A DNA stretch of 64,000 bases, taken from contig REEC01000120.1 in assembly GCA_007695285.1 (NCBI GenBank), forward strand, positions 62,001 through 126,000, written 5' to 3'. A program made the translations under genes and the position numbers. The notes under the pieces are model-generated. The model saw only the letters and a list, made by a program, of their open reading frames with translations, ran no database searches and was not told the origin of the DNA. The DNA is from Spirochaetaceae bacterium (GTDB taxonomy: Bacteria > Spirochaetota > Spirochaetia > DSM-27196 > PXBQ01). Shown in pieces: positions 1-64,000 of this stretch (positions are counted from its first letter, which is position 1; each line of letters opens with the position of its first letter).

Positions 1-1
1 G

Positions 2-349
2 ACGGTGTACGGCGAAACGATGTACTTCCTTTTGCTCGAACTCGATTGGCACATTGCCGAGTGGAAAATCACGGCCGATACGTTCTCGAGACAAGGTTTG
101 GTCGATACGATCGCACGCCACCGCCCGGTCGGGTTCGAGCTGTACGGACTCGCATTCGACGGTGCACGTGTTTGGTACCTCTTCCTCGATCGCGGCAATC
201 CGCGCGGCCCCGAGGTTGAGATCGCGTTCATGGACAACTCGACCGAATCGGTCGAACAGGACGCCGCCCGTCGCGCCCCAACCGGCGCCCGATTACGCAG
301 CTTCACGACGCTGACCGACGATTTGATCCTCGCGGTGTTCGCGCGGTAA
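2..349 (+). CDS. Unrecognised protein, probable C-terminal part (cut by window start)
   Basis: The reading frame is open to the left edge of the window, so the gene may begin before it. A GTG at position 5 is the first in-window start, but no ribosome site can be judged. The 114 visible residues are mixed alpha/beta in character, with no signal peptide, membrane segment or motif I recognise. It ends in TAA at 347-349 and is followed 7 bases later by a strong terminator, which supports it as a real gene end. I do not assign a function. Confidence 0.55.
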   Translation, partial: TVYGETMYFLLLELDWHIAEWKITADTFSRQGLVDTIARHRPVGFELYGLAFDGARVWYLFLDRGNPRGPEVEIAFMDNSTESVEQDAARRAPTGARLRSFTTLTDDLILAVFAR

Positions 350-356
350 CTCCCGT

Positions 357-385
357 CCCGCCCGGACCGAACCGGGCGGGTTTTC
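357..385 (+). terminator. Rho-independent terminator
   Basis: A perfect 9-bp GC-rich stem (357-365 with 372-380, loop of 6) is followed by TTTTC. It closes the gene ending at 349. The remaining gap up to 580 shows no further gene; it should hold the promoter of the next gene, but I see no convincing -35/-10 pair. Confidence 0.85.
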
Positions 386-580
386 TGCGCCCCGACATAG
401 AGTCGCGCGGCGCGGATTTTACTTTCTTAACACGCAGCACACATTCCCGGCAGAACGTTTACAAACGTGTCGGTTGTTTTACGCAGCATTAACCACGAAG
501 AAAACCCGGCGGTGTACCTTCTACCCAACAACTGAACGGTCGCACGGCTGTTCAACATTCGATTTTTTGGGAGGACGTAT

Positions 581-907
581 ATGCGTTCTGGAAAACTTTT
601 GGTCTTTGCTGTTGTGCTCGGTCTGGTATTCGCCGGTGGAGTCTTTGCGGACGACGCGATCACGATCGCACCCGGAAGTGCCACACTCGGATTTCTGGCC
701 GAGAACGGTGTCAACACGGCACCACTCGCATCACCCGGTGCTACGCTCGACGCGACGAGTCTCAATGCACTCCGAAGCATTCAACTCACCAACCCCGACG
801 GTCTGCGCGACCACGTGAACGCCGATCTCTCGCGCGCGTTCTCCGCGGGGCAAACCAACGTCAGGATTCAGATCGGACCGTACGTTTGGGCGCTCACCGC
901 CGATTGA
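581..907 (+). CDS. Small exported protein of unknown function
   Basis: This 108-residue protein begins with a clear signal peptide: MRSGK, a hydrophobic core of about 14 residues, and a cleavage site after VFA near residue 23. The mature part of about 85 residues is neutral and rich in Ala, Asn and Thr, with no cysteine, so it is probably a soluble periplasmic or secreted protein. The start is fixed by GGGAGG at about 570-575. It is monocistronic: a terminator lies upstream and a hairpin downstream. I do not recognise the family. Confidence 0.75.
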   Translation: MRSGKLLVFAVVLGLVFAGGVFADDAITIAPGSATLGFLAENGVNTAPLASPGATLDATSLNALRSIQLTNPDGLRDHVNADLSRAFSAGQTNVRIQIGPYVWALTAD

Positions 908-953
908 CCGAACAGGTCGTGGGGAGTCTGTCGATCAACGACGGACTTCCTTT

Positions 954-983
954 TTTTGGTGCGCCCTGCCGGGCGCACCAAAA
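954..983. other. Stem-loop between convergent genes
   Basis: A 13-bp stem (TTTTGGTGCGCCC with its complement) encloses a TGCC loop. It has no T-run after the stem on the plus strand, so it is not a classical terminator, but its place just after the gene ending at 907 suggests transcript end formation or protection. Confidence 0.6.
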
Positions 984-989
984 CAAAAA

Positions 990-1009
990 GGACCGCCTTA
1001 CGGCGGTCC
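990..1009 (-). terminator. Rho-independent terminator of the outer-membrane protein gene
   Basis: Read on the minus strand, an 8-bp stem GGACCGCC/GGCGGTCC with a 4-base loop is followed directly by TTTTTGTTTT. It lies 28 bases after the stop of the minus-strand gene ending at 1037. Confidence 0.88.
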
Positions 1010-1036
1010 CCTGATTCATTCATGAATCCAATCAGA

Positions 1037-2374
1037 TCAGTAGGTGACCTTCACGATCGTGCGGAATACACCAAGTTGGTCGTCCGCGTTCAGGTTGCCC
1101 GACTGATACGCAAACTCGAGTCCCGTCTTCGGGAAGATGTCCGCGATCTTGAGTCCCGCCCAGAGGGTGGTCTCTTCGGCGCTCGGAACCATCGCGAGGC
1201 GCGCGTACGGGGTGATGTTGTCAACCTTGTACGAAACCTGCGTGGCCAAGCCGAGTTGAGGATCGCCGTCGGCGAGAAGATCATCGATTCCCATGCTGAA
1301 GATGAATCCCAAGCCATCGACCAATCCACCGGGTTCGTCTTCGACGATCGCAGCGTTCAGGCCGATAACGGGGTCGGCATCGCCCGCCGGGAGAAGCACG
1401 GTGTAGCCAACGGTGAGTCCGCTGAATGTCTCGTCGTCGTCGCCACCCCAACCGTGAGGCGCTTCAAACTCTTGACGACCGGCCCACTGAAACCGAACAC
1501 CGTTTCCGATCTCGATCACGAAGTCGTCCGAACCGGCCGCTTTCACGACGTCGACAGCGAGCATCGGGACAAGCGTGAAGCCGTTGATCGGAAGGCTATA
1601 CTCGAACTTCGCTCCGAGAGCAAGAGGATACTCGAGGTCGTCCAGTCCGATTCCGGTCATCGCACGCAACGTCAAAGTCATGTCTTCGATCGCGGTCACT
1701 TTCACCTGACCGTAGAACGCATAGTCGTTCCGCGCTTGGTCGGTTTCCGCCACTTTCCAGCTTGTGACCGATGCAAGACCGATCTGGATCTCCGCGGCAC
1801 CGTCTACGACATAGTCAATCGTCACGCCACCGGATGTTTCGATTTCGCTTTCAAGCTGATCACCGCGCCCGTCAAACGTCGTTAGTTCGTCGAATCCACC
1901 AAGCCCGTCGTGGGACTCAGGAGGCGGCAAGTACGCGCCGGTCAAGGCCTCGGCGAAGTTCACATCAATGTCCGGCGCACCGGCGATTTTCACCGAGAGC
2001 GGCCCCGCGACGATTTTGGCGTAGTCGAACTCCGCCCTGACCGCTAGTCCCGTGCTCTCGCCGTCGTTGGGCTCGACACTCCGAACGCGGATGCCTTTCG
2101 CCCGGATCTCACCGTATACGGCGCCTTCGCCGGCTGCCTCGCGTGCGTGATTTCCAACGAGCGTCAGACGGATCTTCGCATTCGTAGCATTCTCAAAACC
2201 TGTAGCACCGCTGTCGAGGTTTACGCCGAACGTCACCGAACCGTCAGCAGAAAAGCTGAAAGCCGGATTCTGTACAGCATTCTCAAGAGCCTCGACCCTT
2301 TCCTCAAGTGTTTGCCCGAATGCAAACGTACCAACCAAGAGGAAGGCAAGAAGCAACACGCTGAATTTTCTCAT
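1037..2374 (-). CDS. Outer-membrane beta-barrel protein (porin-like)
   Basis: A 445-residue exported protein. It has a signal peptide (MRKF then a hydrophobic core, cleavage after about residue 20 before QTLEERVEAL), a short heptad segment (LEERVEALENAV) like the coiled-coil start of spirochaete and Gram-negative porins, then long stretches of alternating polar/hydrophobic strands with many Gly, Asp and Tyr. It ends in VKVTY, with the aromatic last residue typical of BAM-inserted barrels. The start at 2374 is chosen because GGAGGA lies 7 bases upstream; the longer frame to 2491 would begin upstream of the promoter. It is monocistronic, with its own strong promoter and terminator, as expected for an abundant surface protein. 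The substrate is unknown. Confidence 0.8.
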   Translation of the reverse strand: MRKFSVLLLAFLLVGTFAFGQTLEERVEALENAVQNPAFSFSADGSVTFGVNLDSGATGFENATNAKIRLTLVGNHAREAAGEGAVYGEIRAKGIRVRSVEPNDGESTGLAVRAEFDYAKIVAGPLSVKIAGAPDIDVNFAEALTGAYLPPPESHDGLGGFDELTTFDGRGDQLESEIETSGGVTIDYVVDGAAEIQIGLASVTSWKVAETDQARNDYAFYGQVKVTAIEDMTLTLRAMTGIGLDDLEYPLALGAKFEYSLPINGFTLVPMLAVDVVKAAGSDDFVIEIGNGVRFQWAGRQEFEAPHGWGGDDDETFSGLTVGYTVLLPAGDADPVIGLNAAIVEDEPGGLVDGLGFIFSMGIDDLLADGDPQLGLATQVSYKVDNITPYARLAMVPSAEETTLWAGLKIADIFPKTGLEFAYQSGNLNADDQLGVFRTIVKVTY

Positions 2375-2450
2375 GTCAATTCCTCCACTCAATTTTGGGG
2401 GAACAGAGCCAACGACTCTTTTGTGCACCCCTATTCTTAGGATTTGCTGT

Positions 2451-2479
2451 AGTATAGCAACGGTAAATTCCACTGTCAA
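2451..2479 (-). promoter_or_regulatory. Sigma70 promoter of the outer-membrane protein gene
   Basis: On the minus strand TTGACA and TATACT are separated by exactly 17 bp. The predicted transcript start near 2444 leaves a leader of about 70 bases. This excludes the upstream in-frame start at 2491. Confidence 0.85.
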
Positions 2480-2552
2480 GTTAAATAACACTTTTTCGTA
2501 ACGTGTAAATTTCGCGATATTTTCCGCGTACTATCTCCGAATCACGCGTTTG

Positions 2553-2561
2553 TGGTATTCT
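2553..2561 (+). promoter_or_regulatory. Possible extended -10 promoter
   Basis: TGG followed by TATTCT fits an extended -10 element (TGn-TATAAT). No good -35 is visible. The predicted start near 2568 lies just before the AGGAGG ribosome site of the next gene. Confidence 0.4.
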
Positions 2562-2582
2562 GAAGGCGATATAGGAGGTCGA

Positions 2583-3503
2583 ATGGCGGGGGCGGTGCGC
2601 AGGGTGACCGGCGACTGGATCGAGATCCGGGAGGCGGCGCGCGACATCGATAATCTCAAAAAAGTGATCGGCGTGAGCGAGGCCGTCTTGACCTCGCACG
2701 CGGCGGCGCTGCGCGCGGCGGTCGAAGGTGGCGTCGTCGAGTTCAAAAAAACCGTACTGCGCGACGTCTTTGCCGTGTTGCGCGAGGTCAAGTACAGAAC
2801 CGTCGACCACGCGCAGCTGCGCCGGCTCGAGGATTCACTCGGCGGCAGTATCTTTGCGACGTTGCTCCAGAGGCTGATCGCCGACGGCACTCTTCCACAC
2901 GCCGGCGCGAAAAAAAAACCGATCGCCGAACTCGACGAAATGCGAATTACCGACGTCGTCGCCGAGATCCATGCGCGCATCGACGAGAACCCCGATATTA
3001 AAATGAATCAGTTCGTGAAGAACATCATCCTCCAGGTCAGTAAGTACAAGAAGGAACTCACGACGTTCAAAAAGCTCGCCGCCGACGCGCCTCCTGAAAA
3101 AAAGATGCAGTACGCGCGGAACTTTCACACGTCGTTCGCCGAGATCACGCAGAGCGTCCGACACAACTTCGCCGAGCTCTTGAAAGAGGAGGCCGCCGAA
3201 CAACGCGCGGCCGAGGCCGATCCCTTAGATCGCGACGAGGTCAAGCAGTTCGGAAAAATGTACGTCGAACAAGCGCGATTGATGTCGGAGATCCGCTCGA
3301 GTTCGGTTCACGCGCGCGAGGAGCAGCTCGGGCTGCGCGAACTCCTCGCGGGTCTCGCCGACCGCGAGAAACAGTTCTTCGAGCCGATCGACCGCGAGAA
3401 CGAGCTATACGTCGCGCTCGACGGTACCGAAGGCGGCCGACGGCTCTCGCGCCTGTTCGCGCTCGAGACCGCGCACGCGCTCGAGCGGCTCGTCGGACCG
3501 TGA
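2583..3503 (+). CDS. Conserved-looking cytoplasmic helical protein, function unknown
   Basis: A 306-residue, highly charged, almost entirely helical protein with no signal peptide or membrane span. Long Arg/Glu/Lys-rich stretches (about residues 110-260) suggest coiled coils or a helical-bundle adaptor. The start at 2583 is fixed by AGGAGG at 2573-2578; an in-frame ATG at 2550 has no such site. It is followed by terminator hairpins and stands alone. I do not recognise a named domain. Confidence 0.72.
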   Translation: MAGAVRRVTGDWIEIREAARDIDNLKKVIGVSEAVLTSHAAALRAAVEGGVVEFKKTVLRDVFAVLREVKYRTVDHAQLRRLEDSLGGSIFATLLQRLIADGTLPHAGAKKKPIAELDEMRITDVVAEIHARIDENPDIKMNQFVKNIILQVSKYKKELTTFKKLAADAPPEKKMQYARNFHTSFAEITQSVRHNFAELLKEEAAEQRAAEADPLDRDEVKQFGKMYVEQARLMSEIRSSSVHAREEQLGLRELLAGLADREKQFFEPIDRENELYVALDGTEGGRRLSRLFALETAHALERLVGP

Positions 3504-3586
3504 CTACGCGTTCCCGTTCCAGAGTATCGAGAGAAACTCCGCGATTTCCCAAAATCCGCAACTCTAATGCGGAAAAACGGCTTTTT

Positions 3587-3609
3587 TCCGCAACACTGTT
3601 GCGGATTTT
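3587..3609 (+). terminator. Rho-independent terminator
   Basis: An 8-bp stem TCCGCAAC/GTTGCGGA with a 3-base loop is followed by TTTT. A second, related hairpin (TCCGCA/TGCGGA, 3555-3573) precedes it, so the sequence TTGCGGA recurs in both; this is probably a tandem terminator for the gene ending at 3503. Confidence 0.75.
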
Positions 3610-3662
3610 CGGTGTTTTTGCCAAACTCCGCTCTATCGTGCCTGCGCGGCCGTTCCCGCTTC

Positions 3663-3691
3663 TTGACCTCGGCTGCACCGCGGCATAAAAT
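3663..3691 (+). promoter_or_regulatory. Sigma70 promoter of ilvE
   Basis: TTGACC and TAAAAT are separated by 17 bp. The predicted start near 3698 gives a leader of about 28 bases containing the GAGGGAG ribosome site. Confidence 0.8.
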
Positions 3692-3725
3692 GCGAAAATC
3701 ACACCTTTCGACGAGGGAGCGCGGT

Positions 3726-4823
3726 ATGGCGACCGGTTTCACGCTTGCGATGTACCCATGGGTGTACACCGCCCAGTACGACGGCGACGATTCATGGGAC
3801 GAGCGGTTCATCGAGAAACCGCACAAGACCCCGGCCGAGGAAGAGGCGCTCGCGCCCGCCGAGCGCGAACAGCTGCTCGCGTCGCGCAACTCGTTCCCCG
3901 AGCTTCCGCTCGTGAACTACACGACGCAGTACGGACTCGGGTGCTTCGAGGGACTCAAGGCGTTCCCGCAAAAGGACGGGTCGCTCAAAGTGTTTCGGCC
4001 CGATGAGAACGCCAAACGAATGTACAACTCGATGGTCGGGCTCAACATGCCCGGTTATCCGCACGAGATGTTCGTGAACGCGGTTCGCACCGTCGTGAAA
4101 CGGAACCGGGATCTCGGGTTTTACCCGCGGTACGACGCCGCGTGGGAGAAAAAAGGGTACCTCGACGGTCACTCGATGTATATCCGGCCGTTCAGCTACG
4201 CGGAGCCCGGAATCGGGCTCAACTTGTCGAGGAAACCGTGGGTCGTAATCGTCACAACGCCGGTCGGATCGTACTTCGATCCCGAGGCGAGCGCGAAAGC
4301 GATCACGACCGACAAGGTTCGCGCGTTTCCGGGCGGAACCGGCTGGATCAAATGCGACGCGAACTACGTCGTCCCGATCCTCGTGAAGAAAGAAGCCGAG
4401 AAGAACGGGTACATGGAAGCGGTTTTCCTCGACGCGACCGAGAAGAAATACGTCGAGGAAGGCTCGTCGTGCAACATATTCTTCTATCTGAAGTCCGGCA
4501 CGCTCGTGACGCCGCAGCTCGACGACACGGTCCTGCCCGGTATCAACCGGAAGAGCGCGATCGAGATCGCGCGGTCGCACGGTGTACCGGTCGAAGAGCG
4601 GAAAGTCACGATCGACGAGGTCATGGCGGACGCAAAAGAGGTTTTTGTGACCGGTACGGCCGCGGGAATCGCGTACATCGAGTCGCTCGAGCACAAGGGC
4701 CGGACAGCGGTGTTCGGCGACCGGACGATGGGCGAGTTGACGCACGACATTCTGATGACGCTCAAGGGCATCCAGTATGGAGCGGTCGACGACACGTTCG
4801 GGTGGATGTTCGACGTCGAGTAA
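3726..4823 (+). CDS. ilvE: Branched-chain amino acid aminotransferase
   Basis: A 365-residue fold-type IV PLP enzyme that interconverts Leu/Ile/Val and their 2-oxo acids using glutamate/2-oxoglutarate in the cytoplasm. Seen: the N-terminal YGLGCFEGLKAF segment (about 69-80), the PLP lysine in GWIKCDANY (K209), and the EEGSSCNIFF motif (about 244-253) that binds the cofactor phosphate. The length and the acidic insertion around residues 30-50 resemble the longer eukaryote-like/BCAT-II branch. The start at 3726 follows GAGGGAG and the promoter; the longer frame from 3567 would run through the promoter. ilvD lies about 48 kb away in the window, so the pathway genes are scattered. Monocistronic. 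Confidence 0.93.
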   Translation: MATGFTLAMYPWVYTAQYDGDDSWDERFIEKPHKTPAEEEALAPAEREQLLASRNSFPELPLVNYTTQYGLGCFEGLKAFPQKDGSLKVFRPDENAKRMYNSMVGLNMPGYPHEMFVNAVRTVVKRNRDLGFYPRYDAAWEKKGYLDGHSMYIRPFSYAEPGIGLNLSRKPWVVIVTTPVGSYFDPEASAKAITTDKVRAFPGGTGWIKCDANYVVPILVKKEAEKNGYMEAVFLDATEKKYVEEGSSCNIFFYLKSGTLVTPQLDDTVLPGINRKSAIEIARSHGVPVEERKVTIDEVMADAKEVFVTGTAAGIAYIESLEHKGRTAVFGDRTMGELTHDILMTLKGIQYGAVDDTFGWMFDVE

Positions 4824-4832
4824 ACCGACCGG

Positions 4833-7800
4833 TCAGAAGAACATATCGCTGAAGTCTTCGGGTATCTCCGCGTAGATCTGCGGCTCAAACCCCGACTCCG
4901 GGTAGAGAGCGCCGCGCAGATTGAGGTACGCAATGCTGCGAGTCGCGGTGCGCTCGGCGGTTTCGAGGTCCCGGCCGTAGTTTTCGGCCGTCTCGGACGC
5001 GATCTGAAGGTTCACCACGGCTTGCGAAAACCGCTCAGGATCACTTCCGCGCCGGTACAGCCGGTACTGCGCGACTCCGAGATTGTTGTGAGCCTTGACG
5101 ATGTACTCGATCAACGCGCGCTGCGCGGGGTCTTCGTCGAGGAACAAAACGGGAATCCGCGCACGCGCGTCGCGAAGCATCTCGGTCAGTTCGCGGTAGT
5201 AGCCCGCGGCCGCGACGTCGTTTCCGTTGCGCGCAAACGCGTTCGCGGTCGCGAACAGCAAACTCCGGTTCGGTGCTGTGCCGTCGGCCGCGTCGAAGAA
5301 CCGCATGAGCGCCTCGTCGTAGCGACCACGGCGATAATGAACAAAACCCCGGCGGTACTCGAGTTCCGGATTGCTGAACCCGTGTTGAACCGCCGTATCA
5401 TACCTCACGAGCGCCGCGTCAAACTCACGTCCAACGTAGTAGAGAATATCCCCGAGCCCCGCGTACGCGCGCGCAAAAACCGGCGACCTCTGCATCATCC
5501 CGGCGCGCACGGCGCTCTCGTACCGGTCGATCGCGGAGATGAACTCCGCCTCGGCCGTGAGGTACTCTTCGCGTTCGCCGTAGTACTCCGCGGTTCTGAT
5601 CTTGGTGTCGATCATCATCGGCAATCGTCGCCGCGAGAGCGGCTCGGCGAACTCGAAGAAGACCGCCGCGTTGTTGAGCGCGCGAATCTCGTCCGCGGGA
5701 GAGTTGGTCCTCCGGAAGAATCTCGCAAGGTGATAGTGGATTTCCGGGATCCCGTCGTCGCGGTCGAGAGCGCGGAACAGGATGGATCTCACCTCGTCGA
5801 GCTCATCGCGCGTGATGAGATACCCTCCGAGTTCCGCGTACACGTCGGGGTCCACGGCGATTCTCGGGTCCGACTGGAACAGGGTTTTCAGGCGGTGCAC
5901 CTCGACCGGATCATCGGTCCGGATGAAGTACCGCAGCATCTTGAACAATAGCTCGTCGGTCTCGCCGTAACGGTCGATCAACCGCGCGTACTGCACGCGC
6001 GCGTCCTCGAACCGTGCCGGGTCTTCGTCGGCCCATCGCATGTAGTTGTCGCCCAGCGCGATTCGGGCGTCGTAATCAAAGAAATCGATATCGGTCAACA
6101 TCGTGAGCAGGTTCCGCGCCTTCTCGAAGTTCGCGAGTCGCGACGACTCGAGATCGGCGTACTGGAGAATCGCGTCGCGAACCGGCCTGACCGCGCGTGG
6201 CTCGACGATGAAATCCCCGGATGCGAGAATCGCGCGCTGGCGCGTGCGCGTCTCGGGGTCCATGCCGAAGATGAGTTGGTCGTACTTCTCGACCGCGAGA
6301 CTGTAACGCCTGTTTTCGGTAAACGCGTCGGCGTATCGCAGGAACCACGCCTTCATCGGCGAGAACGGCAGGACCGGCCGCGCGGTCCAGATCCGCCACG
6401 CCCTGTCGAAAAACGCGTTGCCGTCGACGAATGCGCCTTCGTCGATGACCTCGAGCCCGCGAGCCCAGAGAGCACGGGCCTGGAGCGGCCGGTACGCGAA
6501 GTTATACGCGGTGAAAAGCAGTATCCCAAGAACAACCAGGACGACCGTCGCGACCCGAAGAATCGGGAAAATCGTCTCCCGGAAGAGATACCCGAGCGTT
6601 CCCTTCTCTTGTTCGAACGCAATGCCGGTCTTCTTCTCGTACCCACGCGGAATTCTGATCTGCCGGCCGGTAATCTTTGACGCCGCGTCGGCAATCACGC
6701 GCGGAGAGGCACCACCGACGAGCAGCCGGACCAGCCGTTCGGCGTCTTCGCGCTCGGTACCCTCATCGGCGATCGTCTCCTCGATCGCGATCTTCAGGTT
6801 GAGCGGCAGCGCCCCGAGCGTCGTCTTGAGGTGTGCAAACTCGGTTGCCGAGAGCTGGAGCGCGCTGCGAGCGTCGCCTCCGGCGGGCATCGCTTCGGGA
6901 AGTCGGTCGGCGGGGTTGAGATCGTCCTCCCCCTCCTCCTCGGCGTGTTCGGCGTCTTGGGGGGCAGCTGACTCGACAAGACCGAACTCCGCGCCGAAGT
7001 CCCCGAGACTGAACTCGTCGACGTCGAGCACGTCCTCGACGTCGACCGCGTCCTCATCGTCGCTCTCCATCGCCGCCGCGGCAGCCGCCTGCGACGCCAC
7101 CGCGGTCTCGTCGGGCTCATCGTCGGCTAAGTCGTCGAAATCCTCGGTTACCGGCTCCTCCCCGGTCTCCGGGGCTTCGAACGCAGCCTCGGCTATGTCC
7201 TCATCGGTAACCTCGAGGGTTTCGTCGCCGAAGGTGTCCTCGCTATCGTCGAACGAAAACCCATCGATATCCGACGGCGTATCGAAGTCGGAGAACGGGT
7301 CGGGCTCGCCCGCGCCGAGATCGTCGGCCTCGTTGAAACCTTCTCCGGCACCGGTGTCTTCGGCGGCACCGGTGTCTTCGGCGGCACCGCCCCCTTCCTG
7401 CGCACCAAAATCTTCTTCGGCGTCGATCTCTTCGCTCGCGTCGAGATCAATATCGCCGAGATCGGCAAACTCTCCGAGGTCGAAATCGTCGGCACCGGAG
7501 GCGTCATCGGCGAGAGGATCGTCCGAAAGCGCGGGTTCATCGGTCGGCGGTTCCGGCTCGTCGAACGACAGCACGTCTCCAAGGTCAGGTTCCTCGAAGG
7601 CGTCGGGTTCGTCGGGTAGATCGGGGTCGTCGGGGTTTTCGAGTGATGCGGCAAACTCGGAGAGGAAGTCCTCCGCCTCGGCGCCGAGCTGGTCGTCGTC
7701 GGGTGCCGGCTCAGGCTCGTCGGAGTCTGCGAGAAAATCGTCTTCGGGGAAATCGAGGCCGTCGAACTCCGAGGTGTCCGAATCGGCAACCGGTTCATCG

Positions 7801-8126
7801 GCGAACAGGTCATCGGTTGTCTCGATTTCGTTGCCCGTTTCCGGCGACTCGAACGCCGACGATCCGGCTTCGGCCTCGAACTCGCCGAGGTCGATCCCGT
7901 CGTCGTCGATTGCTACCTCGTCGAGATCGCCGTCGTCGGCACCGTCGAGTTGCTCGCTATCATCAGCCTCGATGTCACCAAGCAACGCTGAGAGGTCGGC
8001 CGGAACGCCTTGCTCGGGCGGTTCGACGTCCTCGATCTCTTCGCCACGATCGGCGAGCACGCTCGGCTCATTGCCGATCGAGATCAGAGTACGGTTGAAG
8101 TTTTCGATGTCCTCTCGCCGCGGCAT
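4833..8126 (-). CDS. flcA: FlcA-like periplasmic flagellar collar protein (TPR)
   Basis: A 1097-residue protein in three parts: an extremely acidic low-complexity N-terminal region (about 1-430, full of Asp/Glu with Ser, Ala and Pro), a single membrane helix (about 522-544, ILRVATVVLVVLGILLF), and a C-terminal domain of about 550 residues made of TPR-like repeats. This architecture, and a start resembling MPRREDIENFN...GNEP, match my memory of spirochaete FlcA (Borrelia BB0326), which builds the collar of the periplasmic flagellar motor and supports stator assembly. An acyltransferase gene lies nearby, as I recall for Borrelia BB0327. The ATG at 8126 is preferred over an upstream GTG at 8168; both ribosome sites are weak. 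A short in-frame repeat lies inside the acidic region. Confidence 0.68.
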   Translation of the reverse strand: MPRREDIENFNRTLISIGNEPSVLADRGEEIEDVEPPEQGVPADLSALLGDIEADDSEQLDGADDGDLDEVAIDDDGIDLGEFEAEAGSSAFESPETGNEIETTDDLFADEPVADSDTSEFDGLDFPEDDFLADSDEPEPAPDDDQLGAEAEDFLSEFAASLENPDDPDLPDEPDAFEEPDLGDVLSFDEPEPPTDEPALSDDPLADDASGADDFDLGEFADLGDIDLDASEEIDAEEDFGAQEGGGAAEDTGAAEDTGAGEGFNEADDLGAGEPDPFSDFDTPSDIDGFSFDDSEDTFGDETLEVTDEDIAEAAFEAPETGEEPVTEDFDDLADDEPDETAVASQAAAAAAMESDDEDAVDVEDVLDVDEFSLGDFGAEFGLVESAAPQDAEHAEEEGEDDLNPADRLPEAMPAGGDARSALQLSATEFAHLKTTLGALPLNLKIAIEETIADEGTEREDAERLVRLLVGGASPRVIADAASKITGRQIRIPRGYEKKTGIAFEQEKGTLGYLFRETIFPILRVATVVLVVLGILLFTAYNFAYRPLQARALWARGLEVIDEGAFVDGNAFFDRAWRIWTARPVLPFSPMKAWFLRYADAFTENRRYSLAVEKYDQLIFGMDPETRTRQRAILASGDFIVEPRAVRPVRDAILQYADLESSRLANFEKARNLLTMLTDIDFFDYDARIALGDNYMRWADEDPARFEDARVQYARLIDRYGETDELLFKMLRYFIRTDDPVEVHRLKTLFQSDPRIAVDPDVYAELGGYLITRDELDEVRSILFRALDRDDGIPEIHYHLARFFRRTNSPADEIRALNNAAVFFEFAEPLSRRRLPMMIDTKIRTAEYYGEREEYLTAEAEFISAIDRYESAVRAGMMQRSPVFARAYAGLGDILYYVGREFDAALVRYDTAVQHGFSNPELEYRRGFVHYRRGRYDEALMRFFDAADGTAPNRSLLFATANAFARNGNDVAAAGYYRELTEMLRDARARIPVLFLDEDPAQRALIEYIVKAHNNLGVAQYRLYRRGSDPERFSQAVVNLQIASETAENYGRDLETAERTATRSIAYLNLRGALYPESGFEPQIYAEIPEDFSDMFF
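7347..7382. repeat. 18-bp tandem repeat, two copies, in the acidic region of flcA
   Basis: Two exact 18-bp copies encode the six-residue unit AAEDTG twice, with a partial third unit next to it. This is a likely site of in-frame length change in a low-complexity linker. Confidence 0.8.
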
Positions 8127-8324
8127 TCCCCATCCTGTCCAATCCCACGCGGGTCGGGCGACCGGCACGTCGTTTACGATAGTACCCTTTTCATTGTCGG
8201 CCCGAAACGGGAAAATGTGATACTCACCTCAAGAGCGATCGGCTCAACTCCGATCATATGAGAAGACGCCGACAACTATCGGAGCCTTTGCGGAGGTGTT
8301 AACCGTGAGGAGTGTAGCAGAAAA

Positions 8325-9176
8325 GTGATCGTGAGAAAACTCGCTCGCATGAGGCGACGACACACCGTGATCACGACTGAGATTTTTAACTCGAAGACGG
8401 TCGTGAGAATTGCGGCGGCCTGCCTGGTTCTCGGCGCAGCGGTTCTGTCGCCGTGGCCGGTGCACGCACAACTGCCGGTAGATCTGCACGTCCACGTCAC
8501 TTCTCTCCGAGATCACGAACCTCCACGCATTATGGACGAGTACGTCGTTTTCTCGCACCGACCGGGACGGTACGTTCGATCGGTCGGCATCGCGTTCGCG
8601 CACGAGAACTATCGGACGATTCATCGGTTCGTCCGTCAGGTCCGGCGCGACGAGGACACCGCCGATCGCCCCGAGCAAGACGTGTTCTTCTTCGTCTGGG
8701 ACCGTCCACGCGAGGATATAGGCATTATCGAGTATAGACTGATCGTCGATGGCCTCTGGATCGCCGATCCGGTCAACCCGTCAACGCGCCGCGACGAATC
8801 GGGCGTCCGAATTTCACAACTCACGGTACCTTCGATCGAACGGCGGATAGAAGCGACGCCGGTCGTCGACCGGGGAGCCGTTACGTTCGTTGTAGACCTT
8901 CCCGAGCTCGGCCGAAATCTCGCGACTCCTCGAGAACTCGACGCCGACCGCGTCGATATCCGGGTCGCGGGTACGTTCAACCACTGGGACCCTTTCGCGT
9001 ACCGATTGTCGCAAAGGCCGTTCGACTCAGTTGTTTTCGAGACAACACTGCACCTACGCCCCGGGCGGTACTACTACCACTTGATAGTCAACGGAGAACG
9101 TGTCACCGATCCTACGAACCCCAACATCGCGTACGGTCACGACGCGCAACCGGTCTCGGTTCTCGTAGTCGAGTAA
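8325..9176 (+). CDS. Exported protein with glycogen-recognition (CBM48/AMPK-type) fold
   Basis: A 283-residue protein. A hydrophobic segment (VRIAAACLVLGAAVLSPWPVHA, about residues 27-48) looks like a signal peptide after an unusually long n-region. The mature part carries two immunoglobulin-like units: about 60-150 ending in FVWDRP...YRLIVDGLWIADP, and about 195-283 with VAGTFNHWDP and RYYYHLIVNGERVTDPTNP. These are hallmark strings of the E-set/AMPK-CBM48 family (GxFNxWdp, YxfxVDGxxxxDP). It may bind a glycan or act as a structural module in the periplasm. It is divergent from the FlcA-like gene, which hints at an envelope or flagellar role; that is inference. GAGGAG at 8307-8312 precedes alternative GTG starts at 8325 and 8331. 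Confidence 0.7.
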   Translation: MIVRKLARMRRRHTVITTEIFNSKTVVRIAAACLVLGAAVLSPWPVHAQLPVDLHVHVTSLRDHEPPRIMDEYVVFSHRPGRYVRSVGIAFAHENYRTIHRFVRQVRRDEDTADRPEQDVFFFVWDRPREDIGIIEYRLIVDGLWIADPVNPSTRRDESGVRISQLTVPSIERRIEATPVVDRGAVTFVVDLPELGRNLATPRELDADRVDIRVAGTFNHWDPFAYRLSQRPFDSVVFETTLHLRPGRYYYHLIVNGERVTDPTNPNIAYGHDAQPVSVLVVE

Positions 9177-9198
9177 TACAGCAGATCGCAGCCGAACA

Positions 9199-9228
9199 TT
9201 GACAACCCCGATTGTTACCGCGTATCAT
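9199..9228 (+). promoter_or_regulatory. Sigma70 promoter of the acyltransferase gene
   Basis: TTGACA and TATCAT are separated by 18 bp. The predicted start near 9235 gives a leader of about 64 bases ending in the TAGGAG ribosome site. Confidence 0.78.
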
Positions 9229-9298
9229 TTTCTGAACCTCTATTAGCCTTGCCGACTACCATGTGCGCACGATTATCGCGCCACGTAGGAGTAATGGA

Positions 9299-10177
9299 AT
9301 GCAACCAATCAGCGAGAAGTACTACGACCACGCGATGCAGATGGTGAAGAATGCGGTGTACTCGGGTGTCGTCAACGAAAACTCGGTCTACCAGGAAGCG
9401 AACCTGAAAAACCGCGCGATTATCGACTCGATAATCGATGACCTGCTGCAACCCGGCTCGCGGATCGTGGGAATCGAGAATCTCGAGAAAATCGCCGCGG
9501 AGTCCGACGCCGGCGCGTCGTGCCTTATTCTCATGGAACACTATAGCAACTTCGACATTCCATGCCTTTTTTACTTGCTCAAGAACGACAACGACGCGAC
9601 TCGTGCGATCTCGGACAGAATCGTCGCGATGGCCGGAATGAAACTGAACGAGGACAGCCCGTTCGTCCAGGCATTCGCGGAGGCGTATACGCGCATCGTC
9701 ATATACCCGTCACGCTCGCTCGAAACTGTAACCGACCCTGTAAAACGCACCGAAGAGCAACGTCGCAGCAACTCGCTGAACCGCGCGGCGTTGCGCGAGA
9801 TGATCCGGTGTAAACACAACGGAAAACTCGTACTCATGTTCCCGTCCGGCACACGATATCGCCCGGGCAAACCGGAGACAAAACGCGGCGTGAAGGAAGT
9901 CGACTCGTACGTCAAATCGTTCGACCGAATGGTTTTGATCGGTATCGCCGGCAGTATCCTGCGCCTACATCCGTCGGGTGAAATGAGCAAGGACTACATC
10001 GAACACGACCGCGTCGTGTACACGGTCGGTCCGATCGTATCGTGCAGGGATTTCCGGGACTCGGTTCGAGAGTCGATCGAGCCCGGGGCCGAACCGAAAC
10101 AAGCCGTCGCCGACGCGATCATGGCCGAACTCGAGAAGCTACACGAGCAGTCCGAGCAAGTTCGCGCCGGCGACTAG
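9299..10177 (+). CDS. PlsC-like glycerophospholipid acyltransferase
   Basis: A 292-residue member of the lysophospholipid/glycerol-phosphate acyltransferase superfamily, which transfers acyl chains in phospholipid synthesis at the inner membrane. Seen: the catalytic HX4D motif as HYSNFD (H81-D86) and the acyl-acceptor motif as FPSGTRYR (about 181-188, Ser in place of the usual Glu). There is no obvious membrane helix, so it is probably peripheral. The ATG at 9299 is chosen because TAGGAG lies 8 bases upstream; a GTG at 9263 has no site. Whether it acts at the first (PlsB-like) or second (PlsC-like) acylation is not clear. The FlcA-like gene lies just beyond the CBM48-like gene. Confidence 0.82.
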   Translation: MQPISEKYYDHAMQMVKNAVYSGVVNENSVYQEANLKNRAIIDSIIDDLLQPGSRIVGIENLEKIAAESDAGASCLILMEHYSNFDIPCLFYLLKNDNDATRAISDRIVAMAGMKLNEDSPFVQAFAEAYTRIVIYPSRSLETVTDPVKRTEEQRRSNSLNRAALREMIRCKHNGKLVLMFPSGTRYRPGKPETKRGVKEVDSYVKSFDRMVLIGIAGSILRLHPSGEMSKDYIEHDRVVYTVGPIVSCRDFRDSVRESIEPGAEPKQAVADAIMAELEKLHEQSEQVRAGD

Positions 10178-11118
10178 GGCGCTCCCGGCTCGGCGTTCAG
10201 CTCGGCCAGATCGACCTCGAGTATCTGCCCTGCGAGCGCGAATCCTTCGGAGAAGAGCATGTCGGCGAACAACGTCGACTCACCTTCGACTCGAATGAGC
10301 AACCGTTCGATCCCCTTTTCGATCGCTGAGGTCCGGTACGAATGCAGCATCGCGCGCGCGAGGCCGAGTCCACGGTACTCGGGGGTCACGTAGATCTGGA
10401 GAATTCGGCCGAACCTGGGGCCGCCGGGGACGGCTTCTTCGACGGCCCAGAGAAACGCCGCAAACTCCTCGGCTGGAGTCCGCGCGACCAGAATGACAGA
10501 TTCCTCGGCGTCGACCGCAGGCGCCGAAGCACGGCTCAAGGATCGGTAATACGCGACGACCGCGTCCGGCTCACCGTCGTACATCTCGTCGAACGCGGCA
10601 CGATCGAGATCTTGTACCTGGCCGAGTTCGCCGACGGTCGCCGCATCGACGACAAAGTCGCTGAACACAAGGTCTTCGGTGTCTTCGAACTCGAGCTCGA
10701 CACGATCGAGCCCCGCGGTCTCGCGCATGTCGTTGAACCACTCAACGACGATCCGCCGCATTTCCTTTTCCTTGAAGTTGAACCAGAGCCGTTCGATTTC
10801 TTTCCGTTCCTTTACCGTGTCTTTGAACTGGCGGAACACACCGCGCCCACTCGCGAGGATTTTTCGGAGCCTCTCACGGTAGATCGGATTTCGCAGCGTT
10901 CCGACAAAACCCTCCATAAGGTTATAACCGTCGACCGAACGCCACTCAGGAACGGGAATGTAACGCTGCTCGCCCGTGTCTGACTCATCGGCTTCTTCGG
11001 TGATCTCGAGTTCGGACACGACGATGCCGACTCTCGTATCGACGTAGTACTCGGCATCCTGGTTCTCCATCCCGAAAATAACCTGGTCGACAAGTTCCGG
11101 TGTGAGTTCAAACGCCAT
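10174..11118 (-). CDS. UPF0158 domain fused to GNAT acetyltransferase
   Basis: A 314-residue two-domain protein. Residues 1 to about 150 match the UPF0158 pattern (an N-terminal segment with a short strand YYVDTRVGIVV, then a basic helical part with WFNF...VVEWFNDMRE). Residues from about 160 to the end form a GNAT domain: ILQIYVTPEYRGLGLARAMLHSY carries the acetyl-CoA-binding RxxGxA loop. The substrate is unknown. The start at 11118 has GGGGAGAAAAGA upstream and overlaps the end of proS by 11 bp, so the two genes are probably co-translated. It ends 4 bp inside the convergent acyltransferase gene. Confidence 0.75.
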   Translation of the reverse strand: MAFELTPELVDQVIFGMENQDAEYYVDTRVGIVVSELEITEEADESDTGEQRYIPVPEWRSVDGYNLMEGFVGTLRNPIYRERLRKILASGRGVFRQFKDTVKERKEIERLWFNFKEKEMRRIVVEWFNDMRETAGLDRVELEFEDTEDLVFSDFVVDAATVGELGQVQDLDRAAFDEMYDGEPDAVVAYYRSLSRASAPAVDAEESVILVARTPAEEFAAFLWAVEEAVPGGPRFGRILQIYVTPEYRGLGLARAMLHSYRTSAIEKGIERLLIRVEGESTLFADMLFSEGFALAGQILEVDLAELNAEPGAP

Positions 11119-12832
11119 TCTTTTCTCCCCTGGGCTTTGCCAAACCGACTTGACCCCGAACGTCGTCACGCGCGACTCGCCGGGTCAACCGGGTCCGCCG
11201 ATCGTACAACTCGACTTCGCCGGTCGTACTCGTTTCACCGGTGACGACGATCCTGTACGGACAACCGACCATATCGGAGTCCTTGAACTTCGTCGAGATC
11301 GACTCACGACGATCGTCGAACAGTACGTCGTCGCCGAGTTCATCGGCGAGGCTCTCCGCGATCCTGTTCGCGGCGGCCGACGGTCCGATCGCCATGAGGT
11401 AACACCTATACGGCGCGAGCTCGGCAGGCCATATGATTCCATCGGGATCGTTGTGCGAATCGACGACGGCGGCGATCACGCGTCCGATTCCGATACCGTA
11501 CGAGCCCATGTACGGATACAGTCGTTCCCCCGTATCGGTGTGGACAAAAAGCTCCATCGAACGCGAAAACCGGTCGCCCAGACGGAAGATATGGCCCAAC
11601 TCGAGCGCTTTCTGTTCTCGCAAGCGTCCGCCGCACTGGCTGCACGATCGCCCGCCTGTTACGCGCGCGATATCGGCGACGGTCTCAACCTCGAAGTCAC
11701 GCCCAATATTGACGTTAAGGTAGTGCAGATCGGTCTCGTTTCCGGCAAAGACCAGGTTCGGCGTGTCGGCGGCGATCCGATCGAGGACGATAATCATGTT
11801 CAAGTCGAGGCCGACAACGTCGCTGTCCAGGCCTATCGGTGAGAGATACTCGGGGATTAGGCCCAGACCCGCGAGCGCGTCGCGATCCGCCGGTCCGAGC
11901 ACGGGCGATCCGATGACGCGCGAGAGCTTCTCCTCGCTGATCTCGTGGTCTCCGCGGACAACCGCCATCACGTATCCTCGTGCAGCGCGAAAAACGAGCG
12001 TTTTTGCGATGACCGAACGCGGAATACCGAGAAAATCCGAGACGCGCGCGGTCCCGTGGCATCCGGGCGTCACAACCTCGGCGATCGGCAGCAGTTCGGC
12101 CGGACACGTCTCGGTCGCCCCTCTCGCGACATCACCGTTTGCCGCGTAGCCGCACGCGTCGCACACGATCACCGTGTCCTCGCCGAGATCGCTTGAAACC
12201 AGGAACTCGTACGCCTTGTCGCCGCCGATGTAACCGACACCGGCCTCGGCCGGGATCACGTCGAGATCGCACCGGGCGAAGAATTGTGCGTACGCCGAGA
12301 AGACCTTCGGGAAGAAGTTGTTGAGCTCGGCAAAAGTCCGATGAAACGAGTAGCCGTCTTTCATCACAAACTCGCGCGCTCGCACGAGGCCGTACCGTGG
12401 GCGCGCCTCGTCGCGGAATTTCGTCTGTATCTGGTAGAAGAAGGCGGGCAAGTCACGGTACGACTTGATCCCGTCGCGAACGAGCTCGATCACCGCCTCC
12501 TCGTGCGTCGGCGACAACACGAGGGTTCGACCAACGCGATCGGTAAAAACGACCATATCGCGCCCGACGGTCTCGAATCTGCCGCTTTTTTTCCATACCT
12601 CCGAAGGACTCACGACAGGAACCGAGACCTCGAGCCCGCCGAGCAGATCCATCTGTTCGCGCAGGAGACGTTCGACGTTGCGCACGACGCGCAGCCCAAG
12701 CGGAAGAAACGAAAAAAGGCCTTGCCCGATGCTTCGCAGATACCCTCCACGAACGAGCAGCTCGTGCGCGCGCGACCGCACGCCACGAGGCCTATCGCGA
12801 AGGGTCGGAATGAACAGGCGTGAGTACCTCAC
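11108..12832 (-). CDS. proS: Prolyl-tRNA synthetase
   Basis: A 574-residue class II aminoacyl-tRNA synthetase that charges tRNA-Pro. The N-terminus VRYSRLFIPTL is the family start. Motif 2 is seen in KFRDEARPRYGLVRAREFVMKDGYSF, an insertion domain of about 180 residues (trans-editing of Ala-tRNA-Pro, bacterial type) follows, and motif 3 is SYGIGIGRVIAAVVD. The C-terminus is the anticodon-binding domain. The GTG at 12832 is chosen by homology; the longer frame to 13000 starts upstream of the promoter at 12857-12885. It is the first gene of an operon with the UPF0158-GNAT gene and is divergent from eno. Confidence 0.95.
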   Translation of the reverse strand: MRYSRLFIPTLRDRPRGVRSRAHELLVRGGYLRSIGQGLFSFLPLGLRVVRNVERLLREQMDLLGGLEVSVPVVSPSEVWKKSGRFETVGRDMVVFTDRVGRTLVLSPTHEEAVIELVRDGIKSYRDLPAFFYQIQTKFRDEARPRYGLVRAREFVMKDGYSFHRTFAELNNFFPKVFSAYAQFFARCDLDVIPAEAGVGYIGGDKAYEFLVSSDLGEDTVIVCDACGYAANGDVARGATETCPAELLPIAEVVTPGCHGTARVSDFLGIPRSVIAKTLVFRAARGYVMAVVRGDHEISEEKLSRVIGSPVLGPADRDALAGLGLIPEYLSPIGLDSDVVGLDLNMIIVLDRIAADTPNLVFAGNETDLHYLNVNIGRDFEVETVADIARVTGGRSCSQCGGRLREQKALELGHIFRLGDRFSRSMELFVHTDTGERLYPYMGSYGIGIGRVIAAVVDSHNDPDGIIWPAELAPYRCYLMAIGPSAAANRIAESLADELGDDVLFDDRRESISTKFKDSDMVGCPYRIVVTGETSTTGEVELYDRRTRLTRRVARDDVRGQVGLAKPRGEKNGV

Positions 12833-12856
12833 CGCGCTCTTTTTCCCATGTCCAGC

Positions 12857-12885
12857 ATTGTACGGGCGGATTCGCGTCGGGTCAA
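12857..12885 (-). promoter_or_regulatory. Sigma70 promoter of proS
   Basis: On the minus strand TTGACC and TACAAT are separated by 17 bp. The predicted start is near 12850, giving a leader of only about 18-20 bases before the GTG start. Confidence 0.8.
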
Positions 12886-12910
12886 CTTTTTCCGTCGATC
12901 CGGGCCGAAC

Positions 12911-14268
<1,358 letters not shown>

Positions 14269-14306
14269 GCTGAATCGGTCACATACGCCACAACCACAGG
14301 GTGCGA

Positions 14307-14340
14307 GCGAATCCGGCCGACCGCCGGATTCGCTTTTTTT
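14307..14340 (+). terminator. Rho-independent terminator of eno
   Basis: A perfect 11-bp stem (14307-14317 with 14323-14333, 5-base loop) is followed by seven T residues. Confidence 0.95.
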
Positions 14341-14372
14341 GCGCATGCAATAAATGGGCCGGGGCTGAGGTT

Positions 14373-14666
14373 CTATGCCTCGACCACGAAGGACGAGTAC
14401 AGGTCCCTGCACTCGCTCCAGCGCGAGTAACACGCGGTGACGTGAGCACCCGGCGGGCCTGAATGTAACCATTTTTCGAACGCTTTCAGATTGCTCTCTT
14501 CACCCTCGCACTCGACGTGTACGCTTCCGTCGGGCTCGTTCCTGATCCACCCGTGGATATCGAGCGTGTTCGCACGAGAGCTCGCGTAGTACCGAAAGCC
14601 CACGCCCTGCACTCTCCCGTGAATATCCGCCTTTAGTGTTTTTCGTGCCATCAGCGTCGTTCCCAT
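14373..14666 (-). CDS. acyP: Acylphosphatase
   Basis: A 97-residue small enzyme that hydrolyses carboxyl-phosphate bonds such as acetyl phosphate. The catalytic Arg is in GRVQGVGFRYY and the catalytic Asn in HGWIRNEPDGSVHVECEG, in the family spacing. Two in-frame starts exist: ATG at 14666 with GGAG 4 bases upstream, and ATG at 14651 with no clear site; both leave the domain intact. It lies after the two receiver genes on the same strand with a gap of about 40 bases and may belong to their transcript, which would be interesting because acetyl phosphate can phosphorylate receivers. Confidence 0.9.
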   Translation of the reverse strand: MGTTLMARKTLKADIHGRVQGVGFRYYASSRANTLDIHGWIRNEPDGSVHVECEGEESNLKAFEKWLHSGPPGAHVTACYSRWSECRDLYSSFVVEA

Positions 14667-14705
14667 GCGACTCCGTCGGTCACGACATCTACGTCGCGCC
14701 GCGGC

Positions 14706-15077
14706 TCACGAAGAGCCGGTATCGGCGAGGCGTTCGGCGATCATCGACTCGAGATCGGAGTAGTCGAAAGGCTTGTACAGTACATCGAACGGAATCGGAA
14801 ACTCCGGTCGGAGGAATCCGCTCGTAATGAGTACTTTCTGGTCCGTGCAGTACTTGTCGAGAAATTTGATCCAGTAGTCACCACCGAGAATATCCATGCG
14901 ATAGTCGGTGACGATCAAATCGACTTGATGGTCGATCAACTGTTTGATCGCACCAACGCCGTCGGACGCGACGAGAACGGTATACCCTTTTTTCAAGAGG
15001 TAGTCGCGCAGAGTCAAACGAATCGCGTCTTCATCCTCAACGATCAGAATCACATGTTCTCTTTTTGACTCGCTCAT
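14706..15077 (-). CDS. Stand-alone response-regulator receiver (CheY-like)
   Basis: A 123-residue single receiver domain with no output domain. Seen: the acidic pair in ILIVEDEDAIR, the phospho-acceptor Asp in VDLIVTDYRMDIL, the Ser in VLITSGF, and the conserved Lys in VLYKPFDY. The start at 15077 follows the 5' gene (HTH-receiver) by 13 bases, with GGGG as a weak ribosome site. No histidine kinase is adjacent, so its phosphodonor is unknown. It probably works with the HTH-receiver protein encoded just upstream in the same transcript. Confidence 0.82.
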   Translation of the reverse strand: MSESKREHVILIVEDEDAIRLTLRDYLLKKGYTVLVASDGVGAIKQLIDHQVDLIVTDYRMDILGGDYWIKFLDKYCTDQKVLITSGFLRPEFPIPFDVLYKPFDYSDLESMIAERLADTGSS

Positions 15078-15090
15078 TGTGCGGCCCCGA

Positions 15091-15705
15091 TTACGCGCCG
15101 GATCGTTTCTTGACGGCTTCATTGATAACGCGCGAGAGCTCGTCGAACTTGACCGGCTTTGCGATGAACGCGTCCGCGCCGTCGGCGAGGATCGATTCCC
15201 GTTCTTTCGCCGCGTCAAGCCCCGATATCGCGATAACGATCGGATTCTGGAGTCCGGCATCGGCCTTCACGGTCCGGCAGAGCTTGTGCCCGTCGACGCC
15301 GGGCAGATCTATGTCGAGTAGAATCAAGCCCGGTTTCGACTCGGCGAGAACCCGTCCCGCGTCAAACCCGTCGAATGCCTGGAGAATCGTTCGGTTCTCG
15401 TACTCTTTTTCGATGTACTGTTTCAGGAGATCGTTAAAGTCGTGGTCATCGTCGATGATCGCGATCGTCTGAATCGACATCTGTTTCTCGAGGATTTTCT
15501 CGAGTTCCTCCGGCATTCGCATGCCGCGTGAGTGCAGAAACTCCACGAGGTCTTCCGAGTACACCCGGTACTGTCCACCCGGCGTTGTGAACGCCTTCAG
15601 GTAGCCGTTTTTGATCCAGTTAATCGCTGTTTGATTCACTACGCCGCAGATGTTCGCGACTTCCAGCGCCGAAAAGATTCGGACTTTCTTGTCTGTACGT
15701 GCCAT
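15091..15705 (-). CDS. MerR/excisionase-type HTH fused to C-terminal receiver
   Basis: A 204-residue protein with the reverse of usual response-regulator order. Residues about 8-65 form a MerR/Xis-like winged helix (SALEVANICGVVNQTAINWIKNG, then GGQYRVYSEDLVEFL), which chooses DNA sites. A short linker is followed by a receiver domain (about 78-200) with the acidic DDD of IAIIDDDHDF, phospho-acceptor Asp in LILLDIDLPGVDG, Ser in IAISGL and Lys in FIAKPVKF. The start has AAAGGAT 6 bases upstream and its own promoter. It heads an operon with the stand-alone receiver. The target genes are unknown. Confidence 0.85.
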   Translation of the reverse strand: MARTDKKVRIFSALEVANICGVVNQTAINWIKNGYLKAFTTPGGQYRVYSEDLVEFLHSRGMRMPEELEKILEKQMSIQTIAIIDDDHDFNDLLKQYIEKEYENRTILQAFDGFDAGRVLAESKPGLILLDIDLPGVDGHKLCRTVKADAGLQNPIVIAISGLDAAKERESILADGADAFIAKPVKFDELSRVINEAVKKRSGA

Positions 15706-15747
15706 AAATAATCCTTTGGGAACCGAATAACTACACTCCTCAAGCCA

Positions 15748-15777
15748 ATTCTACGGTAAATATATCCATAATGTCAA
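15748..15777 (-). promoter_or_regulatory. Sigma70 promoter of the HTH-receiver operon
   Basis: On the minus strand TTGACA and TAGAAT are separated by 18 bp; the leader is about 36 bases. The rest of the gap up to 15842 is AT-richer than its surroundings and shows no gene. Confidence 0.82.
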
Positions 15778-15842
15778 CGTATTTTTTGGGTTTTCACGAG
15801 AAGTTTGGCATCGACATTGGACAAAGTGATACCTTCCTGCAA

Positions 15843-16478
15843 CTAGAAGATATCGCGAATATCGGCGTGAGTAAAGCCTTTTCGTAGCAATCGTGCGCTC
15901 AACTCTTCCTGCGTCATCGAACGAGATCTCAGGATCTTGTCGATCGCGCGGCGGAGCGCCCACGTTCGGACCTCCGGGTTGTTGGCGATCAACGACTCGA
16001 CCGCGGACTCGGCGACGTCGGGACTCACGCCCCGCCTGACGAGTCCCGCCACCAGCGCGCGCGGCCCTTCCGCTGCACGCCGGACCCGCGCGTTCAGCCA
16101 GACCTCGCTGAAACGCGCGTCGTCGACGATCCCGTCGTCTTCAAGCTCATCGAGTACTACCCTGACGGTCTGCGCCGCGTACCCGCGAGCGCGAAGTTTG
16201 CTCGCAAGAGAATCGCGCGACTGCTCGGCACGAGCGAGCAGAGCGAGAGCACGCTCGCGGCACGCGGGCGGCTCGACGCGACGAACGTACGCGGGCAGAT
16301 CTTCAGCGACGATCACGCTCCCGACCGAGAGTTCATCGTCGGCATGTGCAATCATAAAAAAAGAGGAACCGTCCGAAAGGTGAACTTCACGTTCACCCCA
16401 CGGCGTTCCTCTTTTTGTGATCGCGACGACCGACAGGGTGTCGTTATCGTTTTGAGAACTGGAATTTTCTTCGTGCAC
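15843..16478 (-). CDS. recX: RecX, regulatory protein of RecA
   Basis: RecX modulates RecA filament growth by binding in the filament groove. About 210 residues: an N-terminal beta-strand region ([24 protein letters not shown]) typical of RecX proteins, followed by three-helix repeats ([70 protein letters not shown]). The start is uncertain: GTG at 16478 overlaps rpsI by 35 bp and has no good ribosome site. A terminator-like hairpin lies inside the 5' coding part (see 16356-16416); the next in-frame ATG, at 16355, lies just after that hairpin and would remove the N-terminal strands. recA is not in the window. Confidence 0.8.
16356..16416 (-). terminator. Terminator-like hairpin inside recX, after rpsI
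   Basis: An outer 12-bp stem AAAAAGAGGAAC/GTTCCTCTTTTT (16358-16369 with 16405-16416) surrounds an inner GGTGAAC/GTTCACC hairpin; on the minus strand it ends in seven T residues. It lies about 30-90 bases after the rpsI stop but within the frame of recX. Confidence 0.7.
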
Positions 16479-16836
16479 CCGGTTGGCCGTACTTCTTGCG
16501 CTCGACCATCCGCGGGTCACGCGTCATGAACCCGTTGGCGCGAAGCGTGCTCAGGTTTGCATCGTCATGAGCAACGAGCGCGCGCGAGATTCCGTGCCGG
16601 ATCGCACCCGCCTGCCCCGTCAATCCACCACCGACGACGTTCACTCTGATGTCGTACCGCTCGTCGTTGTCGGTCACGCTGAGCGGCTGTCGCAACACGT
16701 AGACGTGCTCTTTGCTACCGAAATACTCTTCGACGTTGCGCCCGTTCACGGTGATCGTGCCTTTTCCGAGCGACAGATAAACTCGAGCGACCGAGGTCTT
16801 GCGTCGGCCCGTTCCATATCCTACGTAATCAGCCAC
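16444..16836 (-). CDS. rpsI: Ribosomal protein S9
   Basis: A 130-residue small-subunit protein. It has the family N-terminus ([16 protein letters not shown]), the [19 protein letters not shown] core, and the universal basic C-terminal tail ending QFSKR, which reaches the P-site tRNA. It follows rplM by 3 bases, the usual L13-S9 pair, and should be translated with it. The terminator-like hairpin downstream lies inside recX. Confidence 0.98.
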
Positions 16837-16839
16837 AGT

Positions 16840-17286
16840 CTAATCCTCCGCACCGGTCGGCAACTCGATCTTCTCCGGCTTTTGCGCTTCATGCGGATGT
16901 TCCGGGCCGACGTATACTTTCATGTTAGTGAACAACTTTCTTCCCATACGATTCTTCGGAAGCATTCCACGGACGGCATGCTCGACCGGAAACGCGGCGT
17001 TCTTTTTGAGCGCCTTCGCAAACGGCGTCGCGGTGATTCCACCGGGGTATCCGCTGTGCCGGTAATACGTCTTGCCGGACCTCTTACGACCCGTCACGGC
17101 GATCTTCTCGGCGTTCACGACGATGACGTAATCGCCGAGCTCCTGATACGGAGTGAACTCCGGCTTATGCTTACCGCGAAGAAGAGTCGCGACCTGCACT
17201 GCGAGTTTTCCAAGAACGACGCCGTCGGCGTCAATCACGTACCATTTCCGCTCGACATCTTGTGGTTTTACTACTAGTGTTTTCAT
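16840..17286 (-). CDS. rplM: Ribosomal protein L13
   Basis: A 148-residue large-subunit protein. MKTLVVKPQDVERKWYVIDADG at the N-terminus, GDYVIVVNAEKIAVTGRK and the basic RHSGYPGG segment, and RGMLPKNRMGRKLF near the C-terminal half match the family. The start at 17286 follows GGA a few bases upstream and removes a 21-residue extension that lacks homology. It is the first gene of the rplM-rpsI pair. The 131-base upstream gap shows a CCGCG hairpin but no clear -35/-10 pair. Confidence 0.97.
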   Translation of the reverse strand: MKTLVVKPQDVERKWYVIDADGVVLGKLAVQVATLLRGKHKPEFTPYQELGDYVIVVNAEKIAVTGRKRSGKTYYRHSGYPGGITATPFAKALKKNAAFPVEHAVRGMLPKNRMGRKLFTNMKVYVGPEHPHEAQKPEKIELPTGAED

Positions 17287-17417
17287 TCCATTATCCAAAT
17301 CTATTCTAAGCACCGCGAAAAACCGCGGGGCAGGCGGTGATCTTTCCACGGCACGGGAAAAAAGTCAAGACCGCCTACACGCCAATCTGCCGGCATCCGC
17401 TGTTCCCGCGGTTTCTT

Positions 17418-17651
17418 TTACTTCTCGCCCTCGGCCTTCTCTTCGGCTTCTTCCTTCTTTGCCTCGATCTTGTCCTTGATATCCGCGATGCCGATGAACA
17501 CGGCGATCAAACCGATGAACGCCGCGATGAGCGGAACCCCACCTTTCAGGAAGTCGACGACGTACGCACCCCAACCCAACGACCAGTCGACCGGGAGCAC
17601 AGAGTAGACGGCGAACAAGACGAAAACGATCCCAACCAACAATGCAACCAT
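17418..17651 (-). CDS. Small membrane protein with charged C-terminal helix
   Basis: 77 residues: two membrane helices (about 2-18, VALLVGIVFVLFAVYSVL; about 34-53, GGVPLIAAFIGLIAVFIGI) and a C-terminal Lys/Glu-rich helix (about 54-77) likely to lie in the cytoplasm. The start at 17651 is fixed by GGAGGA 5 bases upstream and by the promoter at 17736-17763. The function is unknown; such proteins often act as scaffold or stress-envelope factors, but I have no evidence here. Confidence 0.78.
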   Translation of the reverse strand: MVALLVGIVFVLFAVYSVLPVDWSLGWGAYVVDFLKGGVPLIAAFIGLIAVFIGIADIKDKIEAKKEEAEEKAEGEK

Positions 17652-17735
17652 ACAGTCCTCCACATTCTCCGATTTGACGACCACTGCCCGAGAAACGCCC
17701 ACTCTCCGTGATTCTGCGCGAGGCATTTTCCAGAT

Positions 17736-17763
17736 AGATTAGCGATTTTCAGCGCGTTGTCAA
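17736..17763 (-). promoter_or_regulatory. Sigma70 promoter of the small membrane protein gene
   Basis: On the minus strand TTGACA and TAATCT are separated by 16 bp; the leader is about 78 bases. The -35 lies within 10 bases of the end of the upstream gene (17770). Confidence 0.75.
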
Positions 17764-17769
17764 CTCCCG

Positions 17770-18069
17770 TTACCGAGACCTTCTTCGGAGTATCACGATA
17801 AGAAACCCGACCGCGATAAACGCTGTCGGGAAGACGGTCAACAGTACCTCAAAAACCGGTATCCCGGCAATAGATATTGGAGCGATCCGAACGATTCCAA
17901 AGGCCTCAAGTGTCGTAAGAACCGCTTCGCCGTACGCCACGATGGTCCCGAGGATCACGAAAACCCACGCGGTGTCGCGCGTTCGCGCCCATAGAAGAAT
18001 CGCGAGAAACGTCGCGACAGCCCCGACGCCAAGTCGAGCGAGTATAACGACCGCCTCTTCGTACGGCAT
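17770..18069 (-). CDS. Three-helix membrane protein, function unknown
   Basis: 99 residues with three hydrophobic segments (about 10-26, 33-52 and 71-93) and a final RRRSR tail, so the C-terminus is probably cytoplasmic. The start is certain: GGGGAGGAA lies just upstream, and its ATG overlaps the TAA of the preceding gene by one base (TAATG), showing translational coupling. It is the last gene of the long minus-strand operon that begins with the UVR-motif gene. I do not recognise the family. Confidence 0.75.
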   Translation of the reverse strand: MPYEEAVVILARLGVGAVATFLAILLWARTRDTAWVFVILGTIVAYGEAVLTTLEAFGIVRIAPISIAGIPVFEVLLTVFPTAFIAVGFLIVILRRRSR

Positions 18070-18932
18070 TACCGTTCCTCCCCGGTTGTGTTCGGACCTT
18101 TTCTTTGCCCTGACACCGCGGCCGCGTACGCGTCGAGTTCCGCGCGGGTCGCCTCGGACGCCGCGCATGACGGTCTCGGATACCGCGGATTTATCAAGAT
18201 ACCCGATTCCAGACACCGTGTGAACACGGCTGCGTACGCATCGGAAGAGCACACCGGGCAGAGGTACGGACCCTGCCGCCGAAAAACGGTTTCGACAGCG
18301 GGCCACTCGACCTCAATCGGGGCTAACGTCGCAAAAACCGAGAGCGAGTGCTGCAGACCCGCGAGAAACGGCGGCGGCGCGTTGTCGCCGACCGGGAGTT
18401 CAGTTTGCGACACGACGAGTTGCGGTGCGAACGCACCCGGGAACGGAAGAAGCGGCAATGCGATCTCGGCACGAGCCGGTCGCTCGAGAAACGGGCGGAT
18501 AATCCACGCGCACGCAGGGTCGCGTGCTGGGTCGCGTGCTGGGTCGCGTGCTGGGTCGCGTGCTGGGTCGCACGCAGGGTCGCGTGCTGGGTCGCATAGA
18601 TCATCGTACGAGACGGTGTGTCCCCGGATCGTGGAAATCGCGTCGAGAGCGTCCTCCATCGTCGGATACACCGCCGCGTATCGGTACTCAGGGAAGACCC
18701 GCTGTGCGGATCGGAGCACCGAGTCCGTGAAACGGCTCGGATACGAGACCAGGAGCCCTTTCTCAAACGAGTTTTTGATGTGGCGCGTCAACCTCCCGGG
18801 CCGATGACCAAGAATCGCGCGTCCGTCATCGGCGTGAAGATCGAGGTACCGACGACCGGCTTTGTCATAGAGGCACCTGCCGCGCGCGCGCGTGAATCGC
18901 GGAATTATCGCGATCAAACTCTCGTCACTCAC
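18069..18932 (-). CDS. Degenerate class-III aminotransferase-like protein
   Basis: 287 residues. The first 100 match the N-terminus of class III PLP aminotransferases (ARGRCLYDKAGRRYLDLHADDGRAILGHRP, then a helix and strand as in the real enzymes), but the protein is about 130 residues shorter than the family, and no PLP lysine or DE-x-Q motif is visible. In the middle (about 113-140) a run of seven DPAR/DPAC tetrapeptides is encoded by a 12-bp minisatellite. The C-terminal third contains CPVCSSD, a possible metal-binding CxxC. The start is GTG at 18932, overlapping the end of pcrA by 8 bp. Probably non-catalytic; the function is unknown. Confidence 0.7.
   Translation of the reverse strand: MSDESLIAIIPRFTRARGRCLYDKAGRRYLDLHADDGRAILGHRPGRLTRHIKNSFEKGLLVSYPSRFTDSVLRSAQRVFPEYRYAAVYPTMEDALDAISTIRGHTVSYDDLCDPARDPACDPARDPARDPARDPARDPACAWIIRPFLERPARAEIALPLLPFPGAFAPQLVVSQTELPVGDNAPPPFLAGLQHSLSVFATLAPIEVEWPAVETVFRRQGPYLCPVCSSDAYAAVFTRCLESGILINPRYPRPSCAASEATRAELDAYAAAVSGQRKGPNTTGEER
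18512..18595. repeat. 12-bp minisatellite, seven units
   Basis: Seven 12-bp units stand head to tail, two of one type (ACGCAGGGTCGC) and five of a second (GTGCTGGGTCGC). Each encodes four residues, DPAC or DPAR, in the minus-strand gene. The unit length is a multiple of three, so slippage changes length without breaking the frame. Confidence 0.95.
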
Positions 18933-21090
18933 TCGGCATCACCTTCTCGAGTCGCGCGTACTTCTCGAGGAAGCGCGCGTCACGACCGGACTCGAAACGT
19001 ACGACGACCACGCGCTCGCCGCGCGTGAACTCGGTCGAGACGACGACGCCGGTACCGTACTCGTCGTGGTACACGTACGTCCCCGGAGGAAACTCACCGT
19101 GCTCGGCTGCCGAGCCGCGCCCCGGTGCGAACTCGGTCGCGCGCGAAGAGTACGACGCGTACGACGCGCGCGACGGGCCGCTCGTGCCGTCAAGAGTTAT
19201 CCGTTCCGACGGAATCTCGCGGAGGAATCGGGACGGCGTACACTCCAGCGTCATTCCACGAACGCGCCGAAAACGACATGTCGTGAGGAAAAGTTCGTTG
19301 CGCGCGCGCGTGATCGCGACGTACAGAACGCGGCGCTCTTCCTCGATGTCGTCCTCGGTGCCCTCCGCCCGGGGAAAGAGCCCGTCCTCGAGGCCCGTTA
19401 CGATCACCCGATCGAACTCGAGCCCTTTCGTGTTGTGCATCGTAATCAGCGTTACGGCGGGTTTTTCGGCTTTGGCTGCGTCGTCCGCGTCGGGGTCGAT
19501 GGTCCGACTCGCGTCGAGCTCGATCGTCTCGAGAAACTCGACGAGCCCGTCGGCCGTCGCGGGGTAGATTGCGGCGGCGTTAATCAACTCGTCGAGATTC
19601 GCACGTCGCTGCGTCCCGGCGACCTCGTCCTGTTGCTCGTGAAACGTCGCGAGCCCCGACTCGGTGATCGCGGCTTCAAGCGTCGCCGAGAGCGCCCCGG
19701 ATCCGAACGTCGCACGAGCCGCTGCGACCGCGCCGAGGAACGTCTTGACGCCTTCGCGCGCGCGGCGCGATGCGGAATAGCCGCCCTCGCCCGCCGCAGC
19801 CGGAATGTCGCCGTCGTACGCGGATGCCTCCGACACGATCGCGTCTATCGTCGCGGGGCCGACGCCGCGCGTCGGTTTGTTCACGACTCGCCTGAACGCC
19901 ACTTCGTCGCGTGGGTTCGCGATCGTCTTCAGAACCCCGAGCGCGTCCTTGACCTCTTCTCGTTCGTAGAACCGAACCGAACCGACGATACGGTACGAGA
20001 TTCCAGCCTTCAGAAACTCGGTCTCGAAGAGGCGACTCTGCGCGTTTGTCCGGTACAGGATCGCGGTATGCGTGTCGTTCGTGGATCGAATGAGATTCTT
20101 GCAGTACTCGACCTCGTCGTTCTGATCGTACAGCACCGCGAGGCGCGGAAGTGGCCCATCGGGACGACGCGTCCAGAGCGTCTTCCCGAGCCGGCCTTCG
20201 TTGTTCGCGACGACATCCGACGCGAGACCGAGGATCGCGCCCGACGACCGATAGTTCTCCTCGAGCCGGACAACCGTCGTCCCCGGAAAGACCTCCGGAA
20301 ACGAGAGAATGTTTCGGACCTCTGCGCCACGAAAACGATAGATCGACTGATCGTCGTCGCCGACCACGCAGAGATACGTTTCATCACCCACGAGCTCGCG
20401 AAGAAGCAGGTACTGCGCGACGTTCGAGTCCTGATACTCGTCGACGAGCACCGCGCGGTACCGCGAGCGGATCCGGGCCTTGATCTCCGGGTTCTCGCGC
20501 AGCAGCCTGATCGGGAGCAGAATCAGGTCGCCAAAATCGACGTTACCGATCTCGCGCAACCGTTTTTCGTACGCGCGGTATCGTTCCACGAACTCCGGGT
20601 CCGGCGAAACTGCGCCCAGGTCGTCGTCGGGAGAGAGCCCGTAATCCTTCGCGCGCGAAATCCTCGTCGCGAGCCGTCCGAGACTCGACCGGTTTTCGTT
20701 CGGATAAATCGTGCGCAGAAGCGTCACGACGTCGTCGTCGTCGTAAATCGTGAAACCCGGCGAGATTCCGACGTGAACGGCGTTTCTCCTGAGCAGCCAT
20801 GCGCCGAAAGAGTGAAACGTCCGGACCATCGCGTCGGCGGCGGCCGGGACGATCCCCGACGCGCGTTCGCGCATCTCCGCGGCCGCGCGGTTTGTGAACG
20901 TCACCGCCAGGATCGAGTACGGAGTGTAGCGAAGCTCGTCGATCAGGTACGCGATCTTCACGGTGATCACGCGCGTCTTGCCGCTACCGGCACCCGCCAG
21001 AATCAGCAGAGGCCCCCCCGAGTGGGTCACCGCTTCGTACTGCGGGTCGTTGAGGTCGCGCAGATACTCGCGACGGTCCGCGCGACTCAC
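18925..21090 (-). CDS. pcrA: UvrD/PcrA-family ATP-dependent DNA helicase
   Basis: A 721-residue superfamily 1A 3'-5' helicase acting in excision repair and clearance of RecA or transcription roadblocks. Seen: the Q motif (LNDPQYEAV), Walker A AGAGSGKTRV (about 33-42), Walker B DEYQDSN, GDDDQSIYRFRGA, and the C-terminal VLYVAITRARNELFLT motif VI. The last 70 residues form a Tudor-like fold (YVYHDEYGTGVVVSTEF...RFLEKYARLEKV) that binds RNA polymerase in PcrA/UvrD. The ATG overlaps the rimO stop by 4 bp (ATGA). It is part of the long operon. Confidence 0.95.
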   Translation of the reverse strand: MSRADRREYLRDLNDPQYEAVTHSGGPLLILAGAGSGKTRVITVKIAYLIDELRYTPYSILAVTFTNRAAAEMRERASGIVPAAADAMVRTFHSFGAWLLRRNAVHVGISPGFTIYDDDDVVTLLRTIYPNENRSSLGRLATRISRAKDYGLSPDDDLGAVSPDPEFVERYRAYEKRLREIGNVDFGDLILLPIRLLRENPEIKARIRSRYRAVLVDEYQDSNVAQYLLLRELVGDETYLCVVGDDDQSIYRFRGAEVRNILSFPEVFPGTTVVRLEENYRSSGAILGLASDVVANNEGRLGKTLWTRRPDGPLPRLAVLYDQNDEVEYCKNLIRSTNDTHTAILYRTNAQSRLFETEFLKAGISYRIVGSVRFYEREEVKDALGVLKTIANPRDEVAFRRVVNKPTRGVGPATIDAIVSEASAYDGDIPAAAGEGGYSASRRAREGVKTFLGAVAAARATFGSGALSATLEAAITESGLATFHEQQDEVAGTQRRANLDELINAAAIYPATADGLVEFLETIELDASRTIDPDADDAAKAEKPAVTLITMHNTKGLEFDRVIVTGLEDGLFPRAEGTEDDIEEERRVLYVAITRARNELFLTTCRFRRVRGMTLECTPSRFLREIPSERITLDGTSGPSRASYASYSSRATEFAPGRGSAAEHGEFPPGTYVYHDEYGTGVVVSTEFTRGERVVVVRFESGRDARFLEKYARLEKVMPSE

Positions 21091-22478
21091 GACGCCTCCC
21101 GTGTGAGTAGCGCGGCCTCGAAATCAACGCCGGTCCGGCGGATAATACGCGCGCGCACGACACTCCCGGGCCGCGGGCACTCACCTGCGTAGCGCAACAC
21201 AACCGCCCCGTCGACCTCCGGTGCGTGCATGAATCCGCGCCCGAGAACGATCGACTCGCCGATCACCGGCTCCTCGACGAGCACATCGATCTCGCGGCCG
21301 ACAAACCGGCCGAGCCGTTCATCGACGATCTCGGTCTGAAGGTTCTCGAGCTCGGTTCGGCGTTGTTTCGCGACGCGCTTCGCGACGCGACTGCGCCCGC
21401 GCGAGGCGCGGTACGCCGGGGTACCTTCCTCGGACGAGTACTCAAAGACACCGAGCCACTCGACCCGAGCCTCGGCCACAAAACCGCGCAACTCATCAAA
21501 AGCTTCGTCGTCCTCGCCGGGAAACCCGACGATCAGACTCGTGCGCACGACCGCATCCGGGAGCTCGCCGCGTATCCACCGAATTAACTCCCCGTGCGAG
21601 TTACGGTCTCCGGGGCGTCCCATCGAACGCAAAACACGCGTCGAGGCGTGTTGAATCGGGATGTCGAAGTACGGCACGACACGGTCGTCGTCGCGCATTA
21701 CCCGGATGAGTTCTTTTGGAAAGCGCTCGGGATAGACGTATAACGGTCGTATCCAGAACTCACCGGGAATTTCAAGAAGCCGCCTGATCAGCGAGACGAT
21801 CTCACGCCCGTCGCGCGTGTCGCGACCGTACGATCCGAGATCCTGTGCGATCAGGTTAATCTCCTTGATACCGCGAGAGACAAAGAGCCGCGCCTCGGCG
21901 ACGATTACATCGGGGTCTCGGCTCCGCAGTCGCCCACGGATAAGAGGGATCGCGCAGAACGCACACGAGTTGTCGCACCCGTCGGCGACCTTGATGTACA
22001 CGCTTCCCGCCGGCGACAACAATCGCCGGCGGTCGCCGACAACCTCGGGCATCACCGACGGCTCACTCGCCTCGACTCCCGCAACGGGCGGCGCGACTGA
22101 CACGGGATTTCGTGGATTGGCGGCGATCAGGTCGAGAAACGCGCCGATTCCGGCAAGATCCCGGTTGCCGAACACGCCGTCGAGTTCGGGCATCTGCTGA
22201 GCGAGATCGTCCGCGTATCGCTGCGATAGGCACCCCGCCATCACGATGGTTCTCCCGGGGTAGGCCGTTCGAAACCCGAACGCGGTGTCGATCGATTCTT
22301 TCTTTGCGGGGGCGATAAACCCACACGAGTTGACGATTATGACGTCGGCCTCGTCCGACGGTGACTCGTGCCATCCGTCGGCGATGAGCGAAGAGATTAT
22401 CGTTTCCGAATCAACCTGGTTTTTCGCGCATCCGAGGCTCTCGATGTGGAAACTGCGCTGCGGAGTCGTGCGGGACAC
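21087..22478 (-). CDS. rimO: Ribosomal protein S12 methylthiotransferase
   Basis: A 463-residue radical-SAM enzyme that adds a methylthio group to an Asp of ribosomal protein S12. Seen: the N-terminal MTTase domain with three cysteines (SLGCAKNQVDSE, NSCGF, AGCLSQRY), the radical-SAM cluster CDNSCAFC (about 173-180), and a C-terminal TRAM domain. The SLGCAKNQVDSE start and the absence of MiaB-type signatures favour RimO over MiaB. The GTG start follows rodZ by 4 bases. It is tightly packed with pcrA. Confidence 0.95.
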   Translation of the reverse strand: MSRTTPQRSFHIESLGCAKNQVDSETIISSLIADGWHESPSDEADVIIVNSCGFIAPAKKESIDTAFGFRTAYPGRTIVMAGCLSQRYADDLAQQMPELDGVFGNRDLAGIGAFLDLIAANPRNPVSVAPPVAGVEASEPSVMPEVVGDRRRLLSPAGSVYIKVADGCDNSCAFCAIPLIRGRLRSRDPDVIVAEARLFVSRGIKEINLIAQDLGSYGRDTRDGREIVSLIRRLLEIPGEFWIRPLYVYPERFPKELIRVMRDDDRVVPYFDIPIQHASTRVLRSMGRPGDRNSHGELIRWIRGELPDAVVRTSLIVGFPGEDDEAFDELRGFVAEARVEWLGVFEYSSEEGTPAYRASRGRSRVAKRVAKQRRTELENLQTEIVDERLGRFVGREIDVLVEEPVIGESIVLGRGFMHAPEVDGAVVLRYAGECPRPGSVVRARIIRRTGVDFEAALLTREAS

Positions 22479-22482
22479 GGCG

Positions 22483-23595
22483 TCAATACATCGGTCTCAA
22501 CTCCAACCGTTGTACACGGTCGGACTCGGTCCACGTCAGGAAACCCGCGGTCGCAGCGCCCGGGGCGCCAAGCGAGACCGCAACGTCGGTCCCGTCGGGT
22601 CTTTGCACCTGCATCGTGACCGATCCCGCGTTACTCACCCAAAACCGGATCGATTCCTCGAAAACGGACGAAGCGGTCTGACCGCTTTCGTAGTACGCTT
22701 CCGAGCGCCCTTCTCCGTCGGTCTCGTACCGGAACATCGCGGGCGCGTCGAATCGGAGCGAGACGGGTACGGCACGGCGCGCCGGCGACTCGAACAACAC
22801 GACGGTGTCGCGTACTCGGTCCGGGCGATTCGTCGATCCGACTGCTTCGGGAACCGGGTCAGGCTCGGCGCTCTCGGGCACACCGACTCCGACCGGCGAC
22901 TCTATCGTACGATCGAACCGGACGACTACCGCCGGCGGTTCAGCCCCACGGACGATCTCGCGCACGAGGATTCTTATGTCGCCACGCCCATCGTTATTTA
23001 TGTCGACGACCATTTCCGACCGCTCGTCGATGGCGTGCGAACCGTACTGGGTTTCGATCGTAACGGCATCTTCGATCCGCGCGAACATCACGGTGTACGT
23101 CGCGTCGTGAACCGGAATCTCGACGGCGTCGTACTGTTGAAACCTACGTTCGAGAATTCCCGACTCGAACGCGTACACCGATGCTGTCGGCACGACGAGC
23201 TCGGTCCCTGCGTCGGGCCGAGAGAACCTGATCACCCCTGTATCGATCAGATAGTACAGACCGAACGCTACCCCGCCGATCAGCAAAATCAAAAACACAG
23301 TGAGCACGACAGGGCCCGATCGGCGGCGCACGATGAGTTCATCGATCGGCGGCGGCTGCTCCTGAAGTTTGATGTTGCGATAAAGGTTAACGATCTCCTG
23401 CGAGTCGAGTCCAAGGTACTCGGCGTACGTCCTGAGAAAGCCGAGAAGGTAAGACTCTCCGGGAAAGGTGTCGAAGTCTTCCGACTCCAGAGCTTCTATG
23501 TATCGACGCGTGATATGCGTATCGCGCGCGACCTGCTCGACCGACAAACCCTGTTCTTCGCGGAGGCCTTGTAGTTTTGCTCCAATCGATTCCAT
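22483..23595 (-). CDS. rodZ: RodZ-like cytoskeletal protein (HTH and one membrane helix)
   Basis: 370 residues. Residues 1-70 form the Cro-like HTH_25 domain (GAKLQGLREEQGLSVEQVARDTHI, then YIEALES and YLLGFLRTYAEYLGLD) that in RodZ binds MreB. A basic stretch is followed by one membrane helix (about 95-117) and a periplasmic, beta-rich domain of about 250 residues. RodZ links the MreB cytoskeleton to the elongation machinery and cell shape. lolA is upstream by 21 bases, rimO downstream by 4. The periplasmic part is longer than in E. coli and is not conserved in sequence. Confidence 0.88.
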   Translation of the reverse strand: MESIGAKLQGLREEQGLSVEQVARDTHITRRYIEALESEDFDTFPGESYLLGFLRTYAEYLGLDSQEIVNLYRNIKLQEQPPPIDELIVRRRSGPVVLTVFLILLIGGVAFGLYYLIDTGVIRFSRPDAGTELVVPTASVYAFESGILERRFQQYDAVEIPVHDATYTVMFARIEDAVTIETQYGSHAIDERSEMVVDINNDGRGDIRILVREIVRGAEPPAVVVRFDRTIESPVGVGVPESAEPDPVPEAVGSTNRPDRVRDTVVLFESPARRAVPVSLRFDAPAMFRYETDGEGRSEAYYESGQTASSVFEESIRFWVSNAGSVTMQVQRPDGTDVAVSLGAPGAATAGFLTWTESDRVQRLELRPMY

Positions 23596-23616
23596 TCTAC
23601 GCGTTCCGATCGAGCA

Positions 23617-24306
23617 TCAGCCACCGTCGCGGTCAAGCTCGAAGATAAAGTTTTCAAAGACGTTCGCTGTCGGTGGATTCTCAAACTCAAATTTCTCGTC
23701 GGGAATAGAGCTGTCGATCCGGATGTTCCGGAAGTCCATTTGTACATCGCGATAATCGTTTGTCACGCCGATAATTCGACGGATGAGACCTTCCTCGTTG
23801 ACCGATATCGTGAGTTGTCGATACCCTTCGGTTGTCCCGCGCGCCTCGAGCCTGAGCTTGATTACCATCTCGGACGAGCCGGGTTCGAGGGCGACTTCCG
23901 ATGGACCTGTCAGGTACGCGATACTGTAGTTTCGCCGCATGAGCGACAGACCCTGCTCGGTAATGAGCCCGGTCGGTTCGGCGGTGCGCTCACGAAGCGG
24001 CTGTCGGAGTGTCACACCGTGGCGCGGGATGTGAACGTTCAACTGCTTTCCATCCGACGAGATGATCTCGTTTGACGGCGCGCTGAACTCTATCGTCAAG
24101 AGGTTCGGACGACGATGGAACAGCTCGCCTTCCATCGTCTCGGTTCCGAGCTTGATGGTCACGGCAGCCTGAAAGTCGGTGAACTCGCCGTATCGTGCCG
24201 CGATGCGGTCAAAGTACGCGGGGGCCGTCAGGATCTCATCGGCAGGGAGGACCGCAGCAATCGCGAGCAAAAAAACCAGTACTGGAGCTTTTTGGAGTGT
24301 TCTCAT
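23617..24306 (-). CDS. lolA: LolA-like outer-membrane lipoprotein carrier
   Basis: A 229-residue exported protein: a signal peptide (LQKAPVLVFLLAIAAVLPA, cleaved near residue 22), then the LolA pattern of an N-terminal helix (YFDRIAARYGEFTDFQAAVTI) followed by an incomplete beta-barrel with FHRRPNLLTIEF and a DGKQLNVHIP segment. LolA ferries lipoproteins from the inner to the outer membrane. AGGTGTAAC precedes the start. It lies between the UVR-motif gene and rodZ. The fold assignment rests on pattern; sequence identity to E. coli LolA is low. Confidence 0.75.
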   Translation of the reverse strand: MRTLQKAPVLVFLLAIAAVLPADEILTAPAYFDRIAARYGEFTDFQAAVTIKLGTETMEGELFHRRPNLLTIEFSAPSNEIISSDGKQLNVHIPRHGVTLRQPLRERTAEPTGLITEQGLSLMRRNYSIAYLTGPSEVALEPGSSEMVIKLRLEARGTTEGYRQLTISVNEEGLIRRIIGVTNDYRDVQMDFRNIRIDSSIPDEKFEFENPPTANVFENFIFELDRDGG

Positions 24307-24343
24307 AGTTACACCTTTATGATCCTATAATCGAATAGCGTTG

Positions 24344-25126
24344 TCAATACTCGTCGTCCGCGCTGTGTTCGGCACCGCCCGCGCTCATTGCGCGGATTCG
24401 ATCGCGTAACTCGGCCGCACGCTCGTAATTCTCCTCACGGACCGCTTCGTCGAGTTCCTGTCGCAGGATCTCGACCGGGTTTGTCGAGTCGTGGTGTTCG
24501 ATCTGTTCGATCGCTGAGCGCAGATACGTGAGAGACCGAACCTTCTCGAACTGAAACGCGGGCGAATCGACCTCGCGCATCGACTCGATCTGCTCGATCG
24601 CGCCGATCAGAATCTGCTCGGCCTCAGACTGCGCGTCACTCTGCATCCGTTCCATCGCGCGCGCGGTCGCGTTCATCCGAACGATGTACGGCTTGAACTG
24701 GAGAACCGCGTCGCGGTCCTCGTCGTTGTCGCAGTACTTCTCCAACAATCCGCACAGCGCAAGGTTGTGCCCGGTATCCCGCGCGACCCGCGCAAAATCG
24801 TTGAGCTGGAACAACATAAGGTAGCGATAGTAGAAAAGCACACCTTCATTCTGCAAAGCGACGCAGTCGTCGTGTTCGATCATGAAACCGTCGTCGGTTC
24901 CGTTCGTCCCGACGTACTGCGCGCGCTGCGCCTCGATTGCATCGACAACCGTGGATTTCCCGTACGGCCGTGCGCCGTCGGGACGCCCCTCGAGCTCGTA
25001 CTGTTCGAGTCCGAGAGGAAGACGCACCTGCAGGACACTCCGCCCGTCGGCGGCGACGATGATCCGCATCGTATGCTCCGGATCGTACGGCCACTGTTCG
25101 AGTATTTCGGTCAGGTCTTGCCTCAC
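24344..25126 (-). CDS. UVR-motif protein, function unknown
   Basis: A 260-residue cytoplasmic protein. The last 45 residues contain a UvrB/UvrC-type coiled-coil motif (PVEILRQELDEAVREENYERAAELRDRI), used in UvrB, UvrC, McsA and Clp proteins for partner binding. The first 200 residues are not a nuclease; they have a PilZ-unlike alpha/beta pattern with YGKSTVVDAI. The GTG at 25126 is fixed by AAGGAGGAAA; the longer frame to 25909 is antisense to the UMP kinase gene. It is the first gene of the long operon (lolA, rodZ, rimO, pcrA and others). It may act as an adaptor; no data. Confidence 0.78.
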   Translation of the reverse strand: MRQDLTEILEQWPYDPEHTMRIIVAADGRSVLQVRLPLGLEQYELEGRPDGARPYGKSTVVDAIEAQRAQYVGTNGTDDGFMIEHDDCVALQNEGVLFYYRYLMLFQLNDFARVARDTGHNLALCGLLEKYCDNDEDRDAVLQFKPYIVRMNATARAMERMQSDAQSEAEQILIGAIEQIESMREVDSPAFQFEKVRSLTYLRSAIEQIEHHDSTNPVEILRQELDEAVREENYERAAELRDRIRAMSAGGAEHSADDEY

Positions 25127-25192
25127 ACTTTCCTCCTTGTGAAAATATACTACACAAGCGCGGAATCGTCGCCGGAACGTCGGCACGACCGC

Positions 25193-25221
25193 TTGATACT
25201 CGCGACGACACGCCGTACTAT
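25193..25221 (+). promoter_or_regulatory. Sigma70 promoter of the UMP kinase gene
   Basis: TTGATA and TACTAT are separated by 17 bp. The predicted start near 25228 gives a leader of about 40 bases that includes GAGGAGG. Confidence 0.78.
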
Positions 25222-25268
25222 GCGGTAATCCTGCGTGCGCCCAGTGACCCGATTTCGAGGAGGCCGTG

Positions 25269-25955
25269 ATGGTCAAGGTTCTCTCGCTCGGTGGCTCAAT
25301 CGTCGTTCCCGATGAGATCGATACCGAGTTTGTACGACGTTTCACCGAGATGCTCACAGAGTTTGTCGAGCCCGAGGATAACAGAGCGATCCTCGTGGTC
25401 GGCGGAGGCGCCCCTGCGCGCAGATACCAGAACGCGTACCGCAAGCTGGTCAGCGAACCCGACGCAGCCGCGCTCGACTGGATCGGCATCGGCGCAACCC
25501 GGTTGAACGGTCGTTTTATCAAAGCCGTGCTCGGCGGCTTGTGCAGGGAAGACATCGTCACAAATCCGAGCGTCGCGACCACGTTCACGGGCAAGATACT
25601 TGTCGCCACCGGCTGGAAGCCGGGATTCTCGACCGATTTTGACGCGGTTATCCTGGCCGAACGATTCTCGGCCGACACCGTCGTAAACCTCTCGAACATC
25701 GAGAAGGTTTTCACGGACGATCCCCGGACGAATCCCGATGCGCAGCCGCTCGACGAGTTAACGTGGGATGAGTTCCGCGCGATCGTCGGTGATACGTGGG
25801 TTCCCGGAGGAAATGCACCGTTCGACCCGATCGCGGCGCAGAAGGCGCAAGAAATCGGGCTTCGCGTCGTCGTCGCGAGCGGGCGCAATCTCGAGAACGT
25901 AAGGAGCATCCTTCACGGCGGAGATTACGTCGGGACGACGATCGGCCCCGGCTGA
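25269..25955 (+). CDS. pyrH: UMP kinase, archaeal-type subgroup
   Basis: A 228-residue amino-acid-kinase-fold enzyme making UDP from UMP and ATP. Seen: SLGGSIVVPD at the N-terminus, VVGGGAPARRY, and DFDAVILAERFSADTVVNLSNIEKVFTDDPRTNPDA, the UMP/ATP site. SLGGSIVVPD, DWIGIGATRLN and STDFDAV resemble archaeal UMP kinases more than E. coli PyrH. The ATG at 25269 is preferred over the GTG immediately before it because AGGAGG then sits 5 bases away. It is monocistronic and ends 6 bases from the convergent lipoprotein gene. Confidence 0.85.
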   Translation: MVKVLSLGGSIVVPDEIDTEFVRRFTEMLTEFVEPEDNRAILVVGGGAPARRYQNAYRKLVSEPDAAALDWIGIGATRLNGRFIKAVLGGLCREDIVTNPSVATTFTGKILVATGWKPGFSTDFDAVILAERFSADTVVNLSNIEKVFTDDPRTNPDAQPLDELTWDEFRAIVGDTWVPGGNAPFDPIAAQKAQEIGLRVVVASGRNLENVRSILHGGDYVGTTIGPG

Positions 25956-25961
25956 AACCGG

Positions 25962-27512
25962 TTATCGCCCCCTGATCGCTGCCGACACCGCTTCGACAAT
26001 CTCCGTCTCGGCCTGATCGAACTCAACACGGAAGCCTTCGTCGCGCGCGATGCGAATCAGGCTCTCGACCTGAACGACAGGGCTCGAAATCTCGACGAGA
26101 AGCCCCATCGCTTCGACAAAACGTCCGGCCGCCGATAAAGCGACCGCGATCCGGCCGAGTACAGCGTCACGCGAGAGCGTCGACTCGAGCGCAGCCTCGG
26201 CTGCATCGGCGAGCAACTCCGCGGCGCCTTCGGGCTCCGCGTCGAGACGAGCGATCCCGGCGCCCGCGAGGATACGCGCGCCAATCGTGGGGTCGGAAAA
26301 CTCGGCGACCAGACGGCGAGCATCAGCCGGATCGATCACCGCGGCTATACGCTCAAATACCGACGCGATCTTGAGTTGGTCCGCGACGCCGTTCATCGCG
26401 ATTTCAGCGGCAGACGCGTGGATCCGGGCGAGTTGCACATCGCCGATCGCGGAGTACGCCGCCGAGATCTCCGCATGAGCATCGGCCCTGAGGAACCCAT
26501 CGGGCACCTGTTCGGCAGCGGAGCCCGCGCGTGAGAGAAAGATGTACGCCGACGGAATGTCGCCCGCCGCGCCAAACAGCTCCGCGTGCGCGGCGAGGCC
26601 GCGCGCGACAAGGTGGCGATCGCCGGTCGCGTCGAGCACGGACGACGCGTCGAACTGGCGTCCGAGCACGAAAAACCGGGTCGAAATGTCGAGAACCATG
26701 AGCCGGTCGTCGTCGCCGATCGGCGACGGATCGGGAGTGCGCAACTCGGAGAGCGATCTCCGCAGATAGTCGTCGGCCGAGGACGCGCTCCCGAGCAACT
26801 GGAACTGCTGCGCGATCCGACTGTACGCGTCCGCGCGTCGCCATTTATCGGGAAGCGCGCCGACTGCAGGAATCGCCTGCTGAAGCAGCATATTCGCGTT
26901 CCCGGTCGCGCCGGTCCGCCGGTACATATCCGAGACGTCGATCAAGAGCCCAAAACGCGTCGTGAGATCCTCGATCACAAAGATCGCCTCGATCGCCCGG
27001 CGTTGAAACTCGAACGCCGCGTCGGAAGCGACGAAAATCGCGCCGATCACCGCGCGCAACGCTTCACCTCGCGCCCACTCGTTCGAGATCGACAAAGCGT
27101 TTTCAAGCGCCTTTTCGAGATGGAGCAATCCCTGTTCAATCCGGTCCAGGTGGAAAAAAAGTTCGGCGACACGCGCGATGACGACCGGGTCTGTAACGCC
27201 GCCGACAGTGATCAAACGGACCGCGTGGTCGATGACGTGAGCCGAGGCAGCCGCGTTTCCCGAGTCGTGGTACGCGTTTGCGATCTCGACGTACAACAGC
27301 ACGCGCGTCACAAGGTCGTCGACGTTCTCCGCGGCGGCGGTCGAGACCGAAAGTGGGCCCGTCGAACCCGGAAATCCACGGCCCGGGAAGTCCGGGATCG
27401 AGACTCCGGCGGTCGTGGCGCACCCGAAGATAAGCGGCAAGAGAGCCAGTAAGCCGGCGAGAACGAAAAATCGACCCGAAGCCGGTGTATTCCGCGAGCC
27501 GTCGATCTCCAT
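25962..27512 (-). CDS. Lipoprotein with TPR-like helical repeats
   Basis: 516 residues: a signal peptide with lipobox LIFGC (Cys31), so the mature protein is anchored by lipid. The rest is alpha-helical, built of about 35-45-residue units with repeated Ala-rich helix pairs (RVLLYVEIANAYHDSGNAAASAHVIDHAVRL, RADAYSRIAQQFQLLGSASSADDYL, RADAHAEISAAYSAIGDVQLARIHAS), a TPR-like solenoid suited to holding a partner protein. The ATG at 27512 is preferred over a TTG at 27521. It follows the gene ending at 27527 by a few bases and is probably co-transcribed. Confidence 0.78.
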   Translation of the reverse strand: MEIDGSRNTPASGRFFVLAGLLALLPLIFGCATTAGVSIPDFPGRGFPGSTGPLSVSTAAAENVDDLVTRVLLYVEIANAYHDSGNAAASAHVIDHAVRLITVGGVTDPVVIARVAELFFHLDRIEQGLLHLEKALENALSISNEWARGEALRAVIGAIFVASDAAFEFQRRAIEAIFVIEDLTTRFGLLIDVSDMYRRTGATGNANMLLQQAIPAVGALPDKWRRADAYSRIAQQFQLLGSASSADDYLRRSLSELRTPDPSPIGDDDRLMVLDISTRFFVLGRQFDASSVLDATGDRHLVARGLAAHAELFGAAGDIPSAYIFLSRAGSAAEQVPDGFLRADAHAEISAAYSAIGDVQLARIHASAAEIAMNGVADQLKIASVFERIAAVIDPADARRLVAEFSDPTIGARILAGAGIARLDAEPEGAAELLADAAEAALESTLSRDAVLGRIAVALSAAGRFVEAMGLLVEISSPVVQVESLIRIARDEGFRVEFDQAETEIVEAVSAAIRGR

Positions 27513-27526
27513 CGTGAACAACTCGT

Positions 27527-27838
27527 CTAAACCGGGGTCAATTGCAACTTTCCGTCATCGTACGAGAGGGTGATTTTGCGCGGCGAGCCGATCGACTTGA
27601 CCGTCTTGAGGCTCACTTCAACGGTTCCGACGCGGCATTCGTTCCTCAAGTTCACCGTACCCGGAACACCGACCGCGTCTGCACTATGCGCACCGCCGGG
27701 AGCGCGCACCGGGCAAATTTTCACCTCGTAACTCGTCGTCATAAGTCCGAGGTCAAACCCGTCGTTGGGATGTATATTAATTGTCGCTTCGTCAAACGAG
27801 TAATCGCTGATAACAGTAAGTGGTGACGTCATTTTCAC
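27527..27838 (-). CDS. Small beta-rich protein of unknown function
   Basis: A protein of about 103 residues with alternating strands, no signal peptide and no membrane segment. Two isolated cysteines (CPVRAPGG and NECRVG, about 30 residues apart) are notable. A TTG at 27874 is excluded because it lies in the -10 box; the GTG at 27838 has GAGGAT 4 bases upstream, and an ATG at 27832 is the alternative. It is the first gene of a two-gene operon with the TPR lipoprotein. I do not recognise the family. Confidence 0.65.
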   Translation of the reverse strand: MKMTSPLTVISDYSFDEATINIHPNDGFDLGLMTTSYEVKICPVRAPGGAHSADAVGVPGTVNLRNECRVGTVEVSLKTVKSIGSPRKITLSYDDGKLQLTPV

Positions 27839-27873
27839 ATGAATCCTCGGCGTCCGATGGTTTTTCTGCTTCA

Positions 27874-27902
27874 AATCTACGCCATGCCGTGCCGGATGTC
27901 AA
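27874..27902 (-). promoter_or_regulatory. Sigma70 promoter of the hypothetical-lipoprotein operon
   Basis: On the minus strand TTGACA and TAGATT are separated by 17 bp; the leader is about 30 bases. Confidence 0.82.
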
Positions 27903-27943
27903 CGAAACCGGGAATTATCTCAACCGCGACGGTAAAAAACCCA

Positions 27944-27972
27944 TTGACGTAAAAGCGTGCAACGGCTAACCT
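27944..27972 (+). promoter_or_regulatory. Sigma70 promoter of tRNA-Leu
   Basis: TTGACG and TAACCT are separated by 17 bp; the predicted start is about 35 bases before the tRNA. Confidence 0.65.
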
Positions 27973-28013
27973 TTGGGCCGTTGTCGACCACGACAGAACA
28001 CTGACCACGAGAC

Positions 28014-28097
28014 GCCGGCGTGGCGGAATTGGTAGACGCGCCAGACTCAAAATCTGGTGTCCGCGAGGATGTCCCGGTTCGAGTCCGGGCGCCGGTA
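28014..28097 (+). tRNA. tRNA-Leu (anticodon CAA)
   Basis: An 84-base type II tRNA. The 7-bp acceptor stem is GCCGGCG with CGCCGGT (one wobble), the D-arm contains TTGGTAGACG, the anticodon stem CCAGA/TCTGG closes the loop CTCAAAA with anticodon CAA, there is a long variable arm, and the T-arm CCCGG-TTCGAGT-CCGGG. The discriminator base is A, as expected for leucine. The 3' CCA is not encoded. It reads UUG codons. Confidence 0.95.
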
Positions 28098-28193
28098 CTG
28101 ATCGTTCCCCCTCACCCTTTTTGCAGCAGAACATCCTTGTCGATATCGTCAAAAAGGACTAATTTCCTGTACGTCTGTTGTGTTTCAATGTAC

Positions 28194-28208
28194 TGCAATG
28201 TGATTGCA
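28194..28208. promoter_or_regulatory. Palindrome upstream of the MATE gene, possible operator
   Basis: A perfect 6-3-6 inverted repeat, TGCAAT-GTG-ATTGCA, lies 32 bases before the start codon of the exporter. Efflux genes are often controlled by a local repressor at such a site. No regulator gene is adjacent. Confidence 0.35.
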
Positions 28209-28239
28209 TTGATACGATTTTGCCCCCTAAGGAGCTTTC

Positions 28240-29649
28240 ATGCCGTCGCGCCCCGATACACCGAGCGCTGTCCCCGCAGCCGTCCCCGCACCGCTAAGAG
28301 GGCGCGACGAATCGCTTGGAACCGAGAAGATCGGCAGGCTCCTGATGCGGCTCTCGATTCCCGCGATGATCGCTATGTTCGTGAACGCGCTGTACAACCT
28401 TGTCGATACGATCTTCATCGGCCGTGCGGTTGGTCCGGCCGGGATCGGCGGCCTCGCGATCGTCTTTCCGTTCCAGATCTTTCTTTTCGCTCTTGCTACG
28501 ATGGTCGGAATCGGCGCCGCGTCGGTGACCTCTCGAGCCCTCGGGGCGGGGAACATGGAACGTGCGCATCGAGCGACCGGCAACGCGTTCACGATGTCGG
28601 CGATCCTCGGCGTCTCGATCATGGTCGTCGGGCTGGTTTTCACCGATCAGATCATCGCGGCGTTCGGCGCGACGCCGGGCCTGATCGAGTACGCGCGCGA
28701 CTACCTCGAGGTGATCGTAATCGGCGCGCCTTTTCTCGTGGTCGCTGTAACGGGCAACAACCTGATCAGAAGCGAAGGGCGCGCGAAGGTGGCTATGGTG
28801 TCGATGCTGATCGGCACGGGGGCAAATCTCATCCTCGATCCGATCTTCATCTTTGGGCTCGGGATGGGCGTCCGCGGCGCCGCGTGGGCGACCGTGATCG
28901 GTTTCATCTTGTCCTTCCTTTTCATAGCCGCGTTTTTCATAACCGGCCGCAGCAGTCTTTCGTTCAAACGATCGGACATGCGGCTCGAGCCGAGAATCAG
29001 CAGGGAAATCCTCGCGATCGGCTTCCCGAACTTCACGAAACAGCTCGGCGGATCGGTCCTCGTCGTCGTGATCAACAACGCGCTCCGGATCCACGGCGGC
29101 GATATCGCGATCGCGACGTTCGGGGTTATCAACCGCCTCCTGATGTTCGCGGTGATGCCGGTGTTCGGGATCGTTCAGGGATTTCAGCCGATTGCCGGGT
29201 ACAACTACGGTGCAAAAAAAATGGACCGTGTCCGCGAGGTCGTCCGGGTCGCCTCGATCGCGACGACAGCGATCGCCGGCGGGTTTTTCATCGTGATGAT
29301 GGTCTTCCCGGGACCGTTGATGAGCATTTTCGGCGACGACGCCGAGCTGATCGCGCTCGGGACGTACGCGATGAGGATCATCGTACTTGTTCTTCCGATC
29401 ATCGGAATCCAACTCGTCGGATCGACGTTCTTCATGGCGATCGGAAAAGCGTTTCCCGCGTTGATCCTCTCGATTTCGCGGCAGATTCTCTTTCTGATTC
29501 CTCTCGTTCTGATCTTCCCGATCTTCTGGGGCACCACCGGTGTCTGGCTTGCGTTCCCGGTCGCCGACACGTTGGCAACGTCGTTAACGATCGTATGGCT
29601 CGCGGTGGAAATGAGAAAGATCATTGACAGATCGGCGCTCAATCCGTAG
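28240..29649 (+). CDS. MATE-family multidrug/organic cation exporter
   Basis: A 469-residue inner-membrane protein with 12 predicted helices in two six-helix halves; the first begins LSIPAMIAMFVNALYNLVDTIFIGRAVGP and the second GFPNFTKQLGGSVLVVVINNALRI. GxNxLIR at the end of helix 5 (TGNNLIRSEGRAK) and PVFGIVQGFQPIAGYNYGA are family hallmarks. Such proteins export drugs or cationic metabolites with Na+ or H+ antiport. AAGGAG lies 7 bases before the ATG. Its last codons contain the promoter of the following peptide-import operon. Confidence 0.9.
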   Translation: MPSRPDTPSAVPAAVPAPLRGRDESLGTEKIGRLLMRLSIPAMIAMFVNALYNLVDTIFIGRAVGPAGIGGLAIVFPFQIFLFALATMVGIGAASVTSRALGAGNMERAHRATGNAFTMSAILGVSIMVVGLVFTDQIIAAFGATPGLIEYARDYLEVIVIGAPFLVVAVTGNNLIRSEGRAKVAMVSMLIGTGANLILDPIFIFGLGMGVRGAAWATVIGFILSFLFIAAFFITGRSSLSFKRSDMRLEPRISREILAIGFPNFTKQLGGSVLVVVINNALRIHGGDIAIATFGVINRLLMFAVMPVFGIVQGFQPIAGYNYGAKKMDRVREVVRVASIATTAIAGGFFIVMMVFPGPLMSIFGDDAELIALGTYAMRIIVLVLPIIGIQLVGSTFFMAIGKAFPALILSISRQILFLIPLVLIFPIFWGTTGVWLAFPVADTLATSLTIVWLAVEMRKIIDRSALNP

Positions 29650-29652
29650 TAT
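29624..29652 (+). promoter_or_regulatory. Sigma70 promoter of the peptide-import operon
   Basis: TTGACA and TAGTAT are separated by 17 bp. The -10 box contains the stop codon of the MATE gene. The predicted start near 29659 is followed by AAGGAGAG and the ATG at 29690. Confidence 0.85.
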
Positions 29653-29689
29653 CGTTCAATCCTACAATTTTCTTTCCAAGGAGAGACAT

Positions 29690-31225
29690 ATGCGTTTTGC
29701 AAAGTCAATCGCGGTCGCTCTGGTTCTTATCCTGGTCGCGGGCACCTTGTTCGCCGCCGGTGCAAAGGAACCACAAGCGACAAAGACTCAGAACCGCGAC
29801 ACGATCGTCGTCGCGATGGGCGCGGATGCGCGATCGCTCGATCCACACGAGACGAACGACCAGCCGTCGGCTCGCATCATGAAGCAGATCTACAGCACAT
29901 TGATGCACCAAACCGAGGACCTTCAGATCGAGAAAGGACTCGTGACCGACTACCGTGTCGTGAGCGACACCGTGTACGAGTTCACGCTTCCTTCGGGCGT
30001 CAAGTTCCACAACGGTGAGACATTGACGTCGCGCGACGTGAAGTTCACGTTCGACCGGATGCGCGAAAAGAACGCACCGGCCGGCTTCCTGATGGCCGCG
30101 CTCGACCGCGTCGAGGTCATCGACGACCTGAACTTCCGGATGGTTCTCGAGTTCCCGTTTGGACCGTTCCTCACGCACCTCGCGCACACCGCGATGTCGA
30201 TCGTGAACGAGAAAGCCGTCACGGCAGGTGGCGACGACTACGGACGTGCGCCGGTCGGCACCGGCCCGTTCAAGTTCGTCGAGTGGCGCGCGGGAGACTC
30301 GATCACGCTCGAGCGCTTCGACGACTACTACCGCGGCCCGGCGCAGTCGCGCATGATCCGCTTCCGGTTCATCCCTGAGGACGCAAACCGTGCGATCGCG
30401 ATCGAGACCGGAGAGGCCGACATCGTGTTCGACGTCGGACCGAACGACTTCGCGAACCTCGAGGCGCTTCCGTCGGTCATCACGTCGCAGATCACGGGTT
30501 TGACGACGTTCTACATGGGCTTCAACGCCGCGAAAGAACCGTTCGACGACGTGCGCGTTCGCCGCGCGATCAACCTCGCTCTCGACGTCGACGGCGCCAC
30601 CGAAGCCGCGTTCCTCGGATTCGCGACGCCGGCCGACGGGCCACTTCCGCCGACGGTGCTGTACGCGAATCCGGACCTCGAAGGGTATGGATACGATCCC
30701 GCCGAGGCCCGACGTCTGCTCGCGGAAGCCGGGTACGCGGACGGTTTCACGACCAGCATCTGGACGAACAACAACCCGGTGCGCGTGATGTACTCCGAGA
30801 TCTTCCAGGAGCAACTGCGTCAGGTCGGAATCGAGGTCAGCATCGAGATCATGGAGTTCGCTCCGTACCTCGACCGCACCGCGCTCGGCGAGCACGACAT
30901 GTTCATGCTCGGCTGGGTCACGGTTACCGGTGACGCGGACTACGGTCTGTACTCGCTGTTCCACTCGACGCAGTTCGGCGACGCAGGAAACCGCACGTTC
31001 TGGGGCAACGACGAAGTCGACCGGTTGCTCGACCTCGGAAAAGCCGATCCGGACCCCGCACAACGCGAACTAGCTTATATGCGCGCGCAGGAGATCATCA
31101 CCGAAGAAGCTCCGTGGGTTTTCCTCGCGAACCGCGATGAGCTCAACGCGACGCGCAACTACGTCGAAGGGTTTATTCCTCACGCGGCCGGACATCATAA
31201 CTTGTACCGCGTGTACAACCGATAA
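29690..31225 (+). CDS. Peptide/nickel-type ABC transporter substrate-binding protein
   Basis: A 511-residue exported solute-binding protein of family 5 (DppA/OppA/NikA). It has a signal peptide (MRFAKSIAVALVLILVAGTLFAAGAKE) with no lipobox Cys, so it is free or held by its uncleaved helix. Seen: the conserved SBP_bac_5 patterns VAMGADARSLDPHETND, LPSGVKFHNGETLTSRDVKFTFDRM, and VRRAINLALDVDG. It carries ligands, probably short peptides, to the permeases encoded downstream. AAGGAG precedes the ATG. A strong hairpin separates it from the permeases. Confidence 0.92.
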   Translation: MRFAKSIAVALVLILVAGTLFAAGAKEPQATKTQNRDTIVVAMGADARSLDPHETNDQPSARIMKQIYSTLMHQTEDLQIEKGLVTDYRVVSDTVYEFTLPSGVKFHNGETLTSRDVKFTFDRMREKNAPAGFLMAALDRVEVIDDLNFRMVLEFPFGPFLTHLAHTAMSIVNEKAVTAGGDDYGRAPVGTGPFKFVEWRAGDSITLERFDDYYRGPAQSRMIRFRFIPEDANRAIAIETGEADIVFDVGPNDFANLEALPSVITSQITGLTTFYMGFNAAKEPFDDVRVRRAINLALDVDGATEAAFLGFATPADGPLPPTVLYANPDLEGYGYDPAEARRLLAEAGYADGFTTSIWTNNNPVRVMYSEIFQEQLRQVGIEVSIEIMEFAPYLDRTALGEHDMFMLGWVTVTGDADYGLYSLFHSTQFGDAGNRTFWGNDEVDRLLDLGKADPDPAQRELAYMRAQEIITEEAPWVFLANRDELNATRNYVEGFIPHAAGHHNLYRVYNR

Positions 31226-31254
31226 CGGGACGTCTGGATCCCGACATCTATCTG

Positions 31255-31278
31255 ACGGGGGCGCCAAGGCGCCCCCGT
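31255..31278 (+). promoter_or_regulatory. Strong hairpin between binding-protein and permease genes
   Basis: An 11-bp perfect stem (ACGGGGGCGCC with its complement) and a loop of about two bases, without a T-run. Such hairpins after a binding-protein gene commonly protect its message or limit readthrough, so that it is made in excess over the permeases. Confidence 0.65.
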
Positions 31279-31294
31279 TCCTCTCGAGGACGGA

Positions 31295-32221
31295 ATGCAC
31301 AAATACATCTTTCGACGCATCCTGATGCTGATACCGGTCATGCTCGGCGTTTCATTCGTGGTATTCACGATCATGTTCTTCACGCCGGGCGACCCCGCGC
31401 GGATCATGCTCGGAGAACGCGCACCGGCCGATGAAGTTGCCAGACTGCGCACGCAAATGGGCCTCGACGACCCATTTCTGGTACGGTATGTCAACTTTGT
31501 CGTAAACGCCGTTCGCGGTGATCTCGGACGCTCGCTCGTCACACGGCGCTCTGTCGCAGCCGAGTTGTTTTCGCGTTTTCCCGCGACGATGCAACTCGCG
31601 GCCGCGGCGGTTCTCGTCTCGGTCGCGATGGGTATTCCGATCGGGATAATATCCGCGACAAAACAGTACTCGGTCTTCGACGGCTTCAGTATGGCGCTCG
31701 CGCTCGTCGGCGTCTCGATGCCGAACTTCTGGCAAGGCATGATGATGATCCTGCTGTTCTCGATCGCGATCGGAATCCTTCCGTCGAGTGGGTACGGGAC
31801 GTTCTGGCACCTCATCATGCCCGCCGTCACGATCGGCACGAGCTCCGCCGCGATCATAACGCGGATGACGCGTTCGAGCATGCTCGAGGTCGTCCGCCAG
31901 GACTACATCAGGACGGCACGAGCCAAAGGCCTCTCCGAAAGCGTCGTGATCAACCGCCACGCGCTGAAAAATGCTCTGATACCGATCGTGACGGTCATAG
32001 GGCTCCAGTTCGGGTATCTTCTCGGGGGAGCGGTCTTGACCGAGACGATCTTCGCGTGGCCCGGAGTCGGCCGGTTCATGGTCGACGCGATCCGGCAGAA
32101 AGACTTCCCGGTCGTTCAAGGCGGCGTGCTTCTGCTCGCGCTCACGTTCAGTCTTGTCAACCTTGTCGTCGATATCCTGTACGCGTACATCGACCCGCGC
32201 ATCAAGGCGCAGTACAAGTGA
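31295..32221 (+). CDS. Peptide ABC transporter permease, DppB type
   Basis: 308 residues and six predicted helices. A periplasmic loop after helix 1 contains the DppB signature MFFTPGDPARIMLGERAP (about 30-47). The cytoplasmic EAA loop is RTARAKGLSESVVINRHALKNALIP (about 208-232), the contact with the ATPases. It forms the membrane channel with the next gene product. GAGGAC precedes the ATG. Confidence 0.92.
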   Translation: MHKYIFRRILMLIPVMLGVSFVVFTIMFFTPGDPARIMLGERAPADEVARLRTQMGLDDPFLVRYVNFVVNAVRGDLGRSLVTRRSVAAELFSRFPATMQLAAAAVLVSVAMGIPIGIISATKQYSVFDGFSMALALVGVSMPNFWQGMMMILLFSIAIGILPSSGYGTFWHLIMPAVTIGTSSAAIITRMTRSSMLEVVRQDYIRTARAKGLSESVVINRHALKNALIPIVTVIGLQFGYLLGGAVLTETIFAWPGVGRFMVDAIRQKDFPVVQGGVLLLALTFSLVNLVVDILYAYIDPRIKAQYK

Positions 32222-32233
32222 CGGAGTTCATAA

Positions 32234-33181
32234 ATGACTAACTCACCGGCCGACAACCAACCCGTCGTGAAAGGCACTCCGACGCCGAATCCGGCCGGCT
32301 TGACGACGCAGGAAGGGCTCGGCGCAACGCCCAAGAAACAGCGGTCGCAGTGGGCCGAGGTCTGGCGACGCCTTCGGCGGAACCGGATGGCGATGGTAGG
32401 CCTCGGCGTAATCGTCGTGATAATCCTTACGGCGATCTTCGCGGATTTTGTCGCGCCGTACGGATACCGCGAGCAGAATCTTCGGTTGCGCAACAGCCCA
32501 CCGTCTCGCGAGCATATCCTGGGAACCGACGATCTCGGACGCGACATCTTGAGCCGGATCATCCACGGATCGCGTGTCTCGCTGCAGGTGGGAATCGTCG
32601 CGGTCAGCATCGCGGTCGTAATCGGTGGAGCGCTCGGCGCCTTATCGGGGTTTTACGGAGGCCGGCTCGATAACATAGTGATGCGGGCGATGGACGTGCT
32701 GCTCGCGATACCGTCGATCCTGCTCGCGATCGCGATCGTGAGCGCTTTCGGTGGAGGGCTCGTGAACGTGATGATCGCGGTCGGGATCGCGTCGATACCT
32801 CAGTACGCCCGGATCGTCCGCGCGTCGGTGATCTCGGTCAAGGAACAGGAGTTCGTCGAGGCCGCCCGGGCGGTCGGCGCGCGCGACTTGCGGATCATCG
32901 TGAAACACATCATCCCGAACTCGCTCGCACCGATCATCGTGCAAGGCACGCTCGGCGTCGCGGGCGCCATTCTCGCCGCTGCAGGACTGTCGTTTATCGG
33001 TCTCGGAATCCAACCTCCGACGCCCGAATGGGGAGCGATGCTCTCGGCCGGCCGACACCTCATCCGGACTGCGTGGCACGTCGCGACGTTCCCGGGGATC
33101 GCGATCATGATCACGATTTTCGCTCTGAACCTCTTGGGCGACGGCCTGCGCGACGCTCTCGACCCACGGTTGAAACAATGA
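32234..33181 (+). CDS. Peptide ABC transporter permease, DppC type
   Basis: 315 residues. A 35-residue hydrophilic N-terminus precedes RRNRMAMVGLGVIVVIILTAIFADFVAPY; then comes HILGTDDLGRDILSRIIHGSRVSL, a DppC hallmark, and the EAA loop EAARAVGARDLRIIVKHIIPNSLAPIIV (about 214-241). Six helices. Its start lies 12 bases after the DppB stop. Confidence 0.92.
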   Translation: MTNSPADNQPVVKGTPTPNPAGLTTQEGLGATPKKQRSQWAEVWRRLRRNRMAMVGLGVIVVIILTAIFADFVAPYGYREQNLRLRNSPPSREHILGTDDLGRDILSRIIHGSRVSLQVGIVAVSIAVVIGGALGALSGFYGGRLDNIVMRAMDVLLAIPSILLAIAIVSAFGGGLVNVMIAVGIASIPQYARIVRASVISVKEQEFVEAARAVGARDLRIIVKHIIPNSLAPIIVQGTLGVAGAILAAAGLSFIGLGIQPPTPEWGAMLSAGRHLIRTAWHVATFPGIAIMITIFALNLLGDGLRDALDPRLKQ

Positions 33182-33215
33182 TCTCGGCTGAATCAATCAC
33201 AAACGGAGAGTGCGT

Positions 33216-34217
33216 GTGAGCCAACCACTTCTTGAGATCCGCGACCTCAACGTCGAGTACCGCACCGAAGACGGTGTCGTCAAAGCCGTTGAGCGTCTCA
33301 ACCTGACGCTGAACAAAGGCGAGACGTTGGGGCTTGTCGGTGAGACGGGCGCCGGAAAGACGACGACCGCACTATCTATAATGCGCCTTGTGCCGGATCC
33401 TCCGGGAAAGGTAGTCGGTGGAGAGGTGGTTTTTGACGGCACCAATCTACTGAAGGTGCCGAACGAAGCGATCAAGCAGATTCGCGGCAATAAGATCTCG
33501 ATGATCTTCCAGGATCCGATGACGTCGCTGAACCCGGTTCTGACGGTCGGATTCCAGATCGAAGAAGCCGTGATGCTGCACCAAAGGCTCTCGCGAAGCG
33601 ACGCGCGCAAGCGAGCGGCCGAGATGCTGCAGCTCGTCGGCATCCAACCCGAAAGGGTCGACGACTACCCGCACGAGTTCTCGGGTGGAATGCGGCAACG
33701 CGTCGGGATCGCGATGGCGTTGTCGTGCAACCCGGAACTGCTGATCGCCGACGAGCCGACGACGGCGCTCGACGTCACGATTCAGGCTCAGGTCCTCGAC
33801 CTCATGAAGAATCTGCGCGACGAGTTTCATACGTCGATGATCCTGATCACGCACGACCTCGGCGTCGTCGCGGAGGTATGCGACAAGGTCGCGATCATGT
33901 ACGCGGGAACGATCGTCGAGTACACCGACGTGAAGACGCTCTTCACCGAGCCGAAACACCCGTACACGATCGGACTGTTCGACTCGATCCCGACGCTCGA
34001 CGAGGATATCGAGAGGCTGCGTCCGATCAAGGGCACGATGCCCGATCCGACCGATCTCCCGTCCGGGTGCAAGTTTCACCCACGGTGCCCGAAGGCGCAG
34101 GCGATCTGCGCGACGCGAGCACCCGCGTTCACCGACGTTTCCGACGGTCACATGGTCAACTGCCTCATTTACGAGGGGCTCGTCGCCGAGACGCCCGAGC
34201 CCCCGCAAGGGTTATAA
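33216..34217 (+). CDS. Peptide ABC transporter ATPase, DppD type
   Basis: 333 residues. Walker [10 protein letters not shown] (about 41-49), signature FSGGMRQRV, Walker [15 protein letters not shown]-loop [10 protein letters not shown], and a C-terminal oligopeptide-type extension with the Cys-containing [17 protein letters not shown] segment, which in some homologues binds an iron-sulfur cluster. GTG at 33216 with GGAG at 33205-33208 is preferred over GTG at 33210. It powers transport together with the next ATPase. Confidence 0.92.
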
Positions 34218-34227
34218 GGAACGCCTG

Positions 34228-35208
34228 ATGGATACATTGCTCGACGTACGCGGACTCCGAAAAAACTTCACGACCAAGAAAGGGCTTCTCCAAGCGGTAA
34301 ACGACGTCACGTTCACGATCGGTCTCGGCGAGACTCTCGGAGTCGTCGGCGAAAGCGGCTGTGGAAAGTCGACCTTAGGCCGCGCGGTTCTCAGGCTCAC
34401 CGAACCGAGCGCGGGAGAAGTGCTCTTCGACGGCGTGGACCTCTGCAAGATTTCGCGTCGACAGATGCGCGATCGCCGCAAAGACATGCAGATCATCTTT
34501 CAGGATCCGTTCGCGTCGCTCAATCCGAGGCTCAGTATCTCGCAGATTATCGCCGAACCGTTTGAGGTGTTCGGGCTGCTGAACAAGAAAGGGCGCGACG
34601 AGCAGGTCGCGGACCTTATGAGGTTGGTCGGCTTGTCGCCACGGTTGGTGAACTCGTTCCCGCATGAACTCGACGGCGGGCGTCGGCAACGGATCGGCGT
34701 CGCACGCGCGCTCGCGCTGAACCCGAAGTTCATCGTGTGCGATGAGCCGGTCTCCGCGCTCGACGTCTCGATTCAGGCGCAGATTCTCAACCTGATCCAG
34801 GATCTGCAGCAGAAGCTTGGGCTTACGTACCTGTTTATCTCGCACGACCTCTCGGTCGTGAAACACCTGAGCAACCGGGTCGCGGTGATGTATCTCGGCA
34901 AGATCGTCGAGATCACGACGTCGCGAAACATCTTCCGGAACCCGCTCCACCCATACACGCAGGCGCTGCTCTCCGCGATTCCGATCCCGAAGTACGGTGC
35001 AAAAAGGGAGCGCATCATCCTCAAGGGTGACGTCCCGAGCCCGGTCAATCCACCGAAGGGCTGCATCTTCTCGGGTCGGTGCCCACACGTGATGGACAAA
35101 TGCCGAGAGGCGCCGCCACCGACCGTTGAAGCCGACGGCGGGCACTTCGTGTCGTGTTATCTGGTCTCGGACAAGCTCACGCCAGGGACGCCCACACCTC
35201 AAGCTTAG
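34228..35208 (+). CDS. Peptide ABC transporter ATPase, DppF type
   Basis: 326 residues. Walker A GESGCGKST (about 39-47), Walker B FIVCDEPVSALDVS, H-loop SHDLSVVKHLSNRVAVMYLGKIVE. The signature motif is unusual, ELDGGRRQR instead of the standard ELSGGQRQR (Ser to Asp, Gln to Arg). The C-terminal extension has CIFSGRCPHVMDKCREAPP. AAGGAA precedes the ATG. It ends 32 bp inside the convergent dehydrogenase gene. Confidence 0.92.
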   Translation: MDTLLDVRGLRKNFTTKKGLLQAVNDVTFTIGLGETLGVVGESGCGKSTLGRAVLRLTEPSAGEVLFDGVDLCKISRRQMRDRRKDMQIIFQDPFASLNPRLSISQIIAEPFEVFGLLNKKGRDEQVADLMRLVGLSPRLVNSFPHELDGGRRQRIGVARALALNPKFIVCDEPVSALDVSIQAQILNLIQDLQQKLGLTYLFISHDLSVVKHLSNRVAVMYLGKIVEITTSRNIFRNPLHPYTQALLSAIPIPKYGAKRERIILKGDVPSPVNPPKGCIFSGRCPHVMDKCREAPPPTVEADGGHFVSCYLVSDKLTPGTPTPQA

Positions 35209-36271
35209 TCGTCAGACGCCGAATTATCTCGTTCGTGAACTCGTCGGTTCGTGCCGACCCTCCAAGGTCGGCCGTCCGGACTCCTTCGTGAACGGCCTCA
35301 AACGTCGCCTCGTACACGGCGCGGCTCACGCGCTTTGCGTCGGTGTCGTCGATATACCCGAGCAGAGCGGCACCCGCGAGGATCATCGCCATCGGGTTCG
35401 CGACGTTTCGGCCCTCGAGCGCCGGTGCGGTCCCGTGCGGCGCTTCGGCCATCACCGCTGTAACATCGCCGTTCTGAGACATCGCGATCACGAGCGACTC
35501 CGATCCCGCGATCGAGCCGAACATCTGCAGGACCATGTCGGACAACAGGTCTCCGTCGCGGTTGAGCGACGGGATCACGAGGGGTTCGCCCGAGGTCGCG
35601 AGCAATAGCGCAAACGTCGCGTCGATCAGCTGCGGCTCGTACCGGACGTCCGGGTACTGCTCGGCCGCGCGATCGAGTTCCTCCTTGAACAAACCTTCGT
35701 ACACCGGGCTCACTGTGTACTTCGGACCGCCGAAGACCTTCGAGCCGGTTCGCCGCGCGTGTTGAAACGCGTACTCGGCGACCGCGCGACAGACTCGACG
35801 CGAAATCTTTTCTGTCCGGTACGCGTACTCTTCGAGCTCGCCGGACGCGCCCTCGCGGTGCTCTTCGGCGCCGTACGCGTCGTCGCGCGCCATACGCACG
35901 ACCGAGATCGGCGAGTGGACGCCGCCGATCGGCCTCACGCCCGGTATACGACGTCCGGTTCGCAGGATCACCGACGCGTCGATCTCTTCGCGCAGGATCT
36001 TGTTCGGGCTTCCGACGCCGTCCTTCTCGGGAGGCGTAATCGTCGCGGCCTTGAGGCTGAGTCGGTGCTCCCTGATCGCGGCTCCCGCCTCGTACACGAC
36101 GGCGTTCTTCGTCTTCCGCCGGTTCTCGAGCCCAAGGTCAAAAGTCAAAAACTCCAGATCGAGGCGCGTTACACCCGGGTCGATAACTCGAAGCGCTTCG
36201 GCGAGCAACTCCTTTCCGGTCTGATCGCCGTCGAGGACTACTATCGTTCTTTTTTCTTTTTGGTTTTTCAT
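35177..36271 (-). CDS. Isocitrate/3-isopropylmalate dehydrogenase-family protein
   Basis: A 364-residue member of the beta-decarboxylating dehydrogenase family. Seen: an N-terminal dinucleotide-fold-like strand with LDGDQTGKELL, the substrate-loop segment DASVILRTGRRIPGVRPI, and the metal-binding SLNRDGDLLSDMVLQM (Asp pair) with EAPHGTAPALEGRNVANPMAMILAGA, the cofactor region. The DGDQTG start and the LRTGRRIPGVR loop differ from both classic LeuB and E. coli Icd. Isocitrate dehydrogenase is my first guess. The ATG at 36271 has no clear ribosome site and lies only about 2 bases from the predicted transcript start. Confidence 0.78.
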   Translation of the reverse strand: MKNQKEKRTIVVLDGDQTGKELLAEALRVIDPGVTRLDLEFLTFDLGLENRRKTKNAVVYEAGAAIREHRLSLKAATITPPEKDGVGSPNKILREEIDASVILRTGRRIPGVRPIGGVHSPISVVRMARDDAYGAEEHREGASGELEEYAYRTEKISRRVCRAVAEYAFQHARRTGSKVFGGPKYTVSPVYEGLFKEELDRAAEQYPDVRYEPQLIDATFALLLATSGEPLVIPSLNRDGDLLSDMVLQMFGSIAGSESLVIAMSQNGDVTAVMAEAPHGTAPALEGRNVANPMAMILAGAALLGYIDDTDAKRVSRAVYEATFEAVHEGVRTADLGGSARTDEFTNEIIRRLTTKLEVWASLA

Positions 36272-36279
36272 CGCTGAGC

Positions 36280-36303
36280 ATTTTACACAGAATTGGCGCC
36301 CGA
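36280..36303 (-). promoter_or_regulatory. Sigma70-like promoter of the dehydrogenase gene (possible leaderless mRNA)
   Basis: On the minus strand a -10 TAAAAT (36280-36285) is preceded at about 18 bp by GAGACA. The predicted start is near 36273, about two bases before the ATG. Confidence 0.45.
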
Positions 36304-36350
36304 TGTCTCTACACGAAACCGTACAGGCAAAACCGCACAAACAAAACCTC

Positions 36351-36380
36351 TTGACGGCTAACCGGCGCCGCGTGCACAAT
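36351..36380 (+). promoter_or_regulatory. Sigma70 promoter of the J-domain gene
   Basis: TTGACG and CACAAT are separated by 18 bp; the leader is about 20 bases before the ATG at 36407. Confidence 0.6.
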
Positions 36381-36406
36381 GTCGGTATCTGGGATGGGTA
36401 CGCGGT

Positions 36407-37066
36407 ATGTCAAAACAAAAAAACTTCTACGCCGTGTTAGGCGTTTCGAGCGACGCCGACACGCAAGCGATCAAGGACGCTTACCGGCGGCTCGCCAAAG
36501 AGTCGCATCCTGATGCGCAAGGTCGCTCGGGTGCCGAACGTTTTCGCGAGGCAACCGAGGCGTATACGACGCTTCGTGACCCGTCGGCTCGCAGGCAGTA
36601 CGACGAATCGATGCGGGCAGCAGAGGCTCCGCGTGGGTTTGATCTCCGATGGAGAGACTCGGCGGGCTTCGATCGTGGATCATCGAGTGATTTGTCGTGG
36701 GATTTTCCACGGCAGAAGACGCGCGGCCGGCGGTTCGGAAACGACGTCGACGACATCCTCTCGGCGCTGCGCCGTCGCGGGCTCGGCGGGATCTTCTCGT
36801 TCCGACACAATAGGCCGTTTTTCGATGCCGAGTCGAAAGGCGAGTTTTTCTCGACCCACGAAGCGACCGAGTTTGAACTCACCATCTCGGTGACCCCTGA
36901 GGAGGCTGCAGCAGGCGGTAGTTACCACGTTCAGATACCGAACGAACCCGGCTACTTCGCGGATCTCACTATCCCTCGCGGTGTTCGCGACGGAACGGTA
37001 TTACTCGCCACCGTCCTGGGCGCCGAGATCGGAACGATCGCGCGCGTCACGATCACGGTCGATTGA
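36407..37066 (+). CDS. J-domain co-chaperone (DnaJ-like, short type)
   Basis: 219 residues. The J domain (5-70) contains the HPD motif at 34-36 (KESHPDAQG), which stimulates the DnaK ATPase. A Gly/Arg-rich middle follows, and a C-terminal beta domain (about 145-219, EFELTISVTPEEAAAGGSYHVQIP, DLTIPRGVRDGTVLLATV) resembles part of the DnaJ substrate-binding region. The Cys-rich zinc domain is absent, so it is a type II/CbpA-like protein but shorter than CbpA. The following exonuclease gene begins 14 bases later. The substrate is unknown. Confidence 0.85.
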   Translation: MSKQKNFYAVLGVSSDADTQAIKDAYRRLAKESHPDAQGRSGAERFREATEAYTTLRDPSARRQYDESMRAAEAPRGFDLRWRDSAGFDRGSSSDLSWDFPRQKTRGRRFGNDVDDILSALRRRGLGGIFSFRHNRPFFDAESKGEFFSTHEATEFELTISVTPEEAAAGGSYHVQIPNEPGYFADLTIPRGVRDGTVLLATVLGAEIGTIARVTITVD

Positions 37067-37079
37067 GCCGGTCCGCGGT

Positions 37080-38234
37080 ATGCTGAAAATGCTCGCAACG
37101 GCCGACGTTCACGTCGGGATGAAGTTCGGTTCGTACGGTGCCGCCGGTGCAACTCTGGCCGAAGCGCGTTTTGCCGTTCTCGAGACGATCGTCGGCCACG
37201 CGAACGAGAGATCTTGCGATGTTCTCGTCTGTGCCGGCGACGTGTTCGAGTCGGTCCGTGTCGCGCGGCGCGATGTCAAACGTGTCGCGGCTATTCTCTC
37301 GGGTTTCGACGGACGCGTGGTGGCGGTCCTGCCCGGCAATCACGACTTCCATAACCCCGAGCTCGAGTCGCTGTGGCAGGTGTTTCGCGAAAACGCCGGC
37401 GACAGGGTGATCGTACTCGACACACCGGAACCGTACGACCTCGACCGGTTTGACTGCGACGCGGTAATCTTGCCCGCGCCGTGCACGTCGAAGCACTCGA
37501 GTACCCCGGCCACCGAATGGATCTCGACGTACGAGCGGACGGACGAGCGTCCCGTGATCGGGGTCGCCCACGGCAGTATCGACGGCCTGACGCCCGACAC
37601 CGACGGACGATACTTCCCGATGCAGCGCGAAAATCTGCTGGATCTGCCGGTCGACATTTGGATCATCGGACATACGCACGCGCCGTACCCGACCGTTCCT
37701 GAGGGCCGGTTGTATGTCCCTGGGACTCCTGAACCGGACGGTTTTGACTGTAACCATTCCGGATCGGCCGTCGAGTTCGCTCTGGACGGACGCACGATCG
37801 AGAACAGTACGTTGCTTCCGACGGGACGGTACCGTTTTGTGCGCCGATCGATCCGGATCGACCGGACAACCGATGCCGAGCGGGTGCGCGCCGCGATCCT
37901 CGCCGACCAAACTCACCAACCCTCGCGAACCGATCACGAAGCAGGTCGACTGCCACCGGTCGAGGACGACCGCCTGTATCGGCTTGAGCTATCCGGGACG
38001 GCACCTCGTTCGGTGCACGATCAGATCATTTCCGAGCTCAGAGAACTCGAATCGTCCGCTTTGTACGCACAGGTCAAGACCGAGTCACTCAAGGTCGACG
38101 TCGATCCGCGCGAGCTCGACTCCGAACTCCCGACCGGTTCCTTCGCGAACACCGTCGTCGCGGAGTTGCTCGCTGAAGAACGGCTTGATGCCGCGAATCT
38201 CGCGTTCGAAATTGCACGGAAAGTCCGCTCATGA
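37080..38234 (+). CDS. sbcD: SbcD/Mre11-like DNA repair exonuclease subunit
   Basis: A 384-residue metallophosphoesterase. The five metal-binding motifs are present: ATADVHVG (about 5-12), CAGDVFE, PGNHDF, GVAHGSID and GHTHAPYP. In SbcCD the subunit cleaves hairpin and protein-blocked DNA ends. The ATG at 37080 follows the J-domain gene; the longer frame from 36981 overlaps that gene. Its last codons overlap the next ATG by 4 bp (ATGA), so the two subunits are made together. The gene symbol reflects family and gene order rather than proven function. Confidence 0.85.
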   Translation: MLKMLATADVHVGMKFGSYGAAGATLAEARFAVLETIVGHANERSCDVLVCAGDVFESVRVARRDVKRVAAILSGFDGRVVAVLPGNHDFHNPELESLWQVFRENAGDRVIVLDTPEPYDLDRFDCDAVILPAPCTSKHSSTPATEWISTYERTDERPVIGVAHGSIDGLTPDTDGRYFPMQRENLLDLPVDIWIIGHTHAPYPTVPEGRLYVPGTPEPDGFDCNHSGSAVEFALDGRTIENSTLLPTGRYRFVRRSIRIDRTTDAERVRAAILADQTHQPSRTDHEAGRLPPVEDDRLYRLELSGTAPRSVHDQIISELRELESSALYAQVKTESLKVDVDPRELDSELPTGSFANTVVAELLAEERLDAANLAFEIARKVRS

Positions 38235-40681
38235 AGATAACGGCGCTGTCGATAGCGAGCTTTGCGGGGCTCACGAAACTCGAGATCGAGTTTGGCCCCG
38301 GAGTCACGTTGGTCACGGGACCGAACGAAGCAGGGAAATCGACGATGTTCCACGCGATCGATCACATCCTGTTCACGCCGGCTCGCCTGGGCAAACGCGA
38401 TTTCGAGAGGACGATGAAACGGTTCATGCCGCTTTCCGGCGGCGACACGATCGGCGCCACTCTCACGATCGAGCACAACGGAACGCACACTCTCTCGCGC
38501 GAATGGGGCGCGACTCCGAGCGAGCGGTTGTGTCTGTCTGCGGGCGGTACCGTCACCGAACCCGACGAGATCAACCGTGTTATCGCCGAGATGCTGCCGG
38601 CCGGCCCAGGCACGGTCCGCTCGCTTCTGCTCGCGTTTCAGTCGGGCCTCGCGAACGCCGTCGAGGCGCTCGACGGAGACTCCGCAACGCGTGCCGACCT
38701 TTCGGATACGGTCCGCAAGGCGGTTCTCGAGACGGGCGGCGTATCGATAGACCGCTTCCTGGCCGAGATCGACGCGATGTACGACTCCGCATTCTCGCAC
38801 TGGGACACCGATCGTTCGCTGCCCGAGCGAGATAGATCCGGACGCGAGCGCGGGATCGATAACCCGTGGCCGAGCAAGGTTGGATCGATTCTCGCGGCGT
38901 ATTACCAACTCGCCGGGACCCGGCGAAAGCACGAACTCGCGACCGCGCTCGAGCTCCGGCTCGACGCGAGGGCCGAGAAGATCACCGCCTCACGGACCGA
39001 AGCGGCACGCCTCGACGAGTATATCTCGGAAAACGCCGCGGCGGTACGCGACGCGCATCGACGTGGCGAACTCGAGGCGCGTCTCACGGCCGTAGAGAGT
39101 ACTGCCGAGATCGCCGGAAACGCGATGCGGCGACTTCCCGTTCTCAGGGACAGAAACACGACCGCCCGCGACGCGCTCGCCGAGTTGTCGGAGGCTTTCA
39201 TCGAACTCGATGACGAGAAATCGCGCGCGATCGCGCGCGAGGCGACTCTCCAGGCGCGGCAACGCGCGGAAAGTCTGCGCGCGATTGTTGCACAACGCGA
39301 CGCGGCCGCGCATGACCTCGCCGCGCTCCCGCTCGTACGGAAAGACGACGTTCTCAGACTCGACTCCGCGCGCGACGCTCTGACGCGCCTCGAATCGCAA
39401 CTGAGTACGGGTTCGTTCCGAGTTACGGTCGCCGCGACACAAAACTCGACCGTGCGCGTCTCGCGCGACTTCGATCCACCGAACGATTGCGTGATCGCCG
39501 CCGACGCGCCGTACCGGATACCGGCGGGTGGACGCGTCGTGGTCGAACACGCGCCGGTAACCGTAACGGTAGAACCCACCGGAATCGATTTTGAGACGAT
39601 CGAAAAGCAGCACGACGAAGCACACCGTCGGCTCGCGCAGATGCTCGAGGCCCTCGGCGGCTCGCGCGAAGCCGCATTGACCCGATACGAGCAGTACCGC
39701 GCCGCGCAGCGCCGCGTCGAGGAACTCGACGGAAAGATCGTGACGGAACTAGGCGAAGACACGATCAACGACGTTCTCGAAGCCGTCACCGATGATGAGA
39801 CCGAGACGACGCGTCCGATCGTCGAGATCGTCGAGCAGCACTCGAGAGTAGGCGCCGAACGCGCCGCTGCGCAGCGAACCGTCCAGGAGACCGCGCGAGA
39901 GATCGAGTCGATCGAGCGCACGAGCGGTGATGAAGACGCGATCATCTCGAGACTCGCGGAGGCGACGAACGAGAAGAACAAACTCGAGTCCGAGATCGCG
40001 GCTCTTCGGCCGATTCCCACCGAACACGCCGATGCGCAAGGCTTCATCGACGCGTACGAAAACGCGCGGACGCGCCTCGCGACCACGCGCGAGACGGTCA
40101 GAGATCTGGAAAAAGACATCGCCGACGCTGAGCGCGAACTCGGGAGTATCGTCGGCGACGGGTCGGTCGAGGAACTCACCGACGCGCTCACGGAAGCTGG
40201 AGGAAGGTTCGAGCACGAGAAATCGTTCGGCGAGAACGTCCGTGCGGTTCACGAGGTGGCACACAGGACCGCTACCGCGCTCGACGCGGACACGTTTTCC
40301 GGGTACGACGCGCTGTTGGCCCGGTATATCAAAGCGATGACCGCGGGCGCGTACGACGGTATCCCGAGACGCGGCGTCGTTCCGGAAGCGGTCTCGGGGC
40401 CGGTTCTCTCGACTCCGGTCGGTCTTTTGTCGACCGGGATGCGCGACGTGCTCGGACTCGCGCTCAGAATGACAGCCGCAGAGGTGTTGTTCGGCGAAAG
40501 CCGCGGTTTTCTCGTACTCGACGATCCGTTCGTCGATCTCGACCCGAGTCGAAAGAGGGCCGCGGTCGATGTCGTCTCGGAGTTCGCAACGCGCCATCAA
40601 GTCGTGATCTTTACGTGCCATCCGGACCTCGCACCGTTGTTCCCAAACGCGCGCGCCATTTCGGTCGGGCGGCCCGAGTGA
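38231..40681 (+). CDS. sbcC: SbcC/Rad50-like ATPase
   Basis: An 816-residue SMC-like ATPase. Walker A is GPNEAGKST (about 31-39) and Walker B is FLVLDDPFVDLDPS near residue 760. Coiled-coil arms (about 210-390 and 520-690) flank a beta-rich middle. No CxxC zinc hook is visible in the middle, and the size is smaller than E. coli SbcC (1048), so it is closer to the YhaN-like subgroup. It should drive the nuclease encoded immediately upstream (ATGA overlap) by ATP-dependent DNA bridging. Confidence 0.82.
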   Translation: MKITALSIASFAGLTKLEIEFGPGVTLVTGPNEAGKSTMFHAIDHILFTPARLGKRDFERTMKRFMPLSGGDTIGATLTIEHNGTHTLSREWGATPSERLCLSAGGTVTEPDEINRVIAEMLPAGPGTVRSLLLAFQSGLANAVEALDGDSATRADLSDTVRKAVLETGGVSIDRFLAEIDAMYDSAFSHWDTDRSLPERDRSGRERGIDNPWPSKVGSILAAYYQLAGTRRKHELATALELRLDARAEKITASRTEAARLDEYISENAAAVRDAHRRGELEARLTAVESTAEIAGNAMRRLPVLRDRNTTARDALAELSEAFIELDDEKSRAIAREATLQARQRAESLRAIVAQRDAAAHDLAALPLVRKDDVLRLDSARDALTRLESQLSTGSFRVTVAATQNSTVRVSRDFDPPNDCVIAADAPYRIPAGGRVVVEHAPVTVTVEPTGIDFETIEKQHDEAHRRLAQMLEALGGSREAALTRYEQYRAAQRRVEELDGKIVTELGEDTINDVLEAVTDDETETTRPIVEIVEQHSRVGAERAAAQRTVQETAREIESIERTSGDEDAIISRLAEATNEKNKLESEIAALRPIPTEHADAQGFIDAYENARTRLATTRETVRDLEKDIADAERELGSIVGDGSVEELTDALTEAGGRFEHEKSFGENVRAVHEVAHRTATALDADTFSGYDALLARYIKAMTAGAYDGIPRRGVVPEAVSGPVLSTPVGLLSTGMRDVLGLALRMTAAEVLFGESRGFLVLDDPFVDLDPSRKRAAVDVVSEFATRHQVVIFTCHPDLAPLFPNARAISVGRPE

Positions 40682-40766
40682 CGGATAGCCCGAACGTCGT
40701 CCTTGACTGAGGTTGTTCGTCGGATTACCTTGAAAATAACCTTTAAGTGGGACCACAGGAGCGCCA

Positions 40767-42125
40767 ATGCTGAACGCAGTCCTCCCGGATGTAATCCAAC
40801 GGTCGATCGACGAGAAGAACTGGAAGGAACTCGCCAAAACGCAGGTACCGTGGCCGGACAGCGAGATCGTCGTTCCCGACATCGTGGACCTGCTGTTGAA
40901 CCTGGACAAGAGGGACCGTGTCCTGTTTTTTCGTGCGCTTCCAAACGATCTCGCGACCGACGTTCTCGCGTCACTCGATAGCGAGACGACCGACAAGCTG
41001 CTCATCGAGCTTACCGATCACGAGACAAGAACGCTCCTGGCCAATTTGAGCCCGGACGACCGCACGTATCTGCTCGGGGAACTGCCCGGCCAGGTAACGC
41101 AGCGGCTCCTCAATCTTCTCTCTCCGGAGGACTTACGCGAGGCGCGAAGTCTGCTCGGATACCCTGAAGACAGCGTCGGCAGGCTCATGACTCCGGACTA
41201 CGTCGCGGTCCGGCGCGAATGGACGATACAAGGAGCGCTCGACCATATCAGGCGGACGGCCGACGAGCGCGATACGGTTACGATGGTGTACGTCGTCGAC
41301 GCGTGGTGGAAGCTCATCGATGCGCTACCGCTTCACCAGTTCGTCCTCGCCGACCCGACGGTTACCGTCGATTCGATCATGGATAACTCGTTCATCAGCC
41401 TCAACGCGACCGACGACCGCGAGGAAGCGGTCCGCTTGATGCGCAGGTACAATCGGCTCGCGTTGCCGGTCCTCGATACGCGCGGTGTGCTGCTCGGAAT
41501 CGTGACGTTCGACGACGTGCTCGAGGTTGCAGAAGAGGAGACGACCGAGGACTTTCACAAGAGCGCCGGTGTTATGCCGATGAGGGGCGGTTACTGGGAA
41601 ACCGGCCGCATGATCTTGTTCCGCAGCCGGATCGGATGGCTCGCGGGCCTTGTTCTCGTGAACCTGATCTCATCCGGGGTAATCGCCGCGTACGAAGAGA
41701 CGCTCGCGGCGTTCGTCGCGCTCGCGTTCTTCATACCCCTCATCATCGACACCGGAGGAAACGCGGGTTCTCAATCGGCGACGATGATGATTCGATCGAT
41801 CAGCACGGGAGAGGTAAAACTCAACCAGTGGATGAGAGTGTTCCTGAAAGAGCTCGTGATCGGGGCGTTCATCGGCGTCACCCTCGGGCTCATGGGGTTG
41901 GCGCTCGGCACATTCAGGGGCGGCGTTCTGATCGGGCTCGTCGTGTTCTGTACGATGGCGACGATTCTCGTACTCACAAATCTTATCGGAATGGCGCTCC
42001 CGTTTCTGTTGACCAAAGTGGGGCTTGATCCCGCGATCGCGAGTGGACCGCTCATCACGTCGGTCGCCGACGCCGTCGGGCTGATCGTGTACTTCTCGTT
42101 CGCGACGATGATTCTCGGATTGTGA
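40767..42125 (+). CDS. mgtE: MgtE-type magnesium transporter
   Basis: A 452-residue inner-membrane Mg2+ channel. The cytoplasmic N-domain (about 1-130) and two CBS domains (about 135-255, GRLMTPDYVAVRREWT and SIMDNSFISLNATDDREEAVRLM) form the Mg2+ sensor gate. The five-helix membrane domain (about 285-452) contains the hallmark PLIIDTGGNAGSQSATMMIRSI. AGGAG lies 6 bases before the ATG. TTGACT with a weak TACCTT 17 bp later, about 45 bases upstream, may be its promoter. No room is left for a Mg2+ riboswitch (86-base gap). Confidence 0.95.
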   Translation: MLNAVLPDVIQRSIDEKNWKELAKTQVPWPDSEIVVPDIVDLLLNLDKRDRVLFFRALPNDLATDVLASLDSETTDKLLIELTDHETRTLLANLSPDDRTYLLGELPGQVTQRLLNLLSPEDLREARSLLGYPEDSVGRLMTPDYVAVRREWTIQGALDHIRRTADERDTVTMVYVVDAWWKLIDALPLHQFVLADPTVTVDSIMDNSFISLNATDDREEAVRLMRRYNRLALPVLDTRGVLLGIVTFDDVLEVAEEETTEDFHKSAGVMPMRGGYWETGRMILFRSRIGWLAGLVLVNLISSGVIAAYEETLAAFVALAFFIPLIIDTGGNAGSQSATMMIRSISTGEVKLNQWMRVFLKELVIGAFIGVTLGLMGLALGTFRGGVLIGLVVFCTMATILVLTNLIGMALPFLLTKVGLDPAIASGPLITSVADAVGLIVYFSFATMILGL

Positions 42126-42191
42126 GGTGCTCGGGATTTTGACGCTGTTTGTTGGACCGCTCGGTCAAAATGAGTATATTAGGAAAGTCAT

Positions 42192-43142
42192 ATGAAAACG
42201 ACAATAGATCAGAAAACCGTCGCAAACGATCTCAAAGAGATGATGCGAAAAGCATTCGTCGGGAGCGATTCGATTCTCGACCTCGTTCTGGCCGGATTTC
42301 TCGCGGGACTACACGTCCTGATCGAGGACATACCCGGGGTCGGCAAGACGACTCTCGCGCGCAGTCTCGCGAAGAGCGCCGGCCTCGACTACGCGAGAAT
42401 TCAGTTCACGCCTGACCTGCTGCCGGGAGACATCACCGGCGTCACGGTCTGGAGTCCTGAAAAACGCGAGTTCGTGTTCAAGAGCGGCGCGATCATGCAC
42501 CAGTTCATCCTCGCCGACGAGGTCAACCGTGCGTCGTCGCGGACGCAGTCGGCTCTGCTCGAGGCGATGCAGGAGAAATCGGTAACGGTCGACGGAAGCA
42601 CGTATCCGCTGCCCGAGCCGTTTTTTGTCGTCGCGACGCAAAATCCATTGAGTTTCTCGGGTACGTTTCAGCTGCCCGAGGCGCAGCTCGACCGGTTTGG
42701 TGTGTCGCTCTCGCTCGGGTACCCGAACCACGAGGACGAGATCACGATTCTCGACCGCGTCAAACAAGACGCGCTCCTCGATGCGCTCGAACCGGTGATG
42801 AGCTCCGACGTGATCCTCGCGATCAAAGAAGAGGTCCGGAACATCCGTGTCGACCGGCGGATTCAGGATTTTGTCGTCGCGATCGCGGACGGCACGCGTC
42901 GGAGTCCGACGCTGAAACTCGGCATGAGCCCTCGAGCCACGGGGCACCTCGTTCTCGCGGCGCAGGCGTGGGCGTACCTCGCGGGCCGTGATTTCGTCGT
43001 GCCGGAGGACGTGCTCGAGGTCGCAGCCCCGGTCATCCAGCACCGGCTGGTCCCGACCGCACAGGCACGAATGGAGAACAAGACCCCGACCGATATTTTG
43101 ATGTCGATCATCGACAGAATTCCCAAGCCGGCGGGACTCTGA
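42192..43142 (+). CDS. MoxR-family AAA+ ATPase
   Basis: A 316-residue chaperone-like ATPase. Walker A DIPGVGKTT (about 46-54), Walker B FILADEVNRAS, sensor 1 VVATQNPLSFSGTFQLPEAQLDRF, and a sensor 2 region near LGMSPRATGHLV. MoxR proteins help mature or activate envelope-associated partners, usually a VWA or DUF58 protein, as here with the next gene. AGGAAAG precedes the ATG. First gene of the MoxR-DUF58-transglutaminase operon. Confidence 0.93.
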   Translation: MKTTIDQKTVANDLKEMMRKAFVGSDSILDLVLAGFLAGLHVLIEDIPGVGKTTLARSLAKSAGLDYARIQFTPDLLPGDITGVTVWSPEKREFVFKSGAIMHQFILADEVNRASSRTQSALLEAMQEKSVTVDGSTYPLPEPFFVVATQNPLSFSGTFQLPEAQLDRFGVSLSLGYPNHEDEITILDRVKQDALLDALEPVMSSDVILAIKEEVRNIRVDRRIQDFVVAIADGTRRSPTLKLGMSPRATGHLVLAAQAWAYLAGRDFVVPEDVLEVAAPVIQHRLVPTAQARMENKTPTDILMSIIDRIPKPAGL

Positions 43143-43158
43143 AAGTCAGGAACGCCCG

Positions 43159-44370
43159 ATGCGCATGATATCCGTCCGACCCGGCGCCGCCGGGGTGTAT
43201 CTGTTCATGATGTACATCCTGTATCTCACGGGGGTGTACTTCGGGTCGATTTACTATGTTCTCTTCCTGACAACCGTGTTCCTGTCGATCTTCTCGCTTG
43301 TTTCAATTACAATGACCGGGTTTTCGTTGCGGTACAATCAGGAGTTTAGCACCGACCACCCGCTCAAGGGTGAGAACATAGTCTATACGTTATCGGCGAC
43401 GAAGGAATCGGGCTTCCCGTCGACACCGGTCCGCGCGGTCTTTCGGAACGTCCGGCAGGGGATGGACGTCACGATCCCGGATGTTCGATTCTATCCGACA
43501 CCAAACCGACGGTTCGAGTTCAACTACTCGATTCACTGCCCGTACCGCGGCGTTTACACGATGGGACTCGACGCCCTCGAGTTGATCGGCATTTTCAACC
43601 TGCTCTCGTTTCGGATTCCCGCGTGGACGCGCACGTTCTACGTCTACCCGCGCATCATCACGATCGCTCACGCGCCTTTCACCGAGTACGGTGGCGCGCT
43701 CAGCCAGCCCGGCACCGGGCGCGGCCGGGAAGAGGACTACACGCTGCTCGAAAGCCTCATACAGTACCGTGCGGGCCTTCCGATCCGACACATCGCGTGG
43801 AAGAAGTTCGCGTCGCTCGGAGAGCCCGTCCTGAAGACGTACAACGCGAGTTCACGCCCCGGCATCACGATCTACCTCGACACCCGCCGCCTCGGTCCTG
43901 AAAGCGATGCGGCACTCGCCGCCGAGGACTGCTCGGTCGAGATTCTGGTCGCGCTCGTGAAGTTCTACACCGAGCAGAACATCCCGGTCTCGGTGTACGG
44001 CGACGGATGGGACAGGTTCATTTTCCCGGGACGCGACGACGCGATGTTCCACGAGTTCCACCGGTCGACGATCGGCGTGTTTTTCTCGTCTCGTCGGTCT
44101 CCCGCCGAGATATTCTACGCAGACGCGGGAGACTCCGGGTTTAGAGCCAGTACGGTTTTGTTCGTGACTCACCATGTCGACCCGGAGATCATGACTCTCG
44201 CCGAGTTGGGATCACACGACACCGCGTGCGGTGCGATCCTCAATCTCACGAGCCGCTCGTCTTCCGAGCGACTCGAGATCGAGTCGACGGTCGAACACCT
44301 CAAGGAGCGCGGCGCGCTCCTTCACACGGTACGGAACGCAGACGCGATCAAGGAGGATCTCGAACGATGA
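43159..44370 (+). CDS. DUF58-family membrane-anchored protein
   Basis: 403 residues. Two hydrophobic helices near the N-terminus (about 12-30 and 33-50) place the rest on the cytoplasmic side. The DUF58 core is seen in REEDYTLLESLIQYRAGLPIRHIAWKKFAS, corresponding to the family's REYxxGDxxRxIDWxxxAR, followed by a VWA-like strand GITIYLDTRRLG. It is expected to work with the MoxR ATPase. It overlaps the next ATG by 4 bp. Confidence 0.88.
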   Translation: MRMISVRPGAAGVYLFMMYILYLTGVYFGSIYYVLFLTTVFLSIFSLVSITMTGFSLRYNQEFSTDHPLKGENIVYTLSATKESGFPSTPVRAVFRNVRQGMDVTIPDVRFYPTPNRRFEFNYSIHCPYRGVYTMGLDALELIGIFNLLSFRIPAWTRTFYVYPRIITIAHAPFTEYGGALSQPGTGRGREEDYTLLESLIQYRAGLPIRHIAWKKFASLGEPVLKTYNASSRPGITIYLDTRRLGPESDAALAAEDCSVEILVALVKFYTEQNIPVSVYGDGWDRFIFPGRDDAMFHEFHRSTIGVFFSSRRSPAEIFYADAGDSGFRASTVLFVTHHVDPEIMTLAELGSHDTACGAILNLTSRSSSERLEIESTVEHLKERGALLHTVRNADAIKEDLER

Positions 44371-46520
44371 AATTCCCTCGCGTGCATCCGCGCATACTCG
44401 GCCTAATTCAGCCGACCATCGTCGTACTTCTCGCGTTTCTTCCTCCGCTGGTCTTGTGGCTCGTTCTAAACCCGACCGGACCCGCGATCCTCGTTTTCGG
44501 CGTGGTTTTCGTCGTCATCGCGCTTGGCCTCGTGCGCCGCTACGTACCGTCGGTTCCGAGACCTCTCGTCGACGCAGCAATCCTTGTCGTCCTTGCAGCC
44601 ATGGCCGCGATGATCGCGGTGAACATAATTATCATCCCGTTTTCTGCGTACCTCGCGTGGTTCGATATCGCGGCCGACGGATCCCCTCGTGGGTCGGTTT
44701 CGTTTGTGTTCGTGATAGCGACCGCATTCTTCTCGACCGCGTTCGCGACCTCGGTTCACAAACGTGGATTTGTCTTGCCGATTGTCGGTACCGGATTCGT
44801 GATCTCGCTGTTCATGACGGTTATCTACCAACGGGAAAGCCTCGGTTTTCTTACCGTGATTCTGTTCGTCCTGTTCTTCGTCGTGCTCGTGCAGAGATCG
44901 CTCTCGGGCACGTTCAAGATCCGGTCGACGTTTTCCATCCTCTTCATGTTCAGCGTGAGCTTTTTCGTCGCGGCGATGTTCGGCGGCCGGTACGAGCCGC
45001 AAGGCTCGTATATAATTGACTCTCAGCTCTCGCCGAATCTCCGCGACTTTGTCGTCCGGTCGTTCCCGCGGTTCCCGGTGATGTACGCGATACCCGGCTA
45101 CGGGTACTCGTTCGAGCAGCGAACGTTCGGCGAGTCGCCGATCCTCTCGAGCAACGCGATTTTCAGCGTGTTCGCGGACCCGGGATCGCGCGTATATCTG
45201 CGAACCGAGGCGTCAAAGACGTTCGACGGACGCGCGTGGGGTGAAGACGATTCGGACATCGACGAGGAAGCCCGCCCCATCGAGACACGCCCGTTATCGG
45301 CATATCGCGCCCCTGCCCCGATCGAGATGGGATACGAACTCGGTTACGACATGGGCATGGGGACGCCGCTCGGCGGCGACGTGCACGTGACTCTGCTCGG
45401 CGATTTTTACCCGATGTTGCCTCACACGCTCGACATGGTCGACGCGAGAGTGTACAGCAGCCGCACGGTATCGATTCTCGGGGCGCGCGACACAGGTTTC
45501 AAACTCGATCCTCCGATCGTTCACCGCGACACAATCATCATCGAGCGACGCATCACGCCGCCGGAGCCGGAGGAGATCGAACGCCCGGAGAATCTCGACG
45601 AGTACACGCGCGTATACGATGTACCTGATTCTATACGGGAGCTTGCCGCGACGCTGCAGGGTGAAACACAGTTTGAGACGGCGACAAACATCCGGGATTA
45701 CCTCGCTGAGGAGAGCGAGTACACTCTCGAAGTACCGCGGCTTCCACAAGACGCCGACTTCGTCGAGCACTTCCTGTTCGAAAGCCGAAAAGGATTCTGC
45801 GTCCAGTACGCGACGGCGTTCACGGTTCTTGCGCGGCTCAACGGCATACCGACTCGGTACGTCTCGGGGTTTCTCGTGTACGTCCCCGACGACACGAACT
45901 ACACGACCGTCTCGGGCCTTTCGGCTCACGCGTGGCCCGAGATCTGGCTCCCCGAGTTCGGGTGGAACATCGTCGAAGCAACACCTCCGATGCAAAGCGC
46001 CGCCGACCTCGCGTGGTTCTACCGTGACCGCTACGGTGTCGGTGCCGACTCGTACACCCGGCGCCAGCTCGATGCGATTATCGGGCGCGATGCGACCGAC
46101 GACGATGAAGACGACCGGGAGCGCGTATCGTTCGGCGATGTCGTGCGAACAACCGCGCCCGCCGCAGGCGGCACCGTGTTCGTCGGCGCGCTCATTGCGC
46201 TCGGCGTGATCGGGAAAAAACGCGACTGGTTCGTTCGCACGCCCGACCACAAGTTCTCCGTCACCGCGGGACGCCTCGTCCGTGCCGCAGCACGGTCCGG
46301 AGTCGAAAGCCCTACAGAGACGGGATGGAAGACGTGGCATCACCGCGTCCGCAGCGCGTGTGGAGTGAACCACGGAGCGCCGCGGCCGACAGCGCACGCT
46401 CGTGCGCTCACGCTGGTGTGGTCGGCTTACTTCGGTGGACGATCGGTCCGAGAAATCGACGTCGAGTACTTAAAGGTCTACCGGACGCGCGTGTCGCGAA
46501 CTCTCCGCGGACGGAATTGA
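44367..46520 (+). CDS. TgpA-like membrane transglutaminase-fold protein
   Basis: 717 residues: an N-terminal membrane part with about seven helices (about 10-220), a long periplasmic part with a transglutaminase core (about 420-560), a last membrane helix (about 600-620) and a cytoplasmic tail. The catalytic Cys is in SRKGFCVQYATAFTVLARL, and the His in SGLSAHAWPEIWLPEFGW. Where the third residue Asp normally stands the sequence reads NIVEATPP, giving Glu. In the known MoxR-DUF58-TgpA operons this protein is needed for envelope integrity. The start is set by the ATGA overlap. Confidence 0.87.
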   Translation: MKFPRVHPRILGLIQPTIVVLLAFLPPLVLWLVLNPTGPAILVFGVVFVVIALGLVRRYVPSVPRPLVDAAILVVLAAMAAMIAVNIIIIPFSAYLAWFDIAADGSPRGSVSFVFVIATAFFSTAFATSVHKRGFVLPIVGTGFVISLFMTVIYQRESLGFLTVILFVLFFVVLVQRSLSGTFKIRSTFSILFMFSVSFFVAAMFGGRYEPQGSYIIDSQLSPNLRDFVVRSFPRFPVMYAIPGYGYSFEQRTFGESPILSSNAIFSVFADPGSRVYLRTEASKTFDGRAWGEDDSDIDEEARPIETRPLSAYRAPAPIEMGYELGYDMGMGTPLGGDVHVTLLGDFYPMLPHTLDMVDARVYSSRTVSILGARDTGFKLDPPIVHRDTIIIERRITPPEPEEIERPENLDEYTRVYDVPDSIRELAATLQGETQFETATNIRDYLAEESEYTLEVPRLPQDADFVEHFLFESRKGFCVQYATAFTVLARLNGIPTRYVSGFLVYVPDDTNYTTVSGLSAHAWPEIWLPEFGWNIVEATPPMQSAADLAWFYRDRYGVGADSYTRRQLDAIIGRDATDDDEDDRERVSFGDVVRTTAPAAGGTVFVGALIALGVIGKKRDWFVRTPDHKFSVTAGRLVRAAARSGVESPTETGWKTWHHRVRSACGVNHGAPRPTAHARALTLVWSAYFGGRSVREIDVEYLKVYRTRVSRTLRGRN

Positions 46521-46546
46521 GGCGCGTGGGCGTCGCGCGGCCCGGT

Positions 46547-47239
46547 CTACGCGGTGAAGCGGTAGCCGCGACTTCGCACTGTCTGGATTATCTTACCCGA
46601 GCGGGTGTCCCCGAGTTTTTTTCGCAACGCGGCGATGTGCACGTCTACAGTGCGCGTCGCGGGCGCGGCATCGTATCCCCACACCATATCGAGTAACTCG
46701 TTTCGGTCGATGATTTCTCCGCGGTTCTGAAGGAAGTACTCGAGCAGACGGCTTTCCTGGTGCGTCAGGTCGATAGTCCTTCCGTCGCGGCGAACGGACG
46801 CCGCCTTGAGATCGACGATCGCGCCGGGAATCTCGTACGACGATCCGTCGCGCGCCGAGACCGTGCGACCACGGCGAATCAAAACTTCGATCCGCGCGAG
46901 AAGCTCTGCCATCTCGAACGGCTTTACCATGTAGTCGTCGGCTCCGATCTTGAGACCCAGAACCTTATCGAATACCTGGCCCCGTGCGGTCAACATCAAG
47001 ACCGGCGTCGTGATACCGATTCCGCGCAGATCACGACATACGCTCAAACCGTCGCGCCCGGGAAGCATCAGGTCGAGAATTACGACGTCAAACTCACCCG
47101 TCGACGCTTTCCTGAATCCGGAGTCGCCGTCGGACGCAGCCTCGACCCCGTACCCTTCGGCCTCGAGCCGGTCGGATACCGTCACGACTATGCCCTCTTC
47201 GTCCTCGATAATGAGAACGCGACGCTTGACATCATCCAC
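46547..47239 (-). CDS. OmpR/PhoB-family response regulator
   Basis: 230 residues. Receiver domain (about 7-120) with the acidic EDE in VLIIEDEEGIV, phospho-acceptor Asp in VVILDLMLPGRDG, Thr in LMLTARG and Lys in YMVKPFEMAELLARI. A C-terminal winged helix (about 135-230) has LTHQESRLLEYFLQNRGEIIDRNELLDMVWGY and ends TVRSRGYRF. The gene start overlaps the kinase gene by 8 bp, so they are cotranslated and form a pair. The stimulus is unknown. Confidence 0.93.
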   Translation of the reverse strand: MDDVKRRVLIIEDEEGIVVTVSDRLEAEGYGVEAASDGDSGFRKASTGEFDVVILDLMLPGRDGLSVCRDLRGIGITTPVLMLTARGQVFDKVLGLKIGADDYMVKPFEMAELLARIEVLIRRGRTVSARDGSSYEIPGAIVDLKAASVRRDGRTIDLTHQESRLLEYFLQNRGEIIDRNELLDMVWGYDAAPATRTVDVHIAALRKKLGDTRSGKIIQTVRSRGYRFTA

Positions 47240-49064
47240 TTTTGCTCTCCTCGGTCGGAATCACGATCTCGAACACGACTCCGCCGTCGCTCAGATTCTG
47301 GAACGACACTCTCCCGCCGTGATACTCGACGATGCGCTTCACGAAACTCAGACCCAAGCCGCTGCCCGGCGTGACACCGGTGCCGCCGGCGCCGCGGAAG
47401 AACGGCTCGAAAATCCTGTCGCCCTCGTCACGGTCGATTCCCGGACCAAAGTCACGGACAGCTACCACCGCGCGTCTTTGGTTACGCTCAAAACGCTGCT
47501 CGACCGAGACGATAACGCGCCGGCCGAAAGCGCCATACTTGACGCCGTTGGAAATCAGGTTTGATACCGCCGAGACAAGCGCTTCGCGGTCGGCTTTTAT
47601 CGGCGCGAGACGTGGTTGAATCCGGGTTTCTATCTCGACTCCGTTCTCGGCGGCCTGCGTCGCGTGCACCGCGACGGCGTCCGATACGACATCCGCGAGA
47701 GACACGAGCGTGCGGGCGTTCCGTGACGTTTTCTCGATCCCCGAGAAAAGAAGGATCTTCTCGACCAAAGTCTCGAGCCGTCGGCCTTCGGTGCGAACGA
47801 GGTCCCCGTACTTGCGCACTCGAACCGGGTCTTCGGTGATCCCTTCGGCAAGGTTCTCTCCGACCGAAAAAATGACCGCAAGCGGAGTTCTGAGCTCGTG
47901 AGTTACGGTCGCGACGAACTCGCGCTCCTGCCGACGCACGCGTTCGGCGCGTCGATACGAGCCGTACAGCGCGATCAACGCGAGCGTAAGCAAAACGAGC
48001 GTGCCCGCGCTCAACGCCGCGTTGCGTCGACGCCCCTCGGCGACCGCCGCCTCGAGTGATCCGGAGCGGTGGTACGCCTCGAGTACAAAGTACTCGCCTA
48101 TCGCCTGTGAAAGCTGGAACTCGGCGATACGTTCCTGGCCGATTTCCACCAACTCGGTGAGTCTCCCGGTTGTTGCGAGATCCGACATAACCCCAAGGAT
48201 CTCGCGCGATGCCTCGGGTCCGGCGTCGATCTCGCCCCTGCTGCGGTCGTCGCGCCGAAGGTTCCAGAGCCAGAATCTCACGGCGGGAATATCGAGCACA
48301 CGGCCGATCGTCGAACCGCGGCCCGATTCGGCCGTGAACCGAACCGGCGCCGAGAGCGGGAAGAACGGAACGACTATATCCGGTGTGACCGAGACGTCGT
48401 TCTCGCGCCCGTACACGATTCGGCCGGACTCCCGGACACGAACCGCGACATTGTACGCGCCGTCCTCGATCTCGAAGTAGCGCCGTACCATCGTCGGGAT
48501 GAACTCCTCCGTAAGAAACTCGTCGCTCAAAAACACCACGACATACGCAACCGACCGGCTCTCGTCCGGCCGACCGTTTATGCGGTTTCCGGGATCGACG
48601 CGCGGAGGAACAATTGGGATGACGATGCGGGTCCCCGACCGATGTGGCGGATCGAGCCGCGCGAGAACCGCGCGCTCGACCGCTTCCGCTTGTTCTTCAG
48701 TGACCGGGTAAGGAGCGTCGATCGGCTCGAGATCGGCCGTCTCGCCGTTTCTCCGGTAGAGGTACGCGGCGTCGATCAGACCGGGAAACTCGGAGTTTGA
48801 TCTCCAAAACGACAACCGATGCGAAAGCGCCTCGAGAATCGCCTCGTCCTCGGTTGGAAGCGCGAAGATCGAGTACACGACCGACAGCTCACCCGAGACC
48901 GCCTGCCGCAGCTGATGCGCGGCTGATGCAAGGTTTTGTTGCATTCTGACCGCCTCCGCGTCGGCGACGCGAGACAGCCATGTATTTTGAAGAAGGCCAA
49001 GGACCGGAACGAGCGACAGCGCGCCGAACAATACGATCGTCACCGGGCGAAATCTGCGGAACAT
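47232..49064 (-). CDS. Sensor histidine kinase, partner of the OmpR-type regulator
   Basis: 610 residues. Membrane helix 1 (about 8-27), a periplasmic sensor of about 290 residues with no known domain, helix 2 (about 345-365), then HisKA with FVATVTHELRTPLAVIFS (phospho-His) and HATPase with SNLISNGVKYG, DFGPGID and TPGSGLGLSF. It autophosphorylates in response to a periplasmic cue and passes the phosphate to the regulator. The ATG at 49064 has no ribosome site and is only about one base from a predicted transcript start (extended -10 TGCTACACT). Confidence 0.92.
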   Translation of the reverse strand: MFRRFRPVTIVLFGALSLVPVLGLLQNTWLSRVADAEAVRMQQNLASAAHQLRQAVSGELSVVYSIFALPTEDEAILEALSHRLSFWRSNSEFPGLIDAAYLYRRNGETADLEPIDAPYPVTEEQAEAVERAVLARLDPPHRSGTRIVIPIVPPRVDPGNRINGRPDESRSVAYVVVFLSDEFLTEEFIPTMVRRYFEIEDGAYNVAVRVRESGRIVYGRENDVSVTPDIVVPFFPLSAPVRFTAESGRGSTIGRVLDIPAVRFWLWNLRRDDRSRGEIDAGPEASREILGVMSDLATTGRLTELVEIGQERIAEFQLSQAIGEYFVLEAYHRSGSLEAAVAEGRRRNAALSAGTLVLLTLALIALYGSYRRAERVRRQEREFVATVTHELRTPLAVIFSVGENLAEGITEDPVRVRKYGDLVRTEGRRLETLVEKILLFSGIEKTSRNARTLVSLADVVSDAVAVHATQAAENGVEIETRIQPRLAPIKADREALVSAVSNLISNGVKYGAFGRRVIVSVEQRFERNQRRAVVAVRDFGPGIDRDEGDRIFEPFFRGAGGTGVTPGSGLGLSFVKRIVEYHGGRVSFQNLSDGGVVFEIVIPTEESKSG

Positions 49065-49071
49065 GAATGCG

Positions 49072-49080
49072 AGTGTAGCA
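49072..49080 (-). promoter_or_regulatory. Extended -10 promoter of the kinase-regulator pair (possible leaderless mRNA)
   Basis: TGC directly before TACACT on the minus strand fits an extended -10; the -35 region is weak. The predicted start, near 49065, leaves no leader before the ATG at 49064. Confidence 0.45.
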
Positions 49081-49151
49081 TATCGGGCCGGTTTTATTCA
49101 TACTGGGTCCTGACCGTGTTAAGTTTTGCAGGCAAAGAATGGAGGAACTTC

Positions 49152-51518
49152 ATGCCGGTATTTCGGATACCGATCCGTGCGACGGTTACGCTCATAGTAT
49201 TGCTTCTTCCGCTCGGCGTGGCCGGGCACCTCGGCGCGGCGCCGCAGACGTGGACGGGTGTCGCGACCCACGACGGTATGTACGCCGCCGTGGTCAACCC
49301 GGCGGCGCTCGCTTTCGGCAACGCCGCGGGAATCGGCGTAGAGATTCCCATCGATTACCCGCCCGAATCGCTCGGGCTTTTTTTGAACAGCCCCGGCGGC
49401 GCGTACGTCCTGGAGTACGGGCCCGACGGCGCTCGGCACCGGGTTGCCTCGGCCGGAGCGCTCGGACGCGCGCTCGCGTTTGGGTCTTCATGGCTGTGGG
49501 ACGGTTCGGCGTTCCGCGACGGAACGTTGCAGCTCGGGGTGTTGTCGCGCGTGACACGCTCGCTCGCGGTCGGAGCTCACGTTCGCGACGCGTTCGGCCC
49601 AGCCGCCGATCTGACGGTCGGGGTCGGGATCAGACCGCTCGGTTTCCACGGCAGCCTCGGTTCCCGCGCGACGATCGGCGCCGACGCCGTGTGGGATTTC
49701 GATCGGTCGTTCGCGATCTCGCACGTGCATCTGAACGTAGAACCGGTCGACGGTGTGCGGATATCGGGCGGTTTCGCGCCCGAAACACGGAACGTGTCGT
49801 TCGCTCTTTCGATGAACACCCGCCATTTCGAGCTCGGCGGCCGGAGCCCGGGACGCGATGAACGGATCGGTTCGGGTTACGCGTTTTTCTCGGCGCGGTC
49901 GCGGCGGAGCATTTTTTCGCGCCTCACGCCGAGTATCGTCGAGTACGACCGTGCCGAAAGTATCGTGTCGGCTCCGACCGTGCGGCTGTTCACGTCCGGC
50001 GTGCCGCTATCGTCGGTTTTGTCGGATATTGGTCGGTTGAGGGATGATCCGTCGGTCGAGGCAGTCGTGCTTCAAAACCAACACGTTCCGGGCAATCTCG
50101 CCGAGATGATCGAGCTTCGCGACGCGCTCGCCGAGTTCCGTGCGGCCGGAAAGGCGGTCTACTACTACTTCGACTCGATCTCACACTTGAACTATATGCT
50201 CGCCGCGGCGACCGGCGACGCGATCGTCCTTCATCCGCTTGGCTCGGTAGATGTTCGTGGTTTCTCGTACGCGGGTGTTTACTTCGGCGATCTCCTCTCG
50301 TCGCTCGGGATCCGGTTCTACAACTTTGCGAGCCACGACTTCAAGACCGCGAACAACCGGGTAGCGGAGTCCGAAATGACCGACGCCGAACGTACTATGT
50401 GGCGGAGTCTGCTCTCGGACCTGCACGACACGTATACGGCTTCGGTGACCGCCGGACGCGGACCGGCACTGAACGATGATCCGCGCGAGAGCATCGCGGC
50501 CGGCCCGTACCTCGTAGCCGAGAAAGCGAAGCGCCTCGGTTTTGTCGACGAGCTCGCGTACCCGGAAGATATCTGGGAGTTCGTCGCGGAGCGACACCCC
50601 CGTGCGCGCCGGACGGGGTTTGCCCGAACGTCCGAGATGACGTACGACTGGGCCGCGCCGGCACGGTCGCGCGTCGCGGTAATATACGCGGTCGGGAACA
50701 TCGTGACCGGTGACGGCGTGAGCGGCCGGATGATCGGATCCGACAGTTTGACCGCGGCGATCCGCGACGCGCACGCCGACCCGTTTGTTCACGGTATCAT
50801 CCTCCGCGTCGAGTCGGGCGGTGGTTCGGCGATCGCTTCCGACACGATCGCGCGTGAAATCGCGAAAACCGTCGCCGAGGGCACCCCGGTCGTCGTCTCG
50901 ATGGGCGGGGTCGCCGCGTCGGGCGGCTACTACATTTCAGCACCCGCGTCGCACATCCTCGCCTCGCCCGGCACGATCACAGGCTCGATCGGTGTAATCA
51001 CGGGGATCGTGACCGTCGATGATCTGCTCGAGAGACTCGCGATCGGCACTGAAACGATCAAGACGACGCCGAGCGCGGATCTCGGCTCGCCGCTCCGCAC
51101 TCCCCGCTCGGACGAAGAGCGCGCTCTGAGACAGTACATCGACGCGACGTACCAAAGGTTCCTCGCGGTCGTGTCCGAACACCGCGGGATGGCCGTCGAC
51201 GATGTCGACGCGGTTGCGCAGGGCAGGATATGGACAGGAGCGCAAGCGCTCGATTTGGGGCTCGTGGACTCTCTCGGCGGGCTGTCCGAGAGCTTTTCGG
51301 TGATGCGGACGCTGCTCCACGCCGAGTTGCTCGATATTGTTGAGGTCGTGCCGGGGCCGCGACCGTCGTCGCTCGTACAGGATCTTGCGCTTCGGGCGGT
51401 CGGTTCGGCGGGGATTCTGCTCGACTCGGCGGAGACGCGTGAAATGCTTGATTTATACGCGCTTTTCCGGCAACACTCGGGAGAGGCGCTGTATCTTATG
51501 CCGTATCGGATCAAATGA
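49152..51518 (+). CDS. sppA: SppA-type signal peptide peptidase with fused barrel-like N-terminus
   Basis: 788 residues. A signal sequence (MPVFRIPIRATVTLIVLLLPLGVAG) leads into about 240 residues of beta-rich sequence (VNPAALAFGNAAGIGVEIP, then alternating strands with Gly-rich turns and SLAVGAHVRDAFGPAADLTVGVGIRPL), like an outer-membrane barrel. The rest is a tandem SppA protease: the catalytic Lys in FYNFASHDFKTANNRVAESEM and catalytic Ser in MGGVAASGGYYIS. SppA degrades cleaved signal peptides at the inner membrane. GGAGG precedes the ATG at 49152; the longer frame from 48936 runs through the divergent kinase start. Confidence 0.85.
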   Translation: MPVFRIPIRATVTLIVLLLPLGVAGHLGAAPQTWTGVATHDGMYAAVVNPAALAFGNAAGIGVEIPIDYPPESLGLFLNSPGGAYVLEYGPDGARHRVASAGALGRALAFGSSWLWDGSAFRDGTLQLGVLSRVTRSLAVGAHVRDAFGPAADLTVGVGIRPLGFHGSLGSRATIGADAVWDFDRSFAISHVHLNVEPVDGVRISGGFAPETRNVSFALSMNTRHFELGGRSPGRDERIGSGYAFFSARSRRSIFSRLTPSIVEYDRAESIVSAPTVRLFTSGVPLSSVLSDIGRLRDDPSVEAVVLQNQHVPGNLAEMIELRDALAEFRAAGKAVYYYFDSISHLNYMLAAATGDAIVLHPLGSVDVRGFSYAGVYFGDLLSSLGIRFYNFASHDFKTANNRVAESEMTDAERTMWRSLLSDLHDTYTASVTAGRGPALNDDPRESIAAGPYLVAEKAKRLGFVDELAYPEDIWEFVAERHPRARRTGFARTSEMTYDWAAPARSRVAVIYAVGNIVTGDGVSGRMIGSDSLTAAIRDAHADPFVHGIILRVESGGGSAIASDTIAREIAKTVAEGTPVVVSMGGVAASGGYYISAPASHILASPGTITGSIGVITGIVTVDDLLERLAIGTETIKTTPSADLGSPLRTPRSDEERALRQYIDATYQRFLAVVSEHRGMAVDDVDAVAQGRIWTGAQALDLGLVDSLGGLSESFSVMRTLLHAELLDIVEVVPGPRPSSLVQDLALRAVGSAGILLDSAETREMLDLYALFRQHSGEALYLMPYRIK

Positions 51519-51529
51519 AGGAGAAATTG

Positions 51530-52357
51530 ATGAAATTGGCATTCATGACCTTAGGCTGTCCGACGTGGGATCTCGCGACGATTATCGAACGCGCAGTCGC
51601 GTACGGCTACGACGGGATCGACTTTCGCGGGATCGCGGACGCGATCGATATCACGGTTCTTCCGGAGTTCACCTCGGGTATCGCCGAGACTCACCGTCGG
51701 ATCGACGACGCGGGGCTCAAGGTCTGTACGATCAGCTCAAGCATCAAAGTGTGCGATCCAGACAAAAAAGCCGAAAACGTCGAAGAAGCACGGCGCACGA
51801 TCGAAGTCGCGACCGAGCTCGGCGTCGAGAACGTTCGTGTATTCGGCGGCGGCCCGGTCGAGTCGATCGGCCACGCGGCGGCAGCGGAGATCGGCGTCTC
51901 GACGATCGAAGACATCCTCGCGCTCGACGGCGCCGAGAAGCTTCACTGGCTCTTTGAGACGCACGACCACTGGATCAAGAGTGCCGACTGCATGCTGCTT
52001 CTCGACAAGATCTCCGTCCCCGCGTTTGGCGCGCTCTGGGACATCGGGCACACTTCGCGCGTGGGCGGTGAATCTCCGGTTCAGACGTACGCGGCGATCG
52101 GCCCGCGCGTCGGCTACGCGCACATCAAAGACGCGGTTTTCGACGCCGAACATCCACTCGCGATGGCCGACGGCTGGCGATACGTCCCCGCGGGCACCGG
52201 GACTCTTCCGCTCGCCGAAGGGCTCGGTATCTTGAGCCGCAACGGCTACGACGGCTGGGTTACGTTTGAGCACGAAAAACGATGGCACCCCGAACTCCCC
52301 GAGCCCGAGGACGCGTTCCCGCGCTTCATCGAGTGGTTCCGCTCGCTCGATATCTGA
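51530..52357 (+). CDS. Sugar phosphate isomerase/epimerase-like TIM-barrel protein
   Basis: 275 residues, AP-endonuclease-2/xylose-isomerase-like TIM barrel. Seen: ATIIERAVAYGYDGIDFR at the first strand-helix, ENVRVFGGG, LWDIGHTSRVGG with a metal-binding His/Asp, YAHIKDAVF and WVTFEHEKRW with a conserved Glu. Such proteins isomerise or epimerise sugars or inositol-type polyols with a divalent metal. The ATG at 51530 has AAGGAG 6 bases before it; the upstream ATG at 51515 overlaps the sppA stop and lacks a site. The substrate is unknown. Confidence 0.82.
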   Translation: MKLAFMTLGCPTWDLATIIERAVAYGYDGIDFRGIADAIDITVLPEFTSGIAETHRRIDDAGLKVCTISSSIKVCDPDKKAENVEEARRTIEVATELGVENVRVFGGGPVESIGHAAAAEIGVSTIEDILALDGAEKLHWLFETHDHWIKSADCMLLLDKISVPAFGALWDIGHTSRVGGESPVQTYAAIGPRVGYAHIKDAVFDAEHPLAMADGWRYVPAGTGTLPLAEGLGILSRNGYDGWVTFEHEKRWHPELPEPEDAFPRFIEWFRSLDI

Positions 52358-52370
52358 GGGCCGCGGCGAC

Positions 52371-54227
52371 CTATCGGAGCGATCCGATCGGACGCGGTTC
52401 GGGCAGTTCTCGGACCGCGCCACGGTCTGCGGACGTCGCGAGTAACGCGTACGCCTGCAGCGCTTTCGAGATCACGCGGTTACGCGTAAGCGGCGTGTAC
52501 GCGGCCGCGCCGCGCGCGTCTTGTTTCCGGCGTCGTGCGGCGATCTGATCGTCGCTCAGGACCGCTCGAATCGACCGCGCACGGATGTCGACCTCGATAC
52601 GGTCGCCGTCCTCGATCAACGCGATCAACCCGCCCGCTGCGGCCTCCGGTGAGACGTGACCGATCGAGAGCCCCGATGTGCCGCCGGAGAACCGACCGTC
52701 GGTGATCAGAGCGCATACCTTGTCGAGTTTCATCGACTTGATGTACGACGTCGGGTACAACATCTCCTGCATTCCCGGTCCACCTTTTGGTCCTTCGTAC
52801 CGGATCACGACGACGTCGCCGTTTGAAACCTCGTGGTTCAGAATCGCGTCGCACGCTTCGTCCTGCGACTCGAACACGCGCGCGACTCCCGCGAACGCGT
52901 ACACCGACGGGTCGACGCCGGCGGTCTTCACGATGCACCCGGACTCTGCGATGTTGCCGTACAACACCGCGAGGCCACCTTCGGCCGAGTACGCGTGCGC
53001 GCCGTCGCGGATGCAGCCGCTCGCGCGGTCGGTATCGAGTTCCCGGTACCGAGCGTCCTGGCCGCCCATCACGGTCGTGCGTTTTCCGCCGGGAGCCGCG
53101 GCCGAGCGGCTCCGCGCGCTCTCGCCGCCGGTCGGGCGCACGATGTCGTGCTGATCGAGCGCCTCGCCGAGCGTCAGGCCGTCGACGCGGCGCACCGTCG
53201 TGTCGAGAAGCCCGATCCGGTCGAGCTCACCCATGATCGAAAGGATCCCGCCGGCGCGGTTGACGTCCTCGACGTGGTACGACGAGCTCGGCGCGACTTT
53301 GCAGAGGCACGGGACGCGACGCGAGATCTCGTCGATGTCCTTCATCGTGAAGTCGACCTCGGCCTCGTTCGCGATCGCGAGCAGGTGAAGCACCGTGTTC
53401 GTCGATCCGCCCATCGCGATATCGAGCGCCATCGCGTTCAGGAAAGCTCTTTTGTTCGCGATCGAACGCGGGAGAACGGTTTCGTCGCCGTCTTCGTAGT
53501 ACGCGCGCGCGATCTCGACGATGCGCTCGGCGGCCGCTTCAAACAGCTCGATCCGCGCGCGGTGCGTCGCGACGATCGTACCGTTTCCCGGCAGCGCGAG
53601 ACCGATCGCTTCGTTCAGGCAGTTCATCGAGTTGGCGGTGAACATGCCGGAGCACGATCCACACGTCGGGCACGCCATTTTCTCGATCTCGGACAGCTCC
53701 TCGTCGGAGACCGAGTCGTCTCCGGCCATCACCATCGCGTCGATCAGGTCGTACTTCTTCCCGTTCACGACGCCCGCCTCCATCGGCCCACCGGACACGA
53801 ATACCGTCGGGATGTTCAGTCGCATCGCCGCGAGAAGCATTCCCGGAGTGATCTTGTCGCAGTTACTGATGCACACCATCGCGTCGAGCTTGTGCGCGTT
53901 CACCATGTACTCGACGCTGTCGGCGATGAGATCGCGCGACGGCAGCGAGTACAACATCCCGTCGTGGCCCATCGCGATGCCGTCGTCGACCGCAATCGTG
54001 TTGAACTCCGCGGCAAAGCACCCGTGGCGCTCGATGATCTTCTTCACGTGCTGGCCGATCTCGTGCAGATGCACGTGCCCCGGCACGGTCTGCGTGAAAG
54101 AGTTGACGATTCCGATGATCGGTTTCCCGAACTGCTCGTCGGTCATCCCGTTCGCGCGCCAGAGGCTTCGCGCGCCGGCCATCCTGCGACCGAAGGTATT
54201 GTCGTTACTGCGTAGTTGGTTTTTCAT
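52371..54227 (-). CDS. ilvD: Dihydroxy-acid dehydratase
   Basis: A 618-residue [2Fe-2S] or [4Fe-4S] enzyme that dehydrates 2,3-dihydroxy-isovalerate and -methylvalerate in Val/Ile synthesis. Seen: [40 protein letters not shown] with a cluster Cys, [21 protein letters not shown], and [23 protein letters not shown]. Length and motifs agree with the E. coli type (616). The start is fixed by AAGGAG at about -13. The longer frame to 54527 is shadow of the dus gene. The TTGCC-like insertions at residues about 360-400 are normal for this branch. Confidence 0.95.
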
Positions 54228-54290
54228 GAACTCACTCCTTGAGTCCCGAAAAAATACCACCGATCGTCGGACAGGCGCAACAGCAACGAC

Positions 54291-54320
54291 GCGACACCGA
54301 CACACACTGCGTGTTACACT
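54291..54320 (+). promoter_or_regulatory. Promoter of dus, extended -10 (possible leaderless mRNA)
   Basis: GCGACA, 18 bp, TACACT preceded by TGT (extended -10). The predicted start is 54327 or 54328, that is, at the start codon itself. Confidence 0.5.
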
Positions 54321-54327
54321 CCGCCGG

Positions 54328-55380
54328 ATGAACGATACTGAAACACCACACGGAGCACAGCCGGTCGTCCCGAAGGGGTTCTGGGCGCAGCTCCGTGCGC
54401 CCATACGCGCGCTCGCGCCGATGGAGGACGTAACCGACTCGGTGTTCCGGCGGATCGTCGCGTCGTGCGGCCGTCCGGACGTGTTTTTTACCGAGTTCAC
54501 GCACGTCGCGCACATCGTCGGGCGCAAGAAGAAATCGACCGCGCCACGGCTCGTGTTTACCGACGAGGAACGCCCGCTCGTCGTTCAGATCTGGGGCCGC
54601 GACCCCGAACAGTTTTTCCGCGCGACGCTCAAAGTCCGCGAGATGGGGTTCGACGGGATCGACATCAACATGGGCTGCCCGGTCAAGAAGATAAAAAAAA
54701 CCGGCGCGTGCTCGGCGCTGATCCGTGAGCCCGAACACGCGGTCGAGATCATCCATGCGGTTCAGGAAGCCGCCGGCGAGACGCCGGTATCGGTCAAGAC
54801 GCGCATCGGATTCGACCGCGTCGTGACCGAAGACTGGATCGGAGCGCTTCTTCGGCGCAAGTTCGCGGCGCTCACGGTACACGGCCGGATCGCGAGCCAA
54901 CTCTCGGAGGGCGAGGCGGACTGGGCCGAGATCGCGCGCGCGGCGAGGATCCGCGACGAGGTCTCACCCGAGACTCTCGTGATCGGCAACGGCGACGTGA
55001 TGACCGCGCGCGAGATCCCCGCACGCTGCCGGAAGTACGGCATAGACGGCGTGATGGTCGGCCGCGCGATCTTCGGCGATCCGTTCTTCTTCGATACGCG
55101 CGGCAGATCCGGTCGGTTTTCCTCGGCTCAACCCGAGGAAAAACTCGCGCTGCTCGAACGTCACATCGCGCTTCACCGCGAAGTCTGGAACGGCCGCAGA
55201 AACTACGAGGTTCTCAAGCGGTTCTACAAGGTCTATCTCACGGGCTTCGACGACGCCGCGAAGCTGCGCGACCGTTTGAACAGGACGTTCACCTACGCCG
55301 AAGCCGAGGCCGTTCTCGCCGAGTACCGCTCGGCATCAGGTCTCGGCGGGGACGACCGGGAGCGAGACGGAAAAACGTGA
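54328..55380 (+). CDS. dus: tRNA-dihydrouridine synthase
   Basis: A 350-residue FMN enzyme that reduces uridines in the tRNA D-loop. Seen: [19 protein letters not shown] at the start of the TIM barrel, [20 protein letters not shown] with the catalytic Cys, [18 protein letters not shown], and [12 protein letters not shown]. The subfamily (DusA/B/C) is not clear. The start at 54328 has no ribosome site and is only about one base from a predicted transcript start, so the message may be leaderless. It ends 45 bp inside the convergent receiver-kinase gene. Confidence 0.92.
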
Positions 55381-56544
55381 ACCCAAACCGACGTGCGTCT
55401 GCACCGAGATCTCCCCACCGTACGACTCGACGAGCGCCTTGACGCTCGCGAGCCCGAGGCCGGTGCCTTTACCGGGTGGTTTTGTCGTGAAGTACGGCGA
55501 AAACAGTTCTTCGAGGTACTCGTACTGAATACCTGTTCCCGAGTCGTCGACCGCAAACACAACCGAAGTGGTTTCGCGGTACGTCTCGATCACGATCGAT
55601 TTTCGCTCGGTGTTCTCCATCGCGTCGATCGCGTTTTTCACGAGATTGTCGACAATCTGGCGGAAATGCCCGTGGTTTCCTCGAACCGTCGGCAGGTCGT
55701 CGGCGAGGTTCACGGTTTTCTCGGGTATTGCGGCAAAGGCGGGGTTGAACTCGAAGAACCGCAACGACTCGCGCACGACATCGCTCAACTCGACGTCAAC
55801 CGGCGCGAAAAACGAATCATCGTGCGTGTGTTGGATGACGCTGCCGACCGTGTTCTGAACGTCGCGCGCGGCATCGAGGATCACCGTGAGACACGCATCG
55901 AGCTGCTCGGTATCGGGAGACTCGGCGTCGAGCGCCATCCGCGCGACCGCAACCGCGCCGCCGATCGACTGAATCGGCACTTTCAGGTTATGCACGATCT
56001 GCGACGCGTACCGCCCGATCTCGGCGCTGCGCGTGATCGCCAACAGCTGCTGTTCGCGTTGTCCGACCTGCTCGGTGAGAAGGCGATTATGATGCTCGAG
56101 TTCGGCCAAAAGCCGCCGCCGTTCGGCGCGGAGCTCGTGCAGATCGATCGCCTGACGGACGGCCGCTTTGAGTTCGACGGCGTCCCACGGCTTGACGATG
56201 TACCGGTGCACGAGCCCGGTGTTGATCGCGCCGAGCAGCGACTCGCGGTCGGCAAACGCCGACAACACGATACGGACGGTATCCTGGTCGTACTCCTCGG
56301 CTCTCTCCAGCAACGAAAGCCCGTTCATCGACGGCATTTTGAGGTCGGTCACGACGACGTGCGCGCGACGATTGAAGAGGTTATCGAGCGCTTCGTCGGG
56401 ATCCGTGAAGGTCTGCACGTGGAACGGCTCGAACCGAAATTGACGTTCGATCGCCTTGAGCACGTGCGCATCGTCGTCGACAAACACAAGCCGCGGCACG
56501 GTCGGGCCGCGATGCGCCGGCCGGTTTCTCACCGCGCCCGTCAC
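55336..56544 (-). CDS. Receiver-histidine kinase hybrid (receiver first)
   Basis: About 402 residues. N-terminal receiver (about 15-130) with DDD in LVFVDDDAHVLK, phospho-acceptor Asp in VVVTDLKMPSMNG, Ser in VLSAF and Lys in YIVKPWD; a coiled coil; HisKA with phospho-His in QIVHNLKVPIQSIGG; and HATPase with NLVKNAIDAM, DDSGTGI and GKGTGLGL. No membrane helix, so it is a cytoplasmic relay. The GTG at 56544 overlaps the stop of the upstream kinase (GTGA), the best support for the start; other in-frame starts remain possible. It is the third gene of the STAS-kinase-kinase operon. Confidence 0.82.
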   Translation of the reverse strand: MTGAVRNRPAHRGPTVPRLVFVDDDAHVLKAIERQFRFEPFHVQTFTDPDEALDNLFNRRAHVVVTDLKMPSMNGLSLLERAEEYDQDTVRIVLSAFADRESLLGAINTGLVHRYIVKPWDAVELKAAVRQAIDLHELRAERRRLLAELEHHNRLLTEQVGQREQQLLAITRSAEIGRYASQIVHNLKVPIQSIGGAVAVARMALDAESPDTEQLDACLTVILDAARDVQNTVGSVIQHTHDDSFFAPVDVELSDVVRESLRFFEFNPAFAAIPEKTVNLADDLPTVRGNHGHFRQIVDNLVKNAIDAMENTERKSIVIETYRETTSVVFAVDDSGTGIQYEYLEELFSPYFTTKPPGKGTGLGLASVKALVESYGGEISVQTHVGLGSRFSVSLPVVPAET

Positions 56545-58196
56545 CGGGGGCCCCGCAGCGGCAAACAAAATGAGAACGTCGAGCCGTCGCCGGGCTTTGA
56601 CGTCACGCTCATCCGCCCTTCGTGTTTGTTGACGACGATGTCGTACGAAATACTGAGACCGAGCCCGGTTCCCTCACCCGCAGGCTTGGTCGTGAAGAAC
56701 GGATCAAAAACTTTGTTGCGAACGTCGTCCAGCATGCCGCACCCCGTATCGGAAACCTCGCACGCGACGTAACCGTCGCTTAGGCGTGTTTTGATCTCGA
56801 TCCGTTTTGTGCTCGATGTTCTCAGCGCGTACGTTGCGTTCAGAACAAGATTGAGAACGACCTGGTTAATCTGGCCCGGACGGCACGGCACAGGAGGGAC
56901 ACGGGCGAGATCACGCTGCACTTCGATTCCATTGCGAAACTCGTTTCTGCAGATCGCCAACGTCGCGTCGACCGCGGAGTTGATGTCGTACTCGACGAGG
57001 CTTTCCTCGACTCCGTACCGTGCAAAAGTCTTCAGTCCGTCCACGATCGCCGCGATCCTGTCGACGCCGATCGTCGACTCGGCAAAGACCGCGTCCGTGT
57101 CCTCGAGCAGGTACGCTACCGCGGCTGCCTCGCGAAGCGCCGTCACGCGTTCGTCGGCTCGCTCGCGCGCGATCGCTTCGAGCCCGTCGATGTACCTCGT
57201 GAGTCTTCCGAAATGGTCGCGCACACTCTCGAGATTACTCTTCACGAATCCAAGGGGGTTGTTCACCTCGTGCGCCAGCCCGGCGGCCAGCTGCCCGACC
57301 GACGCGAGTTTTTCACGCTGAACCAGGCTCGACTGGGCGAGTTTGAGTTTGCGGTTTGCCTCGGCGAGCTCGATATTCATCTGCATGAGCTGCTTCTGAG
57401 ACCGTACGCGCTCGGTGATGTCCTTCACACGCGCGTGGTAACCGATAACTGCGCCGTCGGTCTCGTACGACGCGACCGACGTCTCCAGCGCAAAAAGTTT
57501 CCGGCCGTCGCGCCGCAACATCACGACCTCAAAATCCCGCACAAATCCCGACTCGGCCATGAGGCGCCGAAAATGTTCACGGTCTTCCGGACCCGCGTAG
57601 TACTCGGTGATCGGGTGTCCGACGATCTGATCGGCCGACTCAAGCCCGAGCAGATCGACTCCGCCCGCGTTGATATCCGTGACGACGTCGTCGGCAGTAC
57701 AGTCGTACGCCATATCGAACGAGTTCCGGAGAAACGATCGGTGATTCTCGTCGTGTACAAGGTTCCGGACGCGTGTCTCCGCATGACGCACGATCGCGTG
57801 GGCCGAGGCGCAGAGAGCGGCCTCGGAGCCGCGCGAGGCAAGGTACTCGTCGGCTCCGGCGTCGATCGAGTCGCAGATCACATCAGCCGAGTCGTCACCT
57901 TCGGAACCGTACACGACGACCGACGGAACATCACCGTTCGTCGCGGAACGAATACTCCGAACCGCGGCGACAAGCCGATCGGAGCGAAATTTGCACAAAA
58001 GGAAAATCATGCAGGGCGAACCCGCGTGCTCGCGCGTCGCGACCGCGATTTCAGGCGCGGTCCGAACCGAGATACGTCGTGCCGCGACAGCTTCTGCGAG
58101 CCGCTCGGCCGCTTTCCCGGGCGTGCCGATTATTACGGCACGGCGTGATTTCAGAGTATCGCTCAGAATTGCCCGACGATTCGCTTCGGTGTTCAT
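56541..58196 (-). CDS. PAS-containing histidine kinase with degenerate receiver-like N-terminus
   Basis: 551 residues, cytoplasmic. Residues about 1-135 have the alternating strand-helix pattern of a receiver, but the strand where the phospho-acceptor Asp should be reads CMIFLLCKFRS, so it is degenerate. A PAS domain (about 145-270) with a PAC tail (VIGYHARVKDITERV) is followed by a coiled coil, HisKA with phospho-His in AAGLAHEVNNPLGFVKSN, and HATPase with NLVLNATYAL, DTGCGM and GEGTGLGLS. The ATG at 58196 lacks a clear ribosome site. It lies between the STAS gene and the receiver-kinase gene. Confidence 0.85.
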   Translation of the reverse strand: MNTEANRRAILSDTLKSRRAVIIGTPGKAAERLAEAVAARRISVRTAPEIAVATREHAGSPCMIFLLCKFRSDRLVAAVRSIRSATNGDVPSVVVYGSEGDDSADVICDSIDAGADEYLASRGSEAALCASAHAIVRHAETRVRNLVHDENHRSFLRNSFDMAYDCTADDVVTDINAGGVDLLGLESADQIVGHPITEYYAGPEDREHFRRLMAESGFVRDFEVVMLRRDGRKLFALETSVASYETDGAVIGYHARVKDITERVRSQKQLMQMNIELAEANRKLKLAQSSLVQREKLASVGQLAAGLAHEVNNPLGFVKSNLESVRDHFGRLTRYIDGLEAIARERADERVTALREAAAVAYLLEDTDAVFAESTIGVDRIAAIVDGLKTFARYGVEESLVEYDINSAVDATLAICRNEFRNGIEVQRDLARVPPVPCRPGQINQVVLNLVLNATYALRTSSTKRIEIKTRLSDGYVACEVSDTGCGMLDDVRNKVFDPFFTTKPAGEGTGLGLSISYDIVVNKHEGRMSVTSKPGDGSTFSFCLPLRGPR

Positions 58197-58230
58197 GAGT
58201 TGGGCAGAAAAGAACTTCTCGGCGTGAGTA

Positions 58231-58653
58231 TCAATTAAACGCTCCCGGCCCCGGCACCACTCTGTTCGCGAGCTTTTTCTCGTCGTCGACGATCGAGAAG
58301 AACGAGGCAAAACCCAAAGCCTCAAAGGCCAGGCGAACGTTGTCGTGCGGTTTGTACAACGTCATCTCGGTGTTGAGATTTTTTGTGGAAACGAGGATCT
58401 GCGTGAACGCGCCGATCCCGGTCGAAGAGATGTACGTCACGCAGCCGAGGTCAAACACGATGTGCGTGATATGCGGGGACTCGTTGAGCACCTGCTCGAT
58501 TGTGCGTGCAAAAGCCGGAGTGTTCTTGATGTCGAGATACCCGGAAAGCGACACGGTGAGAACCCACGGCATTGCTGTGCGGACACGCGCGGTAACGGCG
58601 ATACCGTCAAGTCTGAGAGTCGCTGTTTTGTAGACATTCGCCTCGGTCGTCAT
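58231..58653 (-). CDS. STAS-domain anti-sigma-factor-antagonist-like protein
   Basis: 140 residues. The STAS core (about 28-135) has LTVSLSGYLDIKNTPAF, HIVFDLGCVTYISSTGIGAF with the potentially phosphorylated Ser in the ISSTG loop, and the C-terminal helix. In SpoIIAA/RsbV-type proteins that Ser is phosphorylated by an anti-sigma kinase (RsbW), but none is present here. The start at 58653 is inside a longer frame to 59178 that would pass through the promoter. It is the first gene of the operon with two histidine kinases. Confidence 0.85.
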   Translation of the reverse strand: MTTEANVYKTATLRLDGIAVTARVRTAMPWVLTVSLSGYLDIKNTPAFARTIEQVLNESPHITHIVFDLGCVTYISSTGIGAFTQILVSTKNLNTEMTLYKPHDNVRLAFEALGFASFFSIVDDEKKLANRVVPGPGAFN

Positions 58654-58713
58654 TCTTTTTCGGCCACGGTTCATGGTTTGCACGGCAACTTGATCGTTGC
58701 GCTCTACTGGGTT

Positions 58714-58743
58714 AGTATAGTCTATACGGCGCGGGGATTCCAA
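58714..58743 (-). promoter_or_regulatory. Sigma70-like promoter of the STAS-kinase operon
   Basis: On the minus strand TTGGAA and TATACT are separated by 18 bp; the leader is about 54 bases. Confidence 0.6.
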
Positions 58744-58812
58744 CTCATCGACGAAATCGCGTGCCGGAAAAAATCGCGCGCAGGGCACGGTGCCGAAGGC
58801 GTTCGCCAGGTA

Positions 58813-59757
58813 ATGCGAAGATTCCCAGTAGTGAAAAGAACAGTACTTCTGATAACGGTGATGATCCTCGGTCGTACGGCACAGGCTGCCGAACTGCCGA
58901 CCGCCGAGTCGCGCCAAATCCGGGGGCCCGCGGTCGAGCTGACGGTGTTCGAGCAGATCCTCGTGCCGGCCTCGAAAGATCAGGACCGCGTTCTCCGTGA
59001 GCGGATCGTTTTCCACTCCGACGGACGTCCGTCGGAGCGATGTCTGTACCACCCCGACGGGCGTCTTCAGTGGCAGAGCGAGTTTTGGTACGATGGCTCG
59101 GGCCGTCTCACGCGGCAAGCTGCATTCAACAGCAAATCTGAGAAGCTCTGGGAGTACGAGTACGAGCGCGACGATCACGGCCGGATCGTGAAAGAGGTGT
59201 CGTTCGCGGGTGACGAGATCGACCAGAAAACCACGTACACGTACGTCAATGACCGCGTGGACACCGAAACGGTGAGCGATGCAAACGGCGACGTTCTGTT
59301 CCGCAAGTCATACTTGTACCTTCGCGACGGGAAAGAAGTTCGGTGGACGATTCGATACCACGACAGTCGCCTGTTGAAACGAGTTACAGAGGTGTACGAC
59401 GACGACGGACGCCTGATATCCGAAAGCCACACCGATGAACTCGACTCGACGTTCGAGAAAGTCTCGTACGAGTACGATTCGGTCGGCCGTCCGATCGTGA
59501 TTGAAGTAACAGACGCATACGGGAACACCCGCGGAAGACGAACGTTCCAGTACGACAGGTTCGGGAGTATCGTGCTCGAGACCGAGACGCGCACGGCGGA
59601 GAACGCCGTTCACGAGCGCAGCCACTCATACGAGTACGACGAGTTCGGCACGTGGACGAAGAGAGAAAGTACCGAGACGGTCCGCCGCGGCGGCACGGTC
59701 ATGACGACTCGACAGGCAATAACGGTCCGGGAGATCGTGTACACGGGAGGATTCTGA
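58813..59757 (+). CDS. Exported YD-repeat-like protein upstream of a two-component pair
   Basis: 314 residues. N-terminal signal peptide (KRTVLLITVMILGRTAQAA, cleaved near residue 25). From about 60 to 290 there are five or six repeats of a 30-40-residue beta unit with Y-x-[YE]-D/DGRL cores (FWYDGSGRLTRQAAF, YERDDHGRIVKEV, VYDDDGRLISESHTD, YEYDSVGRPIVIE, YEYDEFGTWTKR), like RHS/YD repeats of cell-surface proteins but a short, stand-alone set. The start codon choice (ATG 58813 or GTG 58831) is not certain. The stop at 59757 overlaps the regulator start. Probably periplasmic; a ligand sensor for the kinase is a guess. Confidence 0.78.
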   Translation: MRRFPVVKRTVLLITVMILGRTAQAAELPTAESRQIRGPAVELTVFEQILVPASKDQDRVLRERIVFHSDGRPSERCLYHPDGRLQWQSEFWYDGSGRLTRQAAFNSKSEKLWEYEYERDDHGRIVKEVSFAGDEIDQKTTYTYVNDRVDTETVSDANGDVLFRKSYLYLRDGKEVRWTIRYHDSRLLKRVTEVYDDDGRLISESHTDELDSTFEKVSYEYDSVGRPIVIEVTDAYGNTRGRRTFQYDRFGSIVLETETRTAENAVHERSHSYEYDEFGTWTKRESTETVRRGGTVMTTRQAITVREIVYTGGF

Positions 59758-60452
59758 TCACACCGCGAGTATTCATCGTCGAGGACAACGCGCTCATCCG
59801 CGAAGCGGTAACCGAGTATCTTCAGATCGAAGGGTACGAGGTCGTTCAGTTTGAGGCGATGTCCGGTGTCATCGACGCGCTAACGCGTACGCCGCCGGAC
59901 GTGATCATCCTCGACATAATGCTTCCGGACGGAAACGGATTTCATCTCGCGAGGAGAATACGAGAGAAGTCCCACGTTCCGATCGTGTTCTTGACCGCGA
60001 AGGATGCCGAGTCCGACAGGATCACGGGATTTGAGCTCGGCGGCGACGACTACGTCGTGAAGCCTTTTTCCGCTAAGGAGCTTGTTCTTCGCGTGAAGGC
60101 GCTTCTCCGCCGGCTCGGCCCGGAAGCCGACGAAGAGCACGAGAGCACTATGCGCCGCCAACTGAGCGGCTCGATCCTCGAAATCGACCCGGCAACGCAC
60201 CGCGTCCATGTCGACAAACGCGAACTCACGCTTACCGACTTTGAGTGGAGAATCCTCGCGTTTCTCGCGCGAAACCCCGAGCGCGTCGTGTCGCGTAACG
60301 CGATTCTCGGAGAGTGCCTCGAGTACATGCACGACGGATCGGCCCGAACGGTCGACACGCACGTCGCAAATCTGCGCGGAAAGTTAGGCGATCACAACTG
60401 GATAGAGACTGTACGCGGATACGGCTACCGTTTTGTGGGTATTTCGCCGTGA
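59754..60452 (+). CDS. OmpR/PhoB-family response regulator with non-canonical start
   Basis: About 232 residues. Receiver (about 4-118) with EDN in VFIVEDNALIR, phospho-acceptor Asp in VIILDIMLPDGNG, Thr in FLTAKDAESD and Lys in YVVKPFSAKELVLRV; winged helix (about 130-232) with LTLTDFEWRILAFLARNPERVVSRNAILGECL and a final VRGYGYRFVG. No ATG, GTG or TTG precedes the receiver in a usable position. The most plausible start is CTG at 59754, overlapping the previous stop by 4 bp (CTGA), with GGGAGG at 59745-59750; ATT or ATC nearby are alternatives. The kinase follows at once. Confidence 0.88.
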   Translation: MITPRVFIVEDNALIREAVTEYLQIEGYEVVQFEAMSGVIDALTRTPPDVIILDIMLPDGNGFHLARRIREKSHVPIVFLTAKDAESDRITGFELGGDDYVVKPFSAKELVLRVKALLRRLGPEADEEHESTMRRQLSGSILEIDPATHRVHVDKRELTLTDFEWRILAFLARNPERVVSRNAILGECLEYMHDGSARTVDTHVANLRGKLGDHNWIETVRGYGYRFVGISP

Positions 60453-60468
60453 TGGGGACGAAGACGTC

Positions 60469-61827
60469 GTGAAGACACTTTTCTCACGGACATTTCTGTC
60501 TTTTCTCGCGACGTTAGCGGTCGTTGTGATCGTGCTCGGCGCGATGTTTCTGTTCGCCGTTCAGCGCTCGATCGACGACTGGAACACGTACCGCGGCTTC
60601 CGGCTGCAGTCGCTCATCCTTCCGATCATCACGCGCGTCTATCGGCAGGAAGGCGAACTCTCGGAGCCGGCGATCGCCGAAGCGCTCTCGCAGTTCCTCA
60701 CGGCGAACCAGTTCGTGTACATTTTCGACGTCGAACGACGACCGGTATTCCTGTACTCGCGCGGCGAACGGATCACGCCGGCTGAAGGCGAACCGTGGGA
60801 TCCGACTCAGCTCGGCGCCGGATACGGACCGGCCGCAGCGGTGTTCGAGGGCGACGAGGTGATAGCGTATCTCTCGGCCGATACGCTCGGCTTCACGAGC
60901 GACCTCGCGAACCGGCGTTTTCTCGCGACGCTCATCGTCGCGGTGTTCGTCGGAATCCTCGTCTCGCTTGGCGCGGCACTCGGCTTCGCGTTTGTGTTCT
61001 CGAAAAAACTCGCGGCGCAGGCACGCGTTCTCGCCGACGGACTCCATCTGATCACTTCGGGCCGACGCAACGTGACGTTTCCTGCGAGCCCCGCAGCCGA
61101 GCTCGCGGGCATAGCCGACTCGGCAAAAGTGCTTCAGAATCAGCTGCGGACCGAGGAAGGGCTGCGCCGGCAATGGGCCGAAGACATCGCTCACGATCTC
61201 CGGACGCCCGTAACCGCGCTCAAGACGCAGTTCGAGGCGATGATGGAGGGGTATCTGTCGGTCTCGCGCGAGCGCATAGCGACGCTTTTCGACGAGGTCG
61301 CGCGAATAGAACGGCTCGTAAACGACCTGCGCGAACTCAGCAGGATCGAGTCGCCGGAAATGAAGACCGAAATTGAGTGCCTCGCCACCGACGACGTGAT
61401 CAACCAGGTCAATCAGGTATTTCTGATGCGCGCCGAGGAGTCGGGCGTGCCGTTGGTGACCGAGACCGACGCAACGGCGATCTACGCGGATCGGCACCTC
61501 CTGTTGCGCGCGATAACCAATGTCGTGGAGAACGCCTTTCAACACGTCGCGCCGCATGGACGCGTCCATATCCGAATCCATCGTATCGGAGAGAACGTAG
61601 CGGTCGACGTGCTTAACACCGGCTACATCGACCCGGAGACATGTGAACGCGTATTCGACCGGATGTATCGCGGTGAGTCGTCACGCGGCACGCCCGGCTC
61701 AGGCCTCGGCCTCACGATCACGAAGGCGATCATCGATCTTCACGGTGGGAGAATCGGAATTTTTCAGGATTCGGAGATGACGCGCGTGCGAATTACGTTC
61801 CCACACCACGACCGAGCTACGACTTGA
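60469..61827 (+). CDS. Sensor histidine kinase, partner of the regulator upstream
   Basis: 452 residues. Membrane helix 1 (about 10-32), a short periplasmic sensor (about 33-145), helix 2 (about 157-180), a HAMP-like linker, HisKA with phospho-His in EDIAHDLRTPVTALKTQF, and HATPase with NVVENAFQHV and the GSGLGLTITKAIIDLHGGRIG box. BaeS/PhoR-like architecture. The GTG start at 60469 follows GGGGA by about 10 bases. The short sensor domain may need the YD-repeat protein to see its ligand. Confidence 0.92.
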   Translation: MKTLFSRTFLSFLATLAVVVIVLGAMFLFAVQRSIDDWNTYRGFRLQSLILPIITRVYRQEGELSEPAIAEALSQFLTANQFVYIFDVERRPVFLYSRGERITPAEGEPWDPTQLGAGYGPAAAVFEGDEVIAYLSADTLGFTSDLANRRFLATLIVAVFVGILVSLGAALGFAFVFSKKLAAQARVLADGLHLITSGRRNVTFPASPAAELAGIADSAKVLQNQLRTEEGLRRQWAEDIAHDLRTPVTALKTQFEAMMEGYLSVSRERIATLFDEVARIERLVNDLRELSRIESPEMKTEIECLATDDVINQVNQVFLMRAEESGVPLVTETDATAIYADRHLLLRAITNVVENAFQHVAPHGRVHIRIHRIGENVAVDVLNTGYIDPETCERVFDRMYRGESSRGTPGSGLGLTITKAIIDLHGGRIGIFQDSEMTRVRITFPHHDRATT

Positions 61828-61829
61828 TC

Positions 61830-61853
61830 GGGTGCACCGTTTCCGGTGCACCC
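61830..61853 (+). other. Stem-loop after the kinase gene
   Basis: A perfect 9-bp stem GGGTGCACC with its complement and a 6-base loop, 3 bases after the kinase stop. No T-run follows, so termination is probable but not classical; it also lies between convergent genes. Confidence 0.6.
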
Positions 61854-61864
61854 TCGATACCGCC

Positions 61865-62122
61865 TTAGTGCGTGGCGGCTTTGTCGGAGACGGTGAGCGT
61901 GTTCTCAACCGGGCGGTCACCGGCGTGTTGCGACACGATCGCCTCGACCTTTTTCTTCTCGGCCTCGTGCGCCACCTTGCCGGAAATCTTCACGACCTCT
62001 TTTTTCCGAAAAAGAGGTCCCTCTTTCTGCACGACGATCGAGATCCGCGTGGGATCGGAGATAGTCGGGTCGTCGTTCAAGACCTTCCTGATGCGATCCT
62101 GGAGCTCTTCATTGTCAGCCAT
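61865..62122 (-). CDS. Small BON-domain protein
   Basis: 85 residues. Pattern of a BON domain (about 8-72): DRIRKVLNDDPTISDPTRISIVVQKEGPLF, then VVKISGKVAHEAEKKKVEAIVSQHAG, VENTLTV. BON domains occur in osmotic-shock and envelope-stability proteins (OsmY, OsmB context) and bind phospholipids. Without a signal peptide it is probably cytoplasmic, which is unusual. The start is fixed by GGAGGT upstream. Its promoter region carries the 11-bp periodic repeats at 62157-62196. Confidence 0.8.
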   Translation of the reverse strand: MADNEELQDRIRKVLNDDPTISDPTRISIVVQKEGPLFRKKEVVKISGKVAHEAEKKKVEAIVSQHAGDRPVENTLTVSDKAATH

Positions 62123-62142
62123 ATGCACCTCCGCATGATGAC

Positions 62143-62148
62143 AGTTTA
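62143..62148 (-). promoter_or_regulatory. Possible -10 box of the BON gene
   Basis: On the minus strand TAAACT stands 8 bases downstream of the last heptamer of the repeat array. There is no good -35; as in PhoB-type promoters, the array would take its place. The predicted start near 62136 is followed by GGAGG and the ATG at 62122. Confidence 0.45.
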
Positions 62149-62156
62149 GACCCGAC

Positions 62157-62196
62157 GTGTTCACGGTGTGTCGGCGATGTGTCAAGAGAGTGTCAA
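62157..62196. promoter_or_regulatory. Four 7-bp direct repeats at an 11-bp period, candidate OmpR/PhoB-type operator
   Basis: Heptamers GTGTTCA (62157-62163), GTGTCGG (62168-62174), GTGTCAA (62179-62185) and GTGTCAA (62190-62196) are each separated by exactly 4 bases. On the minus strand these read TTGACAC, TTGACAC, CCGACAC, TGAACAC towards the BON gene. The 7+4 arrangement is that of Pho boxes and OmpR-family sites. Confidence 0.65.
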
Positions 62197-62249
62197 TTTG
62201 CGCGGGGACTGCCCGATCAGAATCGTGCCCGGCCTTGCGCTTTCGGCCC

Positions 62250-62278
62250 TTGAGCGGTACTCTCAAAGGAAATACTTT
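62250..62278 (+). promoter_or_regulatory. Sigma70-like promoter of the VOC gene
   Basis: TTGAGC and TACTTT are separated by 17 bp; the predicted start near 62285 gives a leader of only about 12 bases with AAGGTGG. Confidence 0.5.
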
Positions 62279-62296
62279 GCACAGAAGGTGGTAGTC

Positions 62297-62686
62297 ATGA
62301 AGATTGAACACGTTGCGTACATGGTCGAGGATCCACCGACGGTCGCCGCATGGTATGTCGAGAACCTCGGGTTCACGATCCAGCGAGCCGGTGATGCGCC
62401 GATTTTTGCGCACTTCCTCGCCGACGACACCGGCGCCGTCATGGTCGAGATCTACAACAACTCCAAATGCACGGTGCCCGAGTACAACACGCAGGACCCA
62501 CTCCTGCTCCATCTCGCGCTGATCTCGGACGACATCGACGCGGACGTCGCGCGGCTCACGAAAGCCGGGGCGCAGATAGCCGACGAGCCGATCACCACCC
62601 CTGCGGGTGACCGTCTCTGCATGCTGCGCGATCCGTGGGGTTTTGCTCTACAGCTCGTCAACCGCGCCTCACCGATGGTGTCGTAA
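62297..62686 (+). CDS. VOC-family (glyoxalase/dioxygenase-fold) protein
   Basis: 129 residues. The fold is seen as two beta-alpha-beta-beta-beta units: MKIEHVAYMVEDPPTVAAWYVENLGF (with the first metal His in EHVAYMV), the Glu of MVEIYNN, LLHLALISDDIDADVARL with a second His, and LCMLRDPWGFALQLV. Metal ligands H, E, H and possibly a second acidic residue suggest an active metal site, but the reaction is unknown (lyase, isomerase, dioxygenase or resistance). AGGTGG precedes the ATG. The pgmB gene follows after 4 bases. Confidence 0.85.
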   Translation: MKIEHVAYMVEDPPTVAAWYVENLGFTIQRAGDAPIFAHFLADDTGAVMVEIYNNSKCTVPEYNTQDPLLLHLALISDDIDADVARLTKAGAQIADEPITTPAGDRLCMLRDPWGFALQLVNRASPMVS

Positions 62687-62690
62687 CCGT

Positions 62691-63383
62691 ATGGCGACCG
62701 ACCGGTTCTCGTTCTCCGCGGTGATCTTCGATCTCGACGGCGTGATCACCGACACCTCAGAGTTCCATTATCTCGCGTGGAAACGCCTCGCCGACGAGCT
62801 CGGGATCGATTTTGGCCGGGCGGATAATGATCGTCTGCGCGGCGTGAGCAGGGTGCGATCGCTCGAGATCATCTTCGAGATCGGCAATCGCGAGATGCCC
62901 GAAAAGGCCGAGGCCGAGAAACTCGCCGCGAAAAAAAACGAGTGGTACAAAGAGTACTTGAGCGGCATGAGCCCAAACGACCTGCTGCCCGGAGCGCGAC
63001 GCGTAATCGAGACGGTCCGTGCGGCCGGCGTCAAGACGGCGCTCGGGTCGGCGAGCAAAAACGCACCGACGGTGCTAAAACGGCTCAAAATCACCGATCT
63101 GTTTGACGCGACGGTCGACGGCAACGACGTCGGCAAAGCCAAACCCGACCCAGAGGTGTTTCTTCTGGGAGCACAGAAACTCGGCGTCGATCCGTCGCTC
63201 TGCGTCGTCGCCGAAGACGCGGGCGCGGGAATCGAAGCGGCGATTCGAGCGCGCATGTTCGCTTTGGGCATCGGTACCGCCGACGGCGTCGAGAAGGCCG
63301 AACTCATCGTCCCGGGCCTCGGCGACCTCGAACTCGAGGAACTCGAGACCCGCTTCAAAGCGTGGCGCGGCGGCCGCTCATAA
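62691..63383 (+). CDS. pgmB: Beta-phosphoglucomutase
   Basis: A 230-residue HAD-superfamily enzyme converting beta-glucose 1-phosphate to glucose 6-phosphate. Seen: motif 1 FDLDGVITDTSEFHYLAWK with the nucleophile and acid/base Asp pair, the cap region with RLRGVSRVRSLEII, motif 2 Ser in LGSASKN with the Lys nearby, and motif 4 VVAEDAGAGIEAA. The VITDTxxxHxxAW and GVSR strings are specific for this group rather than other HAD phosphatases. The start at 62691 is 4 bases after the VOC gene. No maltose or trehalose phosphorylase gene lies next to it. Confidence 0.92.
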   Translation: MATDRFSFSAVIFDLDGVITDTSEFHYLAWKRLADELGIDFGRADNDRLRGVSRVRSLEIIFEIGNREMPEKAEAEKLAAKKNEWYKEYLSGMSPNDLLPGARRVIETVRAAGVKTALGSASKNAPTVLKRLKITDLFDATVDGNDVGKAKPDPEVFLLGAQKLGVDPSLCVVAEDAGAGIEAAIRARMFALGIGTADGVEKAELIVPGLGDLELEELETRFKAWRGGRS

Positions 63384-63395
63384 TCGAAGCCGCGC

Positions 63396-64000
63396 CTACC
63401 GGAACGTGACCGAGTACACGGTCGTTACGGGCGATATCAGAAGCTCGGCGACCGGGATACGATACCGGACGGTGTTACCCGACCGTATCCCGCCCGTGTG
63501 CCGCACGACGTTCCCGTCGACGGTCACCGAGAGAGCGATCTCGGCGTCGCGCACCGCGCGCCTCACGCGCGCGGGCGTGTCGTACTCCTCAAACGCCCAC
63601 GATAGATACTCGACGTACTCATCGGTCGACATCGCGCCTGCGGGCGGCAGAAGCATCATGATTGCATCGTCGTCGCCGAACGGCGAGAGCTGAAGCGCGC
63701 TCTCCACGGTCGCCCGGTTCACGGTGATCGTGAGTGTTCGCTCGGCGCCCGAGCGCGAGAACGAAAACAACCCCGCGACATCCGCCTCATCGCTCAAGAC
63801 GCGAGAGAGATCGCTGAACGCCAACTCGATCATCAGCATCTCGGGACGCGGCGTCGTCGCGCTCCGAAGCGTCACGGCCGGGCGTCGCGAAAAGGCACGA
63901 GAGAGTTCATCGAGATCGAACACGTCGTCGCCGGCGCTCCCGACGAGCCCCCCTATGTCGCGCAGATACGCCGCCATGATCCGATCGAGTTCTACCTCGA
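63396..64000 (-). CDS. Unrecognised protein, C-terminal part (cut by window end)
   Basis: The frame is open to the right edge of the window, so the N-terminus, and any signal peptide, are missing. About 200 residues are visible. They show a pattern of strands and helices (MLMIELAFSDLSRVLSDEADVAGLF, SALQLSPFGDDDAIMMLLPPAGAMSTDEYVEYLSWAFEEYD) and a final beta domain (ALSVTVDGNVVRHTGGIRSGNTVRYRIPVAELL). It looks like an envelope protein or lipoprotein in composition, but I do not recognise the family. It converges with pgmB with 12 bases between the stops. Confidence 0.65.
   Translation of the reverse strand, partial: EVELDRIMAAYLRDIGGLVGSAGDDVFDLDELSRAFSRRPAVTLRSATTPRPEMLMIELAFSDLSRVLSDEADVAGLFSFSRSGAERTLTITVNRATVESALQLSPFGDDDAIMMLLPPAGAMSTDEYVEYLSWAFEEYDTPARVRRAVRDAEIALSVTVDGNVVRHTGGIRSGNTVRYRIPVAELLISPVTTVYSVTFR

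Follow-up and report, generated by a model that had tools for sequence, protein, structure and literature searches.

A probable ancient HemL-derived pseudoenzyme family of Spirochaetota, without the PLP lysine and with a trimmed PLP domain

Gene X and its operon in the window

The window, i.e. the whole 64,000-nucleotide stretch of DNA analysed here, carries on its minus strand the genes for a RimO-type methylthiotransferase, a PcrA/UvrD helicase, a protein designated X and a small membrane protein (Table 1). The initial annotation had described X as translationally linked to pcrA and to the membrane protein, and as lying in a tight operon with rimO and pcrA. Both descriptions stand, with rimO overlapping pcrA, pcrA overlapping X, and X joined to the membrane protein gene by a TAATG junction. 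The small membrane protein gave no family match above cut-off in Pfam or NCBIfam; the query used for it in comparisons, 17770-18084, runs five codons beyond the ORF. A further membrane protein of 102 aa is encoded at 17418-17726 (-). Its match to the magnetosome protein MamI is sub-threshold (35.6 bits against a cut-off of 80), and the protein turns up again in this operon at many of the 40 named loci described below.

Table 1. Positions of X, its segments and the adjoining genes in the window, and of X loci beside tRNA genes elsewhere
Feature	Position	Strand	Remark
rimO-type radical SAM methylthiotransferase	21087..22478	-	4-bp overlap with pcrA
pcrA/uvrD helicase	18925..21090	-	8-bp overlap with X (common bases 18925-18932)
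X, class-III-aminotransferase-derived protein without PLP lysine, 287 aa	18069..18932	-	GTG start
X residues 13-106, N-terminal segment homologous to HemL	18615..18896	-	hmmsearch and hhalign
Lys53 codon	18774..18776	-	K in 38/38 X rows and 13/13 other lysine-less rows
12-bp tandem repeat, 6.6 copies, DPAR/DPAC	18517..18595	-	variable loop where PLP-domain part is absent
X residues 157-166 (IALPLLPFPG), aligned to PLP-lysine strand	18435..18464	-	no Lys; alignment
CPVC motif	18249..18260	-	not conserved among X relatives
X residues 216-275, C-terminal small-domain segment	18108..18287	-	weak match to HemL C-terminus
Small membrane protein, 99 aa	17770..18069	-	ATG overlaps X stop at 18069 (TAATG)
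X loci beside tRNA genes	L161 3332-4273, L162 3270-4220, L150 6231-7154, L184 737-1675		

Sequence resemblance between X and class III aminotransferases is concentrated at the N-terminus. Aminotran_3 (Pfam PF00202) covers residues 13-78 only, with 23.2 bits, under the 30.5-bit cut-off, and the HemL, ArgD and LysJ models of NCBIfam match the N-terminus, all far under cut-off. When the X family profile was compared with PDB sequences, HemL came first (best E 1.1e-13), the match comprising the N-terminal 90 residues and, weakly, a further stretch at the C-terminus, and the best 13 of the 27 matches were all GSA aminomutase/aminotransferase (HemL). Alignment of the X family with class III enzymes by hhalign gave a probability of 97.5 over the N-terminal 91 columns. 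X is about 137 residues shorter than the 424-aa HemL 2e7u, close to the shortfall of about 130 residues estimated at the outset.

Predicted fold and the catalytic site

An AlphaFold2 model of X was built from an alignment of 38 rows, consisting of the window protein and 37 of the 40 relatives recovered in the genome scan described below, and has a mean pLDDT of 86.6 and a pTM of 0.84. A Foldseek search with this model gave 463 PDB matches (E <= 0.001), the best being HemL 2e7u (2.7e-10), and VIA-align superposed residues 2-277 of the model on residues 24-424 of the 2e7u chain, with a Z of 19.4 and an rmsd of 3.2 for 266 residues. This extent of superposition places X in the aminotransferase fold, an assignment that rests on this one model, and nearly the whole of X is therefore predicted to be that fold with some parts removed. 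The 12-bp repeat sits in a lower-confidence loop of the model. Copy number and order of the DPAR/DPAC units differ between the window and its sister species (L089).

The catalytic machinery is missing from this fold. In an alignment of 28 rows, the PLP-lysine column has K in 8/8 catalytic rows and in 0/20 lysine-less rows, and the lysine strand of HemL aligns with the invariant-proline motif LPLLPFP of X; the middle part of X is placed less surely than both ends of the protein. Retention of an active-site lysine in the old strand is ruled out by this column. A distant lysine is not conserved either, since beyond residue 74 no column has Lys in at least 40% of the 38 X rows. The aspartate of the DE strand that contacts the pyridine nitrogen is a gap in 7/7 X rows of the 28-row alignment, and the YHG region is gapped as well. 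Schiff-base PLP catalysis is impossible without the lysine and the pyridine aspartate. Because both are absent, X, judged from these alignments, cannot work by Schiff-base PLP chemistry, although it may bind a ligand or PLP non-covalently. The first description of X, a degenerate class III aminotransferase with no visible PLP lysine, is thus borne out by the HemL-like fold, the sub-cut-off Pfam match and the vacant lysine column. Its suggestion that a CPVCSSD motif near the C-terminus may bind metal fares differently: a CxxC pair occurs in 3/38 X rows, two of which are the window protein and its sister, and a metal-binding role through CxxC was rejected.

The 38-row alignment has 16 invariant columns, and R38, P160, P163, R146, W217 and Y223 are fixed or nearly fixed in X and not in the HemL rows. 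Most X proteins are basic, with a pI above 8 in 36/38, the window protein itself having a pI of 6.95; some HemLs are basic too. From such residues X could be imagined as a novel enzyme or ligand binder with the old pocket put to a new use, for example through Lys53 or the new arginines, given that Lys53 is shared by every X row and every other lysine-less row (the HemL rows having H, Q and H), and that R38, R146 and W217 are fixed in 36, 37 and 36 of the 38 X rows. We nevertheless regard this as improbable: the alignment shows neither the DE strand nor the YHG region in X, K or R also occurs at position 53 of some HemL sequences (6w80 and 2e7u, two of the three PDB alignments), and no substrate can be named.

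Relatives, selection and descent

In a first search, an X match was found in 57/61 related genomes, some of the weak matches being possibly true aminotransferases. A profile of 11 members was then used to scan 84,980 species genomes by one conserved peptide pattern, a procedure that misses relatives without the pattern. It gave 99 pattern matches, 40 of which encode X relatives, and all 40 are from spirochaetes. Within the class Spirochaetia the relatives are widespread and 253-349 aa long. A full-length close relative with the active-site lysine, which would have made the window copy a decaying pseudogene, was not found among the 38 aligned proteins; all of them are short, and none has a conserved lysine at the PLP-lysine site.

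Compared with the sister species over 249 codons that exclude the repeat loop, X has a dN/dS of 0.22-0.23 and no stop codons, and eight neighbouring genes have dN/dS of 0 to 0.14 in the same comparison. X thus evolves faster than its neighbours yet is under purifying selection. The reduced length of X relative to the enzyme and its tandem repeat could point to a full-length aminotransferase gene in decay; that pseudogene reading is refuted by the dN/dS, the intact frame, the short form common to all 38 aligned relatives and the retention of X in genomes of about 0.9 Mb, and we give it practically no credence. A dead enzyme that is nonetheless kept, as was originally proposed, agrees with the purifying selection and the wide retention.

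Retention is not universal. Among the genomes listed, no X match was seen in one genome of the same order and 18 of the same class, mostly of family f16, so X is not indispensable. Several f16 genomes of about 1.2-2.4 Mb (g49, g54 and others) have no match or a weak one only, and g24, g62 and g75 have strong ones; the patchy occurrence in this family is lineage-specific loss. X is present in four Borreliaceae-like genomes (0.9-1.5 Mb) and in the Treponema-sized G115 (1.14 Mb), which, judged by size, gene order and group codes, probably stand for Borrelia and Treponema pallidum. A class III aminotransferase above the Pfam cut-off was found in 0/5 of these, the best hit in the Borreliaceae-like genomes being X itself, below cut-off; the sixth genome of that comparison, G059, has X and one true aminotransferase.

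These small genomes bear on whether X could pair with an active class III aminotransferase as the inactive half of a heterodimer. SPTLC1/LCB1, the lysine-less fold-type-I subunit of serine palmitoyltransferase, is a non-catalytic partner of this kind, and in the window genome three catalytic class III aminotransferases might serve as the active half. The small genomes without such enzymes argue against an SPTLC1-like role, and an obligate partnership of this sort is rejected as the conserved function; as an explanation of X in general it seems to us very unlikely.

Relatives of X outside the class Spirochaetia illuminate its descent. Full-length lysine-less proteins occur there in families f37, f46 and f55 of the phylum. 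In nine long relatives, one of them (L169) cut by the contig end, the lysine site is occupied by S, N or T (HemL has K) in 9/9, and the DE-strand aspartate is kept in 9/9. Half-shortened or short lysine-less forms of 257-331 aa occur in families f35, f41, f43, f47, f52, f57 and f65. In sampled f42 and f62 genomes the listed matches are weak, and the ORFs that contain them, at 436-531 aa, are as long as ordinary enzymes. Trees of 28 rows group the 20 lysine-less rows into one clade, with support of 99/99 on 155 N- plus C-terminal columns and 100/96 on 91 N-terminal columns. This clade adjoins HemL, the nearest single HemL being L170 (81/78 and 85/78), and a branch of 24 rows on the HemL side has support of 100/99 on 155 columns and 86/98 on 91 columns. 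Given this branch and the HemL identity of the best PDB sequence matches, X is placed by sequence comparison in the HemL lineage rather than with ArgD-like enzymes. The trees are based on 91-155 columns and include some long branches, S_L186 above all, and two rows of odd composition, for which reason the branching order inside the lysine-less clade is unsure. On the simplest reading the lysine was probably lost before the shortening, because the long members retain the domain without the lysine.

Gene neighbourhoods, candidate partners and known systems

In 37/40 named loci, the end of pcrA lies no more than 150 bp from X, with gaps of -38 to 69 bp. In the other three, pcrA is 3.2 kb away (L073), 1.3 kb away (L086) or not seen (L083). 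Where 4 kb or more of upstream sequence is available (29 loci), pcrA adjoins X in 26 and rimO adjoins pcrA in 18. Downstream of X there is a membrane gene in 17/32 loci, and rplM lies within 1.8 kb in 17/28. In a second sample of 80 genomes with X, 75 of them with a PcrA match, the two genes are adjacent in 41/75, namely in 41/47 genomes elsewhere and in 0/28 of the Treponema-like family f24. Conservation of the gene order in other spirochaetes, put forward initially as a check, therefore holds for the pcrA-X pair in most of the named loci and fails for f24. In seven f24 genomes PcrA is encoded on the same strand as X, 1.6-10.7 kb upstream. Across nine f24 neighbourhoods that were read, no constant partner of X was found; the neighbours are gatB, mnmE, the TP0584 family, tsaD, a transposase, hisH, an ABC transporter, EamA and an ABC ATPase. 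Within the class, pcrA is the commonest companion of X, one context among others.

Gene orders at other loci, with names assigned by eye, are diverse. The Borrelia-like locus L117 reads uvrD-gatC-gatA-gatB-X-rplM-rpsI, and L161 of f24 reads gatA-gatB-X. Outside the class Spirochaetia, X adjoins flhB and murG, murE and miaA, rny, or groL; one such locus (L149 5060-12185, genome G069) reads flhB-X-murG-ddl-ftsQ-ftsA-ftsZ. Away from pcrA, X is sometimes beside the tRNA genes gatB, mnmE, tsaD or miaA (Table 1). These neighbours may be chance as far as a link of X to tRNA modification is concerned.

The X of the Borrelia-like locus (L117 4533-5324 (-), between gatB and rplM) would presumably be BB0340, going by the gene order of B. 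burgdorferi. In two papers, BB0340 is named a methionine sulfoxide reductase (PMC3147059, PMC5013056). For the Borrelia-like X, no Msr family match was obtained in Pfam up to E 10. Provided that the presumed identity with X is right, the name is possibly a misnaming. A mention of TP0679 in PMC10782976 concerns TmpB and is not relevant to X. Paper searches, from whose coverage subscription literature was mostly absent, found nothing on the X family.

PcrA is a plausible leading candidate for the partner of X, being encoded directly upstream in most lineages. A stronger version would make X an accessory factor of PcrA, made from the same transcript, that modulates PcrA loading or activity by binding to the helicase. 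The adjacency at the named loci and in the genomes outside f24 is what this version would lead one to expect, but the pair is kept in no f24 genome, gatCAB intervenes in the Borrelia-like genome, the relatives outside the class adjoin other genes, and shared expression alone can preserve a gene pair; we hold the stronger version to be doubtful. The monomer model of X carries no information on partners.

We consider it probable that X belongs to an ancient pseudoenzyme family of Spirochaetota derived from HemL, in which the lysine has been lost and the PLP domain trimmed, and which likely acts by binding. A HemL-type class III aminotransferase would have lost its catalytic lysine first; in the class Spirochaetia a large share of the PLP-binding domain would then have been removed, leaving in X the N-terminal segment, a reduced sheet and the C-terminal small domain. 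The starting points are the computed homology, fold, lysine absence, purifying selection and wide retention of X. A conserved and selected fold without a catalytic site, co-transcribed with pcrA in most lineages, is best fitted by a binding or scaffold protein, and we infer that X acts by binding another molecule. The varying neighbours of X where pcrA is lost count against this interpretation. A bolder proposal, which we make only tentatively, is that the lysine-less, shrunken core arose early in spirochaetes and that X is still needed across most of the phylum, also in small genomes of the Borrelia and syphilis-treponeme type, as a partner in DNA or RNA metabolism, of PcrA in the first place. 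If true, this would be a phylum-typical pseudoenzyme with preserved intermediates from full-length to stripped.

To our knowledge, PLP fold-type-I pseudoenzymes are few. X apparently occurs across much of a phylum, and the surviving intermediates suggest an order of steps, the lysine being lost and the domain then removed. It persists in small pathogen-sized genomes without any class III aminotransferase above cut-off. Among genes usually called hypothetical, it is a named and testable target, with PcrA as a candidate partner.

X resembles three known kinds of protein to different degrees. With HemL (PF00202) it shares the fold over model residues 2-277, the N-terminal segment and the C-terminal small domain, and HemL is its nearest catalytic branch; X differs in its shorter chain, the missing PLP lysine, the DE and YHG regions missing in the alignment and a Pfam score under the cut-off. 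The full-length lysine-less class III proteins of other spirochaete families (for example L130, L133, L135, L167 and L168) belong to the same clade, with the lysine replaced and K53 present. Unlike X, they are 359-395 aa long in the ORFs read and retain the DE aspartate and the greater part of the large domain, and pcrA is not adjacent in the two loci read (L151, L152). SPTLC1/LCB1 is likewise a PLP-fold protein that has lost its lysine. However, it comes from another subfamily, has its domain intact and depends on an active paralogue, whereas the small spirochaete genomes offer X no such paralogue.

Follow-up and report, generated by a model that had tools for sequence, protein, structure and literature searches.

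The window analyzed here, a 64-kb stretch of a Spirochaetaceae genome (G000), carries a two-component system next to a small gene encoding a BON-domain protein. On the plus strand, a YD/RHS-repeat protein that is probably exported (58813..59757; PF05593) directly precedes an OmpR/PhoB-family response regulator (59754..60452; PF00072 and PF00486) and its cognate, co-conserved histidine kinase (60469..61827; HisKA and HATPase_c). The YD/RHS-repeat protein is conserved across the order as a third component of this module, and is a possible accessory sensor or effector. The conserved start of the regulator (59740-59770) lacks ATG, GTG and TTG codons; a CTG at 59754, preceded by GGGAGG, overlaps the stop codon of the preceding gene, which suggests translational coupling. 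The BON gene (61865..62122, minus strand; PF04972, 31.8 bits) is the putative regulated gene and encodes 85 amino acids with no evident signal peptide. Between the convergent kinase and BON genes lies a terminator-like inverted repeat, GGGTGCACCGTTTCCGGTGCACCC (61831-61854), one arm of which differs in a sister species. On the other side of BON, a VOC gene begins divergently at 62297, and its upstream region (62210-62296) contains a promoter-like TTGCGC-17-TACTCT that is kept in the sister species while the spacer changes.

The intergenic region upstream of BON holds four heptamers at an exact 11-bp step, namely GTGTTCA (62157-62163), GTGTCGG (62168-62174), GTGTCAA (62179-62185) and GTGTCAA (62190-62196), which were found, like the -10-like TAAACT, exactly where an earlier note had reported them. 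On the BON coding strand (minus strand, 62197 to 62143) the sequence reads ATTGACACTCT CTTGACACATC GCCGACACACC GTGAACACGTC GGGTCTAAACT. The first four blocks are 11-bp units and the fifth contains the -10 element TAAACT (62143..62148, minus strand; AGTTTA on the forward strand) at a fixed spacing, just 5' of the BON ribosome-binding site. The whole (62143..62197) was delimited as a candidate operator-promoter on the basis of sequence, orthologue comparison and a profile. The note had framed the repeat as TTGACAC, with the -10 element 8 bases away. In the better frame, derived from 50 arrays of other genomes and placed one base upstream, the half-site is CTTGACA followed by a spacer nAAT. The four minus-strand half-sites then become ATTGACA (62191..62197) and CTTGACA (62180..62186), both strong and identical in the sister species, followed by GCCGACA (62169..62175) and GTGAACA (62158..62164), both degenerate as judged from orthologues and profile. 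The third half-site is weak in most arrays and the fourth ends 9 bp from the -10 element.

TTGACA is also the -35 consensus, and by composition the array is only suggestive, being mildly unlikely by chance: it is the sole period-11, 4x7 array of such quality (24/28) in the 64 kb, but an equally good one turns up in 15% of dinucleotide-shuffled versions of the window. The copies might therefore be no more than common sigma-70 -35 hexamers, or a repeat that arose by chance. However, the distances between half-site ends and the -10 element are 9, 20, 31 and 42 bp and never 16-18 bp, the spacing at which a -35/-10 promoter would show TTGACA and at which no -35 hexamer is present in front of BON. 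The four-unit architecture is also met again in front of orthologues and of genes from the same families. We regard this reading as very improbable, and the conservation pattern described below already contradicts it.

That the array is real and widely conserved follows from comparison with the sister species and other genomes, not from composition, and as sequence evidence this conservation is decisive. In the sister species (Spirochaetaceae bacterium T3Sed10_257, G001), which has the same gene order and 90% identity, 18/18 positions of the outer pair (half-sites 1 and 2) are identical, compared with 9/16 and 13/19 in the flanks. Half-sites 3 and 4 match at 13/19 positions, with ACA kept at the 11-bp step, and the -10 element reads TACACT. 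Outside the genus, the tandem repeat was present at all ten strong BON orthologues. The TTGACAC-N4-TTGACAC box of the earlier note stood up well here, with scores of 10-13 out of 14 at these ten orthologues, nine of them significant against shuffles (p<0.05). Overall, 12 genomes of the order, including members of other families, kept the array in front of BON. The -10 offset was alike in most of them, the exceptions being L023/G044 (shifted) and L011/G042 (one unit nearer). Six loci with weaker similarity to BON (L012, L015, L016, L024, L034 and L035) had no clear array and were left out of the orthologue counts. The absence of the array from BON orthologues of sister species, which the note had named as grounds for rejecting the operator, was thus not observed, and its interpretation is supported.

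The genome scan for the exact consensus, as proposed in the earlier note, retrieved 12 matches within two mismatches compared with 10 for a control, i.e., no enrichment, because the other sites of this genome are degenerate and only the window site is near-perfect, so that a profile was needed. An alignment spanning many BON sequences varied too much to be used in scanning the named genomes, and a smaller one recovered only six named MAGs. An architecture pattern retrieved 27 exact matches in 46 genomes of the order and, within one mismatch, a total clearly above that of the reversed pattern. The resulting profile (50 arrays) has the consensus CTTGACRnAAT CTTGACAnnnn cTgGAcnnnnn cTtGAnAnnnn nnTnGTAnnnT. 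Since most arrays were collected with the pattern, conservation of its specified positions is circular. Several positions that the search left unspecified were nevertheless informative (spacer A80 A96 T74, u3.4 G78, u4.2 T70, u4.4 G82 and u4.5 A84), and therefore constitute independent evidence for all four units. One array, at ~1518 of G017:C270 (L175; counted on the minus strand), is extended to five CTTTACA/CTTGACA/CTGGACA units and lies upstream of a transglutaminase-like gene.

A sequence-only model was built from 49 of the 50 arrays, without the two genomes of the window's genus (G000 and G001). With this model, the window array was the top-ranking match of its own genome (E 0.001), followed by C250:5111 (upstream of a DUF4168 gene), C189:15048 (a fasciclin-like exported protein truncated at the contig end) and C73:12532 (E 0.7; a 43-aa CEP lipoprotein). 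These E-values are modest and the calibration of the model is rough; each of the four matches at E<=1 lies in front of a family that is also found behind the array in other genomes. At E<=5e-4, matches were found in 29/46 genomes of the order versus 1/251 in the rest of the class, and in that single genome the array again lies beside a related regulator. The genomes are mostly MAGs (G000 is 95% complete with 6% contamination), which makes absences soft.

Among 69 distinct arrays, 64 lie in front of BON, DUF4168, small-lipoprotein, fasciclin-like or transglutaminase-like genes, the fasciclin assignment being just under the Pfam cut-off and the transglutaminase one weak. The remaining five precede other apparently exported proteins; export was called from visible signal peptides, not from a predictor. 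Among the genes downstream of the 69 arrays, none for phosphate uptake was seen. Judging from the profile matches, the regulator of G000 probably also drives the DUF4168 protein, the fasciclin-like exported protein and the small CEP-type lipoprotein. Together with BON, these mostly exported products would make up a small regulon, probably an envelope-stress or envelope-maintenance response. Our literature search returned no paper on such a regulon in spirochaetes and none linking DUF4168 with a two-component system, DUF4168 being unmentioned in the papers searched. Placing the BON, DUF4168, fasciclin-like and very small lipoprotein families in one putative regulon provides a functional lead for DUF4168.

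The earlier note had singled out the neighbouring OmpR-type regulator as the first candidate for binding, and its genomic distribution favours this choice. Orthologues of the regulator occur in ~34 of the 46 genomes of the order and travel with the array even in genomes where BON does not. The array was present in 32/34 genomes with the regulator versus 2/12 without a recovered one (Fisher p 1e-6, treating genomes as independent), and 21 of the 34 had an array match no more than 3.5 kb away from the regulator orthologue, regulator type having been checked for the loci examined within this count. A weak array near the G042:C284 regulator belongs to a locus of the Lys-type paralogue described below and was left out of the count. 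At L057, L058 and L060, the array sits between BON and a divergent orthologue of the window regulator (54-58% identical). In other genomes BON is located elsewhere, and the array is found at the regulator operon, from which it points outward; the gene ahead of it encodes either a DUF4168 protein or a lipoprotein of 41-46 aa with CEP at the start of its mature part. In G000 the array lies 1.7 kb from the regulator gene; none was found at the regulator-kinase operon itself, so autoregulation is not seen in this genome. Likewise, no array adjacent to the regulator was found in the f3 family or in G007, G013, G017, G019 and G027, all of which carry the regulator.

The same genomes encode a second OmpR-type regulator, whose recognition helix reads RT[VI]DTH[VI]KN instead of RTVDTH[VILM][ASG]N, i.e., with Lys where regulators of the window type have Ala, Ser or Gly (RTVDTHVANLR in the window). 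Four-unit arrays are found at its loci too, in several cases immediately before the regulator gene, and they read CTTCACA instead of CTTGACA. In G000 this paralogue is encoded at C42:4287-5009 (L119 4293-5015), and a CTTCAC-type array (3450-3504 of L119) lies upstream of the exported-protein gene preceding it. Outside the order, at L216 (G222:C326), an array is located between a Lys-type regulator and a divergent exported-protein gene resembling DUF2202/ferritin-like proteins by appearance. With base 4 of the half-site ignored in scoring, C was found in 36/36 outer units at Lys-type loci, while Ala/Ser/Gly-type loci had G in 24, T in 11, A in 4 and C in 1 (n=40). These sites are phylogenetically related, and a Fisher value for them does not represent independent trials.

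As a close relative whose own loci bear arrays of this kind, the Lys-type paralogue could itself be the physiological binder of the window array, alone or together with the Ala-type regulator, and three genomes (G018, G034 and G042) do have arrays without a recovered Ala-type regulator. Their assemblies, however, are 76-89% complete and the operon of G042 is cut by a contig end, while base 4 in the window reads G, G, G and A, in contrast to the C of the paralogue loci. We consider binding by the paralogue very unlikely, and base 4 distinguishes its putative operator from that of the adjacent Ala-type regulator. By our own alignment, the variable residue aligns with PhoB Arg200 and, in Mycobacterium tuberculosis PhoP, with the residue that precedes Tyr220, which reads the motif in the crystal (PMC4832192). 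Tentatively, and with the odds somewhat against it, the two paralogous systems may be kept apart mainly by Ala/Ser/Gly versus Lys reading G/T/A versus C in every half-site. The two types form separate clades, and the correlation may reflect one evolutionary event. If true, two envelope regulons with otherwise identical four-unit operators would be separated by a minimal specificity switch of natural origin. The two paralogues lend themselves to testing how regulators of the OmpR family come by insulated specificity.

On direct repeats with 11-nt units, proteins of the OmpR/PhoB family bind in a head-to-tail arrangement (PMC4415409, PMC4832192). Each Pho box comprises two such units, with seven conserved and four less conserved bases, and its consensus varies between species (PMC4415409); PhoB-activated promoters require strict spacing between box and core promoter, with boxes just upstream of the -10 element (PMC10294691). 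As expected of an OmpR/PhoB-family tandem operator, the array in front of BON has direct repeats of ~7 bp at an 11-bp period, a fixed place directly upstream of a -10 element lacking a -35, and a linked regulator with receiver and winged-helix (Trans_reg_C) domains; the 11-nt repeat units, their place just before the -10 element and the regulator family are shared with the Escherichia coli PhoB-PhoR system. On the other hand, its half-site, CTTGACA in the profile, differs from the CTGTCAT of E. coli, as the earlier note had anticipated. The regulator also scores below the PhoB cut-offs (189.1 bits versus 296.2 for TIGR02154; 155.6 versus 471 for PRK10161), and the targets seen behind the arrays, exported proteins and BON, include no obvious phosphate gene. 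The system would be PhoB-like in mechanism but is not classed as a Pho system. PhoP of M. tuberculosis binds as a tandem dimer to 7-bp motifs with a strict 4-bp spacer, and as trimers or tetramers to longer repeats (PMC4832192). The window shares this motif length and spacer; the PhoP motif TCACAGC is closer to the CTTCACA of the spirochaete paralogue than to CTTGACA. The Cpx, Bae and Cse envelope-stress systems likewise combine an OmpR-type regulator and a membrane kinase with mostly exported targets, and CreB, CseB and BaeR are among the best sequence relatives of the window regulator, as is BaeR among PDB entries. It nonetheless falls under every curated cut-off (bits/cut-off: CpxR 142/341, BaeR 172/380, CseB 191/350), its target families differ, and a YD-repeat protein lies beside it. 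These are NCBIfam cut-offs, and the regulator also stayed below the one for CreB.

Taking together the array, its spacing and conservation, the target families, the regulator linkage and the recognition-helix correlation, all read from sequence, we consider it very likely that the array serves as operator for the adjacent two-component system, whose regulator (59754-60452) would bind the four half-sites and activate a sigma-70 promoter lacking a -35 element. When phosphorylated, the regulator would assemble as head-to-tail protomers on the four CTTGACA-type half-sites. Strong outer and weak inner half-sites suggest hierarchical loading, in which the outer pair is probably occupied first and the inner pair next to the -10 element then cooperatively. 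The bound regulator would replace the -35 element and recruit RNA polymerase, so that BON is transcribed leftward; an inner half-site ending 9 bp before the -10 element and the lack of a -35 at 16-18 bp fit activation. The array does lie in a divergent intergenic region in which the VOC side has a conserved promoter-like sequence of its own, and a bound regulator might instead repress, or the operator might serve VOC. Yet the -10 element and ribosome-binding site are on the BON-type side of the array even where the opposite neighbour differs, and BON lacks a -35, as expected of an activated promoter. We find repression or service to VOC distinctly unlikely, and retain activation of BON by the adjacent regulator. 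Regulator, operator, promoter geometry and target genes can thus be proposed for one two-component system of a lineage in which the literature searched describes no regulon of that kind. The array itself is found across a whole order of soda-lake spirochaetes that has been little studied. Elsewhere in the window, a 12-bp tandem repeat of 6.6 copies with the unit GGGTCGCGTGCT was observed at 18517-18595.
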